In this document: piece after piece, positions 1 through 64,000 of the stretch
Layout: every line of letters begins with the position of its first letter
Numbering within the stretch: position 1 is the first letter of the stretch
Assembly: GCA_902784865.1 (NCBI GenBank)
Contig: CACZWL010000008.1
Span: 37,853 to 101,852 of the forward strand
DNA length: 64,000 bases
Direction of reading: 5' to 3'
Source of the DNA: an uncultured Bacteroidota bacterium
Lineage (GTDB): Bacteria > Bacteroidota > Bacteroidia > Bacteroidales > P3
Made by a program: the position numbers and the translations under genes
The notes under the pieces: generated by a model
What the model saw: the letters and a program-made list of their open reading frames with translations, nothing else
What the model was told of the DNA's origin: nothing
The model's database searches: none

Positions 1-153
1 CTCCCAAGAAAAGAAACAATCGTCCCTACCTCCCTTTAACTCCCTATAACTCCCCTAACTACAAATAAAACATAACGCCCTAATTCCCAATTGCCTAAGC
101 TACATACGGGAAAAATATGCCGACAGTTCGGAAATTTACCCATCTTTTTGTTG

Positions 154-162
154 TACTTTTGC
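154..162 (+). promoter_or_regulatory. Bacteroidota -7 promoter box
   Basis: TACTTTTGC fits the TAnnTTTG box of the Bacteroidota primary sigma factor and lies 41 bases before the ATG at 204. No clear -33 TTTG is seen at the right spacing. Confidence 0.5.
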
Positions 163-203
163 AGCAGAAAAAACAAACAACCAATAAAGAAAGGAGTATC
201 AAA

Positions 204-1268
204 ATGAAAACTTCAAGAATTCTGACCCTCATGATGGTTGCCCTGGCGCTCAGCGCAACCCCCGCCTTGGCACAGCGCCCCGGTGGCGGCGGTGGCAACC
301 GTGGCGGCGGCGGACACAGCTCCTCCAGCCGCTCCTCGAGCGTCGGCAGCAGCAGCCGCGGCTCCTCTTATAGCGTGCCTTCGCGCAGCTACAGCTCCCC
401 GTCCTCCTCCTCGCGCAGCTCCTCGTCCTCTTCGCGTAGCTACAGCACCCCCTCACCCTCGCGCAGTTCTTCCCCCTCGCGCAGCTACAGCAGCCCCAGC
501 TCCTCGCGCAGCGCCGCAGCACCCTCGCGTGGCAGCGTCTCCTCCAGCCCCCGCAGCTCGGCAGCCCCTGCCCGCAGCTTCAGCGGCTCCTCGCGCAGCG
601 CGGCCAGTAGCTCCCGCCCCGCCGCCACGGGCTCGCGCAACGGCGCCGTGAACCGCCCAGCCGAGCGTCGCGGCGACATCCACTCCGGCGCACGCCCCGG
701 ATCGGTAGCAGCCTCCTCCACGCGCCCCTCCGGCGCCCCTGTGGCCTCCGGACGCCCCTCCTCGCGCAACGCAGGCTACGCCAGCCCCGCACGCCCCCAC
801 GGCCCCATGCCCCCTAGCCACCGACCCATCCGCCCTGCCCCCTACTTCCACCACCCCTGGCACGGCCACATCGTCCACTGCCGCCCCATCTACTGGGACC
901 CGCTCCCCCTCCGCCCCCTCTACTGGCCCGGCTTCTGGCACTACTGCCACAGCTACTGGTACGACTACCATGTGACCGACGTCGTCGTGGTGCGCCAGTA
1001 CGTGCAGGACACCTACAAGGTCGACATGGTCACCTACGGCATCAGCGGCGACATCATGTACGCCATCGTCCGCGACGGCGGCAGCACCTACCTCCAGGTC
1101 TATGACAAGGACGACCATCTGCTGGCCGAGCAGAAAATCCACAAGAAGTACTGCAACATGGTCATCGATGCCGACAACGGCGGAGCCTGGATCAGCAAGA
1201 AAGGCAACAAGGACGCCCTCCTCTTCCTCTGGGCCGACGGCCAGCTGCTCATCTACGAAGCCGAATAG
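204..1268 (+). CDS. Secreted Ser/Arg-rich low-complexity protein
   Basis: The product is 354 residues. A signal peptide (MKTSRILTLMMVALALSATPALAQ) supports the start at 204 over the upstream in-frame ATG at 117, and AAGGAG lies just before it at 191-196. After a Gly-rich stretch the protein is dominated by Ser, Arg, Pro and Ala repeats to about residue 220, then a His/Pro/Trp/Tyr-rich segment. A compact C-terminal part of roughly 90 residues looks folded and ends in LLIYEAE. No catalytic motif is visible. It probably sits in the periplasm or on the cell surface as an extended, basic protein. Its stop codon shares one base with the GTG start of the next gene, which suggests translational coupling. 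I do not recognise the family; the C-terminal domain is the part to search. Confidence 0.75.
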   Translation: MKTSRILTLMMVALALSATPALAQRPGGGGGNRGGGGHSSSSRSSSVGSSSRGSSYSVPSRSYSSPSSSSRSSSSSSRSYSTPSPSRSSSPSRSYSSPSSSRSAAAPSRGSVSSSPRSSAAPARSFSGSSRSAASSSRPAATGSRNGAVNRPAERRGDIHSGARPGSVAASSTRPSGAPVASGRPSSRNAGYASPARPHGPMPPSHRPIRPAPYFHHPWHGHIVHCRPIYWDPLPLRPLYWPGFWHYCHSYWYDYHVTDVVVVRQYVQDTYKVDMVTYGISGDIMYAIVRDGGSTYLQVYDKDDHLLAEQKIHKKYCNMVIDADNGGAWISKKGNKDALLFLWADGQLLIYEAE

Positions 1269-1648
1269 TGAACAGACAGCGTAGAGAAAACCACGAGGGG
1301 GCGACGACGCGCAGACGTTGTCGCCCCCTGACGGTTCACACCCGCCGCTTCCCCTTCGGCTCCTACCGCGCCATCACCCTCTTCCCCTTCATCTTCTACA
1401 AGGGCGCCCCGCTCACCCCCCGCGAAGTGCGCCACGAGACCATCCACCTCTACCAGCAGCTCTGCCTCCTCGTCGTTCCCTTCTACGTGTTGTACCTCCT
1501 CTTCTGGCTCCTCGGCCTCCTGCGCCACCGCAACCACGACCGAGCCTACCGCGCCATCCCCTTCGAGCGCTCCGCCTACCGCCTCGAAAGCGGCAAGCAC
1601 CTCCCCTGGAGCACCATGGCCTTCGACTGGCTCCGCTGCCTGTTTTAA
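1268..1648 (+). CDS. Small membrane protein with HExxH motif
   Basis: This 126-residue protein starts at a GTG overlapping the previous stop codon by one base. The N-terminus is basic. Around residues 57-61 it has HETIH, a HExxH metallopeptidase-like motif, followed directly by a hydrophobic segment (residues about 65-85), then the acidic FERSAYRLES. HExxH, one membrane helix and a downstream Glu resemble small uncharacterised membrane zinc-peptidase-like proteins of Bacteroidota. A peptidase role is inference from the motif. The true start may lie further in, since the first 25 residues look unstructured. Coupling to the upstream gene suggests a joint role, for example in processing or anchoring that secreted protein. 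Confidence 0.65.
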   Translation: MNRQRRENHEGATTRRRCRPLTVHTRRFPFGSYRAITLFPFIFYKGAPLTPREVRHETIHLYQQLCLLVVPFYVLYLLFWLLGLLRHRNHDRAYRAIPFERSAYRLESGKHLPWSTMAFDWLRCLF

Positions 1649-2106
1649 CCTCGCGCCATCTCTACCAGACGGCGGCCGAGGTCATGGGCGTTCTGAAGGT
1701 CGGTGGCGAAGTGCTCGTCGCAGTAGCGGCGCTTGTCCTCCTCACTGAAGAGGTTGAAGTCGTAGCGGCCGTAGTCGCTGAACTGGTAGGTGTTGCAGGC
1801 GTAGAGGCTCTCGCTGTAGCCCATCACGTCGGCCATCACGTTGGCGTTCTCCTCCAGGATGGCGGGGTAGCCGATCTAGGCATGTAGTCCTCCGGACAGT
1901 TCATGGTGAATATCATTGCCGTGGGTATCATCTTGTCGCGCAGACAGATGTGGCAACCGCTGTGGCCGTTGCTCTCGTCCTCGGCTTTCTCGTACCTTCC
2001 TTACGACTCGGCCATTCAAACCAGCTTGATGGCTCTCGCTGCTCGGAAGGATCCAGTTTTTGCGCGGACTGCCGTTGATAAACATTGCTTTAAGTGTGTT
2101 GCTCAT
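1645..2106 (-). pseudogene. Decayed flavodoxin-family / NADPH-dependent FMN reductase gene
   Basis: The minus strand begins with MSNTLKAMFINGSPRKNW, the FMN-phosphate loop of the flavodoxin-like iron-sulfur flavoprotein family. The frame then shifts: SGCHICLRDKM and IFTMNCPEDYM are read in a second frame, and IGYPAILEENANVMADVMGY plus the C-terminus ending LVEMARG follow after another break near 1878. The middle of the domain is largely missing; about 154 codons remain of a usual 190-220. A -7 box is still present upstream (2136-2144). The gene is dead unless the frameshifts are assembly errors. Confidence 0.75.
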
Positions 2107-2135
2107 ATCTGTGTTTTAGTTAGTCGATAGATTTT

Positions 2136-2144
2136 GCAAAAATA
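2136..2144 (-). promoter_or_regulatory. -7 promoter box of the decayed flavodoxin gene
   Basis: TATTTTTGC read on the minus strand, about 30 bases before the ATG at 2106. Confidence 0.5.
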
Positions 2145-2230
2145 TGAATAATTCCGGACTTCGTCCATACTGATAATATCCGCAGTATGAAACGCCGGGG
2201 GAAAAAAATTGTCATATCGGGAAATAGTTG

Positions 2231-2239
2231 TAATTTTGC
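2231..2239 (+). promoter_or_regulatory. -7 promoter box
   Basis: TAATTTTGC lies 27 bases before the ATG at 2267. It makes the upstream ATG at 2243 unlikely as a start, because that ATG would sit at the transcription start itself. Confidence 0.5.
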
Positions 2240-2266
2240 AAATTGAAATCAGAGACGAAAATAATA

Positions 2267-2548
2267 ATGGAAACGAATGCTACATATCACAGCACGGCAC
2301 CGGAAGATGCCTTGTGGACGCTCTATCGACAGCAGACGCTGAGGGTGCGCCATGCTTTCCTTGCACGTGTCAGGATGGAAGACCGGGAGGTTGGTGCTGC
2401 AGCTGAGATGCCGGGAATGTACAACCGCGAGGAGATGATGGAGCTATCAAAACAGCGCATGCATGACATCCTCGACGAGCGAGAACAGACACTATCGCAC
2501 GAGGATGCGATGCAGCTTGTCGACAATGCAATAGCCAAGGCTGTATGA
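2267..2548 (+). CDS. Small hypothetical acidic helical protein
   Basis: A 93-residue protein beginning METNATYHS; the start was chosen from its position after the -7 box at 2231. It is rich in Glu, Arg and Met and predicted mostly helical (MYNREEMMELSKQRMHDIL, then HEDAMQLVDNAIAKAV). No domain is recognised. Size and composition would suit an antitoxin or small regulator, but no toxin partner is adjacent. It stands alone at the left edge of the accessory island. Confidence 0.55.
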   Translation: METNATYHSTAPEDALWTLYRQQTLRVRHAFLARVRMEDREVGAAAEMPGMYNREEMMELSKQRMHDILDEREQTLSHEDAMQLVDNAIAKAV

Positions 2549-2666
2549 ATGTAAGATGGTCGGAACACGCTGCTGTGGAACGAAACCAATGGTTTGTTGT
2601 ATTATAATTGCATAGTAAAACTAAAAACGATAGTATTGTAATATCAATTTAGAAACCTGTTTGGCG

Positions 2667-2704
2667 GTGTGTCATGATGTGACGCACCGCTTTGCTATTT
2701 TTGC
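2667..2704 (+). promoter_or_regulatory. Palindrome-plus--7 promoter module, copy 1
   Basis: The imperfect palindrome GTGTGTCA-TGATG-TGACGCAC (2667-2687; 7 of 8 arm positions pair) is followed after exactly 8 bases by TATTTTTGC (2696-2704). The same geometry recurs at 6090 and 7717. The palindrome covers the region from about -33 to -16, so a bound regulator would touch or block polymerase. Confidence 0.7.
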
Positions 2705-2726
2705 AGCCGGAAAAAGACGCTAAGAT

Positions 2727-3398
2727 ATGCAAAAAGAGAAAGACAACATCGACCAGCTGCGCAAGCGGCTGCAGGACTGCGAGGATTATATCCTGCGTAT
2801 TGCAAAGCCATTTGACGGCTATTGGGACAAGGCGACGGAGGAGGTGATTGGCGACCACCTCGGCACCCGGCAATGGATACTCGACAAGATGTTCGAGAAA
2901 CACGCCACCGAGGCCGAGGTGCGGCGCTTCGAGGTGGTCAACGAGAGGTTGCTGGCGCTGACAAAGCAACTGAACGAACGTCACCGCACGCTGCAGGAGC
3001 AGATGGCCGCCATCCACACCCTCGGCGGCGAACCTTTTGAGTTGGAGACCACTCTCCTCTATAGTCACAACGACGAAGATCCGCAACTCTTCATGATGAA
3101 GGAGGATGCCTTCTACGGCTCGCGGTGGAACGAGATGCTGTGGGTCATCGGCGAGAACTCGCGGCTGGACGACATCTGCTGGTGCTGTGGTGATCATATC
3201 TGTAACCTCGACGACGGCCAGACCTGGGCCGAAGGCCCCCTCCGCATCCCCCAGCTCGACCACCTCTGCGTCTGCCATGCCGTCCACGCCCTCTGCACCC
3301 ACATGAACTACTCCATCCCCGACCTCCTCCGCATGACTACCTACGCCTTCAACTACCAGATAAACACGAATGTCGACCCTGTGCCGCTTGAAGGATAA
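2727..3398 (+). CDS. 'HATE'-family hypothetical protein, paralogue 1
   Basis: A 223-residue protein with no recognised domain. It is a paralogue of the products at 6156 and 6850. All three share an N-terminal coiled-coil-like segment, the motif MFEKHATEAEVRRFEVVNER (residues 55-74 here), a second block with FYGSRWNEM near residue 130, and a C-terminal block, YSIPDLLRM. A Cys-rich patch (CWCCGDHIC, near residue 150) is unique to this copy. No transmembrane segment or signal peptide is visible, so it is probably cytoplasmic. It is GC-rich, unlike its two paralogues, and its promoter carries the shared palindrome. The function is unknown. Confidence 0.7.
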   Translation: MQKEKDNIDQLRKRLQDCEDYILRIAKPFDGYWDKATEEVIGDHLGTRQWILDKMFEKHATEAEVRRFEVVNERLLALTKQLNERHRTLQEQMAAIHTLGGEPFELETTLLYSHNDEDPQLFMMKEDAFYGSRWNEMLWVIGENSRLDDICWCCGDHICNLDDGQTWAEGPLRIPQLDHLCVCHAVHALCTHMNYSIPDLLRMTTYAFNYQINTNVDPVPLEG

Positions 3399-3424
3399 AA
3401 TGCGTTGAATTTAGAAAATATTTG

Positions 3425-3433
3425 TATCTTTGC
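3425..3433 (+). promoter_or_regulatory. -7 promoter box
   Basis: TATCTTTGC lies 22 bases before the ATG at 3455. Confidence 0.55.
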
Positions 3434-3454
3434 ACCATAAATATATGCTCATAA

Positions 3455-3784
3455 ATGAAAAACACAAAAGAACAATTATTGCAGATTCAGGAGAAACTGA
3501 ATGATTTGATTGACAGCGATGCCACGCAAGAAGAGGCAATATGGGCGGTAAATAGAATTCTATACGACATAGATGTCAATATTCAACCTGATATAGATTG
3601 GATAGAGCAAGATATTGAATGTACTATTCAACCAACTAAAAGTCAAAAAGAATTGTTGGAAACATACAAAAAGACAATGCGTATGATTCAACACGTAAAA
3701 GACCATTTTGATTTTCCGGACCCGGAAGCTGAGAGAAGATCAATGTTTACTGATGGGTTAAATGAAGAGGATTTTGAATTTTAG
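3455..3784 (+). CDS. Hypothetical AT-rich helical protein
   Basis: A 109-residue acidic protein with charged amphipathic helices (KEQLLQIQEKLNDLIDSDAT) and an acidic tail ending LNEEDFEF. No signal peptide or known motif is seen. Base composition is clearly AT-richer than the preceding gene, so the GC content changes sharply at about 3,400. It has its own promoter box. No function is proposed. Confidence 0.55.
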   Translation: MKNTKEQLLQIQEKLNDLIDSDATQEEAIWAVNRILYDIDVNIQPDIDWIEQDIECTIQPTKSQKELLETYKKTMRMIQHVKDHFDFPDPEAERRSMFTDGLNEEDFEF

Positions 3785-3843
3785 CATCTATGCAAAAGAT
3801 TCTTTTACTCCTAAATTAAAAAAACAATTAAAACATTTGTTAT

Positions 3844-4488
3844 ATGAAACATGTATTTTTTAATCCTTGGGTCGGTTTATGCTACGATTCCGGTATAAAT
3901 GGGAAAAAAATAATGATAATGGGACATGTTCATGTCTGTAGTGACTGCATTGAGTGTGGTATCATTAAAGAAAGAGATGAGGTATGTGCCTCCTTAACAA
4001 ATAAAGCTGTTGAGGATTATTTTAAATGGAGGAAAACAGGAGAAATCCCGACTCCAAAATATAAAGGATGGCTTAATACTTATTTTAATTTTGCCAAAGC
4101 ATTCTTTGGTTACGAGCCTGATTTTAAACAAGAGAAATGTGAACTTTGGGACAATGTGTTGTTTTACAATTACGTACAACGCGCCGTAGCTGATTGGGAT
4201 CAAAAACCAAGTTCGGATGACTATATAAATTCCCAAGTTCCTTTTATGGAGGTTATTAATAAGTATGAACCAGACATCATCATTGTTTGGGGGGATGGTG
4301 CATTTAATGGAGCGCCCGGTGGCGGAAAATTTGGGGAACCAATTATATTTGAAGATATCAAGGCTAAACGATATATATATACATTAAATTCCGGGAAACA
4401 ATGCTCTATGATTAAAATACACCATCCAAGTATGTATTTTTCATCATCCAACTGGCATGAAATCATAAAGTCAATAATAGAGGAGTAG
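3844..4488 (+). CDS. UDG-superfamily-like protein
   Basis: A 214-residue protein resembling uncharacterised members of the uracil-DNA glycosylase superfamily. It opens with FFNPWVGLCYDSG, followed by the beta strand GKKIMIMGHVHVCSDCIECG, where family members usually have a G-E-S-H-Y-C type motif. Near the C-terminus is HPSMYFSSSNWHEIIKSII, which resembles UDG motif 3 (HPS...W). A strand, PDIIIVWGDGAF, lies between them. Glutamate is absent from the first motif (GHVHVC), so the usual catalytic or sensing role may differ. It may be a nucleic-acid or nucleotide sensor in an accessory or defence setting, but that is inference. It is AT-rich and stands between two other small genes of unknown function. 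Confidence 0.5.
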   Translation: MKHVFFNPWVGLCYDSGINGKKIMIMGHVHVCSDCIECGIIKERDEVCASLTNKAVEDYFKWRKTGEIPTPKYKGWLNTYFNFAKAFFGYEPDFKQEKCELWDNVLFYNYVQRAVADWDQKPSSDDYINSQVPFMEVINKYEPDIIIVWGDGAFNGAPGGGKFGEPIIFEDIKAKRYIYTLNSGKQCSMIKIHHPSMYFSSSNWHEIIKSIIEE

Positions 4489-4737
4489 TTATAGGCACAG
4501 GAATAGGATTTGTAACGTATTAACAAATTACTGTTTGAGGTGTTTAAACCGAATGAACAGATTAGGGAAACGATAAGAATATGCGGCCTAGAGATATCAT
4601 TATCTCGGCGGAAAACTAAATGATATATAGACACTGAGAGTCCGTTACAGCGTTATTAACCAAACTAACAATACTAATAAAATCAATAATTTATAAATAT
4701 CTTTTTATTATTATTTTGCTTGTTGAAAGCCGAAAAG

Positions 4738-4760
4738 ATGATAGAGTACATCGCGGACAA
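4738..4760 (+). repeat. 23-bp direct repeat, copy 1
   Basis: Matches 5276-5298 at 22 of 23 positions (C versus T at position 12). The two copies are 538 bases apart and each forms the start of a gene. Confidence 0.85.
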
Positions 4761-5262
4761 TTGGTACTACCGTCTGTTTAATAGAATGATTATGGAGAGC
4801 GAAAACAAGAAACATCAATCGTGGAAATCCAAAGGGCGTATCTGGTATATTTCTAAAGAAGAACCATTGCGTCACATGTATCATGAAAAAAAGGGTGGAC
4901 AGAACTTTTGGAATAACTCACCTTTTGTTCATGGCTCTAATGGAACATACGTTGAAAATGTCAATCCGACATGGACTCTTACCTTTAAAGTTAATTGTCC
5001 CGCTTGTGAGGTTTCCGAACCAATACACTTTAGTGTTGACATCCACGGTTTCATTACCCAAACACTGATGCCCAAACTTGGTTGGGAGAGAATGACTCAA
5101 CCCAGACTTGATAGATTTAATGAAATCTTATCCGGGTTGGCTGTGGAACTTGTGACAACAGATACTGATAAGGCTGCGCTGTATCGGAATTTCTTGCCTG
5201 CTGGTTTCACAAACTGGGACGAATACTTGGAGCAAACGCTTCTTCCAAAATTGATTGAATAA
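4738..5262 (+). CDS. Hypothetical protein whose start duplicates the next gene's start
   Basis: A 174-residue protein from the ATG at 4738; an in-frame TTG at 4720 could also start it. Its first 23 bases (4738-4760) match the first 23 bases of the PLD-like gene (5276-5298) with one mismatch, so both begin MIEYIAD, although the rest is unrelated. Another in-frame start at MIMESENKK (about residue 17) may be the original one. The body contains CPACEVSEPIHFSVDIHG (a CxxC pair) and an acidic C-terminus. No domain is recognised. Its position suggests that a foreign reading frame was captured in front of the PLD gene. Confidence 0.5.
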   Translation: MIEYIADNWYYRLFNRMIMESENKKHQSWKSKGRIWYISKEEPLRHMYHEKKGGQNFWNNSPFVHGSNGTYVENVNPTWTLTFKVNCPACEVSEPIHFSVDIHGFITQTLMPKLGWERMTQPRLDRFNEILSGLAVELVTTDTDKAALYRNFLPAGFTNWDEYLEQTLLPKLIE

Positions 5263-5275
5263 TCTTTGGTAAGTA

Positions 5276-5298
5276 ATGATAGAGTATATCGCGGACAA
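5276..5298 (+). repeat. 23-bp direct repeat, copy 2
   Basis: Second copy of the repeat at 4738-4760. It encodes MIEYIADK at the start of the PLD-like protein. Confidence 0.85.
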
Positions 5299-5791
5299 AG
5301 AACATTACACAAAAGTGCTGGCGCTTTGCGAGAAGGTCAAGCACGATTTGTGGATTGGTACTGCCGACCTGAAGGATTTATATGTGGAGGGAGGTCGGGA
5401 TGTGGTGCCGTTTCTGTCGGTGCTCGACAAGTTGCTGAAACGTGGTGTCGATGTGCGTCTGCTTCATGCCAAGGAGCCCGGAGAAAACTTCCGTGAGGAC
5501 TTCGACAAGTATCCGGGCTTGTGGAGCAGGTTAGAGAGGAGGCTTTGCCCAAGAGTGCATTTCAAGATAATGATTTTCGACTGCGCGGTGGCATATGTTG
5601 GTTCAGCAAATCTCACGGGCGCAGGCATAGGCATGAAAGGCGACAACAACCGCAACTTCGAGGCCGGCATCCTCACCGACGACCCCCAACTGGTCGATGC
5701 CGCCGCCGACCATCTCGACAGCATTTGGCAAGGGATACGATGTACAAAGTGCAAGAGAAAAGCCTTCTGTGGAGACAGAATATCCAAATAA
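5276..5791 (+). CDS. PLD-like phosphodiesterase with one HKD motif
   Basis: A 171-residue phospholipase D-like protein. The HKD motif is complete: H95, K97 and D102 in HFKIMIFDCAVAYVGSANLT, with G109, S110 and N112. One HKD motif per chain means the active enzyme should be a dimer, as in small PLD nucleases such as Nuc. After the catalytic part comes a Cys cluster (CTKCKRKAFC) that could bind metal. No signal peptide is seen. The likely substrate class is nucleic acid or phospholipid, which sequence alone cannot settle. Part of the gene (about 5,380-5,720) is GC-rich while both flanks are AT-rich. Confidence 0.8.
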   Translation: MIEYIADKEHYTKVLALCEKVKHDLWIGTADLKDLYVEGGRDVVPFLSVLDKLLKRGVDVRLLHAKEPGENFREDFDKYPGLWSRLERRLCPRVHFKIMIFDCAVAYVGSANLTGAGIGMKGDNNRNFEAGILTDDPQLVDAAADHLDSIWQGIRCTKCKRKAFCGDRISK

Positions 5792-5809
5792 AAACCACTA
5801 ATAAGATAA

Positions 5810-6055
5810 ATGGAAGAAGAATCAAAAGTCGATTCTGAGAACATGACAGATTTACAAGCAAATCATAAATCGCAACTGAAACAAGGCCACAAGGTACGTA
5901 TTATTAATGGGGAATTTGTCAATAAGGAAGGCGTACTTATCAGCGACTGCGAGGATGGTACTTATTGTGTCAACATATCAGGGTTTGAATTTCCCCTAGT
6001 GGTCACCATTGAGAAGAGTGCCTTAATCCCATTCGAAGAAGACACTAAGCATTAG
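5810..6055 (+). CDS. Small KOW-like domain protein
   Basis: An 81-residue protein starting 18 bases after the PLD-like gene, probably co-transcribed with it. Residues about 25-72 (GHKVRIINGEFVNKEGVLI, then FPLVVTIEKSALIPF) resemble a KOW motif, the RNA- or protein-binding beta-barrel element of NusG and some ribosomal proteins. The N-terminus is acidic and unstructured. Pairing with a nuclease-like protein suggests nucleic-acid binding, which is inference. Confidence 0.55.
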   Translation: MEEESKVDSENMTDLQANHKSQLKQGHKVRIINGEFVNKEGVLISDCEDGTYCVNISGFEFPLVVTIEKSALIPFEEDTKH

Positions 6056-6089
6056 GGAAGAACAATCGTATAAAAAAATATTTTTGGTG

Positions 6090-6127
6090 GTGCGTCACGA
6101 AATGGCACACCATTATTGTATTTTTGC
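6090..6127 (+). promoter_or_regulatory. Palindrome-plus--7 promoter module, copy 2
   Basis: GTGCGTCA-CGAAA-TGGCACAC (6090-6110; 6 of 8 arm positions pair), then 8 bases, then TATTTTTGC (6119-6127). Spacing is identical to copies 1 and 3. The bases after the box (ATCTCGAAA) are shared with copy 3. Confidence 0.75.
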
Positions 6128-6155
6128 ATCTCGAAACAAGTTAATAACAAAGGTT

Positions 6156-6839
6156 ATGGAAGTATACAAAAATGAAGATTTCGAGGTGTTGCGAAAGTAT
6201 TTGAGAAGGTATGAGTGGGATGTTATCTTTTACTCAAAGCCTTTTGATGACTCGCATTGTCCAGATGCTTGGGGCGGATCAAAAATAGAAAATAGGCTCA
6301 ATATCAGAGCTGATATCTTGAACAAAATGTTTGCCATGCATGCCACCGAGGCAGAACTGGAAAGGTTCGAAGAAGTTAATAATAGATTGATGCAGTTGAC
6401 CGAACAGCTTTGTAAATGCCACCGCGATTTACAAGACAATGTGAATCTGATACATAGGGCAGATGGCAGCTCTTTTAAAATACGAACAGACATTTGTCCT
6501 TATTCGGGAATCAACGAGGCAACAGAATTCGAGGAATTGGCAGAAGACACATTTTATGACTCAAAATGGAAAGAAATGATATGGTGCATTAAGGGGTTAA
6601 AGTATGGGAGTGGTCTTTTCTGTGAGGGGAATAATATTCCAAAAATAACTGAAAATGTTGTTGACAGGGAAGCTCCTTTTGATATTCCCATTTTGAAAAA
6701 TATCAATGTATGCTCACTGTTTTATGCATTGTGCACCGAACGGAAATACAGTATTCCTGACGTACTTCGCATCAAAAACTATAAAATAAAGCAAGAGATT
6801 TGTGGTTGGGGCGGTGATGAAATACAGATAACCATTTAA
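6156..6839 (+). CDS. 'HATE'-family hypothetical protein, paralogue 2
   Basis: A 227-residue protein. The start at 6156 (MEVYKNED) is preferred to the in-frame start at 6084, which lies upstream of the promoter. It shares MFAMHATEAELERFEEVNNR (residues 59-78), FYDSKWKEM and YSIPDVLRI with the paralogues at 2727 and 6850. The codons are AT-rich, while the GC-rich first paralogue encodes the same motifs, so the family has diverged widely in base composition. The next paralogue begins 10 bases after its stop, which suggests a two-gene operon. Function unknown. Confidence 0.7.
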   Translation: MEVYKNEDFEVLRKYLRRYEWDVIFYSKPFDDSHCPDAWGGSKIENRLNIRADILNKMFAMHATEAELERFEEVNNRLMQLTEQLCKCHRDLQDNVNLIHRADGSSFKIRTDICPYSGINEATEFEELAEDTFYDSKWKEMIWCIKGLKYGSGLFCEGNNIPKITENVVDREAPFDIPILKNINVCSLFYALCTERKYSIPDVLRIKNYKIKQEICGWGGDEIQITI

Positions 6840-6849
6840 AGAAATTGTC

Positions 6850-7470
6850 ATGAAAAAAGATGCAAAAAAAGAGTTTAATGAGTTAAGAAAACAACTGAAA
6901 AAGGTTGAACAGAATATCCTACTTGACAACAAGGAATATGAAGATTTGGTTTTCAGATTACAGGAGCGTCTTCTATTATTGAACCAGATGTTTTCTATAC
7001 ATGCCACAGAAAACGAGATTCGACGATTGACAGAAGTCAATGATAAACTCCACCAATTGGAAAAAGATTATCTTGACTGGGATAAACATATTCACGCAAG
7101 TTTCAAAAAAATAAAAGATATAGAAGGAGAACAATTCCTTATTGAAACAGAACTCATGCCAAATTTGAAACCACCACTCAATTGCAAATTACATATCATG
7201 GAAGAAGATTTCGACTATGGTTCTCGATGGCAAGAGATGATAGGTGTTATTGGAAGAGAATGTACTGGGAAAAATCTCCCTATTATTTCTGCACAAAATA
7301 AAATCAGTATGAATATCGGTGCATTGAAATATGTAAAACAGATGGATGATTTGTGTGTCGCCGAATTGTTTTGGCAACTGACGGACAAATTTTATCTTAG
7401 TGTTCCCGATATATTAAAAATACAGTATTATCATTACCGCTATAGTCGATATTGGAAATCTGCAGAGTGA
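6850..7470 (+). CDS. 'HATE'-family hypothetical protein, paralogue 3
   Basis: A 206-residue protein directly downstream of paralogue 2. The motif is MFSIHATENEIRRLTEVNDK (residues 47-66). The second block is FDYGSRWQEMIGVIG and the C-terminal block is SVPDILKIQYY. The N-terminal 45 residues are strongly charged and coiled-coil-like. It lacks a promoter module of its own and presumably uses the one at 6090. Two adjacent, diverged paralogues could form a heteromer, which is inference. Confidence 0.7.
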   Translation: MKKDAKKEFNELRKQLKKVEQNILLDNKEYEDLVFRLQERLLLLNQMFSIHATENEIRRLTEVNDKLHQLEKDYLDWDKHIHASFKKIKDIEGEQFLIETELMPNLKPPLNCKLHIMEEDFDYGSRWQEMIGVIGRECTGKNLPIISAQNKISMNIGALKYVKQMDDLCVAELFWQLTDKFYLSVPDILKIQYYHYRYSRYWKSAE

Positions 7471-7481
7471 GCTTTTGTGAT

Positions 7482-7682
7482 ATGAAACTATTTGTAGATT
7501 ATGAGTTGTCGGAAACGGGGCACAATATGGTTGTAATAACGTCATAATATCTTGACTGCCTTGTGGATGCTGCCACAGTTTTCGAGAAGATCAATTATAG
7601 TACACATGCTTTTGATGAAAAGGAATGTCCATGCGCAACAGAACCAATAGATTTATTATGCGGTGATAGTCAATATAATTGA
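7482..7682 (+). pseudogene. Broken copy of the 7786-type small protein gene
   Basis: From the ATG at 7482 the frame reads MKLFVDYELSETGHNMVVITS, hits TAA at 7545-7547, then continues YLDCLVDAATVFEKINYST to a TGA at 7680. It aligns with the start of the intact gene at 7786 (MKLYIDYEAYGENGEP, EITSEYIDALIEKASGIEKI), with the stop falling where the relative has Glu. Homology fades after about 50 codons, so the copy is both interrupted and truncated. Confidence 0.75.
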
Positions 7683-7716
7683 AGCAACCACACACCCCAG
7701 TAAATATAGATTATAT

Positions 7717-7754
7717 GTATGTCATGAAATGGCATAAAGTTGCTGTATTTTTGC
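7717..7754 (+). promoter_or_regulatory. Palindrome-plus--7 promoter module, copy 3
   Basis: GTATGTCA-TGAAA-TGGCATAA (7717-7737; the inner 7-base arms pair at 6 positions), then 8 bases, then TATTTTTGC (7746-7754) and the shared ATCTCGAAA. It drives a gene unrelated to the 'HATE' family, so the module marks co-regulation and not simply a duplicated gene with its promoter. Confidence 0.75.
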
Positions 7755-7785
7755 ATCTCGAAATAAATAATAAATCTTTATTGTT

Positions 7786-8145
7786 ATGAAACTATACATT
7801 GATTATGAAGCCTATGGCGAAAATGGAGAACCGTTGAAACCCGTGGAGATTACTTCCGAATACATTGATGCACTTATTGAGAAGGCCTCGGGAATTGAAA
7901 AGATTGATTATAGCACGCAGGTGATAGCCGATATTACAGTCAACCGGCCGGACAAGAAGATTGGCAGCGTTCAGCAGATGATGGACGAGTATGGTGTATC
8001 GCGACAACAGGCGGAATTCGCATTGAACATTCCTATGAAGTATGTTCCGCTTTTCTTCGACGACGAAGAATACCCCAAACAGATAGAACGTATGACTATC
8101 ATGCGACGTATTCTTCAAGAGACACAAGATATTTTAAATAATTGA
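7786..8145 (+). CDS. Small hypothetical protein, EYID family copy A
   Basis: A 119-residue protein with no recognised domain. It shares with its neighbour at 8150 the order ITxEYID (near residue 25), a middle linker, a helix with QQAEFAL (copy B: PQEAEFLL), and a charged C-terminal helix ending in an IL dipeptide. The block VQQMMDEYGVSRQQAEFALN resembles a helix-turn-helix-like or helical-hairpin unit, without a confident match. Its promoter carries the palindrome. Copy B follows after 4 bases, so the pair is an operon. Confidence 0.65.
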   Translation: MKLYIDYEAYGENGEPLKPVEITSEYIDALIEKASGIEKIDYSTQVIADITVNRPDKKIGSVQQMMDEYGVSRQQAEFALNIPMKYVPLFFDDEEYPKQIERMTIMRRILQETQDILNN

Positions 8146-8149
8146 TGAT

Positions 8150-8488
8150 ATGGAACTTTACGCAAAACCAATCATTACGACATCGGATGACGGCACCATC
8201 AACATAAAGGTACTGCCTATCACCCCAGAGTATATAGATACACGTCTGGCAGAACTTGCGATACCTGCAGAATTCAACTACGATGTAAGAGAGTATGAGG
8301 CGCTTATCCAATGTGCTTCATCGCACAAGGATGCTGTCGACAGGCTTAAATGGCGGTTCGGGTTGGGACCTCAGGAGGCAGAATTCCTGTTGAGCCTCAC
8401 TATCGAGGAAAAGAAGGTGTATTTTGTCCAAGAGAACTGCGAGGCGGAAATCAGACGTTGGAAAGCATTGAAAGAGGTTATTTTGTAA
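8150..8488 (+). CDS. Small hypothetical protein, EYID family copy B
   Basis: A 112-residue paralogue of the preceding protein: ITPEYIDTRLAEL, then LKWRFGLGPQEAEFLLSLTI and a C-terminal charged helix. The pair has diverged far, so the duplication is old or they arrived as a pair. It sits directly upstream of the RhuM-Fic gene (59-base gap). Function unknown. Confidence 0.65.
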   Translation: MELYAKPIITTSDDGTINIKVLPITPEYIDTRLAELAIPAEFNYDVREYEALIQCASSHKDAVDRLKWRFGLGPQEAEFLLSLTIEEKKVYFVQENCEAEIRRWKALKEVIL

Positions 8489-8547
8489 CATTTTCTGTTC
8501 TTTGCATACTATATTGATGAAAACAATAAAAAAGCAAAAAACACGTT

Positions 8548-9552
8548 ATGAGAAGTATGGAGAACATCAACGACAAGATAATCATCTATCAGACCGATGA
8601 CGGGCAAACTGCTATCGATGTGCGGTTGGAGAACGAGACAGTGTGGCTGACACAGGCTCAGATGGCGTTGCTCTTTGAGAAAACGCCGCAGAATATAACT
8701 ATGCATATACGAAATGCTTATAGCGAGGGTGAATTGGACGAACGTGCAACTTGTAAGGAATTCTTACAAGTTCGAAGGGAAGGGGTAAGAGAAATAAAGC
8801 GTATGCAAAAGTTTTATGACCTTGATGTCATTATCTCTGTTGGCTATCGCGTGAAGAGTCAGCGAGGTACTGCATTCCGTATCTGGGCAAGAAATGTATT
8901 GAAGGACTATCTCGTCAAGGGCTATGCCGTCAACGAGCGCATCCACAAGGAGCAGATTGGCGAGCTGCGGCAACTGGTGGGCATGCTCGGACGGACCATA
9001 CAAAACCAGCCGCTGCTTTCGACCGACGAGACCAATGCACTCTTCGACGTGGTGACCGACTACACCTACGCCCTCGACACCCTCGACAGTTACGACTACC
9101 AGCGGCTCACCGTCAGCGATACCACCAGCGAGGCTCCTTTCCGTGCCACCTACGACAACGCCATGCAGGCCATCCGCTCGCTGAAGGAACGTTTCGGCGA
9201 GAGCACCCTCTTCGGCAACGAGAAGGACGAATCGTTCAAGAGCTCCATCGGGCAGATATACCAGACCTTCGACGGTGTGGAGCTATACCCCAGCACCGAA
9301 GAGAAGGCCGCCATGCTGCTCTATCTCGTCACCAAGAACCATTCGTTCAGCGACGGCAACAAACGCATCGCCGCCACGCTGTTCTTGTGGTTTCTGAACA
9401 ACAACCGCATCCTCTACCGCGAGGACGGCAGCAAGCGCATCGCCGACAACACCCTTGTGGCCCTCACGCTGATGATTGCCGAGAGCCGTCCTGAGGAGAA
9501 GGATGTGATGGTGAAGGTGGTGGTGAACCTTATCAACAAGAACAACCTATGA
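8548..9552 (+). CDS. RhuM-Fic fusion protein
   Basis: A 334-residue protein. Residues about 10-150 match the RhuM (virulence-associated) domain, which resembles a DNA-binding domain (VWLTQAQMALLFEKTPQNIT, then ISVGYRVKSQRGTAFRIWA). Residues about 160-334 are a Fic/Doc domain with the complete motif HSFSDGNKRIAA (265-276), including the catalytic His265. Fic enzymes transfer AMP or another group from a nucleotide to a target protein. The start could also be the Met at residue 4. The gene changes from AT-rich to GC-rich around 8,930, between the two domains. Its stop overlaps the WYL gene start by 4 bases. A toxin or defence role is typical of Fic/Doc proteins and is inference here. Confidence 0.85.
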   Translation: MRSMENINDKIIIYQTDDGQTAIDVRLENETVWLTQAQMALLFEKTPQNITMHIRNAYSEGELDERATCKEFLQVRREGVREIKRMQKFYDLDVIISVGYRVKSQRGTAFRIWARNVLKDYLVKGYAVNERIHKEQIGELRQLVGMLGRTIQNQPLLSTDETNALFDVVTDYTYALDTLDSYDYQRLTVSDTTSEAPFRATYDNAMQAIRSLKERFGESTLFGNEKDESFKSSIGQIYQTFDGVELYPSTEEKAAMLLYLVTKNHSFSDGNKRIAATLFLWFLNNNRILYREDGSKRIADNTLVALTLMIAESRPEEKDVMVKVVVNLINKNNL

Positions 9553-10451
9553 ACGTACTGAAGAAATATACCTGGCTGGTAGGGACGCTGATGCGGGCGG
9601 GCGAGAAGGGCCTGACGCTGGAGCAGATTGGCGACCGCTGGAACGCTACCGAGGAACTGCATGAGGAGGGTGCGTTCGCACGTCGCTCCTTCCACCGCCA
9701 CCGCAGCGAGATTATGGACCTTTTCGGCATCGAGATTGAATGCTACGTGGATGGCGGGCAGTACCGCTATCGGCTGGCTGATGATGGCGGCCGGGAGTAC
9801 TTCCGGCAATGGATGATGGATTCCATAGCGGTAAACCACGTCGTTGCCGACAGCCGCGAGGCAGCGCAATATGTCCTGGTGGAGCCTACCGACAGCCGGA
9901 TGCTTCCGCTGTTGCTGGAGGCGTTGAAGGAGCAGCGCACGCTGGACTTCACGTATGAGCCCTACTGGAGCGAAGCCCCCTATGAATACAGCAGTGTACA
10001 GCCATACGCTCTCAAGATGTTCGAGCGGAGGTGGTACCTCATCGCCCGCCGTAATGGCGATTACCGCATCTTCGCACTCGACCGCATGACGAAGGTAGGT
10101 CAGCAAGAAGAGACCTACAAGCGCGACCCGAAGTTCGACCTGAAGCAGATGTTCGAGGGTGCTTACGGCATCATCGTGGACGACACACCCATAGAAAGTA
10201 TCCGCCTGAAGGTAGCCGCCTATCAGGCCAACTACTTGCGCTCGCTGCCCCTGCATAGCAGTCAGCACGAGCTGAAACGCACCGAGGAGTATTCCATCTT
10301 CTCGTTGAGGGTACGCCCTACTTTCGACTTCAAACAGAAACTCCTCTCCCTCGGCAGCACTGTCGAGGTGCTTAAACCCGAAAGTCTCCGTGCCGACATG
10401 CGCGGCGAGATACAGGAGATGATGAATAAATACCAAAACGACGATGAATGA
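9549..10451 (+). CDS. WYL-domain transcriptional regulator
   Basis: A 300-residue protein with an N-terminal helix-turn-helix-like region (residues about 5-60, LTLEQIGDRWNATEEL) and a WYL domain (about 125-290). The core reads FERRWYLIARRNGDYRIFALDRM near residue 160. WYL proteins are ligand-sensing regulators, often beside phage-defence genes, and are thought to bind nucleic-acid or nucleotide ligands. It overlaps the Fic gene by 4 bases and the exonuclease gene by 8, so the three are translated from one message. It may control this operon, although no palindrome module is found directly upstream of it. Confidence 0.85.
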   Translation: MNVLKKYTWLVGTLMRAGEKGLTLEQIGDRWNATEELHEEGAFARRSFHRHRSEIMDLFGIEIECYVDGGQYRYRLADDGGREYFRQWMMDSIAVNHVVADSREAAQYVLVEPTDSRMLPLLLEALKEQRTLDFTYEPYWSEAPYEYSSVQPYALKMFERRWYLIARRNGDYRIFALDRMTKVGQQEETYKRDPKFDLKQMFEGAYGIIVDDTPIESIRLKVAAYQANYLRSLPLHSSQHELKRTEEYSIFSLRVRPTFDFKQKLLSLGSTVEVLKPESLRADMRGEIQEMMNKYQNDDE

Positions 10452-10935
10452 CTTTGCGGCGATAGACTTTGAGACGGCCAACGGGCAGCGCAGCAGCGTG
10501 TGCAGCGTGGGGGTCGTTGTGGTGCGCGGGGGCGTGGTGACGGATACGTTCTACAGCCTCATACAGCCCGAGCCTAACTACTACGCCTGGTTCTGCCAGC
10601 GGGTGCACGGGCTCTGCCACGAGGATACGGACACGGCCGAGGTGTTCCCGACGGTATGGCACAAGATAGAGCCCCTCATCGAGGGGCTGCCGCTGGTGGC
10701 CCACAATGCCATGTTCGACGAGGGCTGCCTGCGGGCGGTGATGCAGGTGTACCGGATGGATTGGCCCGGCTATGTGTTCTACGACACGCTGCGTGCCTCG
10801 CGCCGCAAGCTGCGGGGCCTTCCCAATCACCAGCTGCACACCGTCAGCGAGGCCTGCGGCTACTGCCTCGACAACCACCACCACGCCCTGGCCGATGCCG
10901 AGGCCTGCGCGGCCATAGCGCTGAAGATACTATGA
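10444..10935 (+). CDS. DnaQ-like 3'-5' exonuclease
   Basis: A 163-residue exonuclease of the DEDDh family. All acidic motifs are visible: D8 and E10 in IDFETA, D92 in AHNAMFDEG, and H146 with D151 in HHALADAEA. It is a stand-alone domain similar to the DNA polymerase III epsilon exonuclease core and should degrade or proofread single-stranded nucleic acid 3' to 5'. It is the last gene of the Fic-WYL-exonuclease operon and is followed by a hairpin terminator. The high GC matches the host chromosome, so it may be the resident gene at the island boundary. Confidence 0.85.
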   Translation: MNDFAAIDFETANGQRSSVCSVGVVVVRGGVVTDTFYSLIQPEPNYYAWFCQRVHGLCHEDTDTAEVFPTVWHKIEPLIEGLPLVAHNAMFDEGCLRAVMQVYRMDWPGYVFYDTLRASRRKLRGLPNHQLHTVSEACGYCLDNHHHALADAEACAAIALKIL

Positions 10936-10938
10936 AAG

Positions 10939-10968
10939 AAGAGCCTGGGCTTTATGCTCAGGCTCTTT
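10939..10968 (+). terminator. Bidirectional hairpin terminator
   Basis: AAGAGCCTG (10939-10947) pairs with CAGGCTCTT (10959-10967). It lies between the convergent exonuclease and aspC genes. Confidence 0.7.
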
Positions 10969-10992
10969 GTCGGAACGGATGTCTTTGCCGGT

Positions 10993-12195
10993 TTACTGCA
11001 GTTTGGCCAGCGCCTCTTTGATGCGGCGCAGGGCTTCGCGCAGCAGGTCCTCGCTGGTGGCGTAGCTGAGGCGTATGCAGCTGTCGTCGCCGAAGGCGGA
11101 GCCCATCACCGTGGCCACGCCCGCCTCGTTGAGGAGGTAGAAGGCCATGTCGGTGCTGTTCTCGATCTTGGTGCCGTTGTAGCTCTTGCCGTAGTAGGAG
11201 CTGCAGTCGGGGAAGAAGTAGAAGGCACCCTGTGGCAGGCGCACCTTGAGGCCGGGAATGTCGCACAGCAACTTGTAGACCATGTCGCGGCGCTGCTGGA
11301 AGATGTTGCGCATGTCGATGATGTCCTTCGAGGTCTTGGGGTCCATGAGCATGGCGCAGACGGTGGCCTTCTGGGCGATGGAGCAGGTGGCGCTGGTCAC
11401 CTGGCCCTGCAGCTTGTTGGCGGCTTTGGCGATGACCGAGGGGGCGGCGATGAAGCCTATGCGCCAGCCGGTCATGGCGAAGCCCTTGGCCACGCCGTTG
11501 ACGGTGATGACGCGGTCTTTCACCTCGGGGAACTGGGCCAGCGATTCATGCTTGCCCACGAAGTTGATGTGCTCGTAGATCTCGTCGGCCATGACGAAGA
11601 GGTTCTCGTGGCGGGCCACCACCTCGGCGATGCCTTTAAGTTCTTCCTTGGTGTAGAGCATGCCGGTGGGGTTGCTGGGGCTGGAGAACATGATGAGCTT
11701 GGTGCGGGGGGTGATGGCGGCCTCGAGCTGCTCGGGTGTCACTTTGAAGTCGTTCTCAAGCTTGGTCTTCACGAAGACGCATTTGCCCTCGGCCAGGCGC
11801 ACGAACTCCTTGTAGCTGACCCAGAAGGGGGTGGGGATGATGACTTCGTCGCCGGGGTTGATGAGGCACTGCACCACCTGGAACAGGCTCTGCTTGGCGC
11901 CGGTGCTGACCACTATCTGCTCGGGCTTGTACTCCAGCCCGTTGTCGCGCTGCAGCTTGGTGCAGATGGCCTCCTTCAGGTCGGGGTAGCCCGGCACGGG
12001 AGGGTAGTGCGTGAAATTGTCGTCGATGGCCTTCTTGGCGGCCTCTTTCACCGCCTCGGGGGTGTTGAAGTCGGGCTCGCCTATCGACAGGCTGATGACG
12101 TCCTTGCCCTGGGCTTTCAGCTCGCGGGCTTTGGCGGTCATGGCCAAGGTCTCGCTCTCGGCCATATTGAGGATTCGATTCGAAAGGATTTCCAT
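10993..12195 (-). CDS. aspC: Aspartate aminotransferase, PLP-dependent class I
   Basis: A 400-residue fold-type I aminotransferase that interconverts aspartate and 2-oxoglutarate with oxaloacetate and glutamate. Diagnostic segments include SLSIGEPDFNTPEAV near the N-terminus, FSSPSNPTGMLY, the PLP region VMADEIYEHINF, and the lysine-bearing loop VNGVAKGFAMTGWRIGF with its conserved Arg. Length is normal for subgroup Ib enzymes. It is the third gene of a minus-strand operon with a GtrA-like gene and a secreted protein gene (38-base gap to the former). Exact substrate preference cannot be read from sequence. Confidence 0.92.
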   Translation of the reverse strand: MEILSNRILNMAESETLAMTAKARELKAQGKDVISLSIGEPDFNTPEAVKEAAKKAIDDNFTHYPPVPGYPDLKEAICTKLQRDNGLEYKPEQIVVSTGAKQSLFQVVQCLINPGDEVIIPTPFWVSYKEFVRLAEGKCVFVKTKLENDFKVTPEQLEAAITPRTKLIMFSSPSNPTGMLYTKEELKGIAEVVARHENLFVMADEIYEHINFVGKHESLAQFPEVKDRVITVNGVAKGFAMTGWRIGFIAAPSVIAKAANKLQGQVTSATCSIAQKATVCAMLMDPKTSKDIIDMRNIFQQRRDMVYKLLCDIPGLKVRLPQGAFYFFPDCSSYYGKSYNGTKIENSTDMAFYLLNEAGVATVMGSAFGDDSCIRLSYATSEDLLREALRRIKEALAKLQ

Positions 12196-12233
12196 GATGG
12201 TAATATTGTATGAATGTTTAATTGCTTAACGCG

Positions 12234-12662
12234 TCAGCACTTCTTTTTCCTGAAGGTGAAGAAGTTGTTTGCCACAAAGTTCCACACCATCACGACGCCG
12301 GTGGCTATGATCTTGGCCACCCAGAAGTCCCAGTCGAGCGTGGTCTCGACAAAGCGCGGCACGAGGCTTATGTCCTTCAGCAGGAACAAGATGAGGGAGT
12401 TGAGCCCCAACCCTACGAGGGAGACGATGAGGAACTTGGCATATTCGACGCCGACCTCTTTCGAGGTGCTCTTCCAGGTCCATACGCGGTTGAGGAAGTA
12501 GTTGCTGGTGGCGGCGAGGGTGAAGCCGATGGTGTTCGACAGCAGGTCGGGCATGCCGAGGATGCCTTTGCACAATGCCGTCAGGCCGAAATCGATGACG
12601 GTGCCGCTGGCACCCACGATTCCGAATTTTACAAACTTCAGAATGAGCGGTTTGAGGGACAT
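12234..12662 (-). CDS. GtrA-family membrane protein
   Basis: A 142-residue protein with four predicted membrane helices, typical of the GtrA/DPMS family. Members are thought to help flip or transfer lipid-linked sugars during polysaccharide synthesis. Family features include FVKFGIVGASGTVIDFGLT at the first helix, SNYFLNRVWTWKS after the second, and the basic end WNFVANNFFTFRKKK. It starts 5 bases after the stop of the upstream gene. No glycosyltransferase lies next to it, so its partner is unknown. Confidence 0.85.
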   Translation of the reverse strand: MSLKPLILKFVKFGIVGASGTVIDFGLTALCKGILGMPDLLSNTIGFTLAATSNYFLNRVWTWKSTSKEVGVEYAKFLIVSLVGLGLNSLILFLLKDISLVPRFVETTLDWDFWVAKIIATGVVMVWNFVANNFFTFRKKKC

Positions 12663-12667
12663 ACGCG

Positions 12668-13306
12668 CTAGTTGAAAACCTTCTCCTCGGGGCTATGTAT
12701 GATACCCGTCTTGCGGATTTTCTGCTTCTTGCCGCGGTCCTTGGGTCGGCTGATGCGCGGACCGGCTTTCTTCACTCGCGGCAGGTACTGCACCTCGCCC
12801 TCGCCGCCGTTCACCTCGAGGCCGTATACCTTGCGCGTCGTCAGGTTGCACTTGATGTGCCAGAAGTGGCCGCAACCACCCTTGGTGAACAGTATGTCGG
12901 ACGCCAGCTTCTCGTCGGTCAACTTATCGTCCCACAGGAAGTTAGCCCATACGATGTGGTCGCCCCTGTCGTTGGTGAAGCCTACATACTGACGGCGGTA
13001 CTTACGCATGTGCTCGTCGATGATGGGGCACATGCCGCCCTGGTTGTAGTGGTCGCGGTTCACATAGGCGATTTTTTTCTGTATCAGGTACTCCGCATCG
13101 GCCACCTCCTCGTCGGTCAGCGTGAAGCGGCCGTCCTGGTTCTCGACGGTGAAATCCACCTCGTGGTCCTGGTGGAACGCCCATCCGTGGTAGTTGTTGC
13201 CCCACACCTCCGCCACTTTCCATTTCTCCGTGGGCTCCACATGTTCCTGTGCGTACACGAACATCCCAAACAGCGTGATTATAAGCGACAAAAGCACTCT
13301 TTTCAT
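12668..13306 (-). CDS. Secreted protein of unknown function
   Basis: A 212-residue protein. The start at 13306 gives a signal peptide (MKRVLLSLIITLFGMFVYAQ) and is preferred to an in-frame TTG at 13336. The mature part has many aromatic residues and His (WGNNYHGWAFHQDHEVDF, CGHFWHIKCNLTTRKVYGL) and a basic C-terminal tail (KDRGKKQKIRKTG). The paired Cys in GGCGHFWHIKC could form a disulfide. No family is recognised. It is the first gene of the operon leading into the GtrA-like and aspC genes. Confidence 0.7.
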   Translation of the reverse strand: MKRVLLSLIITLFGMFVYAQEHVEPTEKWKVAEVWGNNYHGWAFHQDHEVDFTVENQDGRFTLTDEEVADAEYLIQKKIAYVNRDHYNQGGMCPIIDEHMRKYRRQYVGFTNDRGDHIVWANFLWDDKLTDEKLASDILFTKGGCGHFWHIKCNLTTRKVYGLEVNGGEGEVQYLPRVKKAGPRISRPKDRGKKQKIRKTGIIHSPEEKVFN

Positions 13307-13332
13307 CTTGTTTTTTGCTTTAATTTCCAACT

Positions 13333-13341
13333 GCAAAAATA
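13333..13341 (-). promoter_or_regulatory. -7 promoter box of the secreted protein-gtrA-aspC operon
   Basis: TATTTTTGC on the minus strand, 27 bases before the start at 13306. Confidence 0.6.
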
Positions 13342-13393
13342 CTCATATTTCGCAACTTGGGCAAATTTTTTTTTCCCATTGCAAAAAATGTAG

Positions 13394-13402
13394 TATATTT
13401 GC
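13394..13402 (+). promoter_or_regulatory. -7 promoter box of atoD
   Basis: TATATTTGC, 45 bases before the ATG at 13447. It is divergent from the promoter at 13333. Confidence 0.65.
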
Positions 13403-13446
13403 ACTCTGATTTTGATAACGAAACAACAAGTAAAATAGTATATATC

Positions 13447-14094
13447 ATGAAGAAATTTGTCTCAGTAAAAGAAGCCGCCGACAAAATTCAGGACGGCATG
13501 ACCGTAATGGTCGGAGGATTCCTCGGCGTGGGCAACCCCATCGCACTCATCGACGAGCTCGTAGCCCGCAACGTGAAGAACCTCACCATCATCTGCAACG
13601 ACACCGCCTATCCCGAAGTCGGCGTCGGCAAGCTCATCACCAACCATCAGGTCAAAGAGCTCATCGCCACCCACATCGGCACCAACAACAACACCATCGA
13701 CCAGATGAACAGCGGCGAGCTGAAAGTCACCCTCCAGCCCCAGGGCACCCTGGCCGAGCAGATCCGCGCCGCCGGCGCAGGCCTCGGTGGCGTGCTCACC
13801 CAGACCGGCCTCGGCACCGTCGTCGAGAACGGCAAACAGAAAGTCACCGTCGACGGCAAGGAGTACCTCCTCGAGAAACCCGTCCGTGCCGACGTCGCCA
13901 TCATCGGCGCCAACATCTGCGACGAGGACGGCAACCTCGTCTACAAAGGCACCAGCCAGAACTTCTGCCCCATGATGGCCACCGCCGCCGACACAGTCAT
14001 CGTCGAACCCCAGGAGATTGTCCCCACCGGCACCATCGCCCCGGAGAACGTCAAGACCCCGGCCATCTTCGTCGACTACATCATCAAGAAGTAA
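13447..14094 (+). CDS. atoD: Acetate/butyrate-acetoacetate CoA-transferase, subunit A
   Basis: A 215-residue alpha subunit of a class I CoA-transferase. The glycine-rich CoA loop MVGGFLGVGNPIALIDEL lies near residue 20. Further family blocks are GGVLTQTGLGT, GKEYLLEKPVRADVAIIGA and a C-terminus ending VKTPAIFVDYIIKK. The start at 13447 matches the usual N-terminus and follows the promoter; an in-frame upstream start at 13357 would add 30 residues not found in the family. The beta subunit (atoA), normally adjacent, is not in this window. With kal downstream, the enzyme fits lysine fermentation, where it moves CoA between acetoacetate and butyrate. Its last 96 bases are duplicated at 15525-15620. 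Confidence 0.9.
   Translation: MKKFVSVKEAADKIQDGMTVMVGGFLGVGNPIALIDELVARNVKNLTIICNDTAYPEVGVGKLITNHQVKELIATHIGTNNNTIDQMNSGELKVTLQPQGTLAEQIRAAGAGLGGVLTQTGLGTVVENGKQKVTVDGKEYLLEKPVRADVAIIGANICDEDGNLVYKGTSQNFCPMMATAADTVIVEPQEIVPTGTIAPENVKTPAIFVDYIIKK
13999..14094 (+). repeat. 96-bp direct repeat, copy 1 (atoD 3' end)
   Basis: Matches 15525-15620 with 7 mismatches, all in the first 40 bases; the last 55 or so bases and the stop codon are identical. Confidence 0.9.
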
Positions 14095-14126
14095 CTGGGA
14101 ATAAACACCGTTCCAATAAGCGTAAT

Positions 14127-14163
14127 GCGGGGTAGTCATTTGGCTGCCTCGCTTTATTTTTAT
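14127..14163 (+). terminator. Rho-independent terminator after atoD
   Basis: GCGGGGTAG (14127-14135) pairs with CTGCCTCGC (14144-14152), allowing two G-U pairs, followed by TTTATTTTTAT. Confidence 0.65.
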
Positions 14164-14239
14164 GTCTTGTGGTTTTATATGTGTTTAGATTAATAAACGA
14201 TTTTTTCATATTTTTGTTTATCATGCTAAACAAATTTTG

Positions 14240-14248
14240 TATCTTTGC
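14240..14248 (+). promoter_or_regulatory. -7 promoter box of the AAA ATPase gene
   Basis: TATCTTTGC, 20 bases before the ATG at 14268. A TTTG lies 23 bases further upstream, slightly longer than the usual spacing. Confidence 0.6.
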
Positions 14249-14267
14249 ATCATAATAAAGAGATGGT

Positions 14268-15467
14268 ATGGAAACATTGTTTTCGCTGCAACGACAACTG
14301 ATTCAGAATAGTACAACCTCATTTGTACGGTCGGTCATGAATGAAATTGACTGGGAAGGTACACGTCTTATTGGCATTCGTGGTGCCAGAGGGGTCGGTA
14401 AAACCACATTGTTGCTTCAACATATCAAATTGCACTATGGCGCTGGAACAAAAAAGGCATTATATATTAATCTTGACAGTGCATATTTTACACGTCACGA
14501 TCTGATGGATATCGTCCAAACATTTTACACCTCCGGTGGTGAATGCTTATTGCTGGATGAAGTACACAAATATCCGCATTGGAGCCAGTATGTGAAGAAT
14601 ATTTACGACCTGTATCCGACACTCAAGATTGTTTTTACAGGTTCGTCATTACTACAAATTCTCAATGCAGAAGCCGACCTGTCGCGGCGTTGCGTAAGCT
14701 ATGAGATGCAAGGGCTTTCATTTAGCGAGTATATGAGGTTCTACCATAGGATAGACCTACCACAATGCTCGCTCGATGACATTATCTGTCATGCTGATGT
14801 CATTTGTGAGCAAGTAAATGCTTTGTGTCGGCCTTTGGAATATTTCGGCGATTATCTAAAGTCGGGTTATTATCCATTTCGCAAAGAGAATCCCAAGCAA
14901 TATACCACAAGGGTAGAGAATGTAGTGGATATGATTTTGGGCATTGAGCTTCCTCAGCAGCGCGGTGTGGATGTGGGCAATGTGCGTAAACTCAAGTCGC
15001 TTTTGGCGGTATTGGCCACAGAGGTTCCTATGCTGGTAGATGTTAGCAAACTTTCGAAAATGACCGAGTTGAGCCGTGTGAGCCTGACATCGTATCTGCA
15101 ATATCTGCATGATGCGCGTCTCATTCGCCTGCTCTATTCCAATGCCGCATCGGTGAAACGGATGCAAAAACCCGATAAGATTCTGATGGAGAACCCCAAC
15201 CTATGCTACATCCTTAATCTCGGTCAAGCCAATGAAGGGACCGTCAGGGAGTCTTTCTTCTGCAACCAAATGGCTTATAGGCATAGTGTAGAGTACACAA
15301 AACCTGCCGACTTTGTGATTGACGGTAATGTTGTTGTAGAGGTGGGAGGAAGCTCAAAGGACGGTGGCCAGATTGCCGACAGGGAGAATGCTTTCCTTGC
15401 CTGTGACGGAATAGAATATCCTTATGGAAGGAAATTGCCACTATGGCTGTTTGGCCTTACTTATTAG
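14268..15467 (+). CDS. AAA-type ATP-binding protein (AAA_14/DUF4143-like)
   Basis: A 399-residue ATPase. The P-loop GARGVGKTT lies at residues 39-47 and Walker B CLLLDEVH at 93-100. FTGSSLLQI near 125 fits sensor 1, and the C-terminal DUF4143-like half contains a nuclease-like core, ADFVIDGNVVVEVGG (D and E-V). These proteins are common mobile accessory genes of Bacteroidota and archaea whose cellular role is unknown. The gene is AT-rich compared with atoD and kal, has its own promoter, and is flanked by two copies of the atoD tail, all signs of insertion. It splits the lysine-fermentation genes. Confidence 0.85.
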   Translation: METLFSLQRQLIQNSTTSFVRSVMNEIDWEGTRLIGIRGARGVGKTTLLLQHIKLHYGAGTKKALYINLDSAYFTRHDLMDIVQTFYTSGGECLLLDEVHKYPHWSQYVKNIYDLYPTLKIVFTGSSLLQILNAEADLSRRCVSYEMQGLSFSEYMRFYHRIDLPQCSLDDIICHADVICEQVNALCRPLEYFGDYLKSGYYPFRKENPKQYTTRVENVVDMILGIELPQQRGVDVGNVRKLKSLLAVLATEVPMLVDVSKLSKMTELSRVSLTSYLQYLHDARLIRLLYSNAASVKRMQKPDKILMENPNLCYILNLGQANEGTVRESFFCNQMAYRHSVEYTKPADFVIDGNVVVEVGGSSKDGGQIADRENAFLACDGIEYPYGRKLPLWLFGLTY

Positions 15468-15524
15468 CCAAAGAAACTAATTTGTTGCCGACACGGGTAA
15501 GAAATACACCGTTCAAATACAAAT

Positions 15525-15620
15525 ATCGTCGAGCCGCAGGAGGCAGTTCCCACCGGCGCCATCGCCCCGGAGAACGTCAAGACCCCGGCCATCTTCGTCG
15601 ACTACATCATCAAGAAGTAA
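15525..15620 (+). repeat. 96-bp direct repeat, copy 2 (atoD tail remnant)
   Basis: Encodes IVEPQEAVPTGAIAPENVK and the same FVDYIIKK end and stop as atoD. The differences (IVPTGT versus AVPTGA) suggest an allele from another strain, not a fresh target duplication. Confidence 0.9.
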
Positions 15621-15621
15621 C

Positions 15622-15660
15622 GCGTCAATGCGTTAGCGCGTCAATGCGTTAGTGCGTCAA
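15622..15660. repeat. 16-bp tandem repeat, about 2.4 units
   Basis: GCGTCAATGCGTTAGC is repeated at 15638 with one change and again in part at 15654, just after the duplicated atoD tail. Confidence 0.8.
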
Positions 15661-15704
15661 AACGGGACTGCTGCCAAAAGAAAACCCCGGCAGCAGTCCC
15701 GTTT
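15661..15704. terminator. Hairpin terminator after the atoD tail duplicate
   Basis: AACGGGACTGCTGCC (15661-15675) pairs perfectly with GGCAGCAGTCCCGTT (15689-15703). Short T runs lie on both sides, so it may act in both directions. It is probably the original terminator of the atoD region. Confidence 0.7.
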
Positions 15705-15819
15705 CTCCTACCTTTCACAACCCTCTTTTGTTCGCTCGTCGGCGCGCCACAGCGTCAATGTCGGCATGGCCTATGACATCCTGCAGAGTGTCTCTCTTTA
15801 CTCCTTTCTATATTCTGCG

Positions 15820-15828
15820 GCAAAGATA
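15820..15828 (-). promoter_or_regulatory. Orphan minus-strand -7 box
   Basis: TATCTTTGC on the minus strand with no minus-strand gene ahead of it. The perfect hairpin at 15661-15703 lies about 110 bases downstream. No clear -33 element is seen. Confidence 0.35.
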
Positions 15829-15928
15829 CACTCCTTTCCCGACATAATAGCCCCTACTAGCCTGCCGGTGAGTATAAAATCTTTCTTTCTTGAGAAAAAT
15901 AAAATTTTGCCATGTTAGGAAATGTTTG

Positions 15929-15937
15929 TACTTTTGC
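15929..15937 (+). promoter_or_regulatory. -7 promoter box before the methylase fragment
   Basis: TACTTTTGC, directly ahead of the truncated methylase reading frame. Confidence 0.4.
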
Positions 15938-15945
15938 ACCGACTC

Positions 15946-16170
15946 CGTTCTGCAGAATGCATGGAGTTGTTAAAGCAAGCCGATATTGTTGTCACAAACC
16001 CACCTTTTTCTTTGTTCAGGGAGTTTGTGGCACAGTTAATAGAATACGACAAAAAGTTCATCATTATTGGTCACCAAAATGCAATTAAATACAAAGAAAT
16101 ATTCCCACTTATCAAAGATAATAAAATATGGCTTGGATATGGCTTCAAAGGAGGAGCTGGGCATTTGTTG
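15946..16170 (+). pseudogene. Fragment of an EcoRI-type adenine-specific DNA methyltransferase
   Basis: The frame reads RSAECMELLKQADIVVTNPP, continues with FSLFREFVAQLIEYDKKF and IGHQNAIKYKEIFPLIKDN, and ends its homology at KIWLGYGF. NPPF is the catalytic motif IV of N6-adenine methylases, and the flanking residues match the EcoRI methylase family. The upstream S-adenosylmethionine-binding region and the downstream half are missing, so about 75 codons remain of a usual 280 or more. The open frame runs on to 16284 with unrelated sequence. It is probably left over from the same insertion events that brought the ATPase gene. Confidence 0.7.
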
Positions 16171-16235
16171 TGGCTATCAATCACCACAAAATCACATTCC
16201 AAAGATATGCCGTTTTCTCGGCATGGCAAAAAAGA

Positions 16236-16268
16236 TTTGGCCGGACGGAGGGTTTTGCGTATCTTTGC
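16236..16268 (+). promoter_or_regulatory. kal: Full -33/-7 promoter of kal
   Basis: TTTG at 16236-16239, a 20-base spacer, then TATCTTTGC at 16260-16268. This is the best match to the Bacteroidota consensus in the window. The leader to the ATG at 16370 is about 95 bases. Confidence 0.75.
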
Positions 16269-16369
16269 AGGCGTGAAACCATAACGGCTATGGGTTGTGG
16301 GTCATAGGTTATAGATTGGAAATCAATGGTTAAACAAATATTATATAAACAATAAAACACATCGAAATT

Positions 16370-16762
16370 ATGGCAGTTAAATCCATGCTCCGCGTCCGCA
16401 TGAGCGCCAAGGACGCCCACTACGGTGGAAACCTCGTCGACGGCGCCCACATGCTCCACCTCTTCGGCGACGTCGCCACCGAGCTCCTCATCATCCAGGA
16501 CGGCGACGAAGGCCTGTTCTGCGCCTACGACATGGTCGAGTTCAAGGCTCCCGTCTACGCCGGCGACTACATCGAGGCCTACGGCGAAATCACCCACGTC
16601 GGCAACACCAGCCGCAAGATGAGCTTCGAGGCCTACAAGGTCATCAAGCCGCGTCCCGACATCAGCGACTCGGCCGCCGAGGTGCTGCCCGAGAAGGTCC
16701 TCGTGGCCCGCGCCACCGGCACCTGCGTCACCCCCAAGGAGTGCCAGCGCTACAACAGATAG
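16370..16762 (+). CDS. kal: 3-aminobutyryl-CoA ammonia lyase
   Basis: A 130-residue hotdog-fold enzyme that removes ammonia from L-3-aminobutyryl-CoA to give crotonyl-CoA in the lysine-to-butyrate-and-acetate pathway of Fusobacterium, Clostridium and Porphyromonas-type bacteria. The sequence matches that family along its whole length: [65 protein letters not shown]. Length and ends look complete. The other kam, kdd and kce genes and atoA are not in this window; atoD is upstream, separated by the ATPase insertion. It has its own strong promoter and terminator. Confidence 0.9.
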
Positions 16763-16790
16763 TCCGCTGCACCGCCAGCGACAGTCAGCA

Positions 16791-16825
16791 CAGAGGACCC
16801 CGCCGTCGGCGGGGTCCTCTGTTTT
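16791..16825 (+). terminator. Strong terminator after kal
   Basis: CAGAGGACCCCGCC (16791-16804) pairs perfectly with GGCGGGGTCCTCTG (16808-16821), followed by TTTT. Confidence 0.85.
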
Positions 16826-16936
16826 CCCATCGATGGGAAATGATGGGAAAGAGTCGAAGTATTCACCTACCAGATACCTACCAGACACCTAGGAGATGGC
16901 CAGGGGCGGCTTCTAGAATTTCTAGAATTTCTAGAA
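16823..16936 (-). repeat. Interspersed intergenic element, copy A (most complete)
   Basis: On the minus strand it runs: three 9-bp TTCTAGAAA-type units (16911-16936); a spacer; three 11-bp units (CATCTCCTAGGT, GTCTGGTAGGT, ATCTGGTAGGT); GAATACTTCGACTC (16851-16864); TTTCCCATCA; then the 18-bp palindrome TTTCCCATCGATGGGAAA (16823-16840). It lies between two terminators of convergent genes. Confidence 0.8.
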
Positions 16937-16940
16937 AAAC

Positions 16941-16971
16941 GAGCTGCGGGCCCCGTCGGGGCCCGCAGCTC
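16941..16971 (-). terminator. Terminator of the C10 protease gene
   Basis: GAGCTGCGGGCCCC pairs perfectly with GGGGCCCGCAGCTC around a 3-base loop. On the minus strand the stem is followed by GTTTTT. Confidence 0.75.
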
Positions 16972-17049
16972 TGGTTAGGGTGTTTCCGGCCTCTTGGCCG
17001 GCCCCTACCCCCCTCTCCTTTCAAGAGAGGGGGGCCGGGGGGGGGGGCT

Positions 17050-20000
17050 TTATCTGACGATGAGTTTGCGTATCGCGCTCACCTGCTCGCCCGTCACACG
17101 CACGAAGTATGTGCCGCGAGCCAGGCCTGCCACGTCGATAGTAATCTCTGACTTCTGGGTGCTGGTTTCTGAGTGGACGCGGCCGTTGATGTCGACCAGG
17201 GCTATGCTAACCGCGCCCTCGAGGCCGTCTATCGTCACCGTGCTGCTGGCGGGGTTGGGGTAGAGCCGCAGCTGCGAGCCGTCGGCATCCTCGATGCCCA
17301 CGTCGGTCAGCGTGTTGAAGGTGTAGGTGGCGCTCCAGTCGCTCGGCTGGTCGCACACGGCACGTACCTTGACCGTATACTGTGTGCCGGGCGTGAGGCC
17401 TGTCAGCGTGTAAGGGTTGCTTGCGGTGCGCACCTGGGTGCCGTTGCAGTCTACCTCCCACAGCGTCTCCGTGCCGCCAGCCGTCCAGGCCAGCGTCGCC
17501 TCGGTCGTCGCTATATTGCTGGCCGTCAGGCCTGTCGGGGCGTTGCAGGACAGCGGTTCATCCTCTTCGAAGTGGGCAATGGCCGACAGCGCTTCTGTCA
17601 CCGTCAGGCTGAGGGGGTTGTCGGTGAGCAGTGCGGTGTAGCCTGGCGTGATGGCCCAGCCTGTAAAGTGGTAGCCCGTAGCCGGGGTGGCCGTCAGGGT
17701 GGCTGTCGAGCCGTGGTTGTAGGTGCCGCCGCCGCTGACGGTGCCCATCGTGTTGTCGCTGGACGTGACGCTGACGGCGTAGGTGTTGATGGCGAAGGTG
17801 GCGGTGAAAGTGGCGTCGGCCGTGACCGTCACGGTGCGTGGGTTCTGCGTGTTGCCGTCGTTCCAGCTCACGAAGTGGTAGCCCGTGGCCGGGGAGGCCG
17901 TCAGGGTTGCTGTCGAGCCGTGGTTGTAGGTGCCGCCGCCGCTGACGGTGCCCATCGTGTTGTTGCCGGACGTGGCGCTGACGGTGTAGGTGTTGATGGC
18001 GAAGGTGGCGGTGAAAGTGGCGTTGGCCGTGACCGTCACGGTGCGTGGGTTCTGCGTGTTGCCGTCGTTCCAGCTCACGAAGTGGTAGCCCGTGGCCGGG
18101 GAGGCCGTCAGGGTGGCCGTGGCGCCTTGTATGTAGGAGCCGCCGCCGGTGACTGTTCCCCACGACGTGTTGTTCGAGGTGGCGGTGATGGTGAACCGGG
18201 GTTGGGAGACGCCCAGCTGCACGTTGTCGATGGCTGCCGGCGGATTGTTGCCGTCGCTGTGGTCGTTGTACCACATGAAGACCACGCGGTAGTCGCCAGC
18301 CGTGGCTACCTGGAAGGTGTAGAGTGCGTTCTGCCACGAGGTTTGCAGGTTCAGCTTGCCTTCGGCAAGGTCCTGCCAGCCTGTTGGCGTGGTGGTTCTG
18401 AAATCTTGCGTCGTCGAGCCGAAGGCTGAGCCGTCGGGTGCGACGCTGGCGGGGCAGAGGAAGACGCGCAGGAAGTCGTAGTTTCCCTCGCCGTTGCACT
18501 TCCAGTCGAAGGCCAGGTCGTACTGTCCGGCGGCAAGGGTGAAGGAGCGCATGGCATAGCTGAAGCAGGTCTGTGTGTTGGTGTAGGTGTTGCTGCTGCC
18601 GTTGTTGTCGCTGATGTAGAGGGCGCGGCTGCCGCCGTTGTTAGTGGCGTTGCCGATGGCCCACTGGTTGGGGTTTCCGTTGTTGTACTCCCAGTCGCAG
18701 TCGTCGGCAGCCTCGAAGCCCGTAGTGTAGGGCAGGGTGCTGACGGGAAGGATGATGCGCTCGAGCGTGAAGTTGTCGATGGCTGCCGGCGGGTTGTCGC
18801 CCTGGCTGTTGTCGTTGAACCACAGGATGACGATCTTGTACACCCCTGCCGCAGCCACCTGGAAGTTGCGCTGGAGGCCTGCCTGCCACGTCTCCTGCCC
18901 GTTGAGGAGGGAGCCTGTGATGTCGGTCCACCCCGTCGGCACGTAGGTCCGCGCAGTCTGGGCGCCGGTGTTGAATTGCGACGGGTCGGGTGTGGCGTTG
19001 CCCGGACACAGCAGTATGCGCATGAAGTCGTAGTTGCCCTCGCCTTTGCAGCGCCAGTCGCAGGTCAGTTGGTACTGTCCGGCGGCAAGGTTGAAGCTGC
19101 GCGTGGCAAGGCTCGTGTTGGTCTGGTTGTTGGTATAGGCGTTCGTGGTGCCGCCGTCGTTGCTGATATACAGGGCGCTCGACCCGCCGTTGCGCGTGGC
19201 GTTGCCGATGACCCACTGGTTGAGGTTGCCGTTGAAGAACTCCCAGCCGCGGTCCTGTCCCACCTCGAAGCCTGTGGTGTAGGGCAGTGTCGACACGGTG
19301 TCGTAGATTATCGGCGCGTTGACGATGGCGCGTATCATGCAGGTGCGCTGCCAGCCGGAGGAGTAGATGCTGTTGAGCCCTGAGCCCCACAGGAGGCCGT
19401 TGGTGTTGCCGCTGCCGTGGGTCAGTGCCACGGGGTAGTTGGCGGTGGCGCTGAACGACACCCAGACAGGCTGGTTGCCGCTGAGGGTGACGGGGTTGCT
19501 GAGGGTGATGGTCTGCCAGGTGTCCTCGTCGCTCGAGGTGAAGGTGACCGACCCGCTGGCAACCGCGTTCGAGGTCGAACCCTCGTAGATGGTGTAGTTG
19601 TGGGTGGCGCCTTCGTTCACGTAGAGCTGTATGGCCGTCAGTTGGCTGTTGGTGCCTATGGCCGTGGCCGGCAGCATAATGCCCCAGGTGGCGGTTGACC
19701 CGTTGCCGATAGAGGAGACGTAGGCGCACTGGTTGCCGCAGTATGAGAGGGTGTCGCCGTAGATGGCCTCGAAGTGGGCGGTGAACGACTGGTTGCCGCC
19801 CGTCATAAGGAGCATGTGGGGGTTGGCGCGGCTGCCGTCGGACCACCGGCTGAAGCGGTAGCCGCTGGGGGCTGCGGCATGGATCTCGACGGTGTCGCCG
19901 AAAGCGTAGGAGCCTGCACCGCTGACGCTGCAGCCGGTGCCGCCCGACACCGAGGTCGTCACCGTGCCGCTGGTGCCGAACGTGGTGGAGGGCACGATGC

Positions 20001-21126
20001 CTATCACCGCCGCGTTGTTCTGGTTGTAGGTGCCCGAGCCGTTGCCGCCCACGCCGCCCACGCCGGGGTTGAGCGACCCCGTGGCGAAGTAGCCGTCGTA
20101 CAGGCTACCCCAGCCCCAGTTGAAGTGGAAGAGCCCGTTGTTGTCGTAGCCGTCGCAGATGAAGGCGTGGCCGCCGCCGGCTCCGCGGCCCGAGTGCAGC
20201 AACGGGTGGCCAGCGTCAAGCTCGCCCATCAGGATGGCGTCCCATTCGGCGGTCGAGTAGTCGAGGCGCCACACGGTGCTAAGCCTCGGACTGTATTTGA
20301 AGTGCTCCACCAGCGCTGTCTGCGCCGACTTCTCGATGGTGCCGGAACTGTTGTAGGTGCTGGCGCCGCTGCTGTTGGCTCCGTAGCCCATCTCCACTGC
20401 CACGCCGATGTGGTACATCAGCAGCGACACTGCGTCGGCCTCGGCGCTTGTCGAGTTGGTCCCCAATGCCGTAGGCATCAGGCTCCAGGGGTATAGCGTG
20501 TCGAAGTCGGCCGACAGCACGCCCGTCGAGTGGTTGTAGCTGTGGCTGCCGTAGCCGCGTTGCGGGTGCTCCCAGAACTTCATCACCTGAGCTGTGGCCG
20601 TGGCCACACAGCCCGTCGGCGCACGTCCGCTGCCCATGGTGGGGCACAGCTTGTTGTAGTATCCGCCTTGGTTCCAGGTGGTCGTAATGAGCGGACTGAC
20701 AGCCGTCTCGTATCTCGGTTGCCACACGATGTCGCCCGTCAGCGCGTCCCAGTCGGGGTGCGCGGCCTCGGTCGTCGGGTGCTCTTTGTAGTAGCGGATT
20801 TCATTCTCGTACTCCACCAGCCATGCGTCCACGTGCTCGGGTATCCCTTCGGGCACAAAGCGGCTCGTCAGCGAGTAGCCCAATATCGGCTGTACGCAGT
20901 CGTCGGCCGCGACCAGCACAAAGCCGCCGTTGGCAAGGCTGAACGTATAGAACTCCCTGTAGGGGGTCGCTGCCGTCAGGTCGGTCAGTTCGACGGCTTG
21001 GCCGCCGTTCATCAGCTGCAGGAAGGCAGCACCTGCCGACCGGGCATGCGCGGCATCCACCGGTTTGGCCTGTAGGTTGCCGCACAGCAGCAACAGGCAG
21101 AAAATCAGCAGTGTCGTCTTTTTCAT
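17050..21126 (-). CDS. Secreted C10-family cysteine protease with InlB-like repeats and T9SS sorting domain
   Basis: A 1,358-residue protein. After a signal peptide (residues 1-20) and a Spi-like propeptide comes a streptopain/PrtT-type C10 peptidase: Cys173 in RAPTGCVATATAQVMKFW and His320 in GGGHAFICDGYD, followed by FHFNWGWGSLYDGYF. Then come one InlB-like repeat, two related jelly-roll (MAM-like) modules beginning LPYTTGFE, and three InlB B-type repeats (TGYHFVSWNDGNTQNPRTV). An Fn3-like domain and a type A T9SS sorting domain (LRLYPNPASSTVTIDGLEG to the end KLIVR) follow. It should be exported, self-processed and held on the surface or released. The jelly-roll modules closely resemble one in the gene at 60795. 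Confidence 0.93.
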   Translation of the reverse strand: MKKTTLLIFCLLLLCGNLQAKPVDAAHARSAGAAFLQLMNGGQAVELTDLTAATPYREFYTFSLANGGFVLVAADDCVQPILGYSLTSRFVPEGIPEHVDAWLVEYENEIRYYKEHPTTEAAHPDWDALTGDIVWQPRYETAVSPLITTTWNQGGYYNKLCPTMGSGRAPTGCVATATAQVMKFWEHPQRGYGSHSYNHSTGVLSADFDTLYPWSLMPTALGTNSTSAEADAVSLLMYHIGVAVEMGYGANSSGASTYNSSGTIEKSAQTALVEHFKYSPRLSTVWRLDYSTAEWDAILMGELDAGHPLLHSGRGAGGGHAFICDGYDNNGLFHFNWGWGSLYDGYFATGSLNPGVGGVGGNGSGTYNQNNAAVIGIVPSTTFGTSGTVTTSVSGGTGCSVSGAGSYAFGDTVEIHAAAPSGYRFSRWSDGSRANPHMLLMTGGNQSFTAHFEAIYGDTLSYCGNQCAYVSSIGNGSTATWGIMLPATAIGTNSQLTAIQLYVNEGATHNYTIYEGSTSNAVASGSVTFTSSDEDTWQTITLSNPVTLSGNQPVWVSFSATANYPVALTHGSGNTNGLLWGSGLNSIYSSGWQRTCMIRAIVNAPIIYDTVSTLPYTTGFEVGQDRGWEFFNGNLNQWVIGNATRNGGSSALYISNDGGTTNAYTNNQTNTSLATRSFNLAAGQYQLTCDWRCKGEGNYDFMRILLCPGNATPDPSQFNTGAQTARTYVPTGWTDITGSLLNGQETWQAGLQRNFQVAAAGVYKIVILWFNDNSQGDNPPAAIDNFTLERIILPVSTLPYTTGFEAADDCDWEYNNGNPNQWAIGNATNNGGSRALYISDNNGSSNTYTNTQTCFSYAMRSFTLAAGQYDLAFDWKCNGEGNYDFLRVFLCPASVAPDGSAFGSTTQDFRTTTPTGWQDLAEGKLNLQTSWQNALYTFQVATAGDYRVVFMWYNDHSDGNNPPAAIDNVQLGVSQPRFTITATSNNTSWGTVTGGGSYIQGATATLTASPATGYHFVSWNDGNTQNPRTVTVTANATFTATFAINTYTVSATSGNNTMGTVSGGGTYNHGSTATLTASPATGYHFVSWNDGNTQNPRTVTVTADATFTATFAINTYAVSVTSSDNTMGTVSGGGTYNHGSTATLTATPATGYHFTGWAITPGYTALLTDNPLSLTVTEALSAIAHFEEDEPLSCNAPTGLTASNIATTEATLAWTAGGTETLWEVDCNGTQVRTASNPYTLTGLTPGTQYTVKVRAVCDQPSDWSATYTFNTLTDVGIEDADGSQLRLYPNPASSTVTIDGLEGAVSIALVDINGRVHSETSTQKSEITIDVAGLARGTYFVRVTGEQVSAIRKLIVR
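17690..18150 (-). repeat. Tandem InlB-type coding repeats, about 206-bp period
   Basis: Three units within the protease gene are nearly identical at the DNA level over long stretches (for example 17787-17890 versus 17993-18096), implying recent duplication or gene conversion. Confidence 0.85.
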
Positions 21127-21187
21127 TTCTTTATTATTTTATTGATTATGTGTAATTTGTGTTCCGTATGGAGGAGTTATACCTGCT

Positions 21188-21196
21188 GCAAATATA
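21188..21196 (-). promoter_or_regulatory. -7 promoter box of the C10 protease gene
   Basis: TATATTTGC on the minus strand, about 60 bases before the start at 21126. Confidence 0.6.
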
Positions 21197-21301
21197 CAAA
21201 ACTTTTCCGCACATGCAACAAAAAAGGCAACAAAAAATCCCTCTGGCGCGATAAAGTGGGATTTGCCGCGAATTGGGCGGAAGACCCCTCCAAATCGCGC
21301 C

Positions 21302-21344
21302 TGAGTCGAACAATATACGAACAGGATACCTACCAGATGCCTGG
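21302..21344 (-). repeat. Interspersed intergenic element, copy B (degenerate)
   Basis: On the minus strand: GCATCTGGTAGGTATCC, a diverged middle, then TTGTTCGACTCA. One clear 11-bp unit and the TTCGACTC box remain. It lies upstream of the protease promoter. Confidence 0.6.
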
Positions 21345-21388
21345 CATTTCCGGGGCAGGTGTTCTTAATTTAACTTAAATGCGGGGTG

Positions 21389-22051
21389 TCATTCCTGCGA
21401 GTGCCGTTCGGCGAAGCGTCGGTTGGCCAGACTGAGGGCGTCGTCGGCGTTGATGCCGTGGCGGCGACCCCAGTCGACGAGGTCGAACAGCTGCTGTCCG
21501 AACTCCTCCTCGCTCATGCCGGTGGGCTCGGCAGTGTTGTCGGTGCTGCCGTGAACTTTCTCCTGCATGCGGATGGCTTTCACCAGCGTGGGCAGCGACG
21601 ACGGCACCCCCTCGAGCACGTTGCGCCGCCCTTCGCGCATCTTCAGCTGCTCCCAGTTCTCGCCGTGGTAGTTCTCGCGGTCGTAGATGAAGGGGTGGCG
21701 TGCCACCAGCTTGTCGCTGATGGCGTTGTAGACGTCGGCGGTGCTGAAGTAGCCCTTGTCTTCGGCCACCTTGCAGTAGAAGAGAATGTGCATGGCCAGG
21801 TCGCCCAGTTCCTTTTTGAGGTCGGTGGTGAAAGGCGAAAGGTGAGAGGCGTTACCGGCCTCGTGCTCGCCTCCGGCCTTTAGCCTTTCTCCTTCCAGGG
21901 CGATGATGGCGTCGCTCAACTCGTTGACCTCCTCGATGGTAAGGTAGCGCAGGCTCTTCAGCGTCTGCGAGCGGTCCCATGGGCACTCTTTCCTAAGGGT
22001 GTCCAGTATCTCCGATAGCCGCTGGAAGGCTGCTAGCTCTTCGTTCTTCAT
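21389..22051 (-). CDS. mazG: Nucleoside triphosphate pyrophosphohydrolase MazG
   Basis: A 220-residue MazG-type all-alpha NTP pyrophosphatase that hydrolyses (d)NTPs to NMP and pyrophosphate. Family blocks are LRKECPWDRSQTLKSLRYLT near the N-terminus, the Mg-binding EEVNELSDAI (E-x-x-E), KKELGDLAMHILFY (E-x-x-D), and ARHPFIYD in the second half. It is somewhat shorter than the E. coli protein (263). The ATG at 22051 was chosen because it gives the conserved N-terminus; it lies 5 bases after the rel stop. In E. coli MazG lowers (p)ppGpp effects, so position next to rel is fitting. Confidence 0.92.
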   Translation of the reverse strand: MKNEELAAFQRLSEILDTLRKECPWDRSQTLKSLRYLTIEEVNELSDAIIALEGERLKAGGEHEAGNASHLSPFTTDLKKELGDLAMHILFYCKVAEDKGYFSTADVYNAISDKLVARHPFIYDRENYHGENWEQLKMREGRRNVLEGVPSSLPTLVKAIRMQEKVHGSTDNTAEPTGMSEEEFGQQLFDLVDWGRRHGINADDALSLANRRFAERHSQE

Positions 22052-22056
22052 AGTCG

Positions 22057-24288
22057 TCAGATTCTGCGGACGTCTTCGATTCCGTTGATGGTGCGTAGCT
22101 TGTCGATGAGCCTCGACAGATGGTCGAGGTTGTTGATATACAGCATGATGATACCGCGGCCCACCCCTTCGGAGGCCTCCAGGGTGATGGCGCGCATGTT
22201 GAGGTCCATCTCGTCCGAGATAAGACGTGTGATGTCCTGCAACAGCCCTTTGCGGTCGATGGCCGTCAGCGCTATGCCCGTCAGCAGCGACAGTTGCTCG
22301 CCGGGGCGCCATTTGGCGCGGACTATGTGGTTCTCGTGGTTGGCCATTTCGCGCATCGCCTCCTTGCAGTTGGTGCGGTGCACCATGATGCGGCCGTCCT
22401 GCACGATGCCCACCACCTGGTCGCCCTGCACGGGCTTGCAGCACGACGCCATCTCGGTCGGCAGGTGCTCGTAGTCCTTGTCCAGCAGGAACGGCGTCGA
22501 GGGCTCCACGTTCTCGGGCAGTGATGCTTTGTTGCCCATGCCCTCAAAGAGGTTCTTGAATTGGCGGAGGAACAGCAGGTTGGGGGCCGGTCGTGCCTTG
22601 CCGAAGCACTCGGCCACCTGGTGTTCGGTGACGGTGCCGACGGCAAGGGCATACAGCACGTCGATGTCCGAGTGGTTGTCGAGGAAACGCTTCAGCTGGC
22701 CCCAGTTCTGCGGCGTATCCTTCAGGTTCAGCTTCTCGTAGTAGCCCCGCAGGCGGCGGCGGCCCTCCTCGGCGCGCTCCTTCTTGTGGGCGCGGATGAA
22801 GTCCTTGATGGCCTCCTTGGCGCGCGGCGTCTGGCACTCGCCGATCCATGTCTCGTTGGGCACGGTATTCTCTGTGGTCAGCACCTGTACCTGGTCGCCC
22901 GTGTGCAGGCGCTCGCTGCGGCTCACCACGCGGGCGTTCACCTTGGCCCCGATGCAGTGGTCGCCCAGGTCGGTGTGTATAGCGTAGGCGAAGTCGAGCA
23001 CCGTGCTCCGGCTGGGCAGGGTGATGGTCTTGCCGTTGGGTGTGAAGATGTATATCTCTTTGGTATACAGTGCCTCCTTGAACTCTTCCACCAGGTCCAG
23101 GGCGCTCTTGTCGGTCTGCTCCAGCGAGGTGCGTATCTGCTGCAGCCACTCCTCCACGGGGTTGCTCTCCACAGCCTCCTCGGGGTGCGCCTCCTTGTAC
23201 AGGAAGTGCGCTGCCATACCCTTCTCGGCTATGGTGTCCATGCGTTCGGTGCGTATCTGTATCTCCACCCATCGGCCTATGGGGGTCATTACGGTGGTCT
23301 GCAGGCTCTCGTAGCCGTTGTTCTTGGGGTGGGTAATCCAGTCGCGGAAGCGGTTGGGGTTGGTATTGAACTCGCCCGAGATAAGGGCGTAGACCCTGAA
23401 GCATTCCTCTTTCTCCTTCTCCCTCGGCACTCCCTTGATGATGATGCGCATGGCGTAGAGGTCGTAAATCTCATCGAAGTCTACGTGCTTGTTCTCTATC
23501 TTCTTCCAGCAGCTGTAGACCGACTTGACGCGTGTCTTGAGGGTGTAGTTGTAGCCTTGGGCGTCGAGCATCGCCCGCACGGGCTTGACAAGGCACTCGT
23601 CCAGCTGCTCCGTGGTGCCGGCGGTGGCGGCGATTTTAGCAGCTATCTCGGCATATTTCTCGGGGTTGGTGTACTTCATCACCAGCTCCTCGAGTTCGGT
23701 CTTGATGGTGTACAGGCCCAGGCGGTGGGCCAGGGGGACATAAAGATAGGAGGTCTCGCTGGCGATGATATACTTCTTGGTGTCCTTCATCGACTCGAGG
23801 GTGCGCATGTTGTGCAGCCTGTCGCAGAGCTTGAGGAAGATGACGTAGGCATCGTTGCACATCGAGAGCAGTATCTTGCGGTAGTTTTCCGCCTGCTTGC
23901 TTTCGGTCTGCTGCATGATCATGACGTCGTCAATCTTGGTGACGCCGTCGACAATCTTGGCCACACGGTCGCCGAAGACCATGCGCAGCTCGTCCAGCGT
24001 GATGTCGGTGTCCTCCACCACGTCGTGCAGCAGGGCGCAGACCACGGCAATGGGGCCGAGGCCTACCTCCTTGACGGCGATGAGGGCCACGGCCAGGGGG
24101 TGGAAGATGTAGGGTTCGCCGCTCTTGCGACGGGTGCCGGAATGGGCTTTCTTGGCGATCTGGAAGGCCCGCAGTATGTTCGACTCCTCGTCGGGCGAGA
24201 GGGGCTTGATGGACCTGCAGGCGGCTACCAGTTCGTCGTATCGGGCTTGTATGTCGCGTTCTTCGCGTTCTTCGTCGATTACGTACAT
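22057..24288 (-). CDS. rel: Bifunctional (p)ppGpp synthetase/hydrolase, RelA/SpoT family
   Basis: A 743-residue long RSH enzyme that makes and degrades the stringent-response alarmone. The HD hydrolase domain is intact, with H63 in IFHPLA and H88-D89 in LLHDVVEDT. The synthetase domain follows from about residue 250 (RVKSVYSCWKKIENK, FDEIYDLYAMRI). A TGS domain (FTPNGKTITLPSRSTVLDFA) lies near residue 420, and an ACT domain ends the protein. The usual domain order and length suggest both activities. It sits between a membrane-associated protein gene (6-base gap) and mazG (5-base gap), so the operon joins recA, rel and mazG. Confidence 0.95.
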   Translation of the reverse strand: MYVIDEEREERDIQARYDELVAACRSIKPLSPDEESNILRAFQIAKKAHSGTRRKSGEPYIFHPLAVALIAVKEVGLGPIAVVCALLHDVVEDTDITLDELRMVFGDRVAKIVDGVTKIDDVMIMQQTESKQAENYRKILLSMCNDAYVIFLKLCDRLHNMRTLESMKDTKKYIIASETSYLYVPLAHRLGLYTIKTELEELVMKYTNPEKYAEIAAKIAATAGTTEQLDECLVKPVRAMLDAQGYNYTLKTRVKSVYSCWKKIENKHVDFDEIYDLYAMRIIIKGVPREKEKEECFRVYALISGEFNTNPNRFRDWITHPKNNGYESLQTTVMTPIGRWVEIQIRTERMDTIAEKGMAAHFLYKEAHPEEAVESNPVEEWLQQIRTSLEQTDKSALDLVEEFKEALYTKEIYIFTPNGKTITLPSRSTVLDFAYAIHTDLGDHCIGAKVNARVVSRSERLHTGDQVQVLTTENTVPNETWIGECQTPRAKEAIKDFIRAHKKERAEEGRRRLRGYYEKLNLKDTPQNWGQLKRFLDNHSDIDVLYALAVGTVTEHQVAECFGKARPAPNLLFLRQFKNLFEGMGNKASLPENVEPSTPFLLDKDYEHLPTEMASCCKPVQGDQVVGIVQDGRIMVHRTNCKEAMREMANHENHIVRAKWRPGEQLSLLTGIALTAIDRKGLLQDITRLISDEMDLNMRAITLEASEGVGRGIIMLYINNLDHLSRLIDKLRTINGIEDVRRI

Positions 24289-24294
24289 GGTTTT

Positions 24295-25023
24295 CTACCA
24301 GAAGAATAGCGTCAGGGCCGAGATGGCGGCCACCTCGAGGCTGAGGCCGATGGTGAGGTAGGTGTCGTTGCCGAGGAACATCAGCCCCATGGAGGCTGAT
24401 GCCCAGCAGAACTCTGAGTTCCTGGAAGGGCCGGCCAGACGCAGTCCGACTTCGCCACCGGCACGGTGGCCGAAGACGGCGCCGCCGTAGAGTTGGAAGT
24501 CGAGGCGGCTGTCGCGTCCTGACAGGCGGAGGGCGGGGCCGAGGCTGAAGTAGTTGCGGCGGTTGCCTCCGAGGGCCGAGCCGTAGAGGCCCCAACGTTC
24601 GGGCAGGTAGGTGAAGTTGGCGCCCAGGGCCAGGTCGTTGATGCCGATGAGGGTCTCGACCTCGAAGAAGTAGCTGTTGAAGTTGCGTCCCACGTTGTTG
24701 AGGTAGTGGTGTTCGGGCATGCGGTAGGTGCCCGAGGGGCGCTGGCGGTGGTGGCGCGGGCTGGCGGTGGCGCGGCGGTCGTTGCCGCCGATGGCGTTGC
24801 CGTCGAGGTCGTAGTAGATGGGGCTGCCGAGCACGTTGGCTTCGCCTTTGGTCTGACGTGGTTGCGGGCGTGCGCCGATGACGTTGGGTTCGTCGTCGTC
24901 ATCGTCCTCGTCGACGGCTATGCTGTCGGCGGGGATGGCGCGGCCGGTGCTGTCGGGCACGACGACCTGGCCCCAAAGGGGGAGCCAGGCCATGGCCAGC
25001 AGGAGGGTGAGTATTTTTTTCAT
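24295..25023 (-). CDS. Exported outer-membrane-type protein of unknown function
   Basis: A 242-residue protein with a signal peptide (MKKILTLLLAMAWLPLWGQ). An acidic, Pro/Arg-rich linker (VDEDDDDDEPNVIG) is followed by about 130 residues of alternating hydrophobic and polar stretches rich in Gly and aromatics, ending TYLTIGLSLEVAAISALTLFFW. The terminal Trp and strand pattern suggest a small beta-barrel or barrel-associated lipid-facing protein. No family is recognised. It lies between recA (18-base gap) and rel (6-base gap) in what appears to be one operon. Confidence 0.7.
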   Translation of the reverse strand: MKKILTLLLAMAWLPLWGQVVVPDSTGRAIPADSIAVDEDDDDDEPNVIGARPQPRQTKGEANVLGSPIYYDLDGNAIGGNDRRATASPRHHRQRPSGTYRMPEHHYLNNVGRNFNSYFFEVETLIGINDLALGANFTYLPERWGLYGSALGGNRRNYFSLGPALRLSGRDSRLDFQLYGGAVFGHRAGGEVGLRLAGPSRNSEFCWASASMGLMFLGNDTYLTIGLSLEVAAISALTLFFW

Positions 25024-25041
25024 CGCCTTAGGGTTTGGTGG

Positions 25042-26070
<1,029 letters not shown>

Positions 26071-26124
26071 AATGTTCAATTGTTTAATGTGTTATTATTT
26101 TGTCTTGCTTACTGTTCAGAAATT

Positions 26125-26133
26125 GCAAAAGTA
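26125..26133 (-). promoter_or_regulatory. -7 promoter box of recA
   Basis: TACTTTTGC on the minus strand, 55 bases before the recA start. Confidence 0.6.
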
Positions 26134-26300
26134 CGATTTTTTTTCGAAACCAGCAAATAAAGTATGCAAGTCGCTGATATACAAAGCGGTGTTGCGCGGG
26201 CGGAAAGTGCGGATTTTTTTCGTCCGGGAACCCGAAAAAGGGCCAAAAACGCCTGTTTGCAACGTGCTGATTGTCAGCGTGTAATAAGTTATAGGTTTTG

Positions 26301-26327
26301 CCTAGGTTTTGATATGGTAGGTGTATT
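26301..26327 (+). repeat. Interspersed intergenic element, weak copy F
   Basis: CCTAGGT, a short gap, then TGGTAGGTGTATT. It matches the core of the 11-bp units but lacks the TTCGACTC box. Confidence 0.35.
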
Positions 26328-26375
26328 GTAGGGTATGGGGTGGGGGTGGGGTGGCGGAAGGGTGTTTTCGGGGAC

Positions 26376-26413
26376 AAAAAAAAGGCGCCACGGACGGGGT
26401 GTCGCGTGGCGCC
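26376..26413 (-). terminator. Terminator of the xerC-hpf operon
   Basis: GGCGCCAC (26384-26391) pairs with GTGGCGCC (26406-26413); on the minus strand the stem is followed by eight T. Confidence 0.85.
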
Positions 26414-26445
26414 GGGGGTGTCGGCTGACGGCTCCGAGGCGGAGG

Positions 26446-26733
26446 TCAGGCGTTTTTGTATTTCTCGATTTGCACCTTGAGGGTGTCGATGCCGTCGGCG
26501 ACGGCTTGCTCGAAGGTGTCGGCCTGTTTGGTGACAAAGAGGTCTTTGCCGGGGACGTTGAGCCGGATGTCGACGATTTTGTTGTTGTCGCTTTCGGGTT
26601 TGTCGACCTTGAGGGTGACTTCGCAACCGAGGGCGTTGTCGATCATGCGGTCGAGTTTTCCGACTTTGTCGTTGATGAATTTTTCAAGTTTTTCATCGGC
26701 CTTGAATTTCACCGCGTTGATGATGGTGTTCAT
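26446..26733 (-). CDS. hpf: Ribosome hibernation-promoting factor, short form
   Basis: A 95-residue HPF/RaiA-family protein, the size of the short form that binds the small ribosomal subunit and helps form inactive ribosome dimers. Family blocks: KFKADEKLEKFINDKVGKLD, VTLKVDKPESDNNKIVDIRL, GKDLFVTKQADTFEQAVADG, and the basic end QIEKYKNA. It starts 16 bases after the xerC stop, an order common in Bacteroidales. The long C-terminal domain of other HPFs is absent, as expected for this group. It is followed by a strong terminator. Confidence 0.93.
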   Translation of the reverse strand: MNTIINAVKFKADEKLEKFINDKVGKLDRMIDNALGCEVTLKVDKPESDNNKIVDIRLNVPGKDLFVTKQADTFEQAVADGIDTLKVQIEKYKNA

Positions 26734-26749
26734 GTTATCCTCCTTTTTT

Positions 26750-27658
26750 TTATTTGGGTTTGTATGTTTTGTTCGCTCGCGGGTGTGCGTGTTTGTAGAC
26801 CTCGGTGAGGTGCTCGCGGGTGACGTGGGTGTAGACTTCGGTGGTGGCGAGGTCGGCGTGCCCGAGCAACTCTTTGATGGCCTGTATGTTGCCTCCTTCG
26901 TTGAGGATGTGGGTGGCGAAGCTGTGGCGGAAGACGTGCGGGCTGATGCGGTCGGCGTTGGAGAGCGTGGTCATGTATTTCCTGACGGTGCTGTAGACGC
27001 CGGCCGGGGTTATCTGGCGGCCTTTCCTGTCGACGAACATCCACGGGCTTTCACCCATTTCCTGATGCTTTAACGCAAGATATTCGGAAATATTGTGTGC
27101 CAGTTCAGATTCTATCGGAATCAGGCGTTCTTTGTTGCGTTTTCCGAGCACTTTGAGGGTGAGGGCAGAGAGGTCGGCCGACTCTTCGCGGAGGCCTGCC
27201 AGCTCGGCGCGGCGGATGCCGGTCTCGTAGAGCAGGCGCAGCATGAGGCGGTCGCGGCGGCCTAGGAAGTCGTCGGCGAAGAGGCCTTCGTCGTAGAGGT
27301 GCTCCAGCTCGGACTCTTTGAAGAAGACGGGCAGGCGTTTGGGCTGCCGCGGGGGGGCGACTTTGGCCATGATGTCGACTTCGAATATGCCGTGGCGGCG
27401 CAGGTAGCGGAAGAAGGAGCTGAGCGAGGAGAGGCGCCGCTTGACGGTGCCGGGAGCTTCGCCGCGCCCCAGGTGTTCCATCTGCCACGAGCGCACGTCG
27501 CGGGCGGTGAGGTCGTCGAGGTCGACCACCTGCTGCGGGCGCAGCCAGTCGGCAAGGTCGTGCAGGTCGGCCATGTAGTTCTGCACGGTGCCGGGGGCCA
27601 TGCGGCGCTCGTCGGCGATGTAGCGGTGGAATTGTTCTATGGCTTCGTCGAGGGTCAT
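26750..27658 (-). CDS. xerC: Tyrosine recombinase XerC/XerD
   Basis: A 302-residue site-specific recombinase acting on dif to resolve chromosome dimers. The N-terminal SAM-like domain covers residues 1-95. Catalytic residues are visible: R149 in YETGIRRAEL, H241 and R244 in SPHVFRHSFATH, H267 in ELLGHADLATT, and the nucleophile Y276 in EVYTH. The ATG at 27658 was chosen because it gives the usual N-terminus MTLDEAIEQF. It starts 8 bases after the stop of the giant adhesin gene and runs into hpf. Whether it is XerC or XerD cannot be settled without comparison. Confidence 0.93.
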   Translation of the reverse strand: MTLDEAIEQFHRYIADERRMAPGTVQNYMADLHDLADWLRPQQVVDLDDLTARDVRSWQMEHLGRGEAPGTVKRRLSSLSSFFRYLRRHGIFEVDIMAKVAPPRQPKRLPVFFKESELEHLYDEGLFADDFLGRRDRLMLRLLYETGIRRAELAGLREESADLSALTLKVLGKRNKERLIPIESELAHNISEYLALKHQEMGESPWMFVDRKGRQITPAGVYSTVRKYMTTLSNADRISPHVFRHSFATHILNEGGNIQAIKELLGHADLATTEVYTHVTREHLTEVYKHAHPRANKTYKPK

Positions 27659-27666
27659 GGGCGTGT

Positions 27667-30600
27667 CTATCGTAGGAGGAGCACCGAACCGGTGGCGGTC
27701 TTGAACGAGGTGGGGAGCGCCTGCGAGGTGTAGCGGATGGTCCAGACGTAGCTGCCTGTGGGGCAGGGCTCGCCCTTGCGGTTGCGTCCGTCCCAGCGGG
27801 CGTTGAAGTCGGAGGACTGGAAGACCAGTGCGCCGAAGCGGTTGTAGATGTGTATCTCGGCGGTGAGGATGCCGTGGCCGGTGAAGAAGAAGGCGTTGTT
27901 GATGTCCTCGTCCGGGGTGAAGACGTTGGGCGCGAGGAGGGTGCTGTAGAGTGTCGGGAGCAGGTGCAGGGCGGTGTCGGAGCAGTGGCCGTCGGAGATG
28001 ACGAGCATGACGCGCGTGGTGTCGGAGTCGGGGTCGGCCGAGGCGTGGAGGTGGCGCGAGCCTTCGGGTTGCAGTATGCCGTTGATGTACCAATAGCGTT
28101 CGACGTTCTCGTTGCTGATGTCGAAGGCATCGAAGTCGACCTGGGGGTGTGTCAGCGCGTCGGGGTTGACCTTGATTTGGGCCTTGGGCCTGCGTGCCGG
28201 GCTGAGGGTGACGGTGGCGGTGGCGGGGCAGTGGGGGTCGGCGGCGTAGTCGGCATAGAGCGTGTAGACGGTGCGCGTCTGTGGGTGGACGTCGATGTTG
28301 AGCGACTGCTCCTGAAGGTCCAGGGTGGGGTCGGGCGGGAAGGCCGACCAGAGGATGTAGGGGACGTCGCTGGTGGCCACGACGTGGTGGTAGAGCGAGT
28401 CGCAGTCGTAGTCGCTGTCGATGGTCAGCTTCGGTATGGTGAGGCAGGTGAGGTCGATGGCCAGGATGCTGTCGCAGTGGTGGATGGTAGACAGGGTGTC
28501 GGCATAGTAGCCCGTCTCGGTCAGCGCGTGGCTGCGGAAGGTGTAGGTGGTGCCTTGGCAGAAGGTGTCGATGGCGACCTCGAGCGTCGAGCGGTAGACG
28601 GTGAGGTGCAGTGTGGCGACGCTATCGCACCCGCGCGTAGTATATAATGTATCAAGAGGGCCAATGGTGTCGTAGTGGTAGGTGTTGCCGTCAATCCATA
28701 CGAGCGAGTCGCAGGTCTCCAGAATATCGTCGGCATAGACGCGCGGAATGATCTGCAGGTGCATGGTCACAAGGCTGTCGCACCCGAAGCTGGTAGAGTC
28801 GGTGTGGAGGTAGCTGCCGGTGGTGGTCAGCACAGTGTCGAAGAAAGGCAGGCGGCTGTCGTGGCAGAGGGTGTCGTGGTGGTGGATGTAGTAGGTGGGC
28901 ATGAGCTGTAGACCCAGGACGTGCAGGCTGTCGCAGCCTTCGGCAGTGACGAGCATGCGGTTGCGGCGCAGTATGCCGGCGGTCTGGTCGACGGTGATGG
29001 TGGTGTCGTGCCAGGTGTAGGTCTGCTGGCTGTTGCAGATGGAGTCAGTGTCGTCGATGCGGTAGGAGGGGAAGACTCGCAGGGTGTGGTGCAGGGTGTT
29101 GGGGCAGCCGTTGCTGTCGACGGTGGTGCAGGTGACCGAGGTGTCGGCCGCAGGGGCAATAATCAGGGGCGACGAGTTGCCGTTGAGCCATGTGTAGGAG
29201 GTGGCGTTGCGCACGCGGATGGTGTCGGGCGGTTCGTTGTCGCAGCGGCGGTCGCGGCCTGCCAGCTGGGTCTTGGGGTAGGGGTAGGTGATGTGGATGT
29301 TGCGGCGCAAGGTGTCGAGGCACTGGTCTGAGGCGATGCCGGCGACGAGGGCCACGCTGTAGAACCCGGTGTCGGGGAGATGGTGCGTGAGCGAGCTGGC
29401 GGTCGAGGTGGAGCCGTCGGGCAGGAGCCAGAGGGTCGACTCGCACGACTCGCCGGTGCCGATGGGGCTGATGCCGTCGCCAGAGATGGTGCTGCGGTCG
29501 GTGAGCGCCAGGTCGAACTCGCAGTTGGCCACGGCCACGGCGGTGTCGAAGAGCGCCAACGGATAGCGCGCGCCGGCGAAGGCGCTCATAGTGAAGTTGC
29601 AGTCGGGTTTGTCGACGAACGAGAGGTTGCAGTAGTAGGTCAGCGAGTTGTCGGAGCGCACCCAGATGCTCGAGGAGTCGGAGATGGTGGTGGTGTCGAG
29701 GTTGGTGTACCAGCGGTAGTTGAAGCCCGAGGGGACGGTGAAGCGGTTGTTGGGCACGTTGCTGCATCCTTCGGTCTGCATGCGCTTGGAGGCGCACTCG
29801 AGGGTGAAGTAGGCATAGCCGAAGTGCGAGCCCTCGCCGCAGTCGTTGGTGGTGAGGCGGATGAAGATGGTCTGCCCGGCATAGGCGCTGAGGTCCATGC
29901 CCACGGTGGTCCAGTCTTTCCAGAGCACCTCGTTGGGAGCCTGGTTCCAGTGGAGGTTGGGGTTGGCGATGAAGAAGGCCATGCCGCAGGAGTCGATCAG
30001 CTGGTCCTGCTGGTTGAGGATTTCCAGCCGGAATCGGGGTTGCAGTGAGGCCGAGTGCTCGGGGTCTTGAAGCACGGCGGCGTATTTGAGGATAAGGAGG
30101 TCGAACAGCGAGGAGTCGACGGTCATGCCGTAGGTGATGCTTTCGGCCTGCGGGGTGCCGCTGCCGCCGGTGCCCCAGTTGCCCAGGCGCACCGAGGCGC
30201 TCTCGCCGACGGGGACGGTGCGGAGCAGGCCGCCGGTGCGGGCGTCGCGCTCGGTGGTGTCGAAGTGGACGGTGTGGCGCGAGGCGACGCTGAGGTAGCC
30301 GTGGTCTATGACACCCATGTGCTGCGAGGGGTTCTCGTAGCTGCCGTACTTACAGGTGACGTACGAGGCGCGGAGGTCGGTGTAGTCGATGCAGCCCACG
30401 CCGCCTTTGGGCGTGAAGATGAAGAAGGTGTCGACCACAAGGGGGCGGCATGTGACGGAGGGGCACTGGTAGGAGGCGTAGAAGGTGTAGTCGGTCAAGG
30501 GGTCGAGGCCCGAGATGGTGAAGGGCGAGGCGGTGGCCGCCACAGTGGTGCCGCTGCCGTAGGCGAAGCCTGTGGGGCCATATTCGATGCTCACCGAGGG

Positions 30601-33600
30601 CGAGCCTTGTTGGTTCCACGAGAAGGTGGCCCAGTCGGCCTCGGTGGCCATAAGGCGGATGTCGTAGGCTGCGCAGGTGCTGACCGAGAGGTCGCGGATG
30701 TCGACCCACCCGTTGCCCTCTATGCGCAGGGCCAGGAACCGGCCGCTGCCATAGTAGCTGTCAAGGACGTGGAAGTAGCGTGCAAGGCTAGAGGTGGAGG
30801 TCGGAATTGCGTCCAGGGAGTCGAATGTCGAGGGGTCGGAGGCGAAGAGGAGGGTGCCGAGGGTCAGCCGCTGGTTGCTGTTCTGGGTGCGGGCAAAGAG
30901 CAGGATGTTCAACCGCCGCAGGCTGTCCACGTCGAACTGGGGCAGCACGAGGTATGTAGCGCCGTTGGCAGTCAGCAGTTTCCACCCTTGCGGCAGCGCT
31001 GCGGTCTCGACGGCGTCGACACAGTAGGGGAGGCTCTGCGGCGGAGGTAGCGTGGAGATGGCCAGGGGCTGGCGGCAGGTCGTTGCGAGGGGGGCGCAAA
31101 TCGTATACAGACTGTACGAGGTGTCGGGCAGCAGGGCGAGGGTCATGGGGGGTGTCGTGGCTTGCACGGTGGTGCCTTGGGTCTCGCCCGGCAGGCGGTA
31201 TTCGAAGTAGAAGTTGTCGCATCCGCTGGCATCCCAGTCCAGGATGACGTTGCCGCCGCCAGGCAGGGTGACGGAGACGTCGCGCGGCAGGGCGCAGGTG
31301 GCGGCCTCGACGCGACGCAGGCGTATGGTGCCGTTGCCGACGGCTGTCAGCTGTGGGCGCAAACGGCTGGCAACTTTCCGCCTGACGGTCTGCCAACTGC
31401 CCGCAGGGACCCGGAGGGTGTCGGAGCCGACGAGCAGGGCAACGGAGGTGCTGGTGAAGAACACTTCGAGGTCGAGCACGATGCTGTCCGCGTCGAAGAT
31501 GGGAAGGGTGGCGGTGGCCTGCTGGTCGGTGGCCACGGTGAGGGCGAGGGAGCCCCCGGTCAAGGATATGGCAGGTGTGAGGGTGTTGCTCGAGGTGTCC
31601 CATCCCAGGGGCAGGCCGCTGGCGAGGTCGCAGCAGTAGGGGAGGTCGACGGTGGTCGAGGTGCGCCACTGCATGGGGGGATAGCAGGGTGCCGGGGTGG
31701 CGGAGCAGAGGGGGCGGAAGTCGTAGACAGTGTTGTCGCTGAGCGAGGTGATGCGCAGGCTGTCGGCGACCGAGACGAGGGTGCCCGAGCCGAAGGCAAA
31801 GCCTGCCGGGCCGTATTCGGCGGTGCCGTTGCCGGTGAGGAGGACCTCGTTGTTGCGGAGGGTGGCCTCAATCAGGGGGCAGTCGGTGATGTGGAGGCGC
31901 TCAACGGTGACATTGCCGCCGATGCTGCGGAAGGCTATGAAGTGGCCGTTGCCGGAGTAGGCGGGGTAGTTGAGGTGCCGCTGGCTGCGGGTGCCGGGGG
32001 CGACGACTATGGTGTCGAGGGGTTCGAAGCTATTCCAGTCGCCGTTGATCCCCATGACGCCTACGACCAGTGTGCCAGGGCGTAGGGTGAGGTAGAGGTG
32101 CAGGTCGGCGATGGAGGGGGCTGCCATCTCGGGCAGTTGCAGTTGTGAGACTACGACGTTGGTGCGGCAGTAGGGTAGGGCTGCCTCGGTGGGCATGGTC
32201 ACCTTGACCGGGGGCAGGCATGTGTGGTTGCCGTGCTCGTCGAGGGTGTAGAACCAGTACTGCCTGTTGGCCGTGAGGCCGGCGAGGGTGGTCTGCCGTG
32301 AGGTCAGCGTCAGGGTGGTGCCCGAGCCGGGTGTGAAGCCCGACAGGCCGTATTCGAGCATGCCGCCGGCGGCCTCGATGGCTATGCTGGCGGTGTGGGC
32401 GCTGGTGGCGGAGACGGCAGGGGTGACGTAGTGGGTCAGCGCCAGGCTGTCAATCCATACCTCGACGTTCTGACCTGCGCTGTAGCAGCTGAAGGCCAGC
32501 CGCTTGCCGTCGGGCGGCAGTAAGCGCCGCAGGCGCCGCTCCCAGCGGTTGTTGGCGCTGTTCTGAAGGGTGTCGAAGGGGGTGAAGGTGTTGGGGTCGG
32601 CATTGGCGTCGACATAGCCCAGGGCTATGCGGGCAATGCCCGAGTTGGCGCTGCGCATGCTGAAGGCCAGCTGCATGCTGTCGGTCTGCGTGGTCATGAT
32701 GGGGAAGATGGCCATGCTGCGGTTGGTCTCGACGGAGCGTCCCTTCATGACGAGCACGCGTGTGGGGTGCAGTGCCGTGGTGGGGGCGCCGTTGTAGGCG
32801 CGGCCTATGGTCCACCCGTCGGGCAGTGCCGAGGGGGTGACCACCTCGAAGAACTCGCAGTAGGGTGGCTCGGAGGGGCTGTTGAGCGAGAGTTTCAGGG
32901 GCGAGCAGGTGCCTATGGAGTCGCACTGGGCGGAGAGGTAGATGTCGTAGTTGACGCCTGCCGGCAGCGCGCCGAGGGAGAAGGGCGGTGCCGCGACGGT
33001 GGAGGTGGTGCCAGTGCCGGGGGTGAAGCCGGTGGGGCCGTATTCTATGTCTATTGCCGAGGGACTGTTGACGGCCTGCCACTGGACGATGCCGTCGCTA
33101 ATCGAGGCATTGGCGATGCCGCAGGTGGAGACGGCCAGGTCGTCGAGGTAGAGGGTGCAGGTGTCGGTGTTGGCCAGGCGGAAGGCAATGTACTCGTGCG
33201 CCGGGGTGGCGGCGGCGAGGTTGAAGAAGAAGCGCTGCCACTGGCGCGGGTGGCTGAGGGTGAGGGTGTCGATGGCGAGGAACGAGTTGGCGGAGTCGGG
33301 AACAGTCATGACGCCCACCACGAGCGAGGCAGCCGAGTTGGTGTAGAGGTTGACGCTGCCGGTCAGCGAGGCGAGGTTGTGGAAGGGTGCGGTGGTGACG
33401 GTGGTGTTGTTGCGCATCATGAAGCTGCGGTAGCCGGTAAGGGCCTTGGCGTCGGAGACCGAGGCGGTGCCGCTGATGCGCCGCCAGTGGTAGGGCATGT
33501 GGCCCGTCAGCGAACTCTCGAAGCCGTTGCAGTAGGGAGGAGTGGCGTAGCCGGGGAGGGTATGTATGCTGTAGGTGGTGACGTTGTCGGTGGCGACGTT

Positions 33601-36357
33601 GCCGGTGGAACCGAGCGAGGCATGGTGTACGGCGCCGTAGTCGCCGCAGTCGCAGAGGGCACGGAGGGTGAGGGTGTAGGCGGCGAAGGGGTTGAGGCCG
33701 TGGATCTCGGCAGGCGACGAGGTGTAGGTGAAGGTCTGGACGAGGCCCTCGCCGTTGAGGGTGGCCTCGACCGTGGCGACGCCCACCGACTGCCAGCTGA
33801 TGCGGACGGCGGTGCTGTCGATATTGGTGACGCTGAAGTCGTAGGCGGCGCAAGGCTCGATGCAGAGGTCGTCGATGAAGACGCGCGCCTCGGTGCGGCC
33901 GCCGACCAGCTTGATGGCGATGCGCGAGGTGGGAACGCCGAGGTCGATGCGGTAGTGGTGCCAGGTGTTGAGGGTGCCGACGGTTATGGTGTCGACGGGG
34001 ACGAAGGCGTCGGGGGTGCTGATGTCGTCGAGGTAGCCGACCATGAAGCGCGAGTTGACGGGCATGGCCGAGGCGTTGTACCAGAAGGCAAGGACGAGGT
34101 GCTGCGACGAGGAGGTGAGCTCGGGCAGCAGGGCTACGGTGTGCTTGTTGGCGGCGGCGCGGAAGTAGAGCGATTTGGGCGCCGAGTGGTTGCGCTGCGC
34201 CGAGGCCAGGGGGTAGTTGCCGAGGGTCGAGGAGCGGCGCCAGCTGGCGGGGAAGCCGTTGGCGGAGAGCGAGTTGAAGTCCTCGCAGATGGGCACCGAG
34301 GCGGGTGGCGGAGCGGTGAGGATGTGGAGTACGGTGCGCTGGCAGAGAGCGCCGATGGTGTCGGCGAGGGGGATGAGGTGGATGGCATAGTGGGTGGCGG
34401 GGGCGAGGCCCGAGAGGAGGGTGTCGGTGGCGGCGAGGAGGGCTGTGCCGGTGCCGTCGGCAAAGTTGGCCGAGGCCGAGGCGACGGCTTTGTACTCGAG
34501 GCGCACGCTGTCGGAGCCCAGGGCTGTCCAGCTGATGCGTGCCGAGGTCTGGCCGATGTCGCTGGCGGAGGCGCTGAGGAGGGCGTCGCGGTGGAGCGCC
34601 AGGGCGTCGAGGCGCCAGTCGCCGACGGCCTGGAAGGCGACGACGTGGCCGGCGGGGATGCCTATGCGGAGGAGCCGCCGCTGCCAGTCGGAGGCGTTGA
34701 GGGTGTGCTGCGGGGTGAAGGTGCCGAAGGGGTGGTCCATGGTGCCGACGACGAGGGTCGAGGCACCGGCGGCGTAGAAGTCGAGGAGCAGGCTGTCGTC
34801 GATGTCGTTGGCGCTGGGCATGGCGGCCAGGGTGCCTGCGGCGAGGCTGAGGCAGTGCGACCCTTCGAGGGCCGAGGTCGAGGCCGTGGCCGTACCCTGG
34901 GGGCAGACCCACCCTTGCGGCAGGCCCGAGGCGTCGAAGGGGGTGCAGTAGGGGACGGCGGTGGTGTGGGCGAAGGTGGTGACGCGGAGGAGGTCGTAGG
35001 CGCAGGGCAGGTCGCCGCAGTCGGGATAGACATAGAGGTCGTACTGCGTGGCAGGCGTCAGGCCGCTGAGCGTGAAGGGTTTGGAGGTGGCGGCGACGGT
35101 GGTGCCCGTGCCGGGGGTGAAGCCCAGGGGGCCGTACTCGAGGGTGACGTTGCCCGCGGTGAGGGGCTCCCAGTCGAGGATGACGCTGCTTTCGGTGAGG
35201 CCGTAGAAGCGTACGCTGTCGACCATGCAACGGGCTATGCGGAGGTCGTCGACGTAGAGCGTCGCACCCGAGGTGCGGAAGGCAATGTAGCCCGAGGTGC
35301 CCGTGTAGGGGGCCAGGCTGACCAGGTGGCGCTGCCAGGCCGCGGTGGCGACGAGGGTGTCGACGGGCACAAAGCTCTGTGGCTCAAGTGGGTATTCGAT
35401 TACGCCGACTTCGAGGGTGGCGCCGGCGCCACCGCGCAGCTGTAGGGCTACGTTGAGGAGGCCTGTGGCCACGCTCTCCTGCAGCGGCAGGATGTGGAGC
35501 AGCGTGTCGGAGGGCTGGAGGGTGAGGAAGGAGCTGCCGAAGGGGTTGTAGTAGGCGGGGACGAGTGCGGCAGGGGCCAGGGTGGTGGCGCTGACCTGCT
35601 GCGACGCCGAGCCTGCGCAGCCGACGCTGAAGGTGTAGGTGGTCGAGGGGTCGAGGCCGACGATGGTGAGTGGGGGCGTGGCGTCGGCGATGGTGATGCC
35701 GCTGTAGGTCACGCCGACGGGGCCGTCGCCGTAGCGCTCCCAGTCGAGGGTGACGCTGCGCGCCGTGAGGTGGGTGGCCGTGGGTTGGGTGGTGCCGCAG
35801 GTGCCGATGCGGAGGTCGTCGACGTAGCATTCGGCGGTGGCACCCTTCAGGGCACGCTGCATGCGGAAGGCCAGCCGACGGCCTGTGCCGGCGTAGCGGC
35901 CGAGGTCGACGACCATCTCCTGCCACACCCCCGGGCGGTCGGCATGGAGGGTGTCGACGGGCTGGAAGAGGTGGGTGTAGCGGCCGGTGTCCTGGCAGAC
36001 GCCGACCTCGAGGCGCGTGGCGGTGGAGGCGGCGTAGAAGTGGAGGCGCAGGAAGACCCCGTCGAGGTCGGCAACGTCGAGGGGCGGCGCTATGGCCATG
36101 CTGTAGTGGCTGCCGCTGAGGCTGCCGGAGTAGAGCATGAGCGAGGCCGCACCGCTGTGCGCACGGCTGCCGTCGACGCGCGGCGAGGGGCCTAGGTCGT
36201 AGTTGCGGTTGACTGTCCAGCAGGTCGGTGCGTGGCCTGTCGTATAGGTGTCGAAGTCCTCGGCCCAGGGGAGCGGGAGGTCCGTGCAGGGGCTCTGGGC
36301 CGCTGCGGGCAGCCAGGCCAGGAGTAGCAGGGCGGTTATAAGGCGTAGTATTCGCAT
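27667..36357 (-). CDS. Giant T9SS-exported multidomain surface protein (CHU_C/type B sorting domain)
   Basis: A 2,896-residue protein with a signal peptide (MRILRLITALLLLAWLPAAA). Its first two thirds repeat a two-part module: a jelly-roll (MAM-like) domain opening with xPYC and followed by GW, then an Fn3-like domain with IEYGPTGFAYGSGTTV. Toward the C-terminus are shorter repeats containing GCDS (EGCDSLHVLGLQL, FGCDSLVTMHLQI, RGCDSVATLHLTV). It ends with a gliding-motility-associated type B sorting domain: PNVFTPDEDINN, IYNRFGALVFQS, WDGRNRKGEPCPTGSY. It should cross the outer membrane through T9SS and act in adhesion or as a surface scaffold. No enzyme motif is seen. Its promoter region has a 14-bp palindrome. 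Confidence 0.92.
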   Translation of the reverse strand: MRILRLITALLLLAWLPAAAQSPCTDLPLPWAEDFDTYTTGHAPTCWTVNRNYDLGPSPRVDGSRAHSGAASLMLYSGSLSGSHYSMAIAPPLDVADLDGVFLRLHFYAASTATRLEVGVCQDTGRYTHLFQPVDTLHADRPGVWQEMVVDLGRYAGTGRRLAFRMQRALKGATAECYVDDLRIGTCGTTQPTATHLTARSVTLDWERYGDGPVGVTYSGITIADATPPLTIVGLDPSTTYTFSVGCAGSASQQVSATTLAPAALVPAYYNPFGSSFLTLQPSDTLLHILPLQESVATGLLNVALQLRGGAGATLEVGVIEYPLEPQSFVPVDTLVATAAWQRHLVSLAPYTGTSGYIAFRTSGATLYVDDLRIARCMVDSVRFYGLTESSVILDWEPLTAGNVTLEYGPLGFTPGTGTTVAATSKPFTLSGLTPATQYDLYVYPDCGDLPCAYDLLRVTTFAHTTAVPYCTPFDASGLPQGWVCPQGTATASTSALEGSHCLSLAAGTLAAMPSANDIDDSLLLDFYAAGASTLVVGTMDHPFGTFTPQHTLNASDWQRRLLRIGIPAGHVVAFQAVGDWRLDALALHRDALLSASASDIGQTSARISWTALGSDSVRLEYKAVASASANFADGTGTALLAATDTLLSGLAPATHYAIHLIPLADTIGALCQRTVLHILTAPPPASVPICEDFNSLSANGFPASWRRSSTLGNYPLASAQRNHSAPKSLYFRAAANKHTVALLPELTSSSQHLVLAFWYNASAMPVNSRFMVGYLDDISTPDAFVPVDTITVGTLNTWHHYRIDLGVPTSRIAIKLVGGRTEARVFIDDLCIEPCAAYDFSVTNIDSTAVRISWQSVGVATVEATLNGEGLVQTFTYTSSPAEIHGLNPFAAYTLTLRALCDCGDYGAVHHASLGSTGNVATDNVTTYSIHTLPGYATPPYCNGFESSLTGHMPYHWRRISGTASVSDAKALTGYRSFMMRNNTTVTTAPFHNLASLTGSVNLYTNSAASLVVGVMTVPDSANSFLAIDTLTLSHPRQWQRFFFNLAAATPAHEYIAFRLANTDTCTLYLDDLAVSTCGIANASISDGIVQWQAVNSPSAIDIEYGPTGFTPGTGTTSTVAAPPFSLGALPAGVNYDIYLSAQCDSIGTCSPLKLSLNSPSEPPYCEFFEVVTPSALPDGWTIGRAYNGAPTTALHPTRVLVMKGRSVETNRSMAIFPIMTTQTDSMQLAFSMRSANSGIARIALGYVDANADPNTFTPFDTLQNSANNRWERRLRRLLPPDGKRLAFSCYSAGQNVEVWIDSLALTHYVTPAVSATSAHTASIAIEAAGGMLEYGLSGFTPGSGTTLTLTSRQTTLAGLTANRQYWFYTLDEHGNHTCLPPVKVTMPTEAALPYCRTNVVVSQLQLPEMAAPSIADLHLYLTLRPGTLVVGVMGINGDWNSFEPLDTIVVAPGTRSQRHLNYPAYSGNGHFIAFRSIGGNVTVERLHITDCPLIEATLRNNEVLLTGNGTAEYGPAGFAFGSGTLVSVADSLRITSLSDNTVYDFRPLCSATPAPCYPPMQWRTSTTVDLPYCCDLASGLPLGWDTSSNTLTPAISLTGGSLALTVATDQQATATLPIFDADSIVLDLEVFFTSTSVALLVGSDTLRVPAGSWQTVRRKVASRLRPQLTAVGNGTIRLRRVEAATCALPRDVSVTLPGGGNVILDWDASGCDNFYFEYRLPGETQGTTVQATTPPMTLALLPDTSYSLYTICAPLATTCRQPLAISTLPPPQSLPYCVDAVETAALPQGWKLLTANGATYLVLPQFDVDSLRRLNILLFARTQNSNQRLTLGTLLFASDPSTFDSLDAIPTSTSSLARYFHVLDSYYGSGRFLALRIEGNGWVDIRDLSVSTCAAYDIRLMATEADWATFSWNQQGSPSVSIEYGPTGFAYGSGTTVAATASPFTISGLDPLTDYTFYASYQCPSVTCRPLVVDTFFIFTPKGGVGCIDYTDLRASYVTCKYGSYENPSQHMGVIDHGYLSVASRHTVHFDTTERDARTGGLLRTVPVGESASVRLGNWGTGGSGTPQAESITYGMTVDSSLFDLLILKYAAVLQDPEHSASLQPRFRLEILNQQDQLIDSCGMAFFIANPNLHWNQAPNEVLWKDWTTVGMDLSAYAGQTIFIRLTTNDCGEGSHFGYAYFTLECASKRMQTEGCSNVPNNRFTVPSGFNYRWYTNLDTTTISDSSSIWVRSDNSLTYYCNLSFVDKPDCNFTMSAFAGARYPLALFDTAVAVANCEFDLALTDRSTISGDGISPIGTGESCESTLWLLPDGSTSTASSLTHHLPDTGFYSVALVAGIASDQCLDTLRRNIHITYPYPKTQLAGRDRRCDNEPPDTIRVRNATSYTWLNGNSSPLIIAPAADTSVTCTTVDSNGCPNTLHHTLRVFPSYRIDDTDSICNSQQTYTWHDTTITVDQTAGILRRNRMLVTAEGCDSLHVLGLQLMPTYYIHHHDTLCHDSRLPFFDTVLTTTGSYLHTDSTSFGCDSLVTMHLQIIPRVYADDILETCDSLVWIDGNTYHYDTIGPLDTLYTTRGCDSVATLHLTVYRSTLEVAIDTFCQGTTYTFRSHALTETGYYADTLSTIHHCDSILAIDLTCLTIPKLTIDSDYDCDSLYHHVVATSDVPYILWSAFPPDPTLDLQEQSLNIDVHPQTRTVYTLYADYAADPHCPATATVTLSPARRPKAQIKVNPDALTHPQVDFDAFDISNENVERYWYINGILQPEGSRHLHASADPDSDTTRVMLVISDGHCSDTALHLLPTLYSTLLAPNVFTPDEDINNAFFFTGHGILTAEIHIYNRFGALVFQSSDFNARWDGRNRKGEPCPTGSYVWTIRYTSQALPTSFKTATGSVLLLR

Positions 36358-36389
36358 ACGTCACCCTTAACGCGGTATGTTGCAGTTTA

Positions 36390-36411
36390 TTGTACGCGTA
36401 CAACAAAAATA
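36390..36411 (-). promoter_or_regulatory. Promoter of the giant adhesin gene with a 14-bp palindrome
   Basis: TATTTTTG on the minus strand (36404-36411) is followed directly by the perfect palindrome TTGTACGCGTACAA (36390-36403), which covers the predicted transcription start. Confidence 0.5.
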
Positions 36412-36454
36412 TGTGCGGGTGCGCGCGAGGGCATTAGCCCGTCGGCGTGTGAAG

Positions 36455-36483
36455 AAATGTTAAAAACGGACGTTTTAACATTT
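36455..36483. repeat. Inverted repeat 1, ATGTTAAA hairpin
   Basis: AAATGTTAAAAACG (36455-36468) pairs with CGTTTTAACATTT (36471-36483), with one bulged A. Confidence 0.8.
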
Positions 36484-36617
36484 ATTAGGAAAGTTGGAGA
36501 CCTGTTTCCGAGAGTTTTGTTTCCGGCCAAAGTCGGCGCGGAAACCAAAAACGGCCTCTGTAAACACCATGGAATCAATGTGTTGAAGCGATAAGCCTGA
36601 TTTTGAGCGTTTTGTGG

Positions 36618-36667
36618 CATCTGGTAGGTGAATGGTTCGACTCTGGTAGGTATATGGCAGGTGTCTG
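36618..36667 (+). repeat. Interspersed intergenic element, copy C
   Basis: GCATCTGGTAGGTGAATGG, then TTCGACTC, then TGGTAGGTATATGGCAGGT: one unit before the conserved box and two variants after it. Confidence 0.7.
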
Positions 36668-36673
36668 AAAAGC

Positions 36674-36725
36674 GAATTGTTAATAGATGTTAAACGAGGG
36701 TGCGTTTAACATCTATTAACAATTC
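36674..36725. repeat. Inverted repeat 2, perfect 23-bp arms
   Basis: The left arm 36674-36696 (ending AGATGTTAAACG) and right arm 36703-36725 are exact reverse complements around a 6-base loop. There is no T run after it. Confidence 0.9.
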
Positions 36726-36946
36726 TGAATCGGGGTCCTTTCCGGTGGCGGAAGGCTCCCTTTCCGGGTGGCGGGTTATGCCGGTTTTGCACCGCCGCGC
36801 GGGTCGGTTTCCGGCTCTTTGCCCGGAGCGGCCACAGGGGCGTAAAAATGCGTGCAAATATCATGGAATCAGGCGCTAGGGTGCATTTTTCCACAATATA
36901 GTGCGGTTTGCCGCCAAAAATAGGCTTAAGTGTCATGTTCTATGAT

Positions 36947-36985
36947 GCTTAGGGCCGGTTCCACGTCGTGGAACCGGCCCTAAGC
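36947..36985 (-). terminator. Terminator of tnaA
   Basis: GCTTAGGGCCGGTTCCACG (36947-36965) pairs perfectly with the 19 bases 36967-36985. It lies 24 bases after the tnaA stop. Confidence 0.75.
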
Positions 36986-37008
36986 GGTGCAGCCGTTCTG
37001 CGGGGCGT

Positions 37009-38385
37009 TTAGCCCAGGCGGCGGAACTGGCAGGTGAAGTGGCGCATGAGCTCGGCCTCCCAGGTGATCTCCAGACCGCGCTTGATGGTGTCGCGGCGGT
37101 CGTAGACGTTCTTCAGGGCGGCGGCGATGACGTCCATGTGGTTGTTGGTGTACACGCGGCGGGGGATGCAGAGGCGGACGAAGTCGTTGCCGCCGAAGCG
37201 GTTCTCGCGGGTGACGGGGTCGCGGTCGGCCAGGACGTAGCCGATCTCGCAGGCGCGGATGCCGGCTTCGAGGTAGAGCTCGCAGGTCAGCGTCTGGGCC
37301 GGGAACTCCTCCTTGGGCACGTTGCTGAGCACCTTGTCGCCGTCGACGAAGATGGCGTGGCCACCGGCGGGGCGCTGGTAGGGGATGCCGTACTCGTCGA
37401 GCTTCTGGGCAAGGTAGTGGACCTGCTTGATGCGGGTCTCGACCATCTCGAACTCAATGTTTTCCTTCAGGCCGACGGCCAGGGCGTCCATGTCGCGGCC
37501 GTTCATGCCGCCGTAGGTGAGGAAGCCTTCGAAGGGGATGCAGAAGAGCTTGGCGCCCTCGTACCACTCCTTCTTGTTGGTGGCGATGAAGCCGCCCATG
37601 TTGACCAGGCCGTCCTTCTTGGCGCTCATCGTCATCGAGTCGGCATAGCTGAACATCTCGAGGCAGATCTCGCGGAGGGTCTTGTTCTCGTAGCCTTTCT
37701 CGCGCGTCTTGATGAAGTAGGCGTTCTCGATGAAGCGGGCGCTGTCCATGTTGACGGGCACGCCGTAGCGGTGGCAGAGCTCGCAGGTCTCGCGGATGTT
37801 CTGCATGCTCACGGGCTGGCCGCCGACGGTGTTGTTGGTGACGGTGAGGACCATGAAGGGGACGTTGCCCTTGTTCTCAACGAGCACTTTCTCAAGCTTT
37901 TCTAGGCTGACGTTGCCCTTGAAAGGCACCTCGAGCTGGGTGTCGTAGGCCTCGGGGACGGTGACGTCGATGGCGAAGGCCTTGCGGCTCTCGATGTGGC
38001 CCTTCGTGGTGTCGAAGTGGGCGTTGCCGGGGATGACCTGGCCGGGCTTGACGAGGTAGGAGAACAGCACGTTCTCGGCGGCGCGACCCTGGTGGGTGGG
38101 GATAACGTACTCGAAGCCTGTGAGTTCGGTGATGGTGTCCTTCATGTGGAAGAAGGAGCGTGCGCCACCGTAGCTCTCGTCGCCCTGCATCATGGCGGCC
38201 CACTGGCGGTCGCTCATGGCGCCCGTGCCGCTGTCGGTCAGCAGGTCGATGTAGACGTAGTCGCTCTTCAGCATGAAGACGTTCTGGTGGGCCTCGTTGA
38301 GCCATTTCTCACGCTGTTCGCGCGTGGATTTCTTGATGGGTTCGACCATCTTGATTTTCCAGGATTCTGCAAATGGAAGTTCCAT
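37009..38385 (-). CDS. tnaA: Tryptophanase
   Basis: A 458-residue PLP-dependent beta-eliminating lyase that splits tryptophan to indole, pyruvate and ammonia. The sequence follows the Bacteroides-type tryptophanases closely: MELPFAESWKIKMVEPI, YIDLLTDSGTGAMSDRQWAA, IPTHQGRAAENVLFSY, DSARFIENAYFIKTRE, and the PLP lysine in MTMSAKKDGLVNMGG. Tyrosine phenol-lyase is a close relative; the N-terminus and overall match favour tryptophanase. It is monocistronic with its own terminator. The 200-base leader has no Trp-containing peptide, so a TnaC-type control is not evident. Confidence 0.92.
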   Translation of the reverse strand: MELPFAESWKIKMVEPIKKSTREQREKWLNEAHQNVFMLKSDYVYIDLLTDSGTGAMSDRQWAAMMQGDESYGGARSFFHMKDTITELTGFEYVIPTHQGRAAENVLFSYLVKPGQVIPGNAHFDTTKGHIESRKAFAIDVTVPEAYDTQLEVPFKGNVSLEKLEKVLVENKGNVPFMVLTVTNNTVGGQPVSMQNIRETCELCHRYGVPVNMDSARFIENAYFIKTREKGYENKTLREICLEMFSYADSMTMSAKKDGLVNMGGFIATNKKEWYEGAKLFCIPFEGFLTYGGMNGRDMDALAVGLKENIEFEMVETRIKQVHYLAQKLDEYGIPYQRPAGGHAIFVDGDKVLSNVPKEEFPAQTLTCELYLEAGIRACEIGYVLADRDPVTRENRFGGNDFVRLCIPRRVYTNNHMDVIAAALKNVYDRRDTIKRGLEITWEAELMRHFTCQFRRLG

Positions 38386-38592
38386 AATGATTATTGTTTA
38401 AATTGATAAATGTTTGTAATAAAAAAGATTGCAGCAGAGGATCCGGCGGGGCGGCCGCGGAAGGGGTGGGCGAGGGGTCGGCGCACAAGCGGCAACCGCT
38501 CACTAACGATAGTCGTAAACGTCTCTCTTCTTGATGTTTAGGAAGAGATTGCAAGGGGCGGAATATGGGTTGGAACCATTCATATCTCGGCT

Positions 38593-38601
38593 GCAAAGAT
38601 A
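38593..38601 (-). promoter_or_regulatory. -7 promoter box of tnaA
   Basis: TATCTTTGC on the minus strand, giving a leader of about 200 bases before tnaA. Confidence 0.6.
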
Positions 38602-38703
38602 CGAAAAAAAAATAACATGGCAAGGAAAAAGTGAGAAAATGCAAAAAAATATTAAAATTTCGTCAGAAGTGATTTTTTTTCTCCCCATGTCAAAAAAAAA
38701 GTG

Positions 38704-38712
38704 TATATTTGC
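38704..38712 (+). promoter_or_regulatory. -7 promoter box of the 3,877-residue protein gene
   Basis: TATATTTGC, 79 bases before the first ATG at 38791. Confidence 0.65.
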
Positions 38713-38790
38713 ATTTTGGATTTATTCCACAAGTATGGTGTATAATATTATACGCCAGACTTTTGAGGTAATAGTGTCCATGTTAATTTA

Positions 38791-41700
38791 ATGTTGAAAA
38801 CTGGAAAAATGAAAAAGAATACAAGACAGAATATGAAATCAAAAGTACTTTTTCCGCTGCTGATGCTAGCAGCCGTGGCTGGACTGTCTTCCCGGCTACA
38901 GGCACAAACTGGACTCTACACCATCACCAACGGCACGCTGAAGTGGGTCGAGGTGCGCGGTGCGGGCGATTCCGTCAGGACCGACATCGGTTACCACAAT
39001 GGCTTGCCCCGCTACCAGACCAATGGGTCCAACGTCACCTACGACCTCCAGAAAGGCACGACCTACCTGGCCCTCGACCTCTCCGGTTCGGAGCCCAACT
39101 TCAGAGCCGTGAGCTCCTTTAGCGAGTATTGCGTCTGGAAGAGCTCGGGCGACGTCGGCTACTACTGGCAAGAGTGGGACGGCTACCGCTACTACCTCGC
39201 CGGCTCTATCGAAGAACCGATGATTTACAAGGTCGCCATGGTCGGCATGCTCAACTCCGCCACCTACTGGTACAAGTGGAACTACGGCGCCGGCATCGAC
39301 AAAAGCTACGTCCGCGCCGGCGACTACCACGTCTCGCGCTACTGGCTCATGTACGACGGCGCCACCTGGCGGATGTCGTGCGAGTCGCAGGAGCGCCCCG
39401 AGACCATCAACTGGCCCTCCGCCGACCCCGCCGTCACCAACAAGGAGTGGTTCTGCAGCAACTCCGCCATGTCCGGCTACGCGGGCACGGGCGCTGTCGT
39501 CATGCCCGTCACCCTCACCGAAGAGCCCGCCTCCATCCACCGCCCTGGCGGCGTCAACGTCGGCCTCAAAGACGTCAACCTCTCGGCAACCACCATCTCC
39601 TATATCAGCAACGAGCCCATCGTGGCAACTCCTGAATACTTCCCCACCGCTGCAGGCACCTACCAATATACGCCCGCGTATCGTATTTATACGGAAGAAA
39701 CCCGCCGCCTCGGCATCAACCTCACCGAGAGCAGCCGCACCACCGACACCTACGGCGCCGCCGGCGTGCCCACTACCCGCAACATATACTACTGGGAGGA
39801 CGGCACCACCACCCGCAGCGGCAGCAACCCCCCGTCGTCCTCAAGCATCAACATCAGCCCCAGCGATGTGCGCAAGTTGGACTTCACCCTCAGCAATAAC
39901 GCCAAGCGCTACCTCTCCGTCGTCGTGGACACCCCGACGAACCCCAGAGCCACCATCACCTGCATCGCAGCTCCCGAAGTGGCCACCACCGTCAGCATCA
40001 CCCTCACCGTCACTACCTCGCAGGGCATCTCCGAGTCTGTGACCAAAGAGTTCACCATCCTGCCTGATGTCAACCGCGACATCAAGACCACCAGCGAAAA
40101 GTCTGTCTTCGTGAGCGGCTACGTCTTCGGCGGCGGCCGTATGGCCGACGTCGAGGGTAACACCGACGTCGTCGTCAACAACTGCGACACCATCAGCATG
40201 GTCTTCGGCGGCAACGATATCGGCGGCCGCGTCACCGGCGGCTCCAACGTCCTCATCGGCACCGACCTCACCACCGCCGAGAAACCCATCGGCATCGGCT
40301 CGGTCTACGGTGCCGGCAACGGCTACTACCACTACCCCAGCCGCTCCACTGGCGTAGGTCAGCCCATCGGCGAATGCTTCCAGTACATAGCTGCTGCCAA
40401 CATCAGCACCTGGAACAACTCCGATGTGGTGGCCGAAAACTCCGCTTCAGACCTCTTCGTCCCCACCATCCGCAATACCGTCGTCACGGTCAACAGCCGA
40501 TACGCCGTCATCGACTCGCTCTTCGGCGGCGCACGTAACGCCAACGTGGGCTACACCGACGTCGTGGCCGACACCGCCACGTCGGTGCGCATCAACGACG
40601 GTATCATCTTCGCCGTCTTCGGCGGCAACAACGTCGGCGGTTGCCTGCAGACCGGCAAGCCCACAGGCCTCTACGTCACCGGCGACTACGACGAACCCGG
40701 CAAGAACGCTCCGGTGCCCATCCTTAATTCCTTTTATACTAACTACGGCCGCGACTTCGGTATCCGCTACGTCTTCGGCGGTGGCAACAAGGTGTTCCAC
40801 AACGGCGACATCACGATGGTCATCACCGGCGGTATGATCGACTCCGTCTTCGCCGGCGGTAACTCGGCCGACGTCAAGAGCACCTTCTGCGAGGTGAACT
40901 GCGACGGCAGCAACACCATCTACTACAACCACACGGTGGCCACGCTGCCCGCCTCCTTCGACCCCGCCTCCCACCAGCCTGAGAGATGGGTCGGCGCCCG
41001 CGGCCGCTACAACGTCCGCGCGCTCTTCGGCGGCAACAACATGGCCGACATGAACACCATCCCCGACCTCAAATTCGAGGCCGGCGGTATCGGTGCCGTA
41101 TATGGCGGCGGCAACCAGGGCGACATGGTCTACGACGACCCGACCTATGCCACCCTGCGCCAAAACATCAGAGACTCCATCAACGTCTCCCTCGCCAAGT
41201 TCACGGGCGACGCCACAACCTACATCAAGGCCCCGGTCGAAGGTGTCAGCACCTACGTCCACCTGGTCCCCTCCGACCACGACAAGCTCTTCATCGACTA
41301 TGTCTACGGCGGTTGCCGCTCGGCCAACGTCCTCACCTCGACCCTCGTCGACATGGAGGGTGGTAAGGTCGGCGCCGTCTTCGGAGGCTGCAACATCAGC
41401 GGCGACGTCGGATCGACCATCTCCGCCCACGGCCGCGGCATGGCCGGTACCTACGTCCACATCTCCGGCGGCGACGTCCTGAACAACGTCTACGCCGGCG
41501 CTAACGGCTACTACCACTGCGCCGAAGGCGAGCGCCTCTCGGCCGCCAAATATGTCGCAGGTGTCAACTTCACCGACAACGAAGGCACACCCTTCGATGC
41601 TTTCGACGACTACATCGGCTACTACCGCCCCACCCACAACTACACCCACCTGCTCATCTCCCAGACCAGCGACAAGGTCGACCATACTATTATATATGGT

Positions 41701-44700
41701 AACGTCTATGGTGGCGGTAACCACGCTGCCGTCGGCTTCTACACCAACAACCTTCGCCGTCCCGGCAAGACCGCTGCCGAACCCTGCGAGGCCCTCGGCG
41801 GTGGTATCCACTTCGCCATCAACGGCGGCACCGTGAAGGGTAACGTCTTCGGCGGAGCCAATATGGCCCAGGTCTACGGCCTCTCCTACGTGCACGCTTT
41901 GGGCGACGCTGTCATCGAAGGTGCCCTCTACGGCGGCAACGACCGCCTCGGTAACGTCCTCTCCGATCGCCCCTTCTACTCCATCCTCCACGATAACAGT
42001 TTCGACATGCAGGCTTCCGACGGTACACTCCTCAATGCTTCGGCAACCAATACCCCCGGCAACACCTCTGTCTACTCCACCTACGTCAAGGTCGAAGGCA
42101 CACCCACCATCAACATGGTTTATGGTGGCGGTAACGGTGCCTACAACTACGACGGCACCCGCCCCGAATACCCCGAAATCGACAGCTACTGCGAAAGCGA
42201 CGGTACCCCCAACCTGCCCGAGCAGTACTCCACCTTCATCGACGTCAACACCTCTGGCGGCAACATCAACTACCTCTTCGGCGGTGGTAACGCCGTGGGC
42301 GTCGTCAATAAGGTCAACGTCCTCATCAACTCCGAACCCGGCTTCACCGCAGTCGACACCATCTTCGGCGGTAACAACCAGGCCAACATGGAGACCTGCG
42401 TCCCCCACGTCGACCTCAAGCGTGGCCAGGTGAACACCGTATATGGCGGCTCCAATGTCGGCCACATGAAAGCCTTCACCAGCGACATCACCGACGCTTG
42501 CGGCGAGGTCGTGAAAGGTGTCTCCTCCTACGTGCTTGTCAATAGTGACGATATCACCGTTCTCGGCGCCATCTACGGTGGCTGCAACAAGGCCGACGTC
42601 CTCGGCAAAGCATTCGTCGACATCCGCAAGACCTCTGACCATGGCGTTGACACCGTCTACGGCGGTAACGACGTATCAGGTATCGTCCGCGGTAACACCC
42701 GCGTCGACATCTCCGGCGGTATCGTCGGCACTATCTACGGCGGCTCCAACGGTTACTACGACTACGTGCAGGTCGACCACAACAACTATGCCGTCTACCG
42801 CTATGGCTCCGATGTTAGCAACCCAGATAACCTCCTCTATGACAACTCTATCGGATCCCCCGTCGTCCATGTGACGCACGTGAATGTCTTCGGCGGCAAA
42901 ACTGCCAACAATGTCTATGGCGGTGGCCGTATGGGTGACTGTAACGTCACCAATGTCATCATCAACGACCAGGCCTGCGGCGACGGCGGCGCCATCATCC
43001 GTGGCTACGTCTACGGCGGCGGCGAGGGCGACACCACGCGCCTCGACAAGGTCCACCGCGGTAACGTCCTCGACTCTACCCACGTCGAACTCCACCATGC
43101 AAAAGATGTCATCGCTGTCGCCTATGGCGGCGGTAAGGGTGGCGACGTGGTCAACACCAATATCTATTCCTACGACACCTGGGACCAGAGCTTCAACAAA
43201 ATATATGGCGGCTGCTGGGGTGCCGACGTCAAGGGCGTCGCCCACCTGGATCTGCGCGCCAACGAGGCCAAACTCAACAGCGACAAGAGTATCTACACTG
43301 CCGAAATGGTCTTCGGCGGTAACGACTTCTCCGGTAACGTCTACAGCACCAACATGGTCATCCACTCCGGCCGCTACGGCAACGTCTACGGCGGCGGCAA
43401 TGGCGACTTTGAATCCAACCTCTATTCCACCAGCTACGTGGCCGATGCCGTGAACAACACCGGCTACACCCGCGCCTACGACCTGAAGGTCCCCAACAGC
43501 GAGTACATCAAAGCCACCATCAATGGCGGCGAATTCAACGGCACTGTCTACGGCGGCGGCCGCCTCGGCACCACCTTCAGCTACCTCAAGGATGATAACA
43601 ATGTCTACTACGAGAAACCTCACTCTATAGACCTCCATCCCCAGAAGATTGCCGACACCAACTTCACTGCCGCTTACCTCGGACCGGCCGCTACGGGTCT
43701 CACCCAGAGCCTCGCTCATGCGGTCTACACCGATCCTCTCAAATATTCCTATATTATATTGAATGTCCACGACGGTCTCTTCAACGAGGATATCTTCACC
43801 GGCGCCATGGGTCGCGACAACCAGCTCATCTATGGTGTCAAGGTCCTCAACATGGACGGCGGTCTGGTCAAACAGTCCATCTATGGTGGTAGCCAGTCTG
43901 TCTCCGACGGCTACAGCCGCAGCGAGTGCGTTGACAGCGAGAACACCTCGCTCCGCCCCTCGTCGATTCTGAACGTCACGGGTGGTACCGTCACCAGCCA
44001 CGCCTATGGCGCTGGCTATAAGGGTTACACCTACGGCTCTGTCTACTTCAACGCTGGCCTCGAGGCCGTCAACAACGCTGTCGTCTACGATACCATCTAC
44101 AACGGCAACCGCGCAGCCTACAAGGTCTTCCAGCCCGGCACCGAGAACAGCCTCTCCGACAATCTGGTCAACAGCAACGACCTCTTCTTTGAGGGCTCCA
44201 TCTACGCTGGCGCCAACTGGGGTCAGAACGACGGTTCCTATATCTTCAACGCCCCCGGCTTCTTCGGCGGCGAAACGCGCATCCTGATCGATGGCGAGGG
44301 TTATGCTACCTCATCGGCTGCCACAGGAAGCACCATGGCAATCAACAACTCGGTCTTCGGCTCCGGCACCTCGGTACTTGGCGGTGATAGGCTGAGCCGT
44401 ATTGACATCCGCAACTATGGTCAAGAGGAGAACTGCGACGCTTCGAAGGTTCTCATGTCCGTCCAGCGCGCCGACACTCTCTTCCTCCACAACACGGCTA
44501 TCGCTTACGAAGGTACCGCTGACGCCAGCACTGCCTTCCACAGCCAGACCTATTCCTTCAAAAATGTTACGTCTGTTAATGCAATCGGTTACAATATTAT
44601 CCACATTAAGTCTCCTGTCGAAAATATAGAGGAACTGTTCTTCTACGAGGATGCCCCCTATAGCGACTACGACCACAACCGTGACCGTCTTGTCTTGGCA

Positions 44701-47700
44701 GATGTTGAAGATTTGACCGAGGGTCTCACGGCCTGCGACGAGATGACGGCTCCTATGTGTACCAAGCTGGGCAACATCAATCCGAATAACCGTAAGTACA
44801 CCGCCCTCATCGCCAGCACAGGTGTCACTGTCGACGTCGAGAGCAATGGTATCACCATCGAGTACGGCTCTGTTCAAGGTTATGCTTATCTCTTTGCTCA
44901 AGAAGGTACCAGACCTATCATCATGGCCCGCATGAAGACCACAACGGTTAATCCCAATGACGGAGGCTTCAGTGCAGGTTGCTCTACGGGCAACGTAACT
45001 ATCAATGGATCCACTGAATTGGAGTACCATAACTATGCTGCCAAGGGTTACCGTTACTGGGCACCTGGTGTGGGCGTAACCCGTAAGGACGTGGTTATCC
45101 TTGCCCACTCCGACCTCAATGCCATCATCGACACCAACCACGCTATCCTTGTGGGTGGTTCCACGACGGAGACTGCCAGCGAGGACCGTAAACTCAGCGT
45201 CGCTCACACGGTATTCTCCCTGCCTCCGGCTTCTTCTGCAGGTTCTTACTATGTGCTCAGCAAAGAGGACGGTGTTGTCATCAACGAGGCCAACTCGCCC
45301 ATGGAACTTATCGATGTGGCTTGGAACCCCACAAGTTGGGATGGTATCACTGGTGACCGCGACAAGTGGACAGCCCGCCAGACTGCAGGTGCAGGTTCGT
45401 GGTACATTCCTGTGGCATCTGATGGCGCTTCGTCCGACAACTTCTCCAGAGAGACCAAAATCACCGAGAACCCCAATTCGACATTTGCCCTTATGCTGGC
45501 GCCGAAGAGCGGCTTCAGCAGTGGTGGTTACCAAGGTACTGGTCGTACCATAATTTCGCCCAGTGGCCACATTAAGGTCTCCAGTAATAACGCTAATGAC
45601 CAGTCAGAAATATATACCACCCCTGGTGCTCAGGCTCAGAACCTGGCACCCGAGATGGAGTTCTTCCTCACCTACGACAACAGCTTCTTCAACGCTATTC
45701 TTAGCTCGGTCAAGTTCACCCTGCTTGAGTACAACAGCAATGGTACACCGACAGGCAACAGCGTCAATGTCGAGGTTTATATTTCGACCATCATCAACGA
45801 GTTGCGCGACATGGAGTACACCCTTATTGCCAAGTACAATGGAGGCGTGTCCAATCACTTTGTCCGCCGCACCTTGCTGCCTGCAACCCTGAAGACCCAG
45901 GATCTTTATGTCAACAAGATTGTCTGGAATCCCACCAAGGCTTCTGAGAATCTTCCCCCGTCAACACCGATAGACGCTCACAGCGACACTGTCAAGTTCC
46001 ACCTTACGAACGACACTACGTACATTTTAAATGATGTCTCGGAAGGCTTCCGTTATGCAGTTGCGATGAAGCCCGTCGAGAATAATGCCACGGATAATCT
46101 TTCAGCCATTGGTTGGAATAGTATCAGAGCTCAGAGTACAGACCTCTATTCTTTGGGATATGCCGATAGTTCTCACCGCTCGTTTAGTATCCGCGTACCC
46201 GATGATAATGGCCTCGTGGCCGACTCCATTGTGCTTGCCGAGCCTAGGTTGATTGGTATCCTCGATGGTCGTGGTATGGCAGGTCTGAACTTCGACCTGA
46301 CGTACAATGGTTCCTATGAGTACGATTGCCGTGGCTGCTATGTGGGTGACATTGTTCTCTCGATGGAGAGCCGTCCCACTGGCACTACCGGTGTGGTGAA
46401 CAATAAGTTCAAAATCACCCTCCATGTGCAGGTATTCCCTGGTGGCGATACGATTTATGTCGCCTCTGCTCCAACCATTACTCGAGCAGGAAAAACCCTC
46501 TCGGCTTATGGTGGTGGGTCTTTCAGCCTTAACGAAAATATGGGTCTCCGCCCCAAATTCTATGTCCGTACCTTCTCGGAAGCCATGGCCATACGCAAGA
46601 ATGGTGATGTGATTTGTATTCTCGATGAAGTGACTATCCCCAGAGGTGTCGATCCCGTCAACATTGAGGGTGCATCAGGCGATACAATCCAGATAATTCG
46701 TTATGAAGGGCACCATTCTGATATGCCTGGCGAGGACGGTGTATATCGTGGAACCATGATTACTGTTGACGGAGTAAATGGGTCGGGGGCTGCTAGCTTC
46801 TCTACTAGGTTTGTCGATTTCCGCGGCAGTCTCACTGCATTCAACTGGAATGAATCAACCCTTGACACAAGGATTGGTGTTTCGGAAACCAAACCCCTCC
46901 TTAGCCTTGACACCAATGTGGTTTATGGCCCAATTATTGCAGTTAAGGGTAGTGCAGCTACTGTCACACTTGGAGATAACACCATTGTTGAAGAGAACTT
47001 CAACATGAGCACAGATGATGCTACCAAGGGCACGATAAATGTCTCTGATAATGGAACTTTGCTACTGACCAATGCTGTCGTACGTAACAATCTCTCGGCT
47101 CCGAACAAGACAAAAGACCTTGACAATCACTACTACCGTAACAACGGTGCCGTATACAGCAACGATGGTATTATTCGAGCATCAGGCATCGTTACGGTAA
47201 CGGATAACTACCTCTATCGTTGGTCAACACCCCCAACCACTGGATATGATACCGTCTTCTGGCGTATCATTAAATCACCAGCGGCAATTGCAGGAGACAG
47301 CGTGACGTATACGATTGGATTGATTCCAGGCATATTCGACAAGCTCAATCTTCCCAAAGCCAATGTCTTCCTCACTCGTACTCCGTCTTCTGGCAGTGTC
47401 GCAACTGACAATATGATAACCGATGACAAGACAAATATTGTTGACGTTAGAGCAAACGCCATTCCTGCCGCAGGATCGAGGATTGGTATCAGCAAGTGGT
47501 TCCCCGGTGAGCAAGTGCGTGATACTATCCGTATTGTCTATGCGAATAATCCTACAAATGCCCGCGTCCCATGGGAAAACGATATCTATCTGTCAGACGA
47601 AGGTTACAACGTACTATATTCTACTGGTATCCAAAACAGAACAGTCTATTTCACGCGCTGCGCCACCTTCCAGCATCAGGTGTATAGCAGAGCTGATGAG

Positions 47701-50424
47701 GACAAGATTCCTAACTCGAATTACAATGTTTATCCGGACTCTACGATGCGTTTCCGCCCCGACCCCAATGCATCCTGCCCGACCCCGACGGATCAGTTGA
47801 TTTACAGTGTCCAGGGTGGTTTCTTCCCCTATACGTACAAGTGGTATGATGCAGGCAATAACTCTATTGCTACCACCCAACGGCCGTCGAACCGGACGAA
47901 CACTCAGGTCTGGAACCAAGTGCGTACCGGCAATACGACTCTCTATAACAATAGTGTCCACGACACCCTCAGACTCCCTGCAGCCGATATGCCGATGGGT
48001 AGCGTTGAGGCACAGGCTAAGTACCGTGTTGAGGCTACTGACGTTATGGGTTGTAAGGTCGCTATGGATGTTACAATCAACTACGAGAAGGATCGCAGCG
48101 TCTCGGAACTCTATACGCTTGAGGCTCCGACTGCCAACTGGAATACCAAGGATACTGGCCTGGTGGCTACCGCCAAGCGCTACTACCGCGGTGTCCAGAT
48201 TACCGCCAAGGCATGGCCTGAGCGTTCCGGCAACTCTATCTCCGCACTGGTAAAGACCGTGGATGAGCTCGAATCTTCTGGAGGCGTCCGTTATGTACAT
48301 ATCGAGGGCGATAGATTGTCCGACAAACTCTTCTGCGAGGGCGATATTATCAACCTCTCCGCCAAGGATACTGTTGATGTCGAATGTGGCAAGTCCTATT
48401 TCGTCATGTGGGACTTCAACCCCTACATGCCGGTCAACTACACCCAGCACAACTACGTCGTTCCTGCCAATGACGCTGAGGTCGTTGCCTACTATGCCCC
48501 CAATAAATACTGGGCTGGCCTGGCTGGCCCAGGTCAAATTGCGACAGACGTATATAATGCTAACGACTTCGCTGGTTACTACTATGGTGCCAATACAAAT
48601 GACCGAGGCACTGCTAACTATGTGACCACTTATAATGGCGACGTGCACATCTACAACAAGATGGGTCTGGCTTGGTTCATCAGTGTCGTCAACGGCCTGA
48701 ACGGAACGACCGCCCGTGAGTTCTACTTCAACAAGGTCTATGTCCACCAGCCGGCTTCGGTCGACGATGACTACGACATGAGCTGCTACTTGTGGACCCC
48801 TGTCGGTACCCCGCAGCACCCGTTCCGTGGCTGGTTCCAAGGCGTCAGCTCCAACCCGTATGACACCACTGCCCTGCCTGAAGGCCAGCAGGTGGTCATC
48901 AAAAACATCATCGTCAATGAACCCAATATGACGAGTGCCGGTTTCTTCGGATATATGGATACGGCGCGTGTACGTGCTATCAAGTTCGAAGGCGCCATGA
49001 TCCGCGGCTCGCAGTATGTGGGTACCCTGGCTGGTCACTCGACTCATGCCAAAGTGAAGAATGTCGTGGTTGCCGATTACGAAGAGAACTCTTCGACGAC
49101 TATCCTCACCACCCATAATATCAGCGGCGGTCTCATCGGTAAGTCGACCAGCGACAATATCAAGGGCTGTAAGGTTGAGACCAAGTTCGTCGGCGACGCC
49201 GTGTATAGCGGCGGTGTGGTGGGCTATGCCAAGGATACTGTAAAGATTACCAATACTGAGAACCACAACACGAGCCGCCTGGCAGGTCTGTATGTGGGCG
49301 GTATAGCCGGTTATGCCGACGGTACGGCACCCCTATCGCAGGGTCTCTTCCGTTCGAAGAGCGCCGGTGCCCCGGTCTACATTGCCAACAACTATGTCCG
49401 CTTCACCACTAACGGCATGTCGATGCGTGCCGGTGGTCTGGTGGGTTATGCCCAGAACGCTATCATCGAGAACAACTATGTGTATGGCTCGGTGACCGGT
49501 ACTGGCTCTGAAGGTGGTGTGGGTGCCATGATGGCGACCAACACTGTGGCCCACAACAACTATTATGCCAAGAACGATGCCAAGCAGGCTGTGGGCATGC
49601 AGATAGGCAATGCCTCGCTCGAAGACAATACCTCGTTTGAGGGTAGCGGTAACAGCGTCACCCTGACCGATAATGTCTATGGTGTGAACAACCTTACGCG
49701 TGTCCTCAACATCTGGGTGCGTGAGCAGAACGCTCAGGGAGGCGACTTCCTGACCTGGCGCAGCGACCTTGATGGCGACAACAATGGCTACCCCCTCTTC
49801 GGCGAGCCCGACCTCATCCCCGTGCGCAGCCAGATTGTTATCGACGGTTGCGAGGAGGTTGAGCATGACGGTGTCATCTATACCGAAGATGCCGAGCTGA
49901 CCTTCAACGTGATTGACTCGGTTCAGATGATTGACAGCACTATGTCGACACTGATCCGCATCCACCGCGGTACCACGACCACGCTGGCCGACACGGCCAC
50001 GCTGGGCGAGGACTACGAGGCCTATGGCTTCTACGTCTCGGCTGCCGAGTCGGCTCTGCTGCAGCGTTCGCTCGACAGCGCCGGCCGTGCCACCATCGTT
50101 CTCACCGACACCCTGCAGACCGAGTTTGGTTGCGACAGCGTGGTGACTCTCACGGTTACCTTCAGCGCTGTGGGCATTGTCGATGTGAAGCCCGTGGCCC
50201 AGGTGAAGGTCTTCCCGAACCCGACACTCGACCAGGTCAATGTGGCCGCTGACGAGATGACGCGTGTGGAGGTCTACGACAACGAGGGCCGCCGCCTGCA
50301 GAACAACGAGACCTACGGCAACCAGCAGGTTACCCTCAGCCTCGGCCGTTATCCCGCCGGCATCTACTACATCCGCGTCCATGCGTCGACTGGTGTGACC
50401 ATCCAGAAAGTAATCAAACGATAA
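38791..50424 (+). CDS. Giant T9SS-exported repeat protein with GLUG-like region
   Basis: A 3,877-residue protein. Starts at 38791, 38809 and 38833 are all in frame; the last gives the best signal peptide (MKSKVLFPLLMLAAVAGLSS). From about residue 430 to 1,650 it carries many imperfect repeats built on VxxVYGGGNxGxV and VFGGGN, each separated by a strand such as THVNVFGGKTANN, a pattern that fits a right-handed beta-helix. A mixed region follows, then a GLUG-like stretch (about 3,370-3,620: GTLAGHSTHAKVKN, SGGLIGKS, YVGGIAGYADG). It ends with a type A T9SS sorting domain (VKVFPNPTLDQVNV, PAGIYYIRVHA). No catalytic motif is seen. It is probably a surface fibre or adhesin. Two small genes follow, likely co-transcribed. 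Confidence 0.9.
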   Translation: MLKTGKMKKNTRQNMKSKVLFPLLMLAAVAGLSSRLQAQTGLYTITNGTLKWVEVRGAGDSVRTDIGYHNGLPRYQTNGSNVTYDLQKGTTYLALDLSGSEPNFRAVSSFSEYCVWKSSGDVGYYWQEWDGYRYYLAGSIEEPMIYKVAMVGMLNSATYWYKWNYGAGIDKSYVRAGDYHVSRYWLMYDGATWRMSCESQERPETINWPSADPAVTNKEWFCSNSAMSGYAGTGAVVMPVTLTEEPASIHRPGGVNVGLKDVNLSATTISYISNEPIVATPEYFPTAAGTYQYTPAYRIYTEETRRLGINLTESSRTTDTYGAAGVPTTRNIYYWEDGTTTRSGSNPPSSSSINISPSDVRKLDFTLSNNAKRYLSVVVDTPTNPRATITCIAAPEVATTVSITLTVTTSQGISESVTKEFTILPDVNRDIKTTSEKSVFVSGYVFGGGRMADVEGNTDVVVNNCDTISMVFGGNDIGGRVTGGSNVLIGTDLTTAEKPIGIGSVYGAGNGYYHYPSRSTGVGQPIGECFQYIAAANISTWNNSDVVAENSASDLFVPTIRNTVVTVNSRYAVIDSLFGGARNANVGYTDVVADTATSVRINDGIIFAVFGGNNVGGCLQTGKPTGLYVTGDYDEPGKNAPVPILNSFYTNYGRDFGIRYVFGGGNKVFHNGDITMVITGGMIDSVFAGGNSADVKSTFCEVNCDGSNTIYYNHTVATLPASFDPASHQPERWVGARGRYNVRALFGGNNMADMNTIPDLKFEAGGIGAVYGGGNQGDMVYDDPTYATLRQNIRDSINVSLAKFTGDATTYIKAPVEGVSTYVHLVPSDHDKLFIDYVYGGCRSANVLTSTLVDMEGGKVGAVFGGCNISGDVGSTISAHGRGMAGTYVHISGGDVLNNVYAGANGYYHCAEGERLSAAKYVAGVNFTDNEGTPFDAFDDYIGYYRPTHNYTHLLISQTSDKVDHTIIYGNVYGGGNHAAVGFYTNNLRRPGKTAAEPCEALGGGIHFAINGGTVKGNVFGGANMAQVYGLSYVHALGDAVIEGALYGGNDRLGNVLSDRPFYSILHDNSFDMQASDGTLLNASATNTPGNTSVYSTYVKVEGTPTINMVYGGGNGAYNYDGTRPEYPEIDSYCESDGTPNLPEQYSTFIDVNTSGGNINYLFGGGNAVGVVNKVNVLINSEPGFTAVDTIFGGNNQANMETCVPHVDLKRGQVNTVYGGSNVGHMKAFTSDITDACGEVVKGVSSYVLVNSDDITVLGAIYGGCNKADVLGKAFVDIRKTSDHGVDTVYGGNDVSGIVRGNTRVDISGGIVGTIYGGSNGYYDYVQVDHNNYAVYRYGSDVSNPDNLLYDNSIGSPVVHVTHVNVFGGKTANNVYGGGRMGDCNVTNVIINDQACGDGGAIIRGYVYGGGEGDTTRLDKVHRGNVLDSTHVELHHAKDVIAVAYGGGKGGDVVNTNIYSYDTWDQSFNKIYGGCWGADVKGVAHLDLRANEAKLNSDKSIYTAEMVFGGNDFSGNVYSTNMVIHSGRYGNVYGGGNGDFESNLYSTSYVADAVNNTGYTRAYDLKVPNSEYIKATINGGEFNGTVYGGGRLGTTFSYLKDDNNVYYEKPHSIDLHPQKIADTNFTAAYLGPAATGLTQSLAHAVYTDPLKYSYIILNVHDGLFNEDIFTGAMGRDNQLIYGVKVLNMDGGLVKQSIYGGSQSVSDGYSRSECVDSENTSLRPSSILNVTGGTVTSHAYGAGYKGYTYGSVYFNAGLEAVNNAVVYDTIYNGNRAAYKVFQPGTENSLSDNLVNSNDLFFEGSIYAGANWGQNDGSYIFNAPGFFGGETRILIDGEGYATSSAATGSTMAINNSVFGSGTSVLGGDRLSRIDIRNYGQEENCDASKVLMSVQRADTLFLHNTAIAYEGTADASTAFHSQTYSFKNVTSVNAIGYNIIHIKSPVENIEELFFYEDAPYSDYDHNRDRLVLADVEDLTEGLTACDEMTAPMCTKLGNINPNNRKYTALIASTGVTVDVESNGITIEYGSVQGYAYLFAQEGTRPIIMARMKTTTVNPNDGGFSAGCSTGNVTINGSTELEYHNYAAKGYRYWAPGVGVTRKDVVILAHSDLNAIIDTNHAILVGGSTTETASEDRKLSVAHTVFSLPPASSAGSYYVLSKEDGVVINEANSPMELIDVAWNPTSWDGITGDRDKWTARQTAGAGSWYIPVASDGASSDNFSRETKITENPNSTFALMLAPKSGFSSGGYQGTGRTIISPSGHIKVSSNNANDQSEIYTTPGAQAQNLAPEMEFFLTYDNSFFNAILSSVKFTLLEYNSNGTPTGNSVNVEVYISTIINELRDMEYTLIAKYNGGVSNHFVRRTLLPATLKTQDLYVNKIVWNPTKASENLPPSTPIDAHSDTVKFHLTNDTTYILNDVSEGFRYAVAMKPVENNATDNLSAIGWNSIRAQSTDLYSLGYADSSHRSFSIRVPDDNGLVADSIVLAEPRLIGILDGRGMAGLNFDLTYNGSYEYDCRGCYVGDIVLSMESRPTGTTGVVNNKFKITLHVQVFPGGDTIYVASAPTITRAGKTLSAYGGGSFSLNENMGLRPKFYVRTFSEAMAIRKNGDVICILDEVTIPRGVDPVNIEGASGDTIQIIRYEGHHSDMPGEDGVYRGTMITVDGVNGSGAASFSTRFVDFRGSLTAFNWNESTLDTRIGVSETKPLLSLDTNVVYGPIIAVKGSAATVTLGDNTIVEENFNMSTDDATKGTINVSDNGTLLLTNAVVRNNLSAPNKTKDLDNHYYRNNGAVYSNDGIIRASGIVTVTDNYLYRWSTPPTTGYDTVFWRIIKSPAAIAGDSVTYTIGLIPGIFDKLNLPKANVFLTRTPSSGSVATDNMITDDKTNIVDVRANAIPAAGSRIGISKWFPGEQVRDTIRIVYANNPTNARVPWENDIYLSDEGYNVLYSTGIQNRTVYFTRCATFQHQVYSRADEDKIPNSNYNVYPDSTMRFRPDPNASCPTPTDQLIYSVQGGFFPYTYKWYDAGNNSIATTQRPSNRTNTQVWNQVRTGNTTLYNNSVHDTLRLPAADMPMGSVEAQAKYRVEATDVMGCKVAMDVTINYEKDRSVSELYTLEAPTANWNTKDTGLVATAKRYYRGVQITAKAWPERSGNSISALVKTVDELESSGGVRYVHIEGDRLSDKLFCEGDIINLSAKDTVDVECGKSYFVMWDFNPYMPVNYTQHNYVVPANDAEVVAYYAPNKYWAGLAGPGQIATDVYNANDFAGYYYGANTNDRGTANYVTTYNGDVHIYNKMGLAWFISVVNGLNGTTAREFYFNKVYVHQPASVDDDYDMSCYLWTPVGTPQHPFRGWFQGVSSNPYDTTALPEGQQVVIKNIIVNEPNMTSAGFFGYMDTARVRAIKFEGAMIRGSQYVGTLAGHSTHAKVKNVVVADYEENSSTTILTTHNISGGLIGKSTSDNIKGCKVETKFVGDAVYSGGVVGYAKDTVKITNTENHNTSRLAGLYVGGIAGYADGTAPLSQGLFRSKSAGAPVYIANNYVRFTTNGMSMRAGGLVGYAQNAIIENNYVYGSVTGTGSEGGVGAMMATNTVAHNNYYAKNDAKQAVGMQIGNASLEDNTSFEGSGNSVTLTDNVYGVNNLTRVLNIWVREQNAQGGDFLTWRSDLDGDNNGYPLFGEPDLIPVRSQIVIDGCEEVEHDGVIYTEDAELTFNVIDSVQMIDSTMSTLIRIHRGTTTTLADTATLGEDYEAYGFYVSAAESALLQRSLDSAGRATIVLTDTLQTEFGCDSVVTLTVTFSAVGIVDVKPVAQVKVFPNPTLDQVNVAADEMTRVEVYDNEGRRLQNNETYGNQQVTLSLGRYPAGIYYIRVHASTGVTIQKVIKR

Positions 50425-50464
50425 TAGTAGAAACTGAACCACAAGAGAAAAAGGTTTAAAGGAT

Positions 50465-50671
50465 ATGAAAAAGAAACTTTATATCATTCCTCAGATAGAG
50501 TCCTATCTCTATCAGGCCGAGGAAGGCTATCTGGTCACCGTAGCCCTCCAAAAGGACTACGTGTTGATAGAAGGCAACGATAACACAACCCTGCGTTCGT
50601 CGGACGAGCTGACAGAGATGACAAGCACCGAAGGCGAGTATGATTTCGCGGATTGGGATCTCACGTACTAA
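50465..50671 (+). CDS. Small acidic protein between two surface-protein genes
   Basis: A 68-residue protein (MKKKLYIIPQIESYLYQAEE at the start), 40 bases after the giant gene and 19 before the lipoprotein gene. It has no signal peptide. The acidic C-terminal half (SDELTEMTSTEGEYDFADWD) is probably disordered. The KKKLYIIPQIE start resembles short proteins seen beside fimbrillin-like or GLUG proteins in Bacteroidales, without a known role. It could be a chaperone or a small export-linked factor. Confidence 0.6.
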   Translation: MKKKLYIIPQIESYLYQAEEGYLVTVALQKDYVLIEGNDNTTLRSSDELTEMTSTEGEYDFADWDLTY

Positions 50672-50690
50672 CCTAGTATAATAACTGAAA

Positions 50691-53165
50691 ATGAAAAGGA
50701 CAAAGATAACTATTCTGATGCTGGCGCTAGTGGCGCTGGTATGCAGTTGTGAACCTGAAGAAGAGTTGGCTTCGTTCAACCTCTCTGCTGCCATCGAAGG
50801 GTTAGTGGACGAGGACCAGGAGGTGCCCTCCAGTACGGGTTCAAAAGTGTACATGGTCAACGAGAAGTGGACCTATTGGGAGGTCGACGACATTATCTCG
50901 CTGGGTAGCGACCGCACGTCGGGCAGGGGCTACATGGCACAGCTGATTCCGTCGTCGCTGAGCCAGACCGACGACTGGGAGGATTTCAATGGTATCTTCG
51001 TGTCGTCGCTGCCGGCCACTTCGAGATATTTCCTTGGCTTGCACCCTTACAACCCCGAAAATATCATCAAAGGCACGGGAGGGAGCAACTCCTTCTCCGA
51101 GGTGGTCATCAACCTGCCTTCGGAGCAGCCGCTGGTGTCCGACGTCACCTATGCCAAGAACGTCTTCCCGATGGTTGCGTGGTATGGCGGCGAGTGGGAC
51201 TCGCCCCAGTATACACCGTATAACCTCGACTTCCACTCGCTGGCCGGTGTGGTACGCTTCCAGTTCTACAACACTACGGGAACCGATCTTACGCTCTATG
51301 ACATTGAATTTGTGTCCAATAAACCGTTATGTGGTGCGTTCGATGTGAGTGACTATAAAACCTACAACCCCAAGTTGAAGGCCAAGAGCAATAGCGACGC
51401 GACCAAAAAAATCAATGTTTCCTGTGGCGAAAATGGCGTCTCGTTCCGTTCGGGTAGCTCAGAGGATTTGATTACGGTCTATCTTGTTGTGCCCTCCACG
51501 ATGGGCAGCAATCAGGCCGAGTACCATACTATGAAAGTCTGTCTTTACACTGATAAAGAGCACAGCGATCCTGGAACGATATATGTGGAAACACAAGAAG
51601 GCGGCGTGAAAGTGCGACGCAGCACAATTACGTATGCGCGAGCAGTTAATGTGGATCAAATAAATGGCAGTGGTGGATTCGAGTTGGCCACCAGTCTGTC
51701 TGGCCATGGCACCAAGGAGCGCCCGTTCCGTATATACACTTTAAAGGATATGAAATACCTCAGGGAGCAGTTTAAAAATTCCCATCCTTCTGCAGGTGAG
51801 CATGCCTATATCAACAATCAGGAGGTGACAAACGATACCTACTTCAAGATTATGCGCAACGATATCCTCCTGACCTCTGAGACTTGGGAAGGTGGTATCC
51901 CGAATTTCATGGGCCACATGACCTACGAGGCCAACCCGGCCTCCAGTATCTCATACAAGGGTATTATCAACAACAGCAATTATCCCATATTCCAAAGCAT
52001 AGAACCGGGAGCGGTGGTAGAAGGTATCACTGTCTATCGCAAGTCCAATGCCGTCTATGAAGGTACGGAGGCTTTCTCGCCGTTCTGTTTCCAAAACAAC
52101 GGAACAATCAGAGACTGCCGGGTAGTATCAATTGCGACAGAGGCCAGCTCTACTACATCGGTTACTGATGCCATCGTGACGAGGCACGCTAACACGGCAG
52201 GCATCTGCTGCCGGAATAGCGCTACGGGAGTGATTGAGAATTGCGGCAACATGGCGGTTATGAAGGCCGAAAACAGCGGTATCAATATTGCGGGTATCTG
52301 CGGTATCAACCATGGAACCATCAAGGGCTGCTATGTCTCCTCTCCGTTCAATGTCGCGGGTGCCGCCATGGCTGGGGCTATCTGTGCCGAGAACGAGCCT
52401 ACCGGAGTGGTGGAGGAGTGCTATTATTCGGCTTCCATTTCCTCGGCCAACTTCAACATTGCCGGCATAGTGTACGACAACGAGGGCACGGTGAACAACT
52501 GCTATTTCAGCCACACTGGCATCTTGAACTCTACAGCCGAAGTAGGAGGTATAGTGTACAACAATAATGCCGGCGGCCTGGTCGACTATTGTCGGTTCGA
52601 GGGCGCGATACGCGGTGTCAATGTGGCCGGTATCGCCACCAACCTGATAGGTGGCACTGTGCGCAACAGCTTTGTCTGTGTTGGCACGTCGCGCTATCCG
52701 TCGTCGATTGGCCAGGTTCTGCTGCTGAACAACGGCACTGTTGCCGGTGGCTTGATAGGCAACATGAGTGGCGGATCGCTGCTGAACAGCTTCTACCTCG
52801 GCACCCACGTGGTGTACTACGGTGGCAACAGCAGTGCCAAGATAGGCCCGCTGGTGGGCAATGCCACCGCTGGCGAGATAGGCCACTGCTATGTACGCGA
52901 GTTTATTAGTTCCGGCAAGGTCTTCGGCTCCGTCAGGAATGCTGTGACCTACAACGGGCCGGTCTATCATGTCGACGGCACCGAGTCGAACGCCGGCGAG
53001 ACAGGCGTCATAGGCATCACCACGGCCGAGGCCGAGGATGCTTCTACGGGCCTGCACAACAAGCTCAATACCACCGCTGCCAGTGCGCGCACTGCCGACT
53101 ACAAGACTTGGGAGCAGATCGATTCCAGGTATGCCGTGCTGGAGATTATGCGGCAGACGCCTTGA
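50691..53165 (+). CDS. Lipoprotein with fimbrillin-like N-terminus and GLUG-like repeats
   Basis: An 824-residue protein with a lipoprotein signal: MKRTKITILMLALVALVCSC, with Cys20 the likely lipidation site. Residues about 30-330 resemble a fimbrillin-like (Mfa-type) domain: WTYWEVDDIISLGSD, LDFHSLAGVVRFQFYN, DLITVYLVVPST. Residues about 440-720 have repeats of the type NxGTIxGCYVxS and VAGIATNLIGGTVRNSFV, similar to GLUG repeats and to the end of the 3,877-residue neighbour. It is probably surface-anchored and may assemble with that neighbour. A terminator follows. Confidence 0.8.
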   Translation: MKRTKITILMLALVALVCSCEPEEELASFNLSAAIEGLVDEDQEVPSSTGSKVYMVNEKWTYWEVDDIISLGSDRTSGRGYMAQLIPSSLSQTDDWEDFNGIFVSSLPATSRYFLGLHPYNPENIIKGTGGSNSFSEVVINLPSEQPLVSDVTYAKNVFPMVAWYGGEWDSPQYTPYNLDFHSLAGVVRFQFYNTTGTDLTLYDIEFVSNKPLCGAFDVSDYKTYNPKLKAKSNSDATKKINVSCGENGVSFRSGSSEDLITVYLVVPSTMGSNQAEYHTMKVCLYTDKEHSDPGTIYVETQEGGVKVRRSTITYARAVNVDQINGSGGFELATSLSGHGTKERPFRIYTLKDMKYLREQFKNSHPSAGEHAYINNQEVTNDTYFKIMRNDILLTSETWEGGIPNFMGHMTYEANPASSISYKGIINNSNYPIFQSIEPGAVVEGITVYRKSNAVYEGTEAFSPFCFQNNGTIRDCRVVSIATEASSTTSVTDAIVTRHANTAGICCRNSATGVIENCGNMAVMKAENSGINIAGICGINHGTIKGCYVSSPFNVAGAAMAGAICAENEPTGVVEECYYSASISSANFNIAGIVYDNEGTVNNCYFSHTGILNSTAEVGGIVYNNNAGGLVDYCRFEGAIRGVNVAGIATNLIGGTVRNSFVCVGTSRYPSSIGQVLLLNNGTVAGGLIGNMSGGSLLNSFYLGTHVVYYGGNSSAKIGPLVGNATAGEIGHCYVREFISSGKVFGSVRNAVTYNGPVYHVDGTESNAGETGVIGITTAEAEDASTGLHNKLNTTAASARTADYKTWEQIDSRYAVLEIMRQTP

Positions 53166-53191
53166 GTCGCGTTTCCGATAGCTTTAGGATA

Positions 53192-53225
53192 AAGGATGGC
53201 CGGGGAGTTCCCGGCCATCCTTTTT
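53192..53225 (+). terminator. Terminator of the giant-protein operon
   Basis: AAGGATGGCCGGG pairs with CCCGGCCATCCTT around a 5-base loop, followed by TTT. Confidence 0.9.
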
Positions 53226-53233
53226 GTCTGTTC

Positions 53234-53278
53234 TTCAAGAAATTCAAGAAATTCTAGAGATTCTAGATATTCTAGAGA
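53234..53278 (+). repeat. 9-bp tandem array, five units
   Basis: TTCAAGAAA twice, then TTCTAGAGA, TTCTAGATA, TTCTAGAGA. The same kind of array (TTCTAGAAT) lies at 16911-16936. Both precede an 11-bp array in the same relative orientation. Confidence 0.85.
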
Positions 53279-53307
53279 CCCATAACTCATAACTCTTAAC
53301 TTTTAAC

Positions 53308-53346
53308 TATCTCCTAGGTATCTGGTAGGTGAATAGTTCGACTCAG
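53308..53346 (+). repeat. Interspersed intergenic element, copy D
   Basis: TATCTCCTAGGT, ATCTGGTAGGT, then GAATAGTTCGACTC: two 11-bp units and the conserved box, between convergent genes. Confidence 0.8.
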
Positions 53347-53448
53347 GTGCGATTTGAGCCATGTGTGTTGCAAGTATGCCCCGTATCGCGCCAGATGCCG
53401 CCAGATGGCTCCAAATGGGTTTGGAGGGGGCGGGGTGGGGTAGGGTGG

Positions 53449-53766
53449 TCAGAGCGTCTCCTTGAGTTCGACAAGGAACTGACGGACGTCGTTGAGCTGT
53501 GCGACGAGCTGCATCTTGGGGTCTTCGATGGGGCGCTGGCGCATCTGCTCGCGTGCGCCCTCGAGGGTGTAGCCGCATTGCCGTGTGAGGTACTGTATGC
53601 GCCGCAGGAGTTCGATGTCGTGCTGGGTGTAGCTGCGGGTGCCGCGACGGTTCTTTACGGGGCGTATGCAGTCGAACTCCTTCTCCCAGAAGCGGAGCAC
53701 CGAGGGGGCTTCGCCAAGGGCCTGGGCGACTTCGCCGATGGAGTGGTAGAGTTTGCTGTCTTGCAT
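53449..53766 (-). CDS. MerR-family transcriptional regulator
   Basis: A 105-residue protein with a MerR-type winged helix-turn-helix: YHSIGEVAQALGEAPSVLRF, then WEKEFDCIRPVKNRRGTRSY, followed by the recognition of IELLRRIQYLTRQCGYTLEG. The C-terminus is short and lacks a Cys-based metal site or a ligand domain, as in the small MerR proteins of Bacteroidota. It starts 30 bases after the lptD stop. Its target and signal are unknown; lptD or envelope genes are possible. Confidence 0.88.
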   Translation of the reverse strand: MQDSKLYHSIGEVAQALGEAPSVLRFWEKEFDCIRPVKNRRGTRSYTQHDIELLRRIQYLTRQCGYTLEGAREQMRQRPIEDPKMQLVAQLNDVRQFLVELKETL

Positions 53767-53796
53767 GGGTGTTATGTTTTTTGGGGTTACCTGGGT

Positions 53797-56358
53797 TCAG
53801 TAGCTGTAGTAGCCTTGGTTCTCCTGGTACTGCTGGCGCTTCTCGTACTTGACGTCGCGGAGGGCGTCGGCCTTGATGTTGATTTGGAAGAACCAGCTTT
53901 TGTAGTATCCGAAGGGGATCCAACTGAGTTTCATCTCCCAGCAGTGGAGGTCGCGCTGTATGTCGACGGTGGTGTACGACATGCCGTGGTTGACGAAGTC
54001 GTAGCCTGTCGACATGGCGATGCGCCAGTTCTTGGTGAGGCTGGCGTTGCCGCTGACGCTGAGGGTCTGTGTGGTCTGGTGCGCGAGCGAGAGTTCGCGG
54101 GCGATGAATGTGTTGACGTAGTTGAAGGTGTAGCTGACGCTGATGTTCCAAGGCACCGAAAAATCGGCGTAGCCGCCGGTCATGAGTATGGGGTTGTAGT
54201 TGTGTGGTGTCTGAAGGATGGTGGCCATGGGGCGGCCCTGCGATGTCTGATTGTCGGCCGATCGGCTGAAGGTGTTGTTGTTGAGGCTGAAGGATATCTG
54301 GGCGCTCCAGGACGAACTCTCCTTGCGGAAGAGCTTGCGCTCGGTGTTCCAGAGGAATTGGTCGTGGAGGTTGCCCAGGGTGTCGATGACGTAGGGCGAG
54401 AAAGAGCCTGAGTAGTTGATGACGAGGTTCTTGAACAGGGTGGTGCGTCCGGAGACCGAGAGGGGCGAGAGGCGCAACGAGTCTTTGGCGAGGTCGTAGC
54501 TCATGGCGAGGTTGAGGCTCTCGATGAGGGTGACCTTTTTGACTTCGGCCGTCGAGTCGAAGGGATTCTGCCACTTGAGTTCCAGATTGTTGCCGACGGA
54601 GAGTCTGAGGGCTCCGCTGCGGCCGTCGGGCGGGCCGCCGTAGAGGCTGTTCTGGAAGATGGAGTAGCGGTGGATGTAGCCCGTATTGTCGGTATATTGT
54701 CGCCACCAGCCGAGCGATGCCGCACCGAAGTCGGGGTGGTAGGAGAAGGCTATCGAGGGGTTTATGACGTGGCGTATGGCCTTAAGTGGTCCGTGCTTGA
54801 ACAGGAAGAGACCGTAGATGCGCGTGGTGAGGGTTGAGCTGATGTTGAAGTCGCGGTTGGCGCGGAAGCCGCGGAGGGTGTCGATGACGACGGTAGACGT
54901 GGCGGCGTCGTAGGTGCGCTCTATGGTGGACCAATGCCAGCGTTCGTTGAAGGAGAACGAGTTGGTCCAGTTGAAGAACTTGAGCACCTTGAGGGTCGAG
55001 GAGATGGGTATGGAGTGCTTGACGCCGTACTGCATGCGGTCGAGGGTGGTGCGCGAGAAAAGCTCGGAGTCGGCGGCGGTGATGTTGTTCTCGGCGTTGA
55101 GGACGTAGGAGAGCGAGATGTTCTCGTACCAGCGGTAGGCACCGGAGGGGTTGCTGCGACGCAGGGGATAGATGGTGGTGGAAGAGAGGGAGATGGAGGG
55201 GAGCTTGATGTTCATGATGCCAGTCTGCGCGTTGTAGCTTTCGCGAGCCGAGGCGGCCAGGTTGAAGTAGGAGCCGAGCTTGGTGGAGAAGCTGATAGAG
55301 GAGGTGGTGGTGGAGTTGAAGTAGTCTTGGCGGACCGAGGTGTTCTTGTTGTAGTTGCGGCTCTGCAGGTTGACGTTGGCGGAGAAGCGGCTGTAGGGGT
55401 TGGCCTTGGGGTCCTGGTCGTGCTGCCAGGTGAACTTGAAGTCGTTGAACTCGTTGTACGAGGTGCTGTCGCCCTTGATGCCCTCCTTGGTGATGCCGAA
55501 GCGTGCGTCGAAAGAGCCTTTATAGCGGTAACGCTTGTAGTAGTTGGCCTTGGCCTCGGCGGCCCACGAGAGGTTGGTGTATATGTCGCCGATGAGGGCG
55601 AGGTCCCAGTTGGCGCCGAGGGCGAAGTAGTATCCGCCGTCCTTGAGGTAGTAGCCACGGTAGTTCTGCCAGCCGTAGGAGGGGATGAGCACGCCCGAGG
55701 TGCGGCTCTTGGTGATGGGGAAGAAGGCGAAGGGGAGCGCCAGTGGCGTGGGAACGTCCTCGATGCTGAGCCATGCGGGGCCGGTGACTATTTTGCTGCC
55801 GGCGATGAGTTTCGACTTGGTGAAGTTGATGGCGAAGTGGGGGTGGGCGTAGTTGCAGGTGGTGTAGGAGCCGCCGCTGAGGTACATGACGGAGTCGTTG
55901 ATTTTCTTGACGCGGTTGCCGTGGAGGAAGCCGTCGCCCTCCTGGGTGATGACGCTGTTGATGATGCCCTTCTTGGTGTCGTAGTTGAAGGTGATGGTGT
56001 CGGCGTGGTAGTCGGTGCCGTCCTGGCGGAAGAAAGGCCGGCCGATGGTGTTGCCGGCGGTGTCGGGCGAGCCGTGGGCATGCAGGGTGTGTCGCTCGAA
56101 GTCCACCTCGACGCGGTCGGCGCGGAGGAGCATGCCGTCGTAGTCAATGCTGCCGTCACCGTAGAGGATGGCGCGGCGCGACGAGAGGTCCATAGCCACC
56201 GAGTCGTTGGCTTTGTACTTGATGACCGACTCGACGCCGTCGGGCGAGATGCGGAGGACGGTGTCGATGTCGTGTTGCGCTTCTGCCACGAGACAGAAAA
56301 CCATCGCCAAAAGCGTCAAAGACAACTTCGAAAACAGACTATTTTTTTGCTCTTTCAA
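53797..56358 (-). CDS. lptD: LptD-like LPS-assembly outer membrane protein
   Basis: An 853-residue protein. A signal peptide is followed by an OstA/LptA-like beta-taco domain (residues about 40-170: VAMDLSSRRAILYGDGSIDY, LLRADRVEVDFERHTLHAHG) and a long outer membrane barrel. Barrel features are FFPITKSRTSGVLIPSYGWQ and alternating strands to the C-terminal region. LptD inserts lipopolysaccharide into the outer leaflet. The usual four-Cys disulfide pattern of the E. coli protein is not evident, as is common in Bacteroidota. It is transcribed with the MerR gene, and its promoter overlaps the divergent amidase promoter. Confidence 0.9.
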   Translation of the reverse strand: MKEQKNSLFSKLSLTLLAMVFCLVAEAQHDIDTVLRISPDGVESVIKYKANDSVAMDLSSRRAILYGDGSIDYDGMLLRADRVEVDFERHTLHAHGSPDTAGNTIGRPFFRQDGTDYHADTITFNYDTKKGIINSVITQEGDGFLHGNRVKKINDSVMYLSGGSYTTCNYAHPHFAINFTKSKLIAGSKIVTGPAWLSIEDVPTPLALPFAFFPITKSRTSGVLIPSYGWQNYRGYYLKDGGYYFALGANWDLALIGDIYTNLSWAAEAKANYYKRYRYKGSFDARFGITKEGIKGDSTSYNEFNDFKFTWQHDQDPKANPYSRFSANVNLQSRNYNKNTSVRQDYFNSTTTSSISFSTKLGSYFNLAASARESYNAQTGIMNIKLPSISLSSTTIYPLRRSNPSGAYRWYENISLSYVLNAENNITAADSELFSRTTLDRMQYGVKHSIPISSTLKVLKFFNWTNSFSFNERWHWSTIERTYDAATSTVVIDTLRGFRANRDFNISSTLTTRIYGLFLFKHGPLKAIRHVINPSIAFSYHPDFGAASLGWWRQYTDNTGYIHRYSIFQNSLYGGPPDGRSGALRLSVGNNLELKWQNPFDSTAEVKKVTLIESLNLAMSYDLAKDSLRLSPLSVSGRTTLFKNLVINYSGSFSPYVIDTLGNLHDQFLWNTERKLFRKESSSWSAQISFSLNNNTFSRSADNQTSQGRPMATILQTPHNYNPILMTGGYADFSVPWNISVSYTFNYVNTFIARELSLAHQTTQTLSVSGNASLTKNWRIAMSTGYDFVNHGMSYTTVDIQRDLHCWEMKLSWIPFGYYKSWFFQINIKADALRDVKYEKRQQYQENQGYYSY

Positions 56359-56400
56359 GGGCGGTTTACAACATTATTTTTACCATTCAATAATTCTTTG

Positions 56401-56429
56401 TATCTTTGCATTTTCGATTTGCAAAGATA
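56401..56429. promoter_or_regulatory. Overlapping divergent promoters of lptD and the amidase
   Basis: TATCTTTGCA (56401-56410) and its exact inverse TGCAAAGATA (56420-56429) are separated by 9 bases. One faces the amidase (plus), the other lptD (minus). The predicted starts nearly coincide around 56415, so two polymerases should not bind together. Confidence 0.7.
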
Positions 56430-56465
56430 GAATTATTTATGCAAATTAAAAAACAAAAAAATATC

Positions 56466-58393
56466 ATGCTGAGAATGAGTAGATTACTGACGCTTATAGT
56501 AGCGGTAGCACTGTTTCAGGCACCTGCTTTTTCACAAAAAAAAGACACTTACAAGGTGCGAACAGTAGTCATAGATCCGGGTCACGGAGGTGCAAAACCC
56601 GGTGCCCGGGGAGCACGGACGTACGAGAAAAACATCACCCTCGACATCGCCAAGAAGTTCGGCAAGCTGATCGAAGACAACTACCCCGATGTGAAGGTTA
56701 TCTACACGCGCACGACCGACGTGGATATCTCGTTGTCCGAGCGCGCACACATAGCGAACCGCAACAAGGCCGACCTCTTCATCTCGGTCCATGCCAACTC
56801 GCACCCCACGTCGGCGCCCACCGGCGTGGAGACCTTCGTGATGGGCCTCTCGGAGAGCCGCGCCAACCTCGAGGTGGCCAAGACCGAGAATGCCGACATA
56901 CTGCTCGAGGCCGACTACAAGAAGAACGACGCTTACAAGGGCTTCGACCCCAACGCGCCGGAGAGCTACGTCATGCTGGCCATGTTCCAGAACGCTTTCA
57001 TCGACAAGAGCCTCAACCTGGCCCAGGCCATACAGACGCAGTACAAGCACCACCTGAAGACCATCAACCGCGGCGTGAAGCAGGCCGAGCTTTTCGTGCT
57101 CTACAAGACCACCTGCCCGTCGGTGCTGACGGAGGTGGGCTTCATCAGCAACCCCGGCGAGGAGGCCTTCATGATCAGCGACGAGGGGCAGGCCACGATA
57201 GCGGTGTGCCTCTTCAATGCTTTTATGAACTACAAGGCGTCGGAAGAGGGGTCGACCCGCATAGCCAACCCCGTCATCAATATCAAGGGCTACAAGGTAC
57301 AGAAGGAGGAGACGAAGGCAGCCCCTGCCGAGGTGCCTGCCACGGTGGCCGAGGCCCCGAAGGTGGAGACAAAACCCGAACCTAAGCCCGAGCCCAAGCC
57401 CGAACCTAAACCCGAGCCTAAGCCCGAACCCAAACCCGAACCCAAGCTTGAGCCTAAACCCGAGCCTGTGCCTGCGCCTCAGGTAGAGGTGGCCGACGTG
57501 CCCCAGTCGGCCCCGGCGGTCGAGCCTGTGCCGGAGCCGCTGCCCGTGGTGGTGACCACACCGACCGCGCGCCCGGTGCCCACTGCCGAACTGGCCCCGC
57601 AACCTGCCCAGCCGGTCGTCAAAGAGGAACCCGCAGCCCAGCCTGTCGCCGCTCCGGCGACAACCCCCGCTCCACAACCGCAACCCCAGCCCCAATCTCA
57701 GCCGCAACCTCAGCCCCAAGCAGAACCCCAACCCCAAGCAGAGCAACCCAAGCCTGCCGCGACTTCGCAGCCTCTGGCGGCACCGGTGAACACCGCCGCC
57801 GAGGATGCCACGACCTACTATACCGTGCAGTTCCTCACCTCGGGCTCCGAGCTGTCGACAAGCGGCTTGCTCGAGGGCATCGACAACATCGAGGTGGGAC
57901 GTGCAGGCAAGCTCTATACCTACTCGGTGGGCCGCTTCGCCACCTATCAGGAAGCGACGGCCTACAAGCACGAGGTGCACCGCGCCACGCGCTACAAGGA
58001 CGCCTGGGCCACGCAGCGCAAGGTTTCAGCCCCCAAGGCCGAGGAGCCCAAGGCCGCTCGCGCCGAGCATGCCGAGGCCAAGCCGCACACCGAGAAGCCC
58101 CACACCGAGCGCAAGCCTAATCACGAAGAGCCTGCCCACGACGGCACGGTCTACCGCATACAGTTCTGCACGGCTACGCGCGAGATGAAAGCCGGCGACC
58201 CCGACCTCTGCGGCATCAACGACTTCCGCTGCGCGAAGACCAACAACGGCTACCTCTACACCACGGGAGACTTCAAGACCCGTGCCGAGGCCAACAAGCG
58301 CCTGGCCGAGATCAAACGCAAGACACGCTTCAAGGACGCCTTTGTGATTGCCATCCGCAACGGCGAGCGCATACACCAATACCTGCCGCACAA

Positions 58394-58397
<4 letters not shown>
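56466..58397 (+). CDS. N-acetylmuramoyl-L-alanine amidase with SPOR-like repeats
   Basis: A 643-residue Zn amidase that cuts the peptide from the glycan in peptidoglycan. The start at 56466 gives a signal peptide (MLRMSRLLTLIVAVALFQAP). Amidase_3 signatures: VVIDPGHGG with H40, E54 in YEKNITLD, H109 in FISVHANSH, and catalytic E223 in CPSVLTEVGF. A linker of PKPE repeats (about residues 300-345) and a Pro/Gln-rich stretch follow. Two related SPOR-like units come at about 450-525 (YTVQFLTSGS) and 560-640 (YRIQFCTATR), likely binding denuded glycan at division sites. It overlaps the ABC gene by 4 bases. Confidence 0.93.
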
Positions 58398-59098
<701 letters not shown>

Positions 59099-59137
59099 AG
59101 AACCGGCAAAGACCGGAAAATAAACAGACCCCAGAAT

Positions 59138-59959
59138 ATGACCAGACAAGAATTGATATCCCTTATCCGCGAGCGCCGCACGTTCCTCTGCGTGGGGCTC
59201 GACAGCGACCCCGCCAAGATGCCTGAGCACTTGCGCGGCAAGAAAGACGGTGTCTTCGAATTCAACCGCGCCATCATCGACGCCACCATCGACCACTGCG
59301 TGGCCTACAAGCCGAACCTGGCTTTCTACGAGGCCCAGGGCCTCGAGGGGCTGCGCCAGCTGAAGCTGACGATGGACTACCTGCACCAGCTGGGCAAGCC
59401 CGCCTTCACCATTGCCGACGCCAAGCGCGGCGACATCGGCAACACCTCGCAGCAGTATGCGCGGGCCTTCCTCGACCCGCAGGGCGACTTCAACTTCGAC
59501 GCCATCACGGTGGCACCTTACATGGGTGCCGACTCGGTGCAGCCCTTCACGGTCTACGAGGGCAAGTGGGTCATCCTGCTGGCCCTGACGTCGAACAAGG
59601 GCGCCTTCGACTTCCAGCTGACGGAGGACCGCGAGGGCACGCCGCTCTACCAGCGTGTGCTGTCGACCTCGCGCCAGTGGGGCAACGACGAGAATATGAT
59701 GTATGTGGTGGGGGCCACCAAGGCCGAGATGCTGGGCGACGTGCGCCGCATCGTGCCCGGCGCCTTCCTGCTGGTGCCCGGCGTGGGCGCACAGGGGGGC
59801 AGCCTCGAGGAGGTGTGCCGCCACGGGCTGAACGCCGACTGCGGGCTGCTGGTCAACTCGTCGCGCGGCATCATCTTCGCCTCGTCGGGCACCGACTTTG
59901 CCGAGGCGGCGGAGCGCGAGGCCGCCAAGTTGCACGAGCAAATGGCAGCTGTGCTATGA
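59138..59959 (+). CDS. pyrF: Orotidine 5'-phosphate decarboxylase
   Basis: A 273-residue enzyme of the longer OMP decarboxylase group, giving UMP from OMP in pyrimidine synthesis. Substrate residues are in FLCVGLDSDPAKMP, YKPNLAFYEAQG, DAKRGDI (94-100) with the catalytic Asp/Lys pair, the middle APYMGADSVQPF, and SSRGIIFAS near the C-terminus. It starts 39 bases after the ATPase gene and overlaps the next gene by 4 bases. Confidence 0.95.
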   Translation: MTRQELISLIRERRTFLCVGLDSDPAKMPEHLRGKKDGVFEFNRAIIDATIDHCVAYKPNLAFYEAQGLEGLRQLKLTMDYLHQLGKPAFTIADAKRGDIGNTSQQYARAFLDPQGDFNFDAITVAPYMGADSVQPFTVYEGKWVILLALTSNKGAFDFQLTEDREGTPLYQRVLSTSRQWGNDENMMYVVGATKAEMLGDVRRIVPGAFLLVPGVGAQGGSLEEVCRHGLNADCGLLVNSSRGIIFASSGTDFAEAAEREAAKLHEQMAAVL

Positions 59960-60402
59960 ACAACAAGCTTTATCTGCGCATCCTGCTGGTGCTGAGCATG
60001 ATAAATGGTGCTGTGTCTGCCGTGGTCTACCTGACTGTGTCGGCCTTCATGCCCCATTTCCGGGAGGCCTATGCGTCGCTCCCCGAGCTGGTTCCCGAGC
60101 AGATGACCACGATGATGGAGCGCATGCTGGAGCTGCCCCGGATGTTCTACGCCGCATGGGGCGTGCTGTATGCGCTGTCGTTTGTAGGCTGCGTGCTGAT
60201 GTGGAAGCTGCGCCGCTCGGGCTTCCATTGCTATGCCTTGGCGCAGCTGCTGGTGCTGCTGCTGCCGCTGCTCTTCATCGGCAAGGGCTTCTTCGGCCTG
60301 GGCGACCTGATGATGACGGCGCTCTTCCTGCTGATCTACTACCTGCTGCTGAAGAGGGTGAGAGAGGAAGAGGGTGAGGCGCAGGGCGAAGAAAGCAACT
60401 AG
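59956..60402 (+). CDS. Small membrane protein
   Basis: A 148-residue protein starting at the ATG that overlaps the pyrF stop. It has four likely membrane helices: ILLVLSMINGAVSAVVYLTV, MFYAAWGVLYALSFVGCVLM, ALAQLLVLLLPLLFIGKGFF and MMTALFLLIYYLLL, then a charged acidic tail. It resembles small uncharacterised inner membrane proteins of Bacteroidota. No catalytic residue is evident. Coupling with pyrF may be incidental. Confidence 0.75.
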   Translation: MNNKLYLRILLVLSMINGAVSAVVYLTVSAFMPHFREAYASLPELVPEQMTTMMERMLELPRMFYAAWGVLYALSFVGCVLMWKLRRSGFHCYALAQLLVLLLPLLFIGKGFFGLGDLMMTALFLLIYYLLLKRVREEEGEAQGEESN

Positions 60403-60417
60403 TCCCCCCCCTCGCCA

Positions 60418-60505
60418 CCATCTCCTAGGTATCTCCTAGGTATCTGGTAGGTGAATACTTCGACTCTTTCCCATCATTTCCCATCGTTTCTCATCGATGG
60501 GAAAA
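60418..60505 (+). repeat. Interspersed intergenic element, copy E
   Basis: CATCTCCTAGGT, ATCTCCTAGGT, ATCTGGTAGGT, then GAATACTTCGACTC (60453-60466), then TTTCCCATCA and TTTCCCATCG, then TTTCTCATCGATGGGAAA, a one-mismatch version of the copy A palindrome. It closely matches copy A on the other strand. Confidence 0.85.
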
Positions 60506-60556
60506 TGTTTTTTTTCCGGTTCGGGCATTTTTTTTTCTCACTATTAAAAAAATGTG

Positions 60557-60565
60557 TATATTTGC
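60557..60565 (+). promoter_or_regulatory. -7 promoter box of the terminal surface-protein gene
   Basis: TATATTTGC, about 230 bases before the ATG at 60795. Confidence 0.55.
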
Positions 60566-60794
60566 ACATTGAACGGTTCTATCGGAGAGTTTTGATAGAT
60601 GGCTGAATTCCAGTGTACTGACACTGTTTTTGCATGTCTTCTGAGCTGTCGACGCGTGGTCTCTCACCCCCTTCCTCCAACTAAACAAAGTACCAGTTTT
60701 CGGGTTTATGTATTTTTTTGAGAAAAAAAAACGTCATTATTTGACAAGATTAAGATTAGAATTACTATATTATATTAACTAAAAAATAAACATT

Positions 60795-63700
60795 ATGAAA
60801 AAAATTACCACTTTCTTCGCGCTCTGCGCGGCGCTGCTGATACCGGCGGCGTTGCATGCGCAAGGCCTCTCGCTCCCCATCAATCAGGGGTTTGAGAATG
60901 GCATGGACGGTTGGACGATGGTCCGTGCTGACGGTTCCACTGGCACCACCTCGTCGTTCTCAGGCGATGTCAGTGCGGCACATGGCGGCAGTTCCGCGTT
61001 CAACTTTCACTACAATTATAACCCTCCGCAGTACCTTATTTCGCCCGAAATCGACGCGACGTCCGGTCCTGCTGATTTCACGTTCTGGTACGCGGCCGCC
61101 AGTTCTTCCTATCCTGAGTCGTTCAATGTAGGATATTCCACCACGACGAGCGATACCTCTGCCTTCACTTGGAGTCCGACAATCACCTACAACCAGTCGG
61201 TTTGGACCGAGTACACGCAGATGTTGCCCGCCGGCGTCAAGTATGTGGCCATCCGTTACACGGCTTATGACATGTTTTACCTCTATATCGACGATATCTA
61301 CCTGGGCGACCCACCCACCTGCTTCGCCGTCAGCGGTTTGACTGCCAGCAGCATCACAACCAGCGGCGCCACCATCTCGTGGACTGACGACGTGAACACC
61401 GGCGCCTCCTATGCGGTACGCTACTGGGCTGCCGGCAGCACCGACACCACTACCCTTGCAAACGTCAGCGACACTACTGTCGACCTAACGGACCTCAGCG
61501 CCGCGACGCTGTACGAATGGGAGGTCCGTGCCGTCTGTGGTTCCGACGACCACAGTTTCGCTGCCTACTCCAGTTTCTACACCGCGTGCGAAGTCATCAC
61601 GGAGTTCCCCTGGACCGAGACCTTCTCCACCCCGTGGACTGCAGTCGACGGTGGAATCGCCGCCCCCAGTTGCTGGACCGTCCTCGATGTCAACGGCGAT
61701 GGCGACCGATGGTTCTATACCTCCTCCGGCCTCAACGGTGGCAGCGCCAAAATCTACACCGACTTTCATTCGAGCAACAACGACTGGCTCATCACGCCCG
61801 CGTTCCAGCTCGACGGCAACAGGCTCCTCACCTTCTCCGCCCGCAACAGCAGCGCCACCACATCCGAACAGGACGAGATAGCAGTCTGGATCTCCGACGA
61901 GGACCTCGCCGACTTCACCCTGCCGCTCAACACCAGCGACCCCATCCCTGGCTTCACCTCTATCTTCCAGACCATCATCCCCATCGGCGATGCCGAAACG
62001 TATGAAGTCTCGCTCCAAGGCTACACCGGCACCCGCTACATAGCCTTTGTCCGCAAAGAGCCTCCTGCCAACGGTTGGAACCTCTACCTCGACGATGTCA
62101 CCGTCACCGTTCTCCCCGAGTGTTCCCGTCCCATTGTGTCCAACGTCGATGTCACCGTCGACCAGGCTGTCATCACCTGGACCTCTACGGGCACCGACTT
62201 CGTCGTCTCTTACAAGCCCGACACCGATACCACCTACATCGAGTCGACCGATTTCATTGCCGGCGACAGCAACTATTCCATCACCATCTCCGCCCTCTTG
62301 CCTAATACTAATTATGACTTCTACGTCACTGCCCTCTGCGGCGACGACAGTGTCTCCTCTCGCGCGGGCGCTTTCCTCACCCCCTGCCTGGCTATCGTCA
62401 ACGACAGCCTTCCCTGGACCGAGGGCTTCGAGTCGTACCCCGGCTCCTCCACAGCCTTTAATGCCGACTGCTACACGGTCCTCAACCGCTATAGCTCCTC
62501 CTATCCCAGCGTGACCAGCTCGTCCTCCTACGTCCACTCTGGCAACCAAGCCCTCTACGTGTATTCCTATGGCGGAGACCTGGCAACCATCGTCGCCCTG
62601 CCCAACTTCGAGGCAGCACCCGAAGAACTCATGCTCTCCTTCTGGCTCAGACGCAGTTCTTCCGGCGTGGGCGTCGAAGCGGGTATCATCAGCAACCTCG
62701 CCGACCCCTCCTCTTTCCAGCCCTTTGCCACCTGCATTCCCCAGCAGTCGAACACTTACCAGGAGTTCTCTGCAACCTTTGTCGGCGCCACTTCGGGCTA
62801 CATCGCCCTCCGCTACGTAGGCCCGAACTATAATTCTGTCTACATCGACGACATCACGGTCCAGGAACTCCCCAGCTGTACCGCCCCCAGCGCAATCGCC
62901 ATCTCTGACGTCACCACCGATGGTGCTACCCTCACCATCACCGATCCCAACGACGTCGGCCACTACTATGTCGTTTACGGCACCGATAGCGTCGAGGTCA
63001 ACGGCCAGACCTACGACTTTGCCGACCTCCTCTCTGGCACCACCTACAATGTGCGCGTCTACACTGTCTGCGGCGACTCCCTCTTAGGTCCCGTCTACGG
63101 CAGCTTCATGACCAATCTCGAGAGCGTTGACCTGCCCTACGCCACCGGCTTCGAAGTCGGGGATGACAGCGTCTGGACCTTCTTCAACGGCACCAACGCA
63201 TGGGCCATCGGCTCGGCCACCAATAACGGCGGCTCCCGCGCGCTCTACATCAGCAACGATAACGGCACCTCCAACTCGTACAGCAACGGTTCATCCACCG
63301 TCTCCTATGCCATCCGCGCCCTCAACCTCGAGAGCGCCGGTGAGTACGCCTACAGCTTCGACTGGAAGGGCAACGGCGAGAACGGCTACGACTACCTCCG
63401 CGCCTGGCTTGCGCCCGGCACCCCCACCGTGGTGGCCAACCAGCTCCCCAACGGCAGCACCAGCAGCTATACCGACGTCACCCCCACCGGCTGGACCGAC
63501 CTGGCCAACGGCCAGATGCAAGGCTCCTCCAACTGGCAGACCCAGGACGGCACCATCAACATCGCCGATGAAGGCACCTATTGCCTCGTCTTCATGTGGG
63601 TCAACGACGGCGGCGCCGGCTCCAACCCGCCGGCCGCCGTGGACAACGTTGCGTTCATGCGCAACACCTGCTCCCGTCCTGATGCCATCGTGGTCGACAG

Positions 63701-64000
63701 CACCGACACCGAGAATATCTATGTCCACTGGAATGCCGTCGAGGGTGTCAACGAATATGCCCTCACCGTCAACGGCGAAGTCCTCACCACCAGCGACACC
63801 AGCTTCACCATCGACAACCTCGCCCCCAACACCGCGTACTTCATCGCCCTGCGCAGCATCTGCGGCGGCGACGATACCTCGATGGCCGTCAGCACCAGCG
63901 CCCGCACCGCCTGCGCTGTCATCACCACCCTGCCCTGGACCGAGGGCTTCGAGAGCTACGGTGTCACCACCAGCCATTACAATATCCCCTGCTGGGACAA
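60795..64000 (+). CDS. Large secreted jelly-roll/Fn3 surface protein (3' end outside window)
   Basis: The frame is open from 60795 to the window end, giving at least 1,068 residues. A signal peptide (MKKITTFFALCAALLIPAAL) precedes repeated jelly-roll modules (LPINQGFENGMDGWTM; FPWTETFSTPWTAVDGG; LPWTEGFESYPGSS; LPYATGFEVGDDSVWTFFNG) alternating with Fn3-like domains (TTSGATISWTDDVNTG; DGATLTITDPND). The module at about 775-955 (WAIGSATNNGGSRALYIS) is a close relative of two modules in the C10 protease at 17050. The architecture predicts a T9SS sorting domain beyond 64,000, which cannot be seen. It is probably a surface adhesin. Confidence 0.85.
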   Translation, partial: MKKITTFFALCAALLIPAALHAQGLSLPINQGFENGMDGWTMVRADGSTGTTSSFSGDVSAAHGGSSAFNFHYNYNPPQYLISPEIDATSGPADFTFWYAAASSSYPESFNVGYSTTTSDTSAFTWSPTITYNQSVWTEYTQMLPAGVKYVAIRYTAYDMFYLYIDDIYLGDPPTCFAVSGLTASSITTSGATISWTDDVNTGASYAVRYWAAGSTDTTTLANVSDTTVDLTDLSAATLYEWEVRAVCGSDDHSFAAYSSFYTACEVITEFPWTETFSTPWTAVDGGIAAPSCWTVLDVNGDGDRWFYTSSGLNGGSAKIYTDFHSSNNDWLITPAFQLDGNRLLTFSARNSSATTSEQDEIAVWISDEDLADFTLPLNTSDPIPGFTSIFQTIIPIGDAETYEVSLQGYTGTRYIAFVRKEPPANGWNLYLDDVTVTVLPECSRPIVSNVDVTVDQAVITWTSTGTDFVVSYKPDTDTTYIESTDFIAGDSNYSITISALLPNTNYDFYVTALCGDDSVSSRAGAFLTPCLAIVNDSLPWTEGFESYPGSSTAFNADCYTVLNRYSSSYPSVTSSSSYVHSGNQALYVYSYGGDLATIVALPNFEAAPEELMLSFWLRRSSSGVGVEAGIISNLADPSSFQPFATCIPQQSNTYQEFSATFVGATSGYIALRYVGPNYNSVYIDDITVQELPSCTAPSAIAISDVTTDGATLTITDPNDVGHYYVVYGTDSVEVNGQTYDFADLLSGTTYNVRVYTVCGDSLLGPVYGSFMTNLESVDLPYATGFEVGDDSVWTFFNGTNAWAIGSATNNGGSRALYISNDNGTSNSYSNGSSTVSYAIRALNLESAGEYAYSFDWKGNGENGYDYLRAWLAPGTPTVVANQLPNGSTSSYTDVTPTGWTDLANGQMQGSSNWQTQDGTINIADEGTYCLVFMWVNDGGAGSNPPAAVDNVAFMRNTCSRPDAIVVDSTDTENIYVHWNAVEGVNEYALTVNGEVLTTSDTSFTIDNLAPNTAYFIALRSICGGDDTSMAVSTSARTACAVITTLPWTEGFESYGVTTSHYNIPCWD

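Follow-up and report, generated by a model that had tools for sequence, protein, structure and literature searches.

A palindrome at fixed distance from the -7 box in a Bacteroidales island and a WYL protein as its probable reader

To our knowledge, little is known about the control of defence-like islands in Bacteroidales. The window analysed here, a stretch of 64,000 nucleotides from an uncultured Bacteroidota bacterium of the order Bacteroidales (contig CACZWL010000008.1), raises the question why three of its promoters carry a 21-bp palindrome at the same distance from the -7 box, which protein reads this palindrome and whether the genes behind it are switched on or off.

Promoter modules and their genes

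A sequence-only reading had described one common design at 2667, 6090 and 7717, namely a palindrome of 8+5+8 bases, exactly 8 bp and then TATTTTTGC, and this was borne out when the positions were re-read. The modules and the genes around them are as follows:

2667..2687, + strand: module 1 palindrome, predicted dimer site of the WYL protein; 21 bp, 8-bp gap at 2688-2695
2696..2704, + strand: module 1 -7 box TATTTTTGC; 22 bp from box to ATG
2727..3398, + strand: family A gene 1 (223 aa), behind module 1
5276..5791, + strand: PLD-like nuclease, DrmC-like below cut-off, without a module of its own in the window
6090..6110, + strand: module 2 palindrome; 21 bp, 8-bp gap at 6111-6118
6119..6127, + strand: module 2 -7 box TATTTTTGC; 28 bp from box to ATG
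6156..6839, + strand: family A gene 2 (227 aa), behind module 2
6850..7470, + strand: family A gene 3 (206 aa), starting 10 bp after gene 2
7717..7737, + strand: module 3 palindrome; 21 bp, 8-bp gap at 7738-7745
7746..7754, + strand: module 3 -7 box TATTTTTGC; 31 bp from box to ATG
7786..8145, + strand: family B gene 1 (119 aa), behind module 3
8150..8488, + strand: family B gene 2 (112 aa), with weak similarity (20% identity, E 3e-4) to gene 1 of the family
8548..9552, + strand: RhuM-Fic fusion protein (334 aa), PADLOC candidate family PDC-S23
9549..10451, + strand: WYL-WCX regulator (300 aa), proposed to read the palindrome; located in the gene run that follows module 3
10444..10935, + strand: DEDDh-type exonuclease (163 aa), overlapping the WYL stop

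Within the 8-bp arms, Watson-Crick pairs are formed at 7/8, 6/8 and 6/8 positions (modules 1, 2 and 3), and in all three copies 8 bp separate the end of the site from the -7 box downstream, so that the site neither overlaps the -10 region nor lies downstream of the promoter. The stretch ATCTCGAAA is, as had been noted, common to copies 2 and 3 downstream of the box; since a weaker A-rich trend was also seen downstream in 99 non-module promoters, this sharing is not specific evidence. The genes behind modules 1 and 2 are paralogous (family A), and genes 2 and 3 of this family presumably form one operon. That two unrelated families lie downstream (genes at 2727 and 7786) agrees with the absence of any BLASTP similarity between them. 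Family A gene 1 had no match in PADLOC or PHROGs and none above cut-off in Pfam or NCBIfam, and a PDB search with the family A AlphaFold model (pLDDT 74.3, against 44-50 for the four others) gave no notable match (best E 2.0). Gene families were clustered by single linkage, and the family A cluster of 14 members includes one PLD protein. PADLOC matches were confined to partial or candidate families (IetA-like AAA, PDC-S23, PDC-S26, PDC-S48, DrmC-like), with no complete known defence system identified among the 20 proteins scanned. In the fetched islands the modules precede many unrelated genes; relatives of the DEDDh-type exonuclease have their own module in six loci, and the PLD-like nuclease is an island gene of 18/29 island genomes.

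The full pattern with up to three mismatches matched four times in the 2.4-Mb genome (the three window copies and one on another contig, C7), the reversed control pattern not at all. A scan of the family yielded 128 module matches (up to three mismatches) in 54 of 149 genomes and a single match of the reversed pattern. Sites of at least 17 bits numbered 105, and block-shuffled sequence contained none of at least 14 bits. The module observation is thereby confirmed as real and far above chance. The palindrome alone was rejected as the unit, its 43 matches (up to two mismatches) being near the background of 31 in the control; the specificity lies in palindrome, fixed gap and box together. Spacing is not random: the gap was 8 in 101 of 103 pairs from the fetched islands, a count which is no genome frequency, as islands L071-L110 had been fetched because of pattern matches.

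At position -33, TTG was found in 0/96 module promoters and in 35/99 others, and TTTG in 0/96 and 23/99, respectively. Since the palindrome itself fills the -33 columns, these counts describe a replacement of the -33 element and not its independent loss; the palindrome occupies the place of the Bacteroidales -33 element.

The WYL protein and its association with the module

Of all gene families in the fetched islands, the WYL proteins are the most widespread (23/29 genomes). Among the 79 same-genus genomes covered by both the WYL and the module search, 32 contained both, one only the WYL gene, 16 only the module and 30 neither, i.e., the module was present in 32/33 genomes with a close WYL and in 16/46 without (odds ratio 60, p 4e-9, with thresholds of at least 350 bits for WYL and E <1e-7 for the module which were set after the tables had been inspected). 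The family-scan pattern instead gave 31/2/16/30 and a module threshold of E <1e-10 gave 29/4/8/38, all three with p <1e-7. The threshold of E <1e-7 was used because the sequence-only model R1 had some match at E 0.01 in 119 of 120 same-genus genomes, and these matches were presumed to be mostly ordinary promoters. In 31 of the 33 same-genus genomes with a close WYL the nearest module lies 139-4279 bp from the WYL gene, distances which rest on a hand-entered module list. The genome of the window itself has one WYL match at E 1e-10.

Sites also occur upstream of some distant WYL paralogues. In 39 paralogue upstream regions (40 loci before L167 was dropped) the motif was found at gap 8 in ten (eight distinct sequences), at gap 13 in two and at gap 14 in two, and 25 had no strict motif match at any gap. 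Four paralogues (L151, L156, L158, L165) have the box on the opposite strand at exactly 8. At order level, where only the best-scoring loci were kept (30 loci; 90/295 genomes with a match), 26/29 WYL upstream regions were without the motif at gap 8. A motif-free test on both strands of 63 WYL upstream regions, from which L207, L162, L167, L170, L177 and L186 had been left out as contig ends or near-duplicates, found 12 palindromes at gap 8 and at most four at any other gap. Moreover, base p5 of the site follows the WYL clade, with A in 0/22 and 16/55 and C in 4/4; this count comprises the 81 sites at loci with a hand-assigned WYL, and sites within one island are non-independent. Based on family-wide recurrence, WYL association, sites upstream of some distant paralogues and drift with the clade, the earlier claim of a regulon under a dedicated repressor or activator, for which the nearby WYL protein had been named as candidate, is supported, and the best candidate partner of the palindrome is the WYL protein at 9549-10451. 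Its position in the gene run behind module 3 possibly indicates autoregulation.

In this protein WYL (PF13280, E 7.5e-15) and WCX (PF25583, E 1e-12) domains were found above cut-off, and no Pfam HTH match was obtained. The AlphaFold model, which is of moderate quality (pLDDT 75.7, pTM 0.51), contains helices 3-20, 24-33 and 48-59 and strands 63-68 and 71-76 in the N-terminal region. In 25 relatives F48 is invariant and R50 and R52 are nearly so, resembling the PafB recognition helix as far as it is described in the available portion of PMC6789036. The nearest PDB structures by sequence and fold are DriD and then PafBC, ahead of CapW and BrxR; the best DriD fold match reached a TM-score of 0.46 at about 20% identity, so that with a moderate model this ranking is soft. 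Of the arginine pair that binds single-stranded DNA (R211 and R214 in PafB), the first is replaced by Ala in FALDR, which is nearly invariant in the 25 relatives, and the second is kept.

Known WYL regulators and competing explanations

The closest likeness is to DriD of Caulobacter crescentus, a homodimeric WYL activator. Both proteins have the WYL-WCX layout, which in the window protein would be joined to a predicted N-terminal HTH, and DriD is the best PDB match mentioned above. In both systems a two-fold site lies over the -35 or -33 place at one fixed distance from the -10 or -7 box (compared by its constancy and not by its value in bp), and the -35 or -33 element is poor or absent. According to the accessible part of a preprint, the site in DriD promoters overlaps the -35 element, at a single distance from -10 and with a poor -35 (PMC12340889); the printed two-fold consensus, ATACGAC(X)7GTCGTAT, has 21 letters and is given as 20 bp in the text (PMC12340889, preprint). 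The systems differ in half-site sequence and in the Bacteroidales -7 box found here, in the first arginine for single-stranded DNA, which is Ala in the window protein, and in the regulon, which comprises didA, bapE, recJ and dnaG for DriD and a variable island of defence-like genes here. PafBC promoters are not known to carry a -35 element, and the RecA-NDp motif has an N8 spacing. The mycobacterial PafBC is described in the available text of PMC11804915 as a WYL activator inserted between promoter and sigma domain 4 which reads a -26 element, and in that of PMC6789036 as a heterodimer with a non-palindromic site; here, in contrast, a palindrome accompanies a single WYL gene. SiwR of Mycobacterium smegmatis is a homodimeric WYL activator with a 19-bp imperfect palindrome between -35 and -10 beside its own gene (PMC10693628, accessible portion); one adjacent operon is described there, whereas a scattered island regulon is proposed here.

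BrxR and CapW are likewise WYL regulators, and in the parts of the reports available to us they repress phage-defence loci from palindromic or inverted-repeat sites (PMC9122601, PMC9122588). The WYL protein might by analogy block the promoter at the palindrome and be released by a phage or damage signal, a reading which agrees with the protein class, with the site lying within the promoter and with its presence, in several genomes, upstream of the gene for the regulator itself. We nevertheless regard repression as unlikely, since CapW sites overlap the -10 element and BrxR repeats follow immediately downstream of the promoter, as far as these texts go, and the present site takes the -33 place; one exact spacing is kept that a blocker would not need, and both repressors match the window protein less well than DriD and PafBC do. 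Activation is accordingly the likelier mode by sequence comparison. It is still less probable that the palindrome has another reader, such as RhuM-Fic or an unlinked regulator, and that WYL is a mere neighbour. RhuM-Fic occurs in 18/29 island genomes, and 16 of 48 module-positive same-genus genomes are without a close WYL; some of them hold island remnants only, and in two (G107, G133) the targets are intact and WYL gave no match at 1e-10. Furthermore, in seven genomes a conserved orphan module stands in front of an 81-aa gene, without WYL in that stretch. Against such a reader stand those WYL paralogues of other genera which have the site directly upstream, the way in which the site changes along with the WYL clade, and annotated Segatella and Prevotella stretches with WYL and gap-8 sites in which no gene is labelled RhuM or Fic.

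The symmetry of the arms allows a further reading, in which the palindrome acts as a folded strand (hairpin, terminator or cassette recombination site) and the promoter is a by-product. The earlier statement that changes in the arms keep pairing stands in part: they are partly compensated overall (paired cells 75.0% vs 69.3% in shuffles, covariation 0.284 vs 0.202, neither reached by any of 500 shuffles), but each of the five outermost pairs is broken in 36-56 of the 86 rows, and pairs with double changes are not clearly above shuffles (10 vs 8.8, with 10 reached by 81/500). A T-rich stretch often follows the palindrome, and the variety of genes behind the modules would also suit a folded element. 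The inner bases, however, are conserved as sequence, matches lie on both strands of one contig, and neither a hairpin nor an att site needs an exact spacing to the -7 box, which together leave folding very improbable; the arm pattern is read as putative dimer symmetry with paralogue specificity. An integron-like cassette array was rejected in view of the matches on both strands and the tie to the promoter box. Hardly any weight falls on chance, in view of the scan and shuffling controls, or on recent duplication of one locus: the genes behind copies 1 and 2 are paralogues, and identity reaches 65% over the 20 bp directly upstream of these two copies (75% over the 20 bp directly downstream of copies 2 and 3), yet across the 100-bp flanks the identity between copies amounts to just 23-38%.

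A proposed activation scheme

We consider it probable that the module represents a class of promoters which the WYL factor of the island itself reads, as a DriD-like activator whose regulon is variable and defence-like. A WYL homodimer would bind the 21-bp palindrome (about 7+7+7) at the -33 place, 8 bp from the -7 box, and would anchor the housekeeping RNA polymerase on promoters with a good -7 and no -33 element, as DriD does in Caulobacter. In this way scattered island genes would be switched on: family A, family B with RhuM-Fic, WYL itself and the exonuclease, and in relatives AAA ATPases, nucleases and other defence-like genes. The weakest step of the scheme is the signal, for which single-stranded DNA from damage or phage attack is the obvious candidate; its sensing is uncertain because one of the two key arginines is alanine. 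As only the second of them is kept, we infer that the window protein works like DriD and do not assign it as a DriD-type member.

More tentatively, and with less confidence than in the promoter class itself, the islands might constitute an SOS-independent alarm regulon of Bacteroidota, in which a DriD-like WYL protein senses nucleic acid from damage or phage and a plug-in promoter of 38 bp, made up of palindrome, 8-bp gap and -7 box, activates exchangeable defence genes. Genes would join by gaining the module, and islands would decay after loss of WYL.

The titles and abstract openings among the literature matches listed describe no WYL regulon in Bacteroidota. If the scheme is true, it suggests that the DriD mode of activation also works on Bacteroidales promoters, and the module would serve as a simple search string for co-regulated island genes which are so far unnamed (families A and B and a 194-aa family). 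The regulon would then be testable in the cultured Segatella copri DSM 18205, whose WYL protein is WP_040553262.1. The WYL genes of cultured S. copri and S. hominis have an imperfect site at gap 8, located 45 and 33 bp upstream, and these sites are poor palindromes with 4/8 and 5/8 pairs.

The promoter module and its recurrence

The sequence-only reading had described a shared promoter design at three positions of the window, and this finding is real: all three copies consist of an 8+5+8 palindrome, a gap of exactly 8 bp and the -7 box TATTTTTGC, which lies 22, 28 and 31 bp (modules 1, 2 and 3) from the start codon. The relevant features are:

2667: module 1, in front of a 223-aa gene (family A)
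5810-6052: 81-aa protein directly ahead of module 2, with a sub-cut-off match (E 3.7e-6) to the C-terminal end of UpxY/NusG antiterminators
6090: module 2, in front of a 227-aa gene, 36% identical to its relative behind module 1
7717: module 3, in front of a 119-aa gene (family B)
8548-9552: RhuM N-terminal domain and Fic domain in one fusion (RhuM-Fic), top PADLOC match PDC-S23
9549-10451 (+): WYL protein, 300 aa, the proposed reader of the palindrome

As had been stated, the 119-aa gene is unrelated to the genes of modules 1 and 2. It is followed by a second family B gene, RhuM-Fic, WYL and an RNase_T/DEDDh-type exonuclease with short or overlapping gaps, and the run behind module 3, through the exonuclease, looks like a single putative operon.

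The scope is wider than originally claimed, as the module class recurs across the genomes of the family. With up to three mismatches, the full pattern matched four times in the 2.4-Mb genome (the three window copies and one on contig C7) and the reversed control pattern not at all. Within 149 evenly drawn family genomes 54 were positive, with 128 matches (a table sum including a few palindromes counted once per strand) vs. one for the control. The palindrome by itself stayed close to background (43 matches vs. 31 for the control). In a total of 704 kb (the window and 40 fetched stretches) a weight matrix detected 105 sites at ≥17 bits, and no site at ≥14 bits once the sequence was block-shuffled.

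The sequence-only reading had named two outcomes that would refute it. Recent duplication of one locus is contradicted by the 100-bp flanks, which are merely 23-38% identical, and the copies are therefore not recent duplicates; the nearest 20 bp are more alike (65% upstream for copies 1 and 2, 75% downstream for copies 2 and 3). Random spacing does not agree with the 101 of 103 pairs that showed a gap of 8 when palindrome and box were scored separately and gaps of 0-39 were permitted. Gap-8 sites had been used to train the matrix, so this result leans on a motif-free scan of 63 WYL upstream regions. Palindromes in which 6 or more of the 8 positions pair were again most frequent at gap 8 (12 palindromes, four of them on the opposite strand; at most four at any other gap). 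The claim that changes in the arms keep pairing held in part: covariation exceeded shuffles by cell counts, but not by pair counts, is inflated by related sites and would equally be expected from paralogous WYL proteins with different sites. A 21-bp near-palindrome, GTGTGGCATTAGATGGCGCCC, occurs in triplicate over ~220 bp at G000:C5:113289-113508 and is unmatched by the full module pattern.

Association of the module with WYL genes

Among the islands, i.e., the module-bearing stretches, WYL is the most widespread gene family (23 of 29 genomes), compared with 18 of 29 each for RhuM-Fic and the PLD protein. Within 79 genomes of the same genus the module (E <1e-7) was present in 32 of 33 with a close WYL gene (bits ≥350) vs. 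16 of 46 without. The distance between WYL and the closest module on its contig is 139-4279 bp in 31 of 33 cases; the exceptions are a contig ending just past RhuM (G088) and a genome with the module on a different contig (G112). Moreover, the palindrome base at position 5 varies together with the WYL clade, a pattern that a regulator-site pair should show. The module is a WYL-linked promoter class of Bacteroidales.

Genomes with a module only are of several kinds. G057, G061, G124, G135 and G052 carry island-gene remnants or no ORF call after the module, in G126 the contig edge follows, and in G147 the module stands directly upstream of a paralogous WYL gene (35% identical). In G130 the target is intact and of a different kind; G107 and G133 have intact targets, yet no WYL match at 1e-10. 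In seven stretches (L269-L275, from G099, G077, G102, G091, G104, G065 and G124) the module precedes a conserved 80-83-aa gene, most of whose products begin with MEAELFFEKLF or similar; no WYL gene was found within these stretches, nor any island gene save a weak AAA match in L271 (27.6%, E 5.5e-4).

Distant WYL paralogues of the same family provided an independent test. The strict motif (T.TG..CA.A plus TAnnTTTG) was found upstream of 10 of 39 at gap 8 (8 distinct sequences), of two at gap 13 and of two at gap 14, and 25 had no match at any gap; before other ORFs of the same stretches it occurred in 5 of 257 cases, all at gap 8. By a slightly laxer rule, a second box at exactly 8 bp was found on the opposite strand in the gap 13-14 cases L151, L156 and L158 (facing a 68-aa ORF in the latter, from G085) and in L165, which scored gap 13 solely in the motif-free scan. 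Therefore one palindrome may serve the neighboring gene at gap 8 while facing the WYL gene at 13-14. The regulator DriD likewise spares its own gene, activating CCNA_03891/CCNA_01149 and not driD (PMC12340889). At the order level, the strict motif stood at gap 8 in three of the 29 best WYL loci and at gap 18 in one; the pattern thus leaves out the majority of distant WYL genes.

Promoter architecture and putative mode of action

A -33 TTG at 17-23 bp was present in 0 of 96 module promoters vs. 35 of 99 other TAnnTTTGC promoters of the same stretches; its place is taken up by the palindrome. A motif combining -7 and -33 elements was reported ahead of 81% of primary start sites in B. thetaiotaomicron, while no -33 element could be discerned in Flavobacterium johnsoniae (PMC7366714).

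By sequence, the nearest PDB entries of the WYL protein are DriD and PafBC. Foldseek ranked DriD (1e-14) and PafBC (3e-12) ahead of CapW (3e-7) and BrxR (4e-5), based on an AlphaFold model of pLDDT 75.7 and pTM 0.51 and with TM-scores <0.5 against the query. The DriD consensus printed in a preprint (PMC12340889) is ATACGAC(X)7GTCGTAT and lies over the -35 region, and the promoters aligned there share one site distance to the -10 element and have poor -35 matches. Read as 7+7+7, the module palindrome has the same size and place, and the layout of the class is most like that of DriD. CapW sites overlap the -10 element and BrxR sites lie downstream of the promoter (PMC9122601, PMC9122588). Because of these relationships and site positions we infer, as for every mechanistic step past the sequence level, that the WYL protein would act as an activator rather than a repressor. 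In PafBC, ssDNA binding is lost when PafB R211 and R214 are changed, with the PafC pair or alone (PMC11804915). As the equivalent of the first of these arginines, R211, is Ala in the aligned WYL protein, ssDNA sensing is a guess. The class is well worth experiment.

Target genes and named organisms

A downstream ORF was called at 91 of 105 module sites, and 76 of these 91 start 14-45 bp past the box.

Largest gene clusters behind the modules (number of members)
AAA ATPase, ~556 aa: 14
Family A: 13; single linkage adds a PLD protein
194-aa family: 8
Family B: 8
Exonuclease: 6

The AAA ATPase partially matches PADLOC IetA models, and other targets match the candidate families PDC-S26 or PDC-S48, AAA_5 with a REase_II model, FtsK or GyrB. 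Elsewhere in these islands, the PLD protein partially matches DrmC, and RhuM-Fic is a full-length match to PDC-S23. The PADLOC-type matches among the island genes hint at defence; for families A and B and the 194-aa family no model scored above cut-off in any library searched. DUF262 proteins repeatedly adjoin WYL and exonuclease (L281; islands L075 and L079), and in Prevotella sp. E2-28 the order is WYL, exonuclease, DUF262, DUF262. L083/L268 (G124:C21) resembles an island in decay: its module is intact, and the 69-aa ORF that follows has a family A beginning fused to a PLD protein end.

Close WYL relatives derive from MAGs of uncultured Bacteroidales, many of them from rumen, omasum or rectum of sheep, goat, deer or buffalo. 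For named organisms, the ~13 kb surrounding the WYL gene were scanned in plasmid-labelled records of Segatella copri DSM 18205, S. hominis and Prevotella sp. E2-28. In the three named stretches a lax rule gave 11 matches at gap 8, eight of which sit 26-76 bp ahead of an annotated gene, and 12 at the ten other gaps (4 to 14) combined; several of the latter repeat the same palindromes with a displacement of 1-2 bases. Gap-8 sites lie 45 bp (S. copri) and 33 bp (S. hominis) upstream of the WYL gene and are imperfect: each keeps 5 of the 6 motif bases, and 4 of 8 and 5 of 8 positions pair, respectively; in Prevotella sp. E2-28 the site precedes a later gene and not WYL. Identity to island relatives is 50% for the S. 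copri AAA protein (compared with the island AAA), which is encoded by the second gene behind a gap-8 site, 60-64% for the PLD protein of S. hominis and 67-70% for the E2-28 exonuclease. Across 150 kb of the S. copri record, the motif in its strict form missed the site upstream of that WYL gene and occurred three times at gap 8 and once each at gaps 4 and 5, the gap-5 match being the opposite side of a gap-8 palindrome. A WYL gene of this strain is annotated as two pieces flanking an IS607/TnpB element (L283, 19264-22244), with a gap-8 palindrome upstream at 18776.
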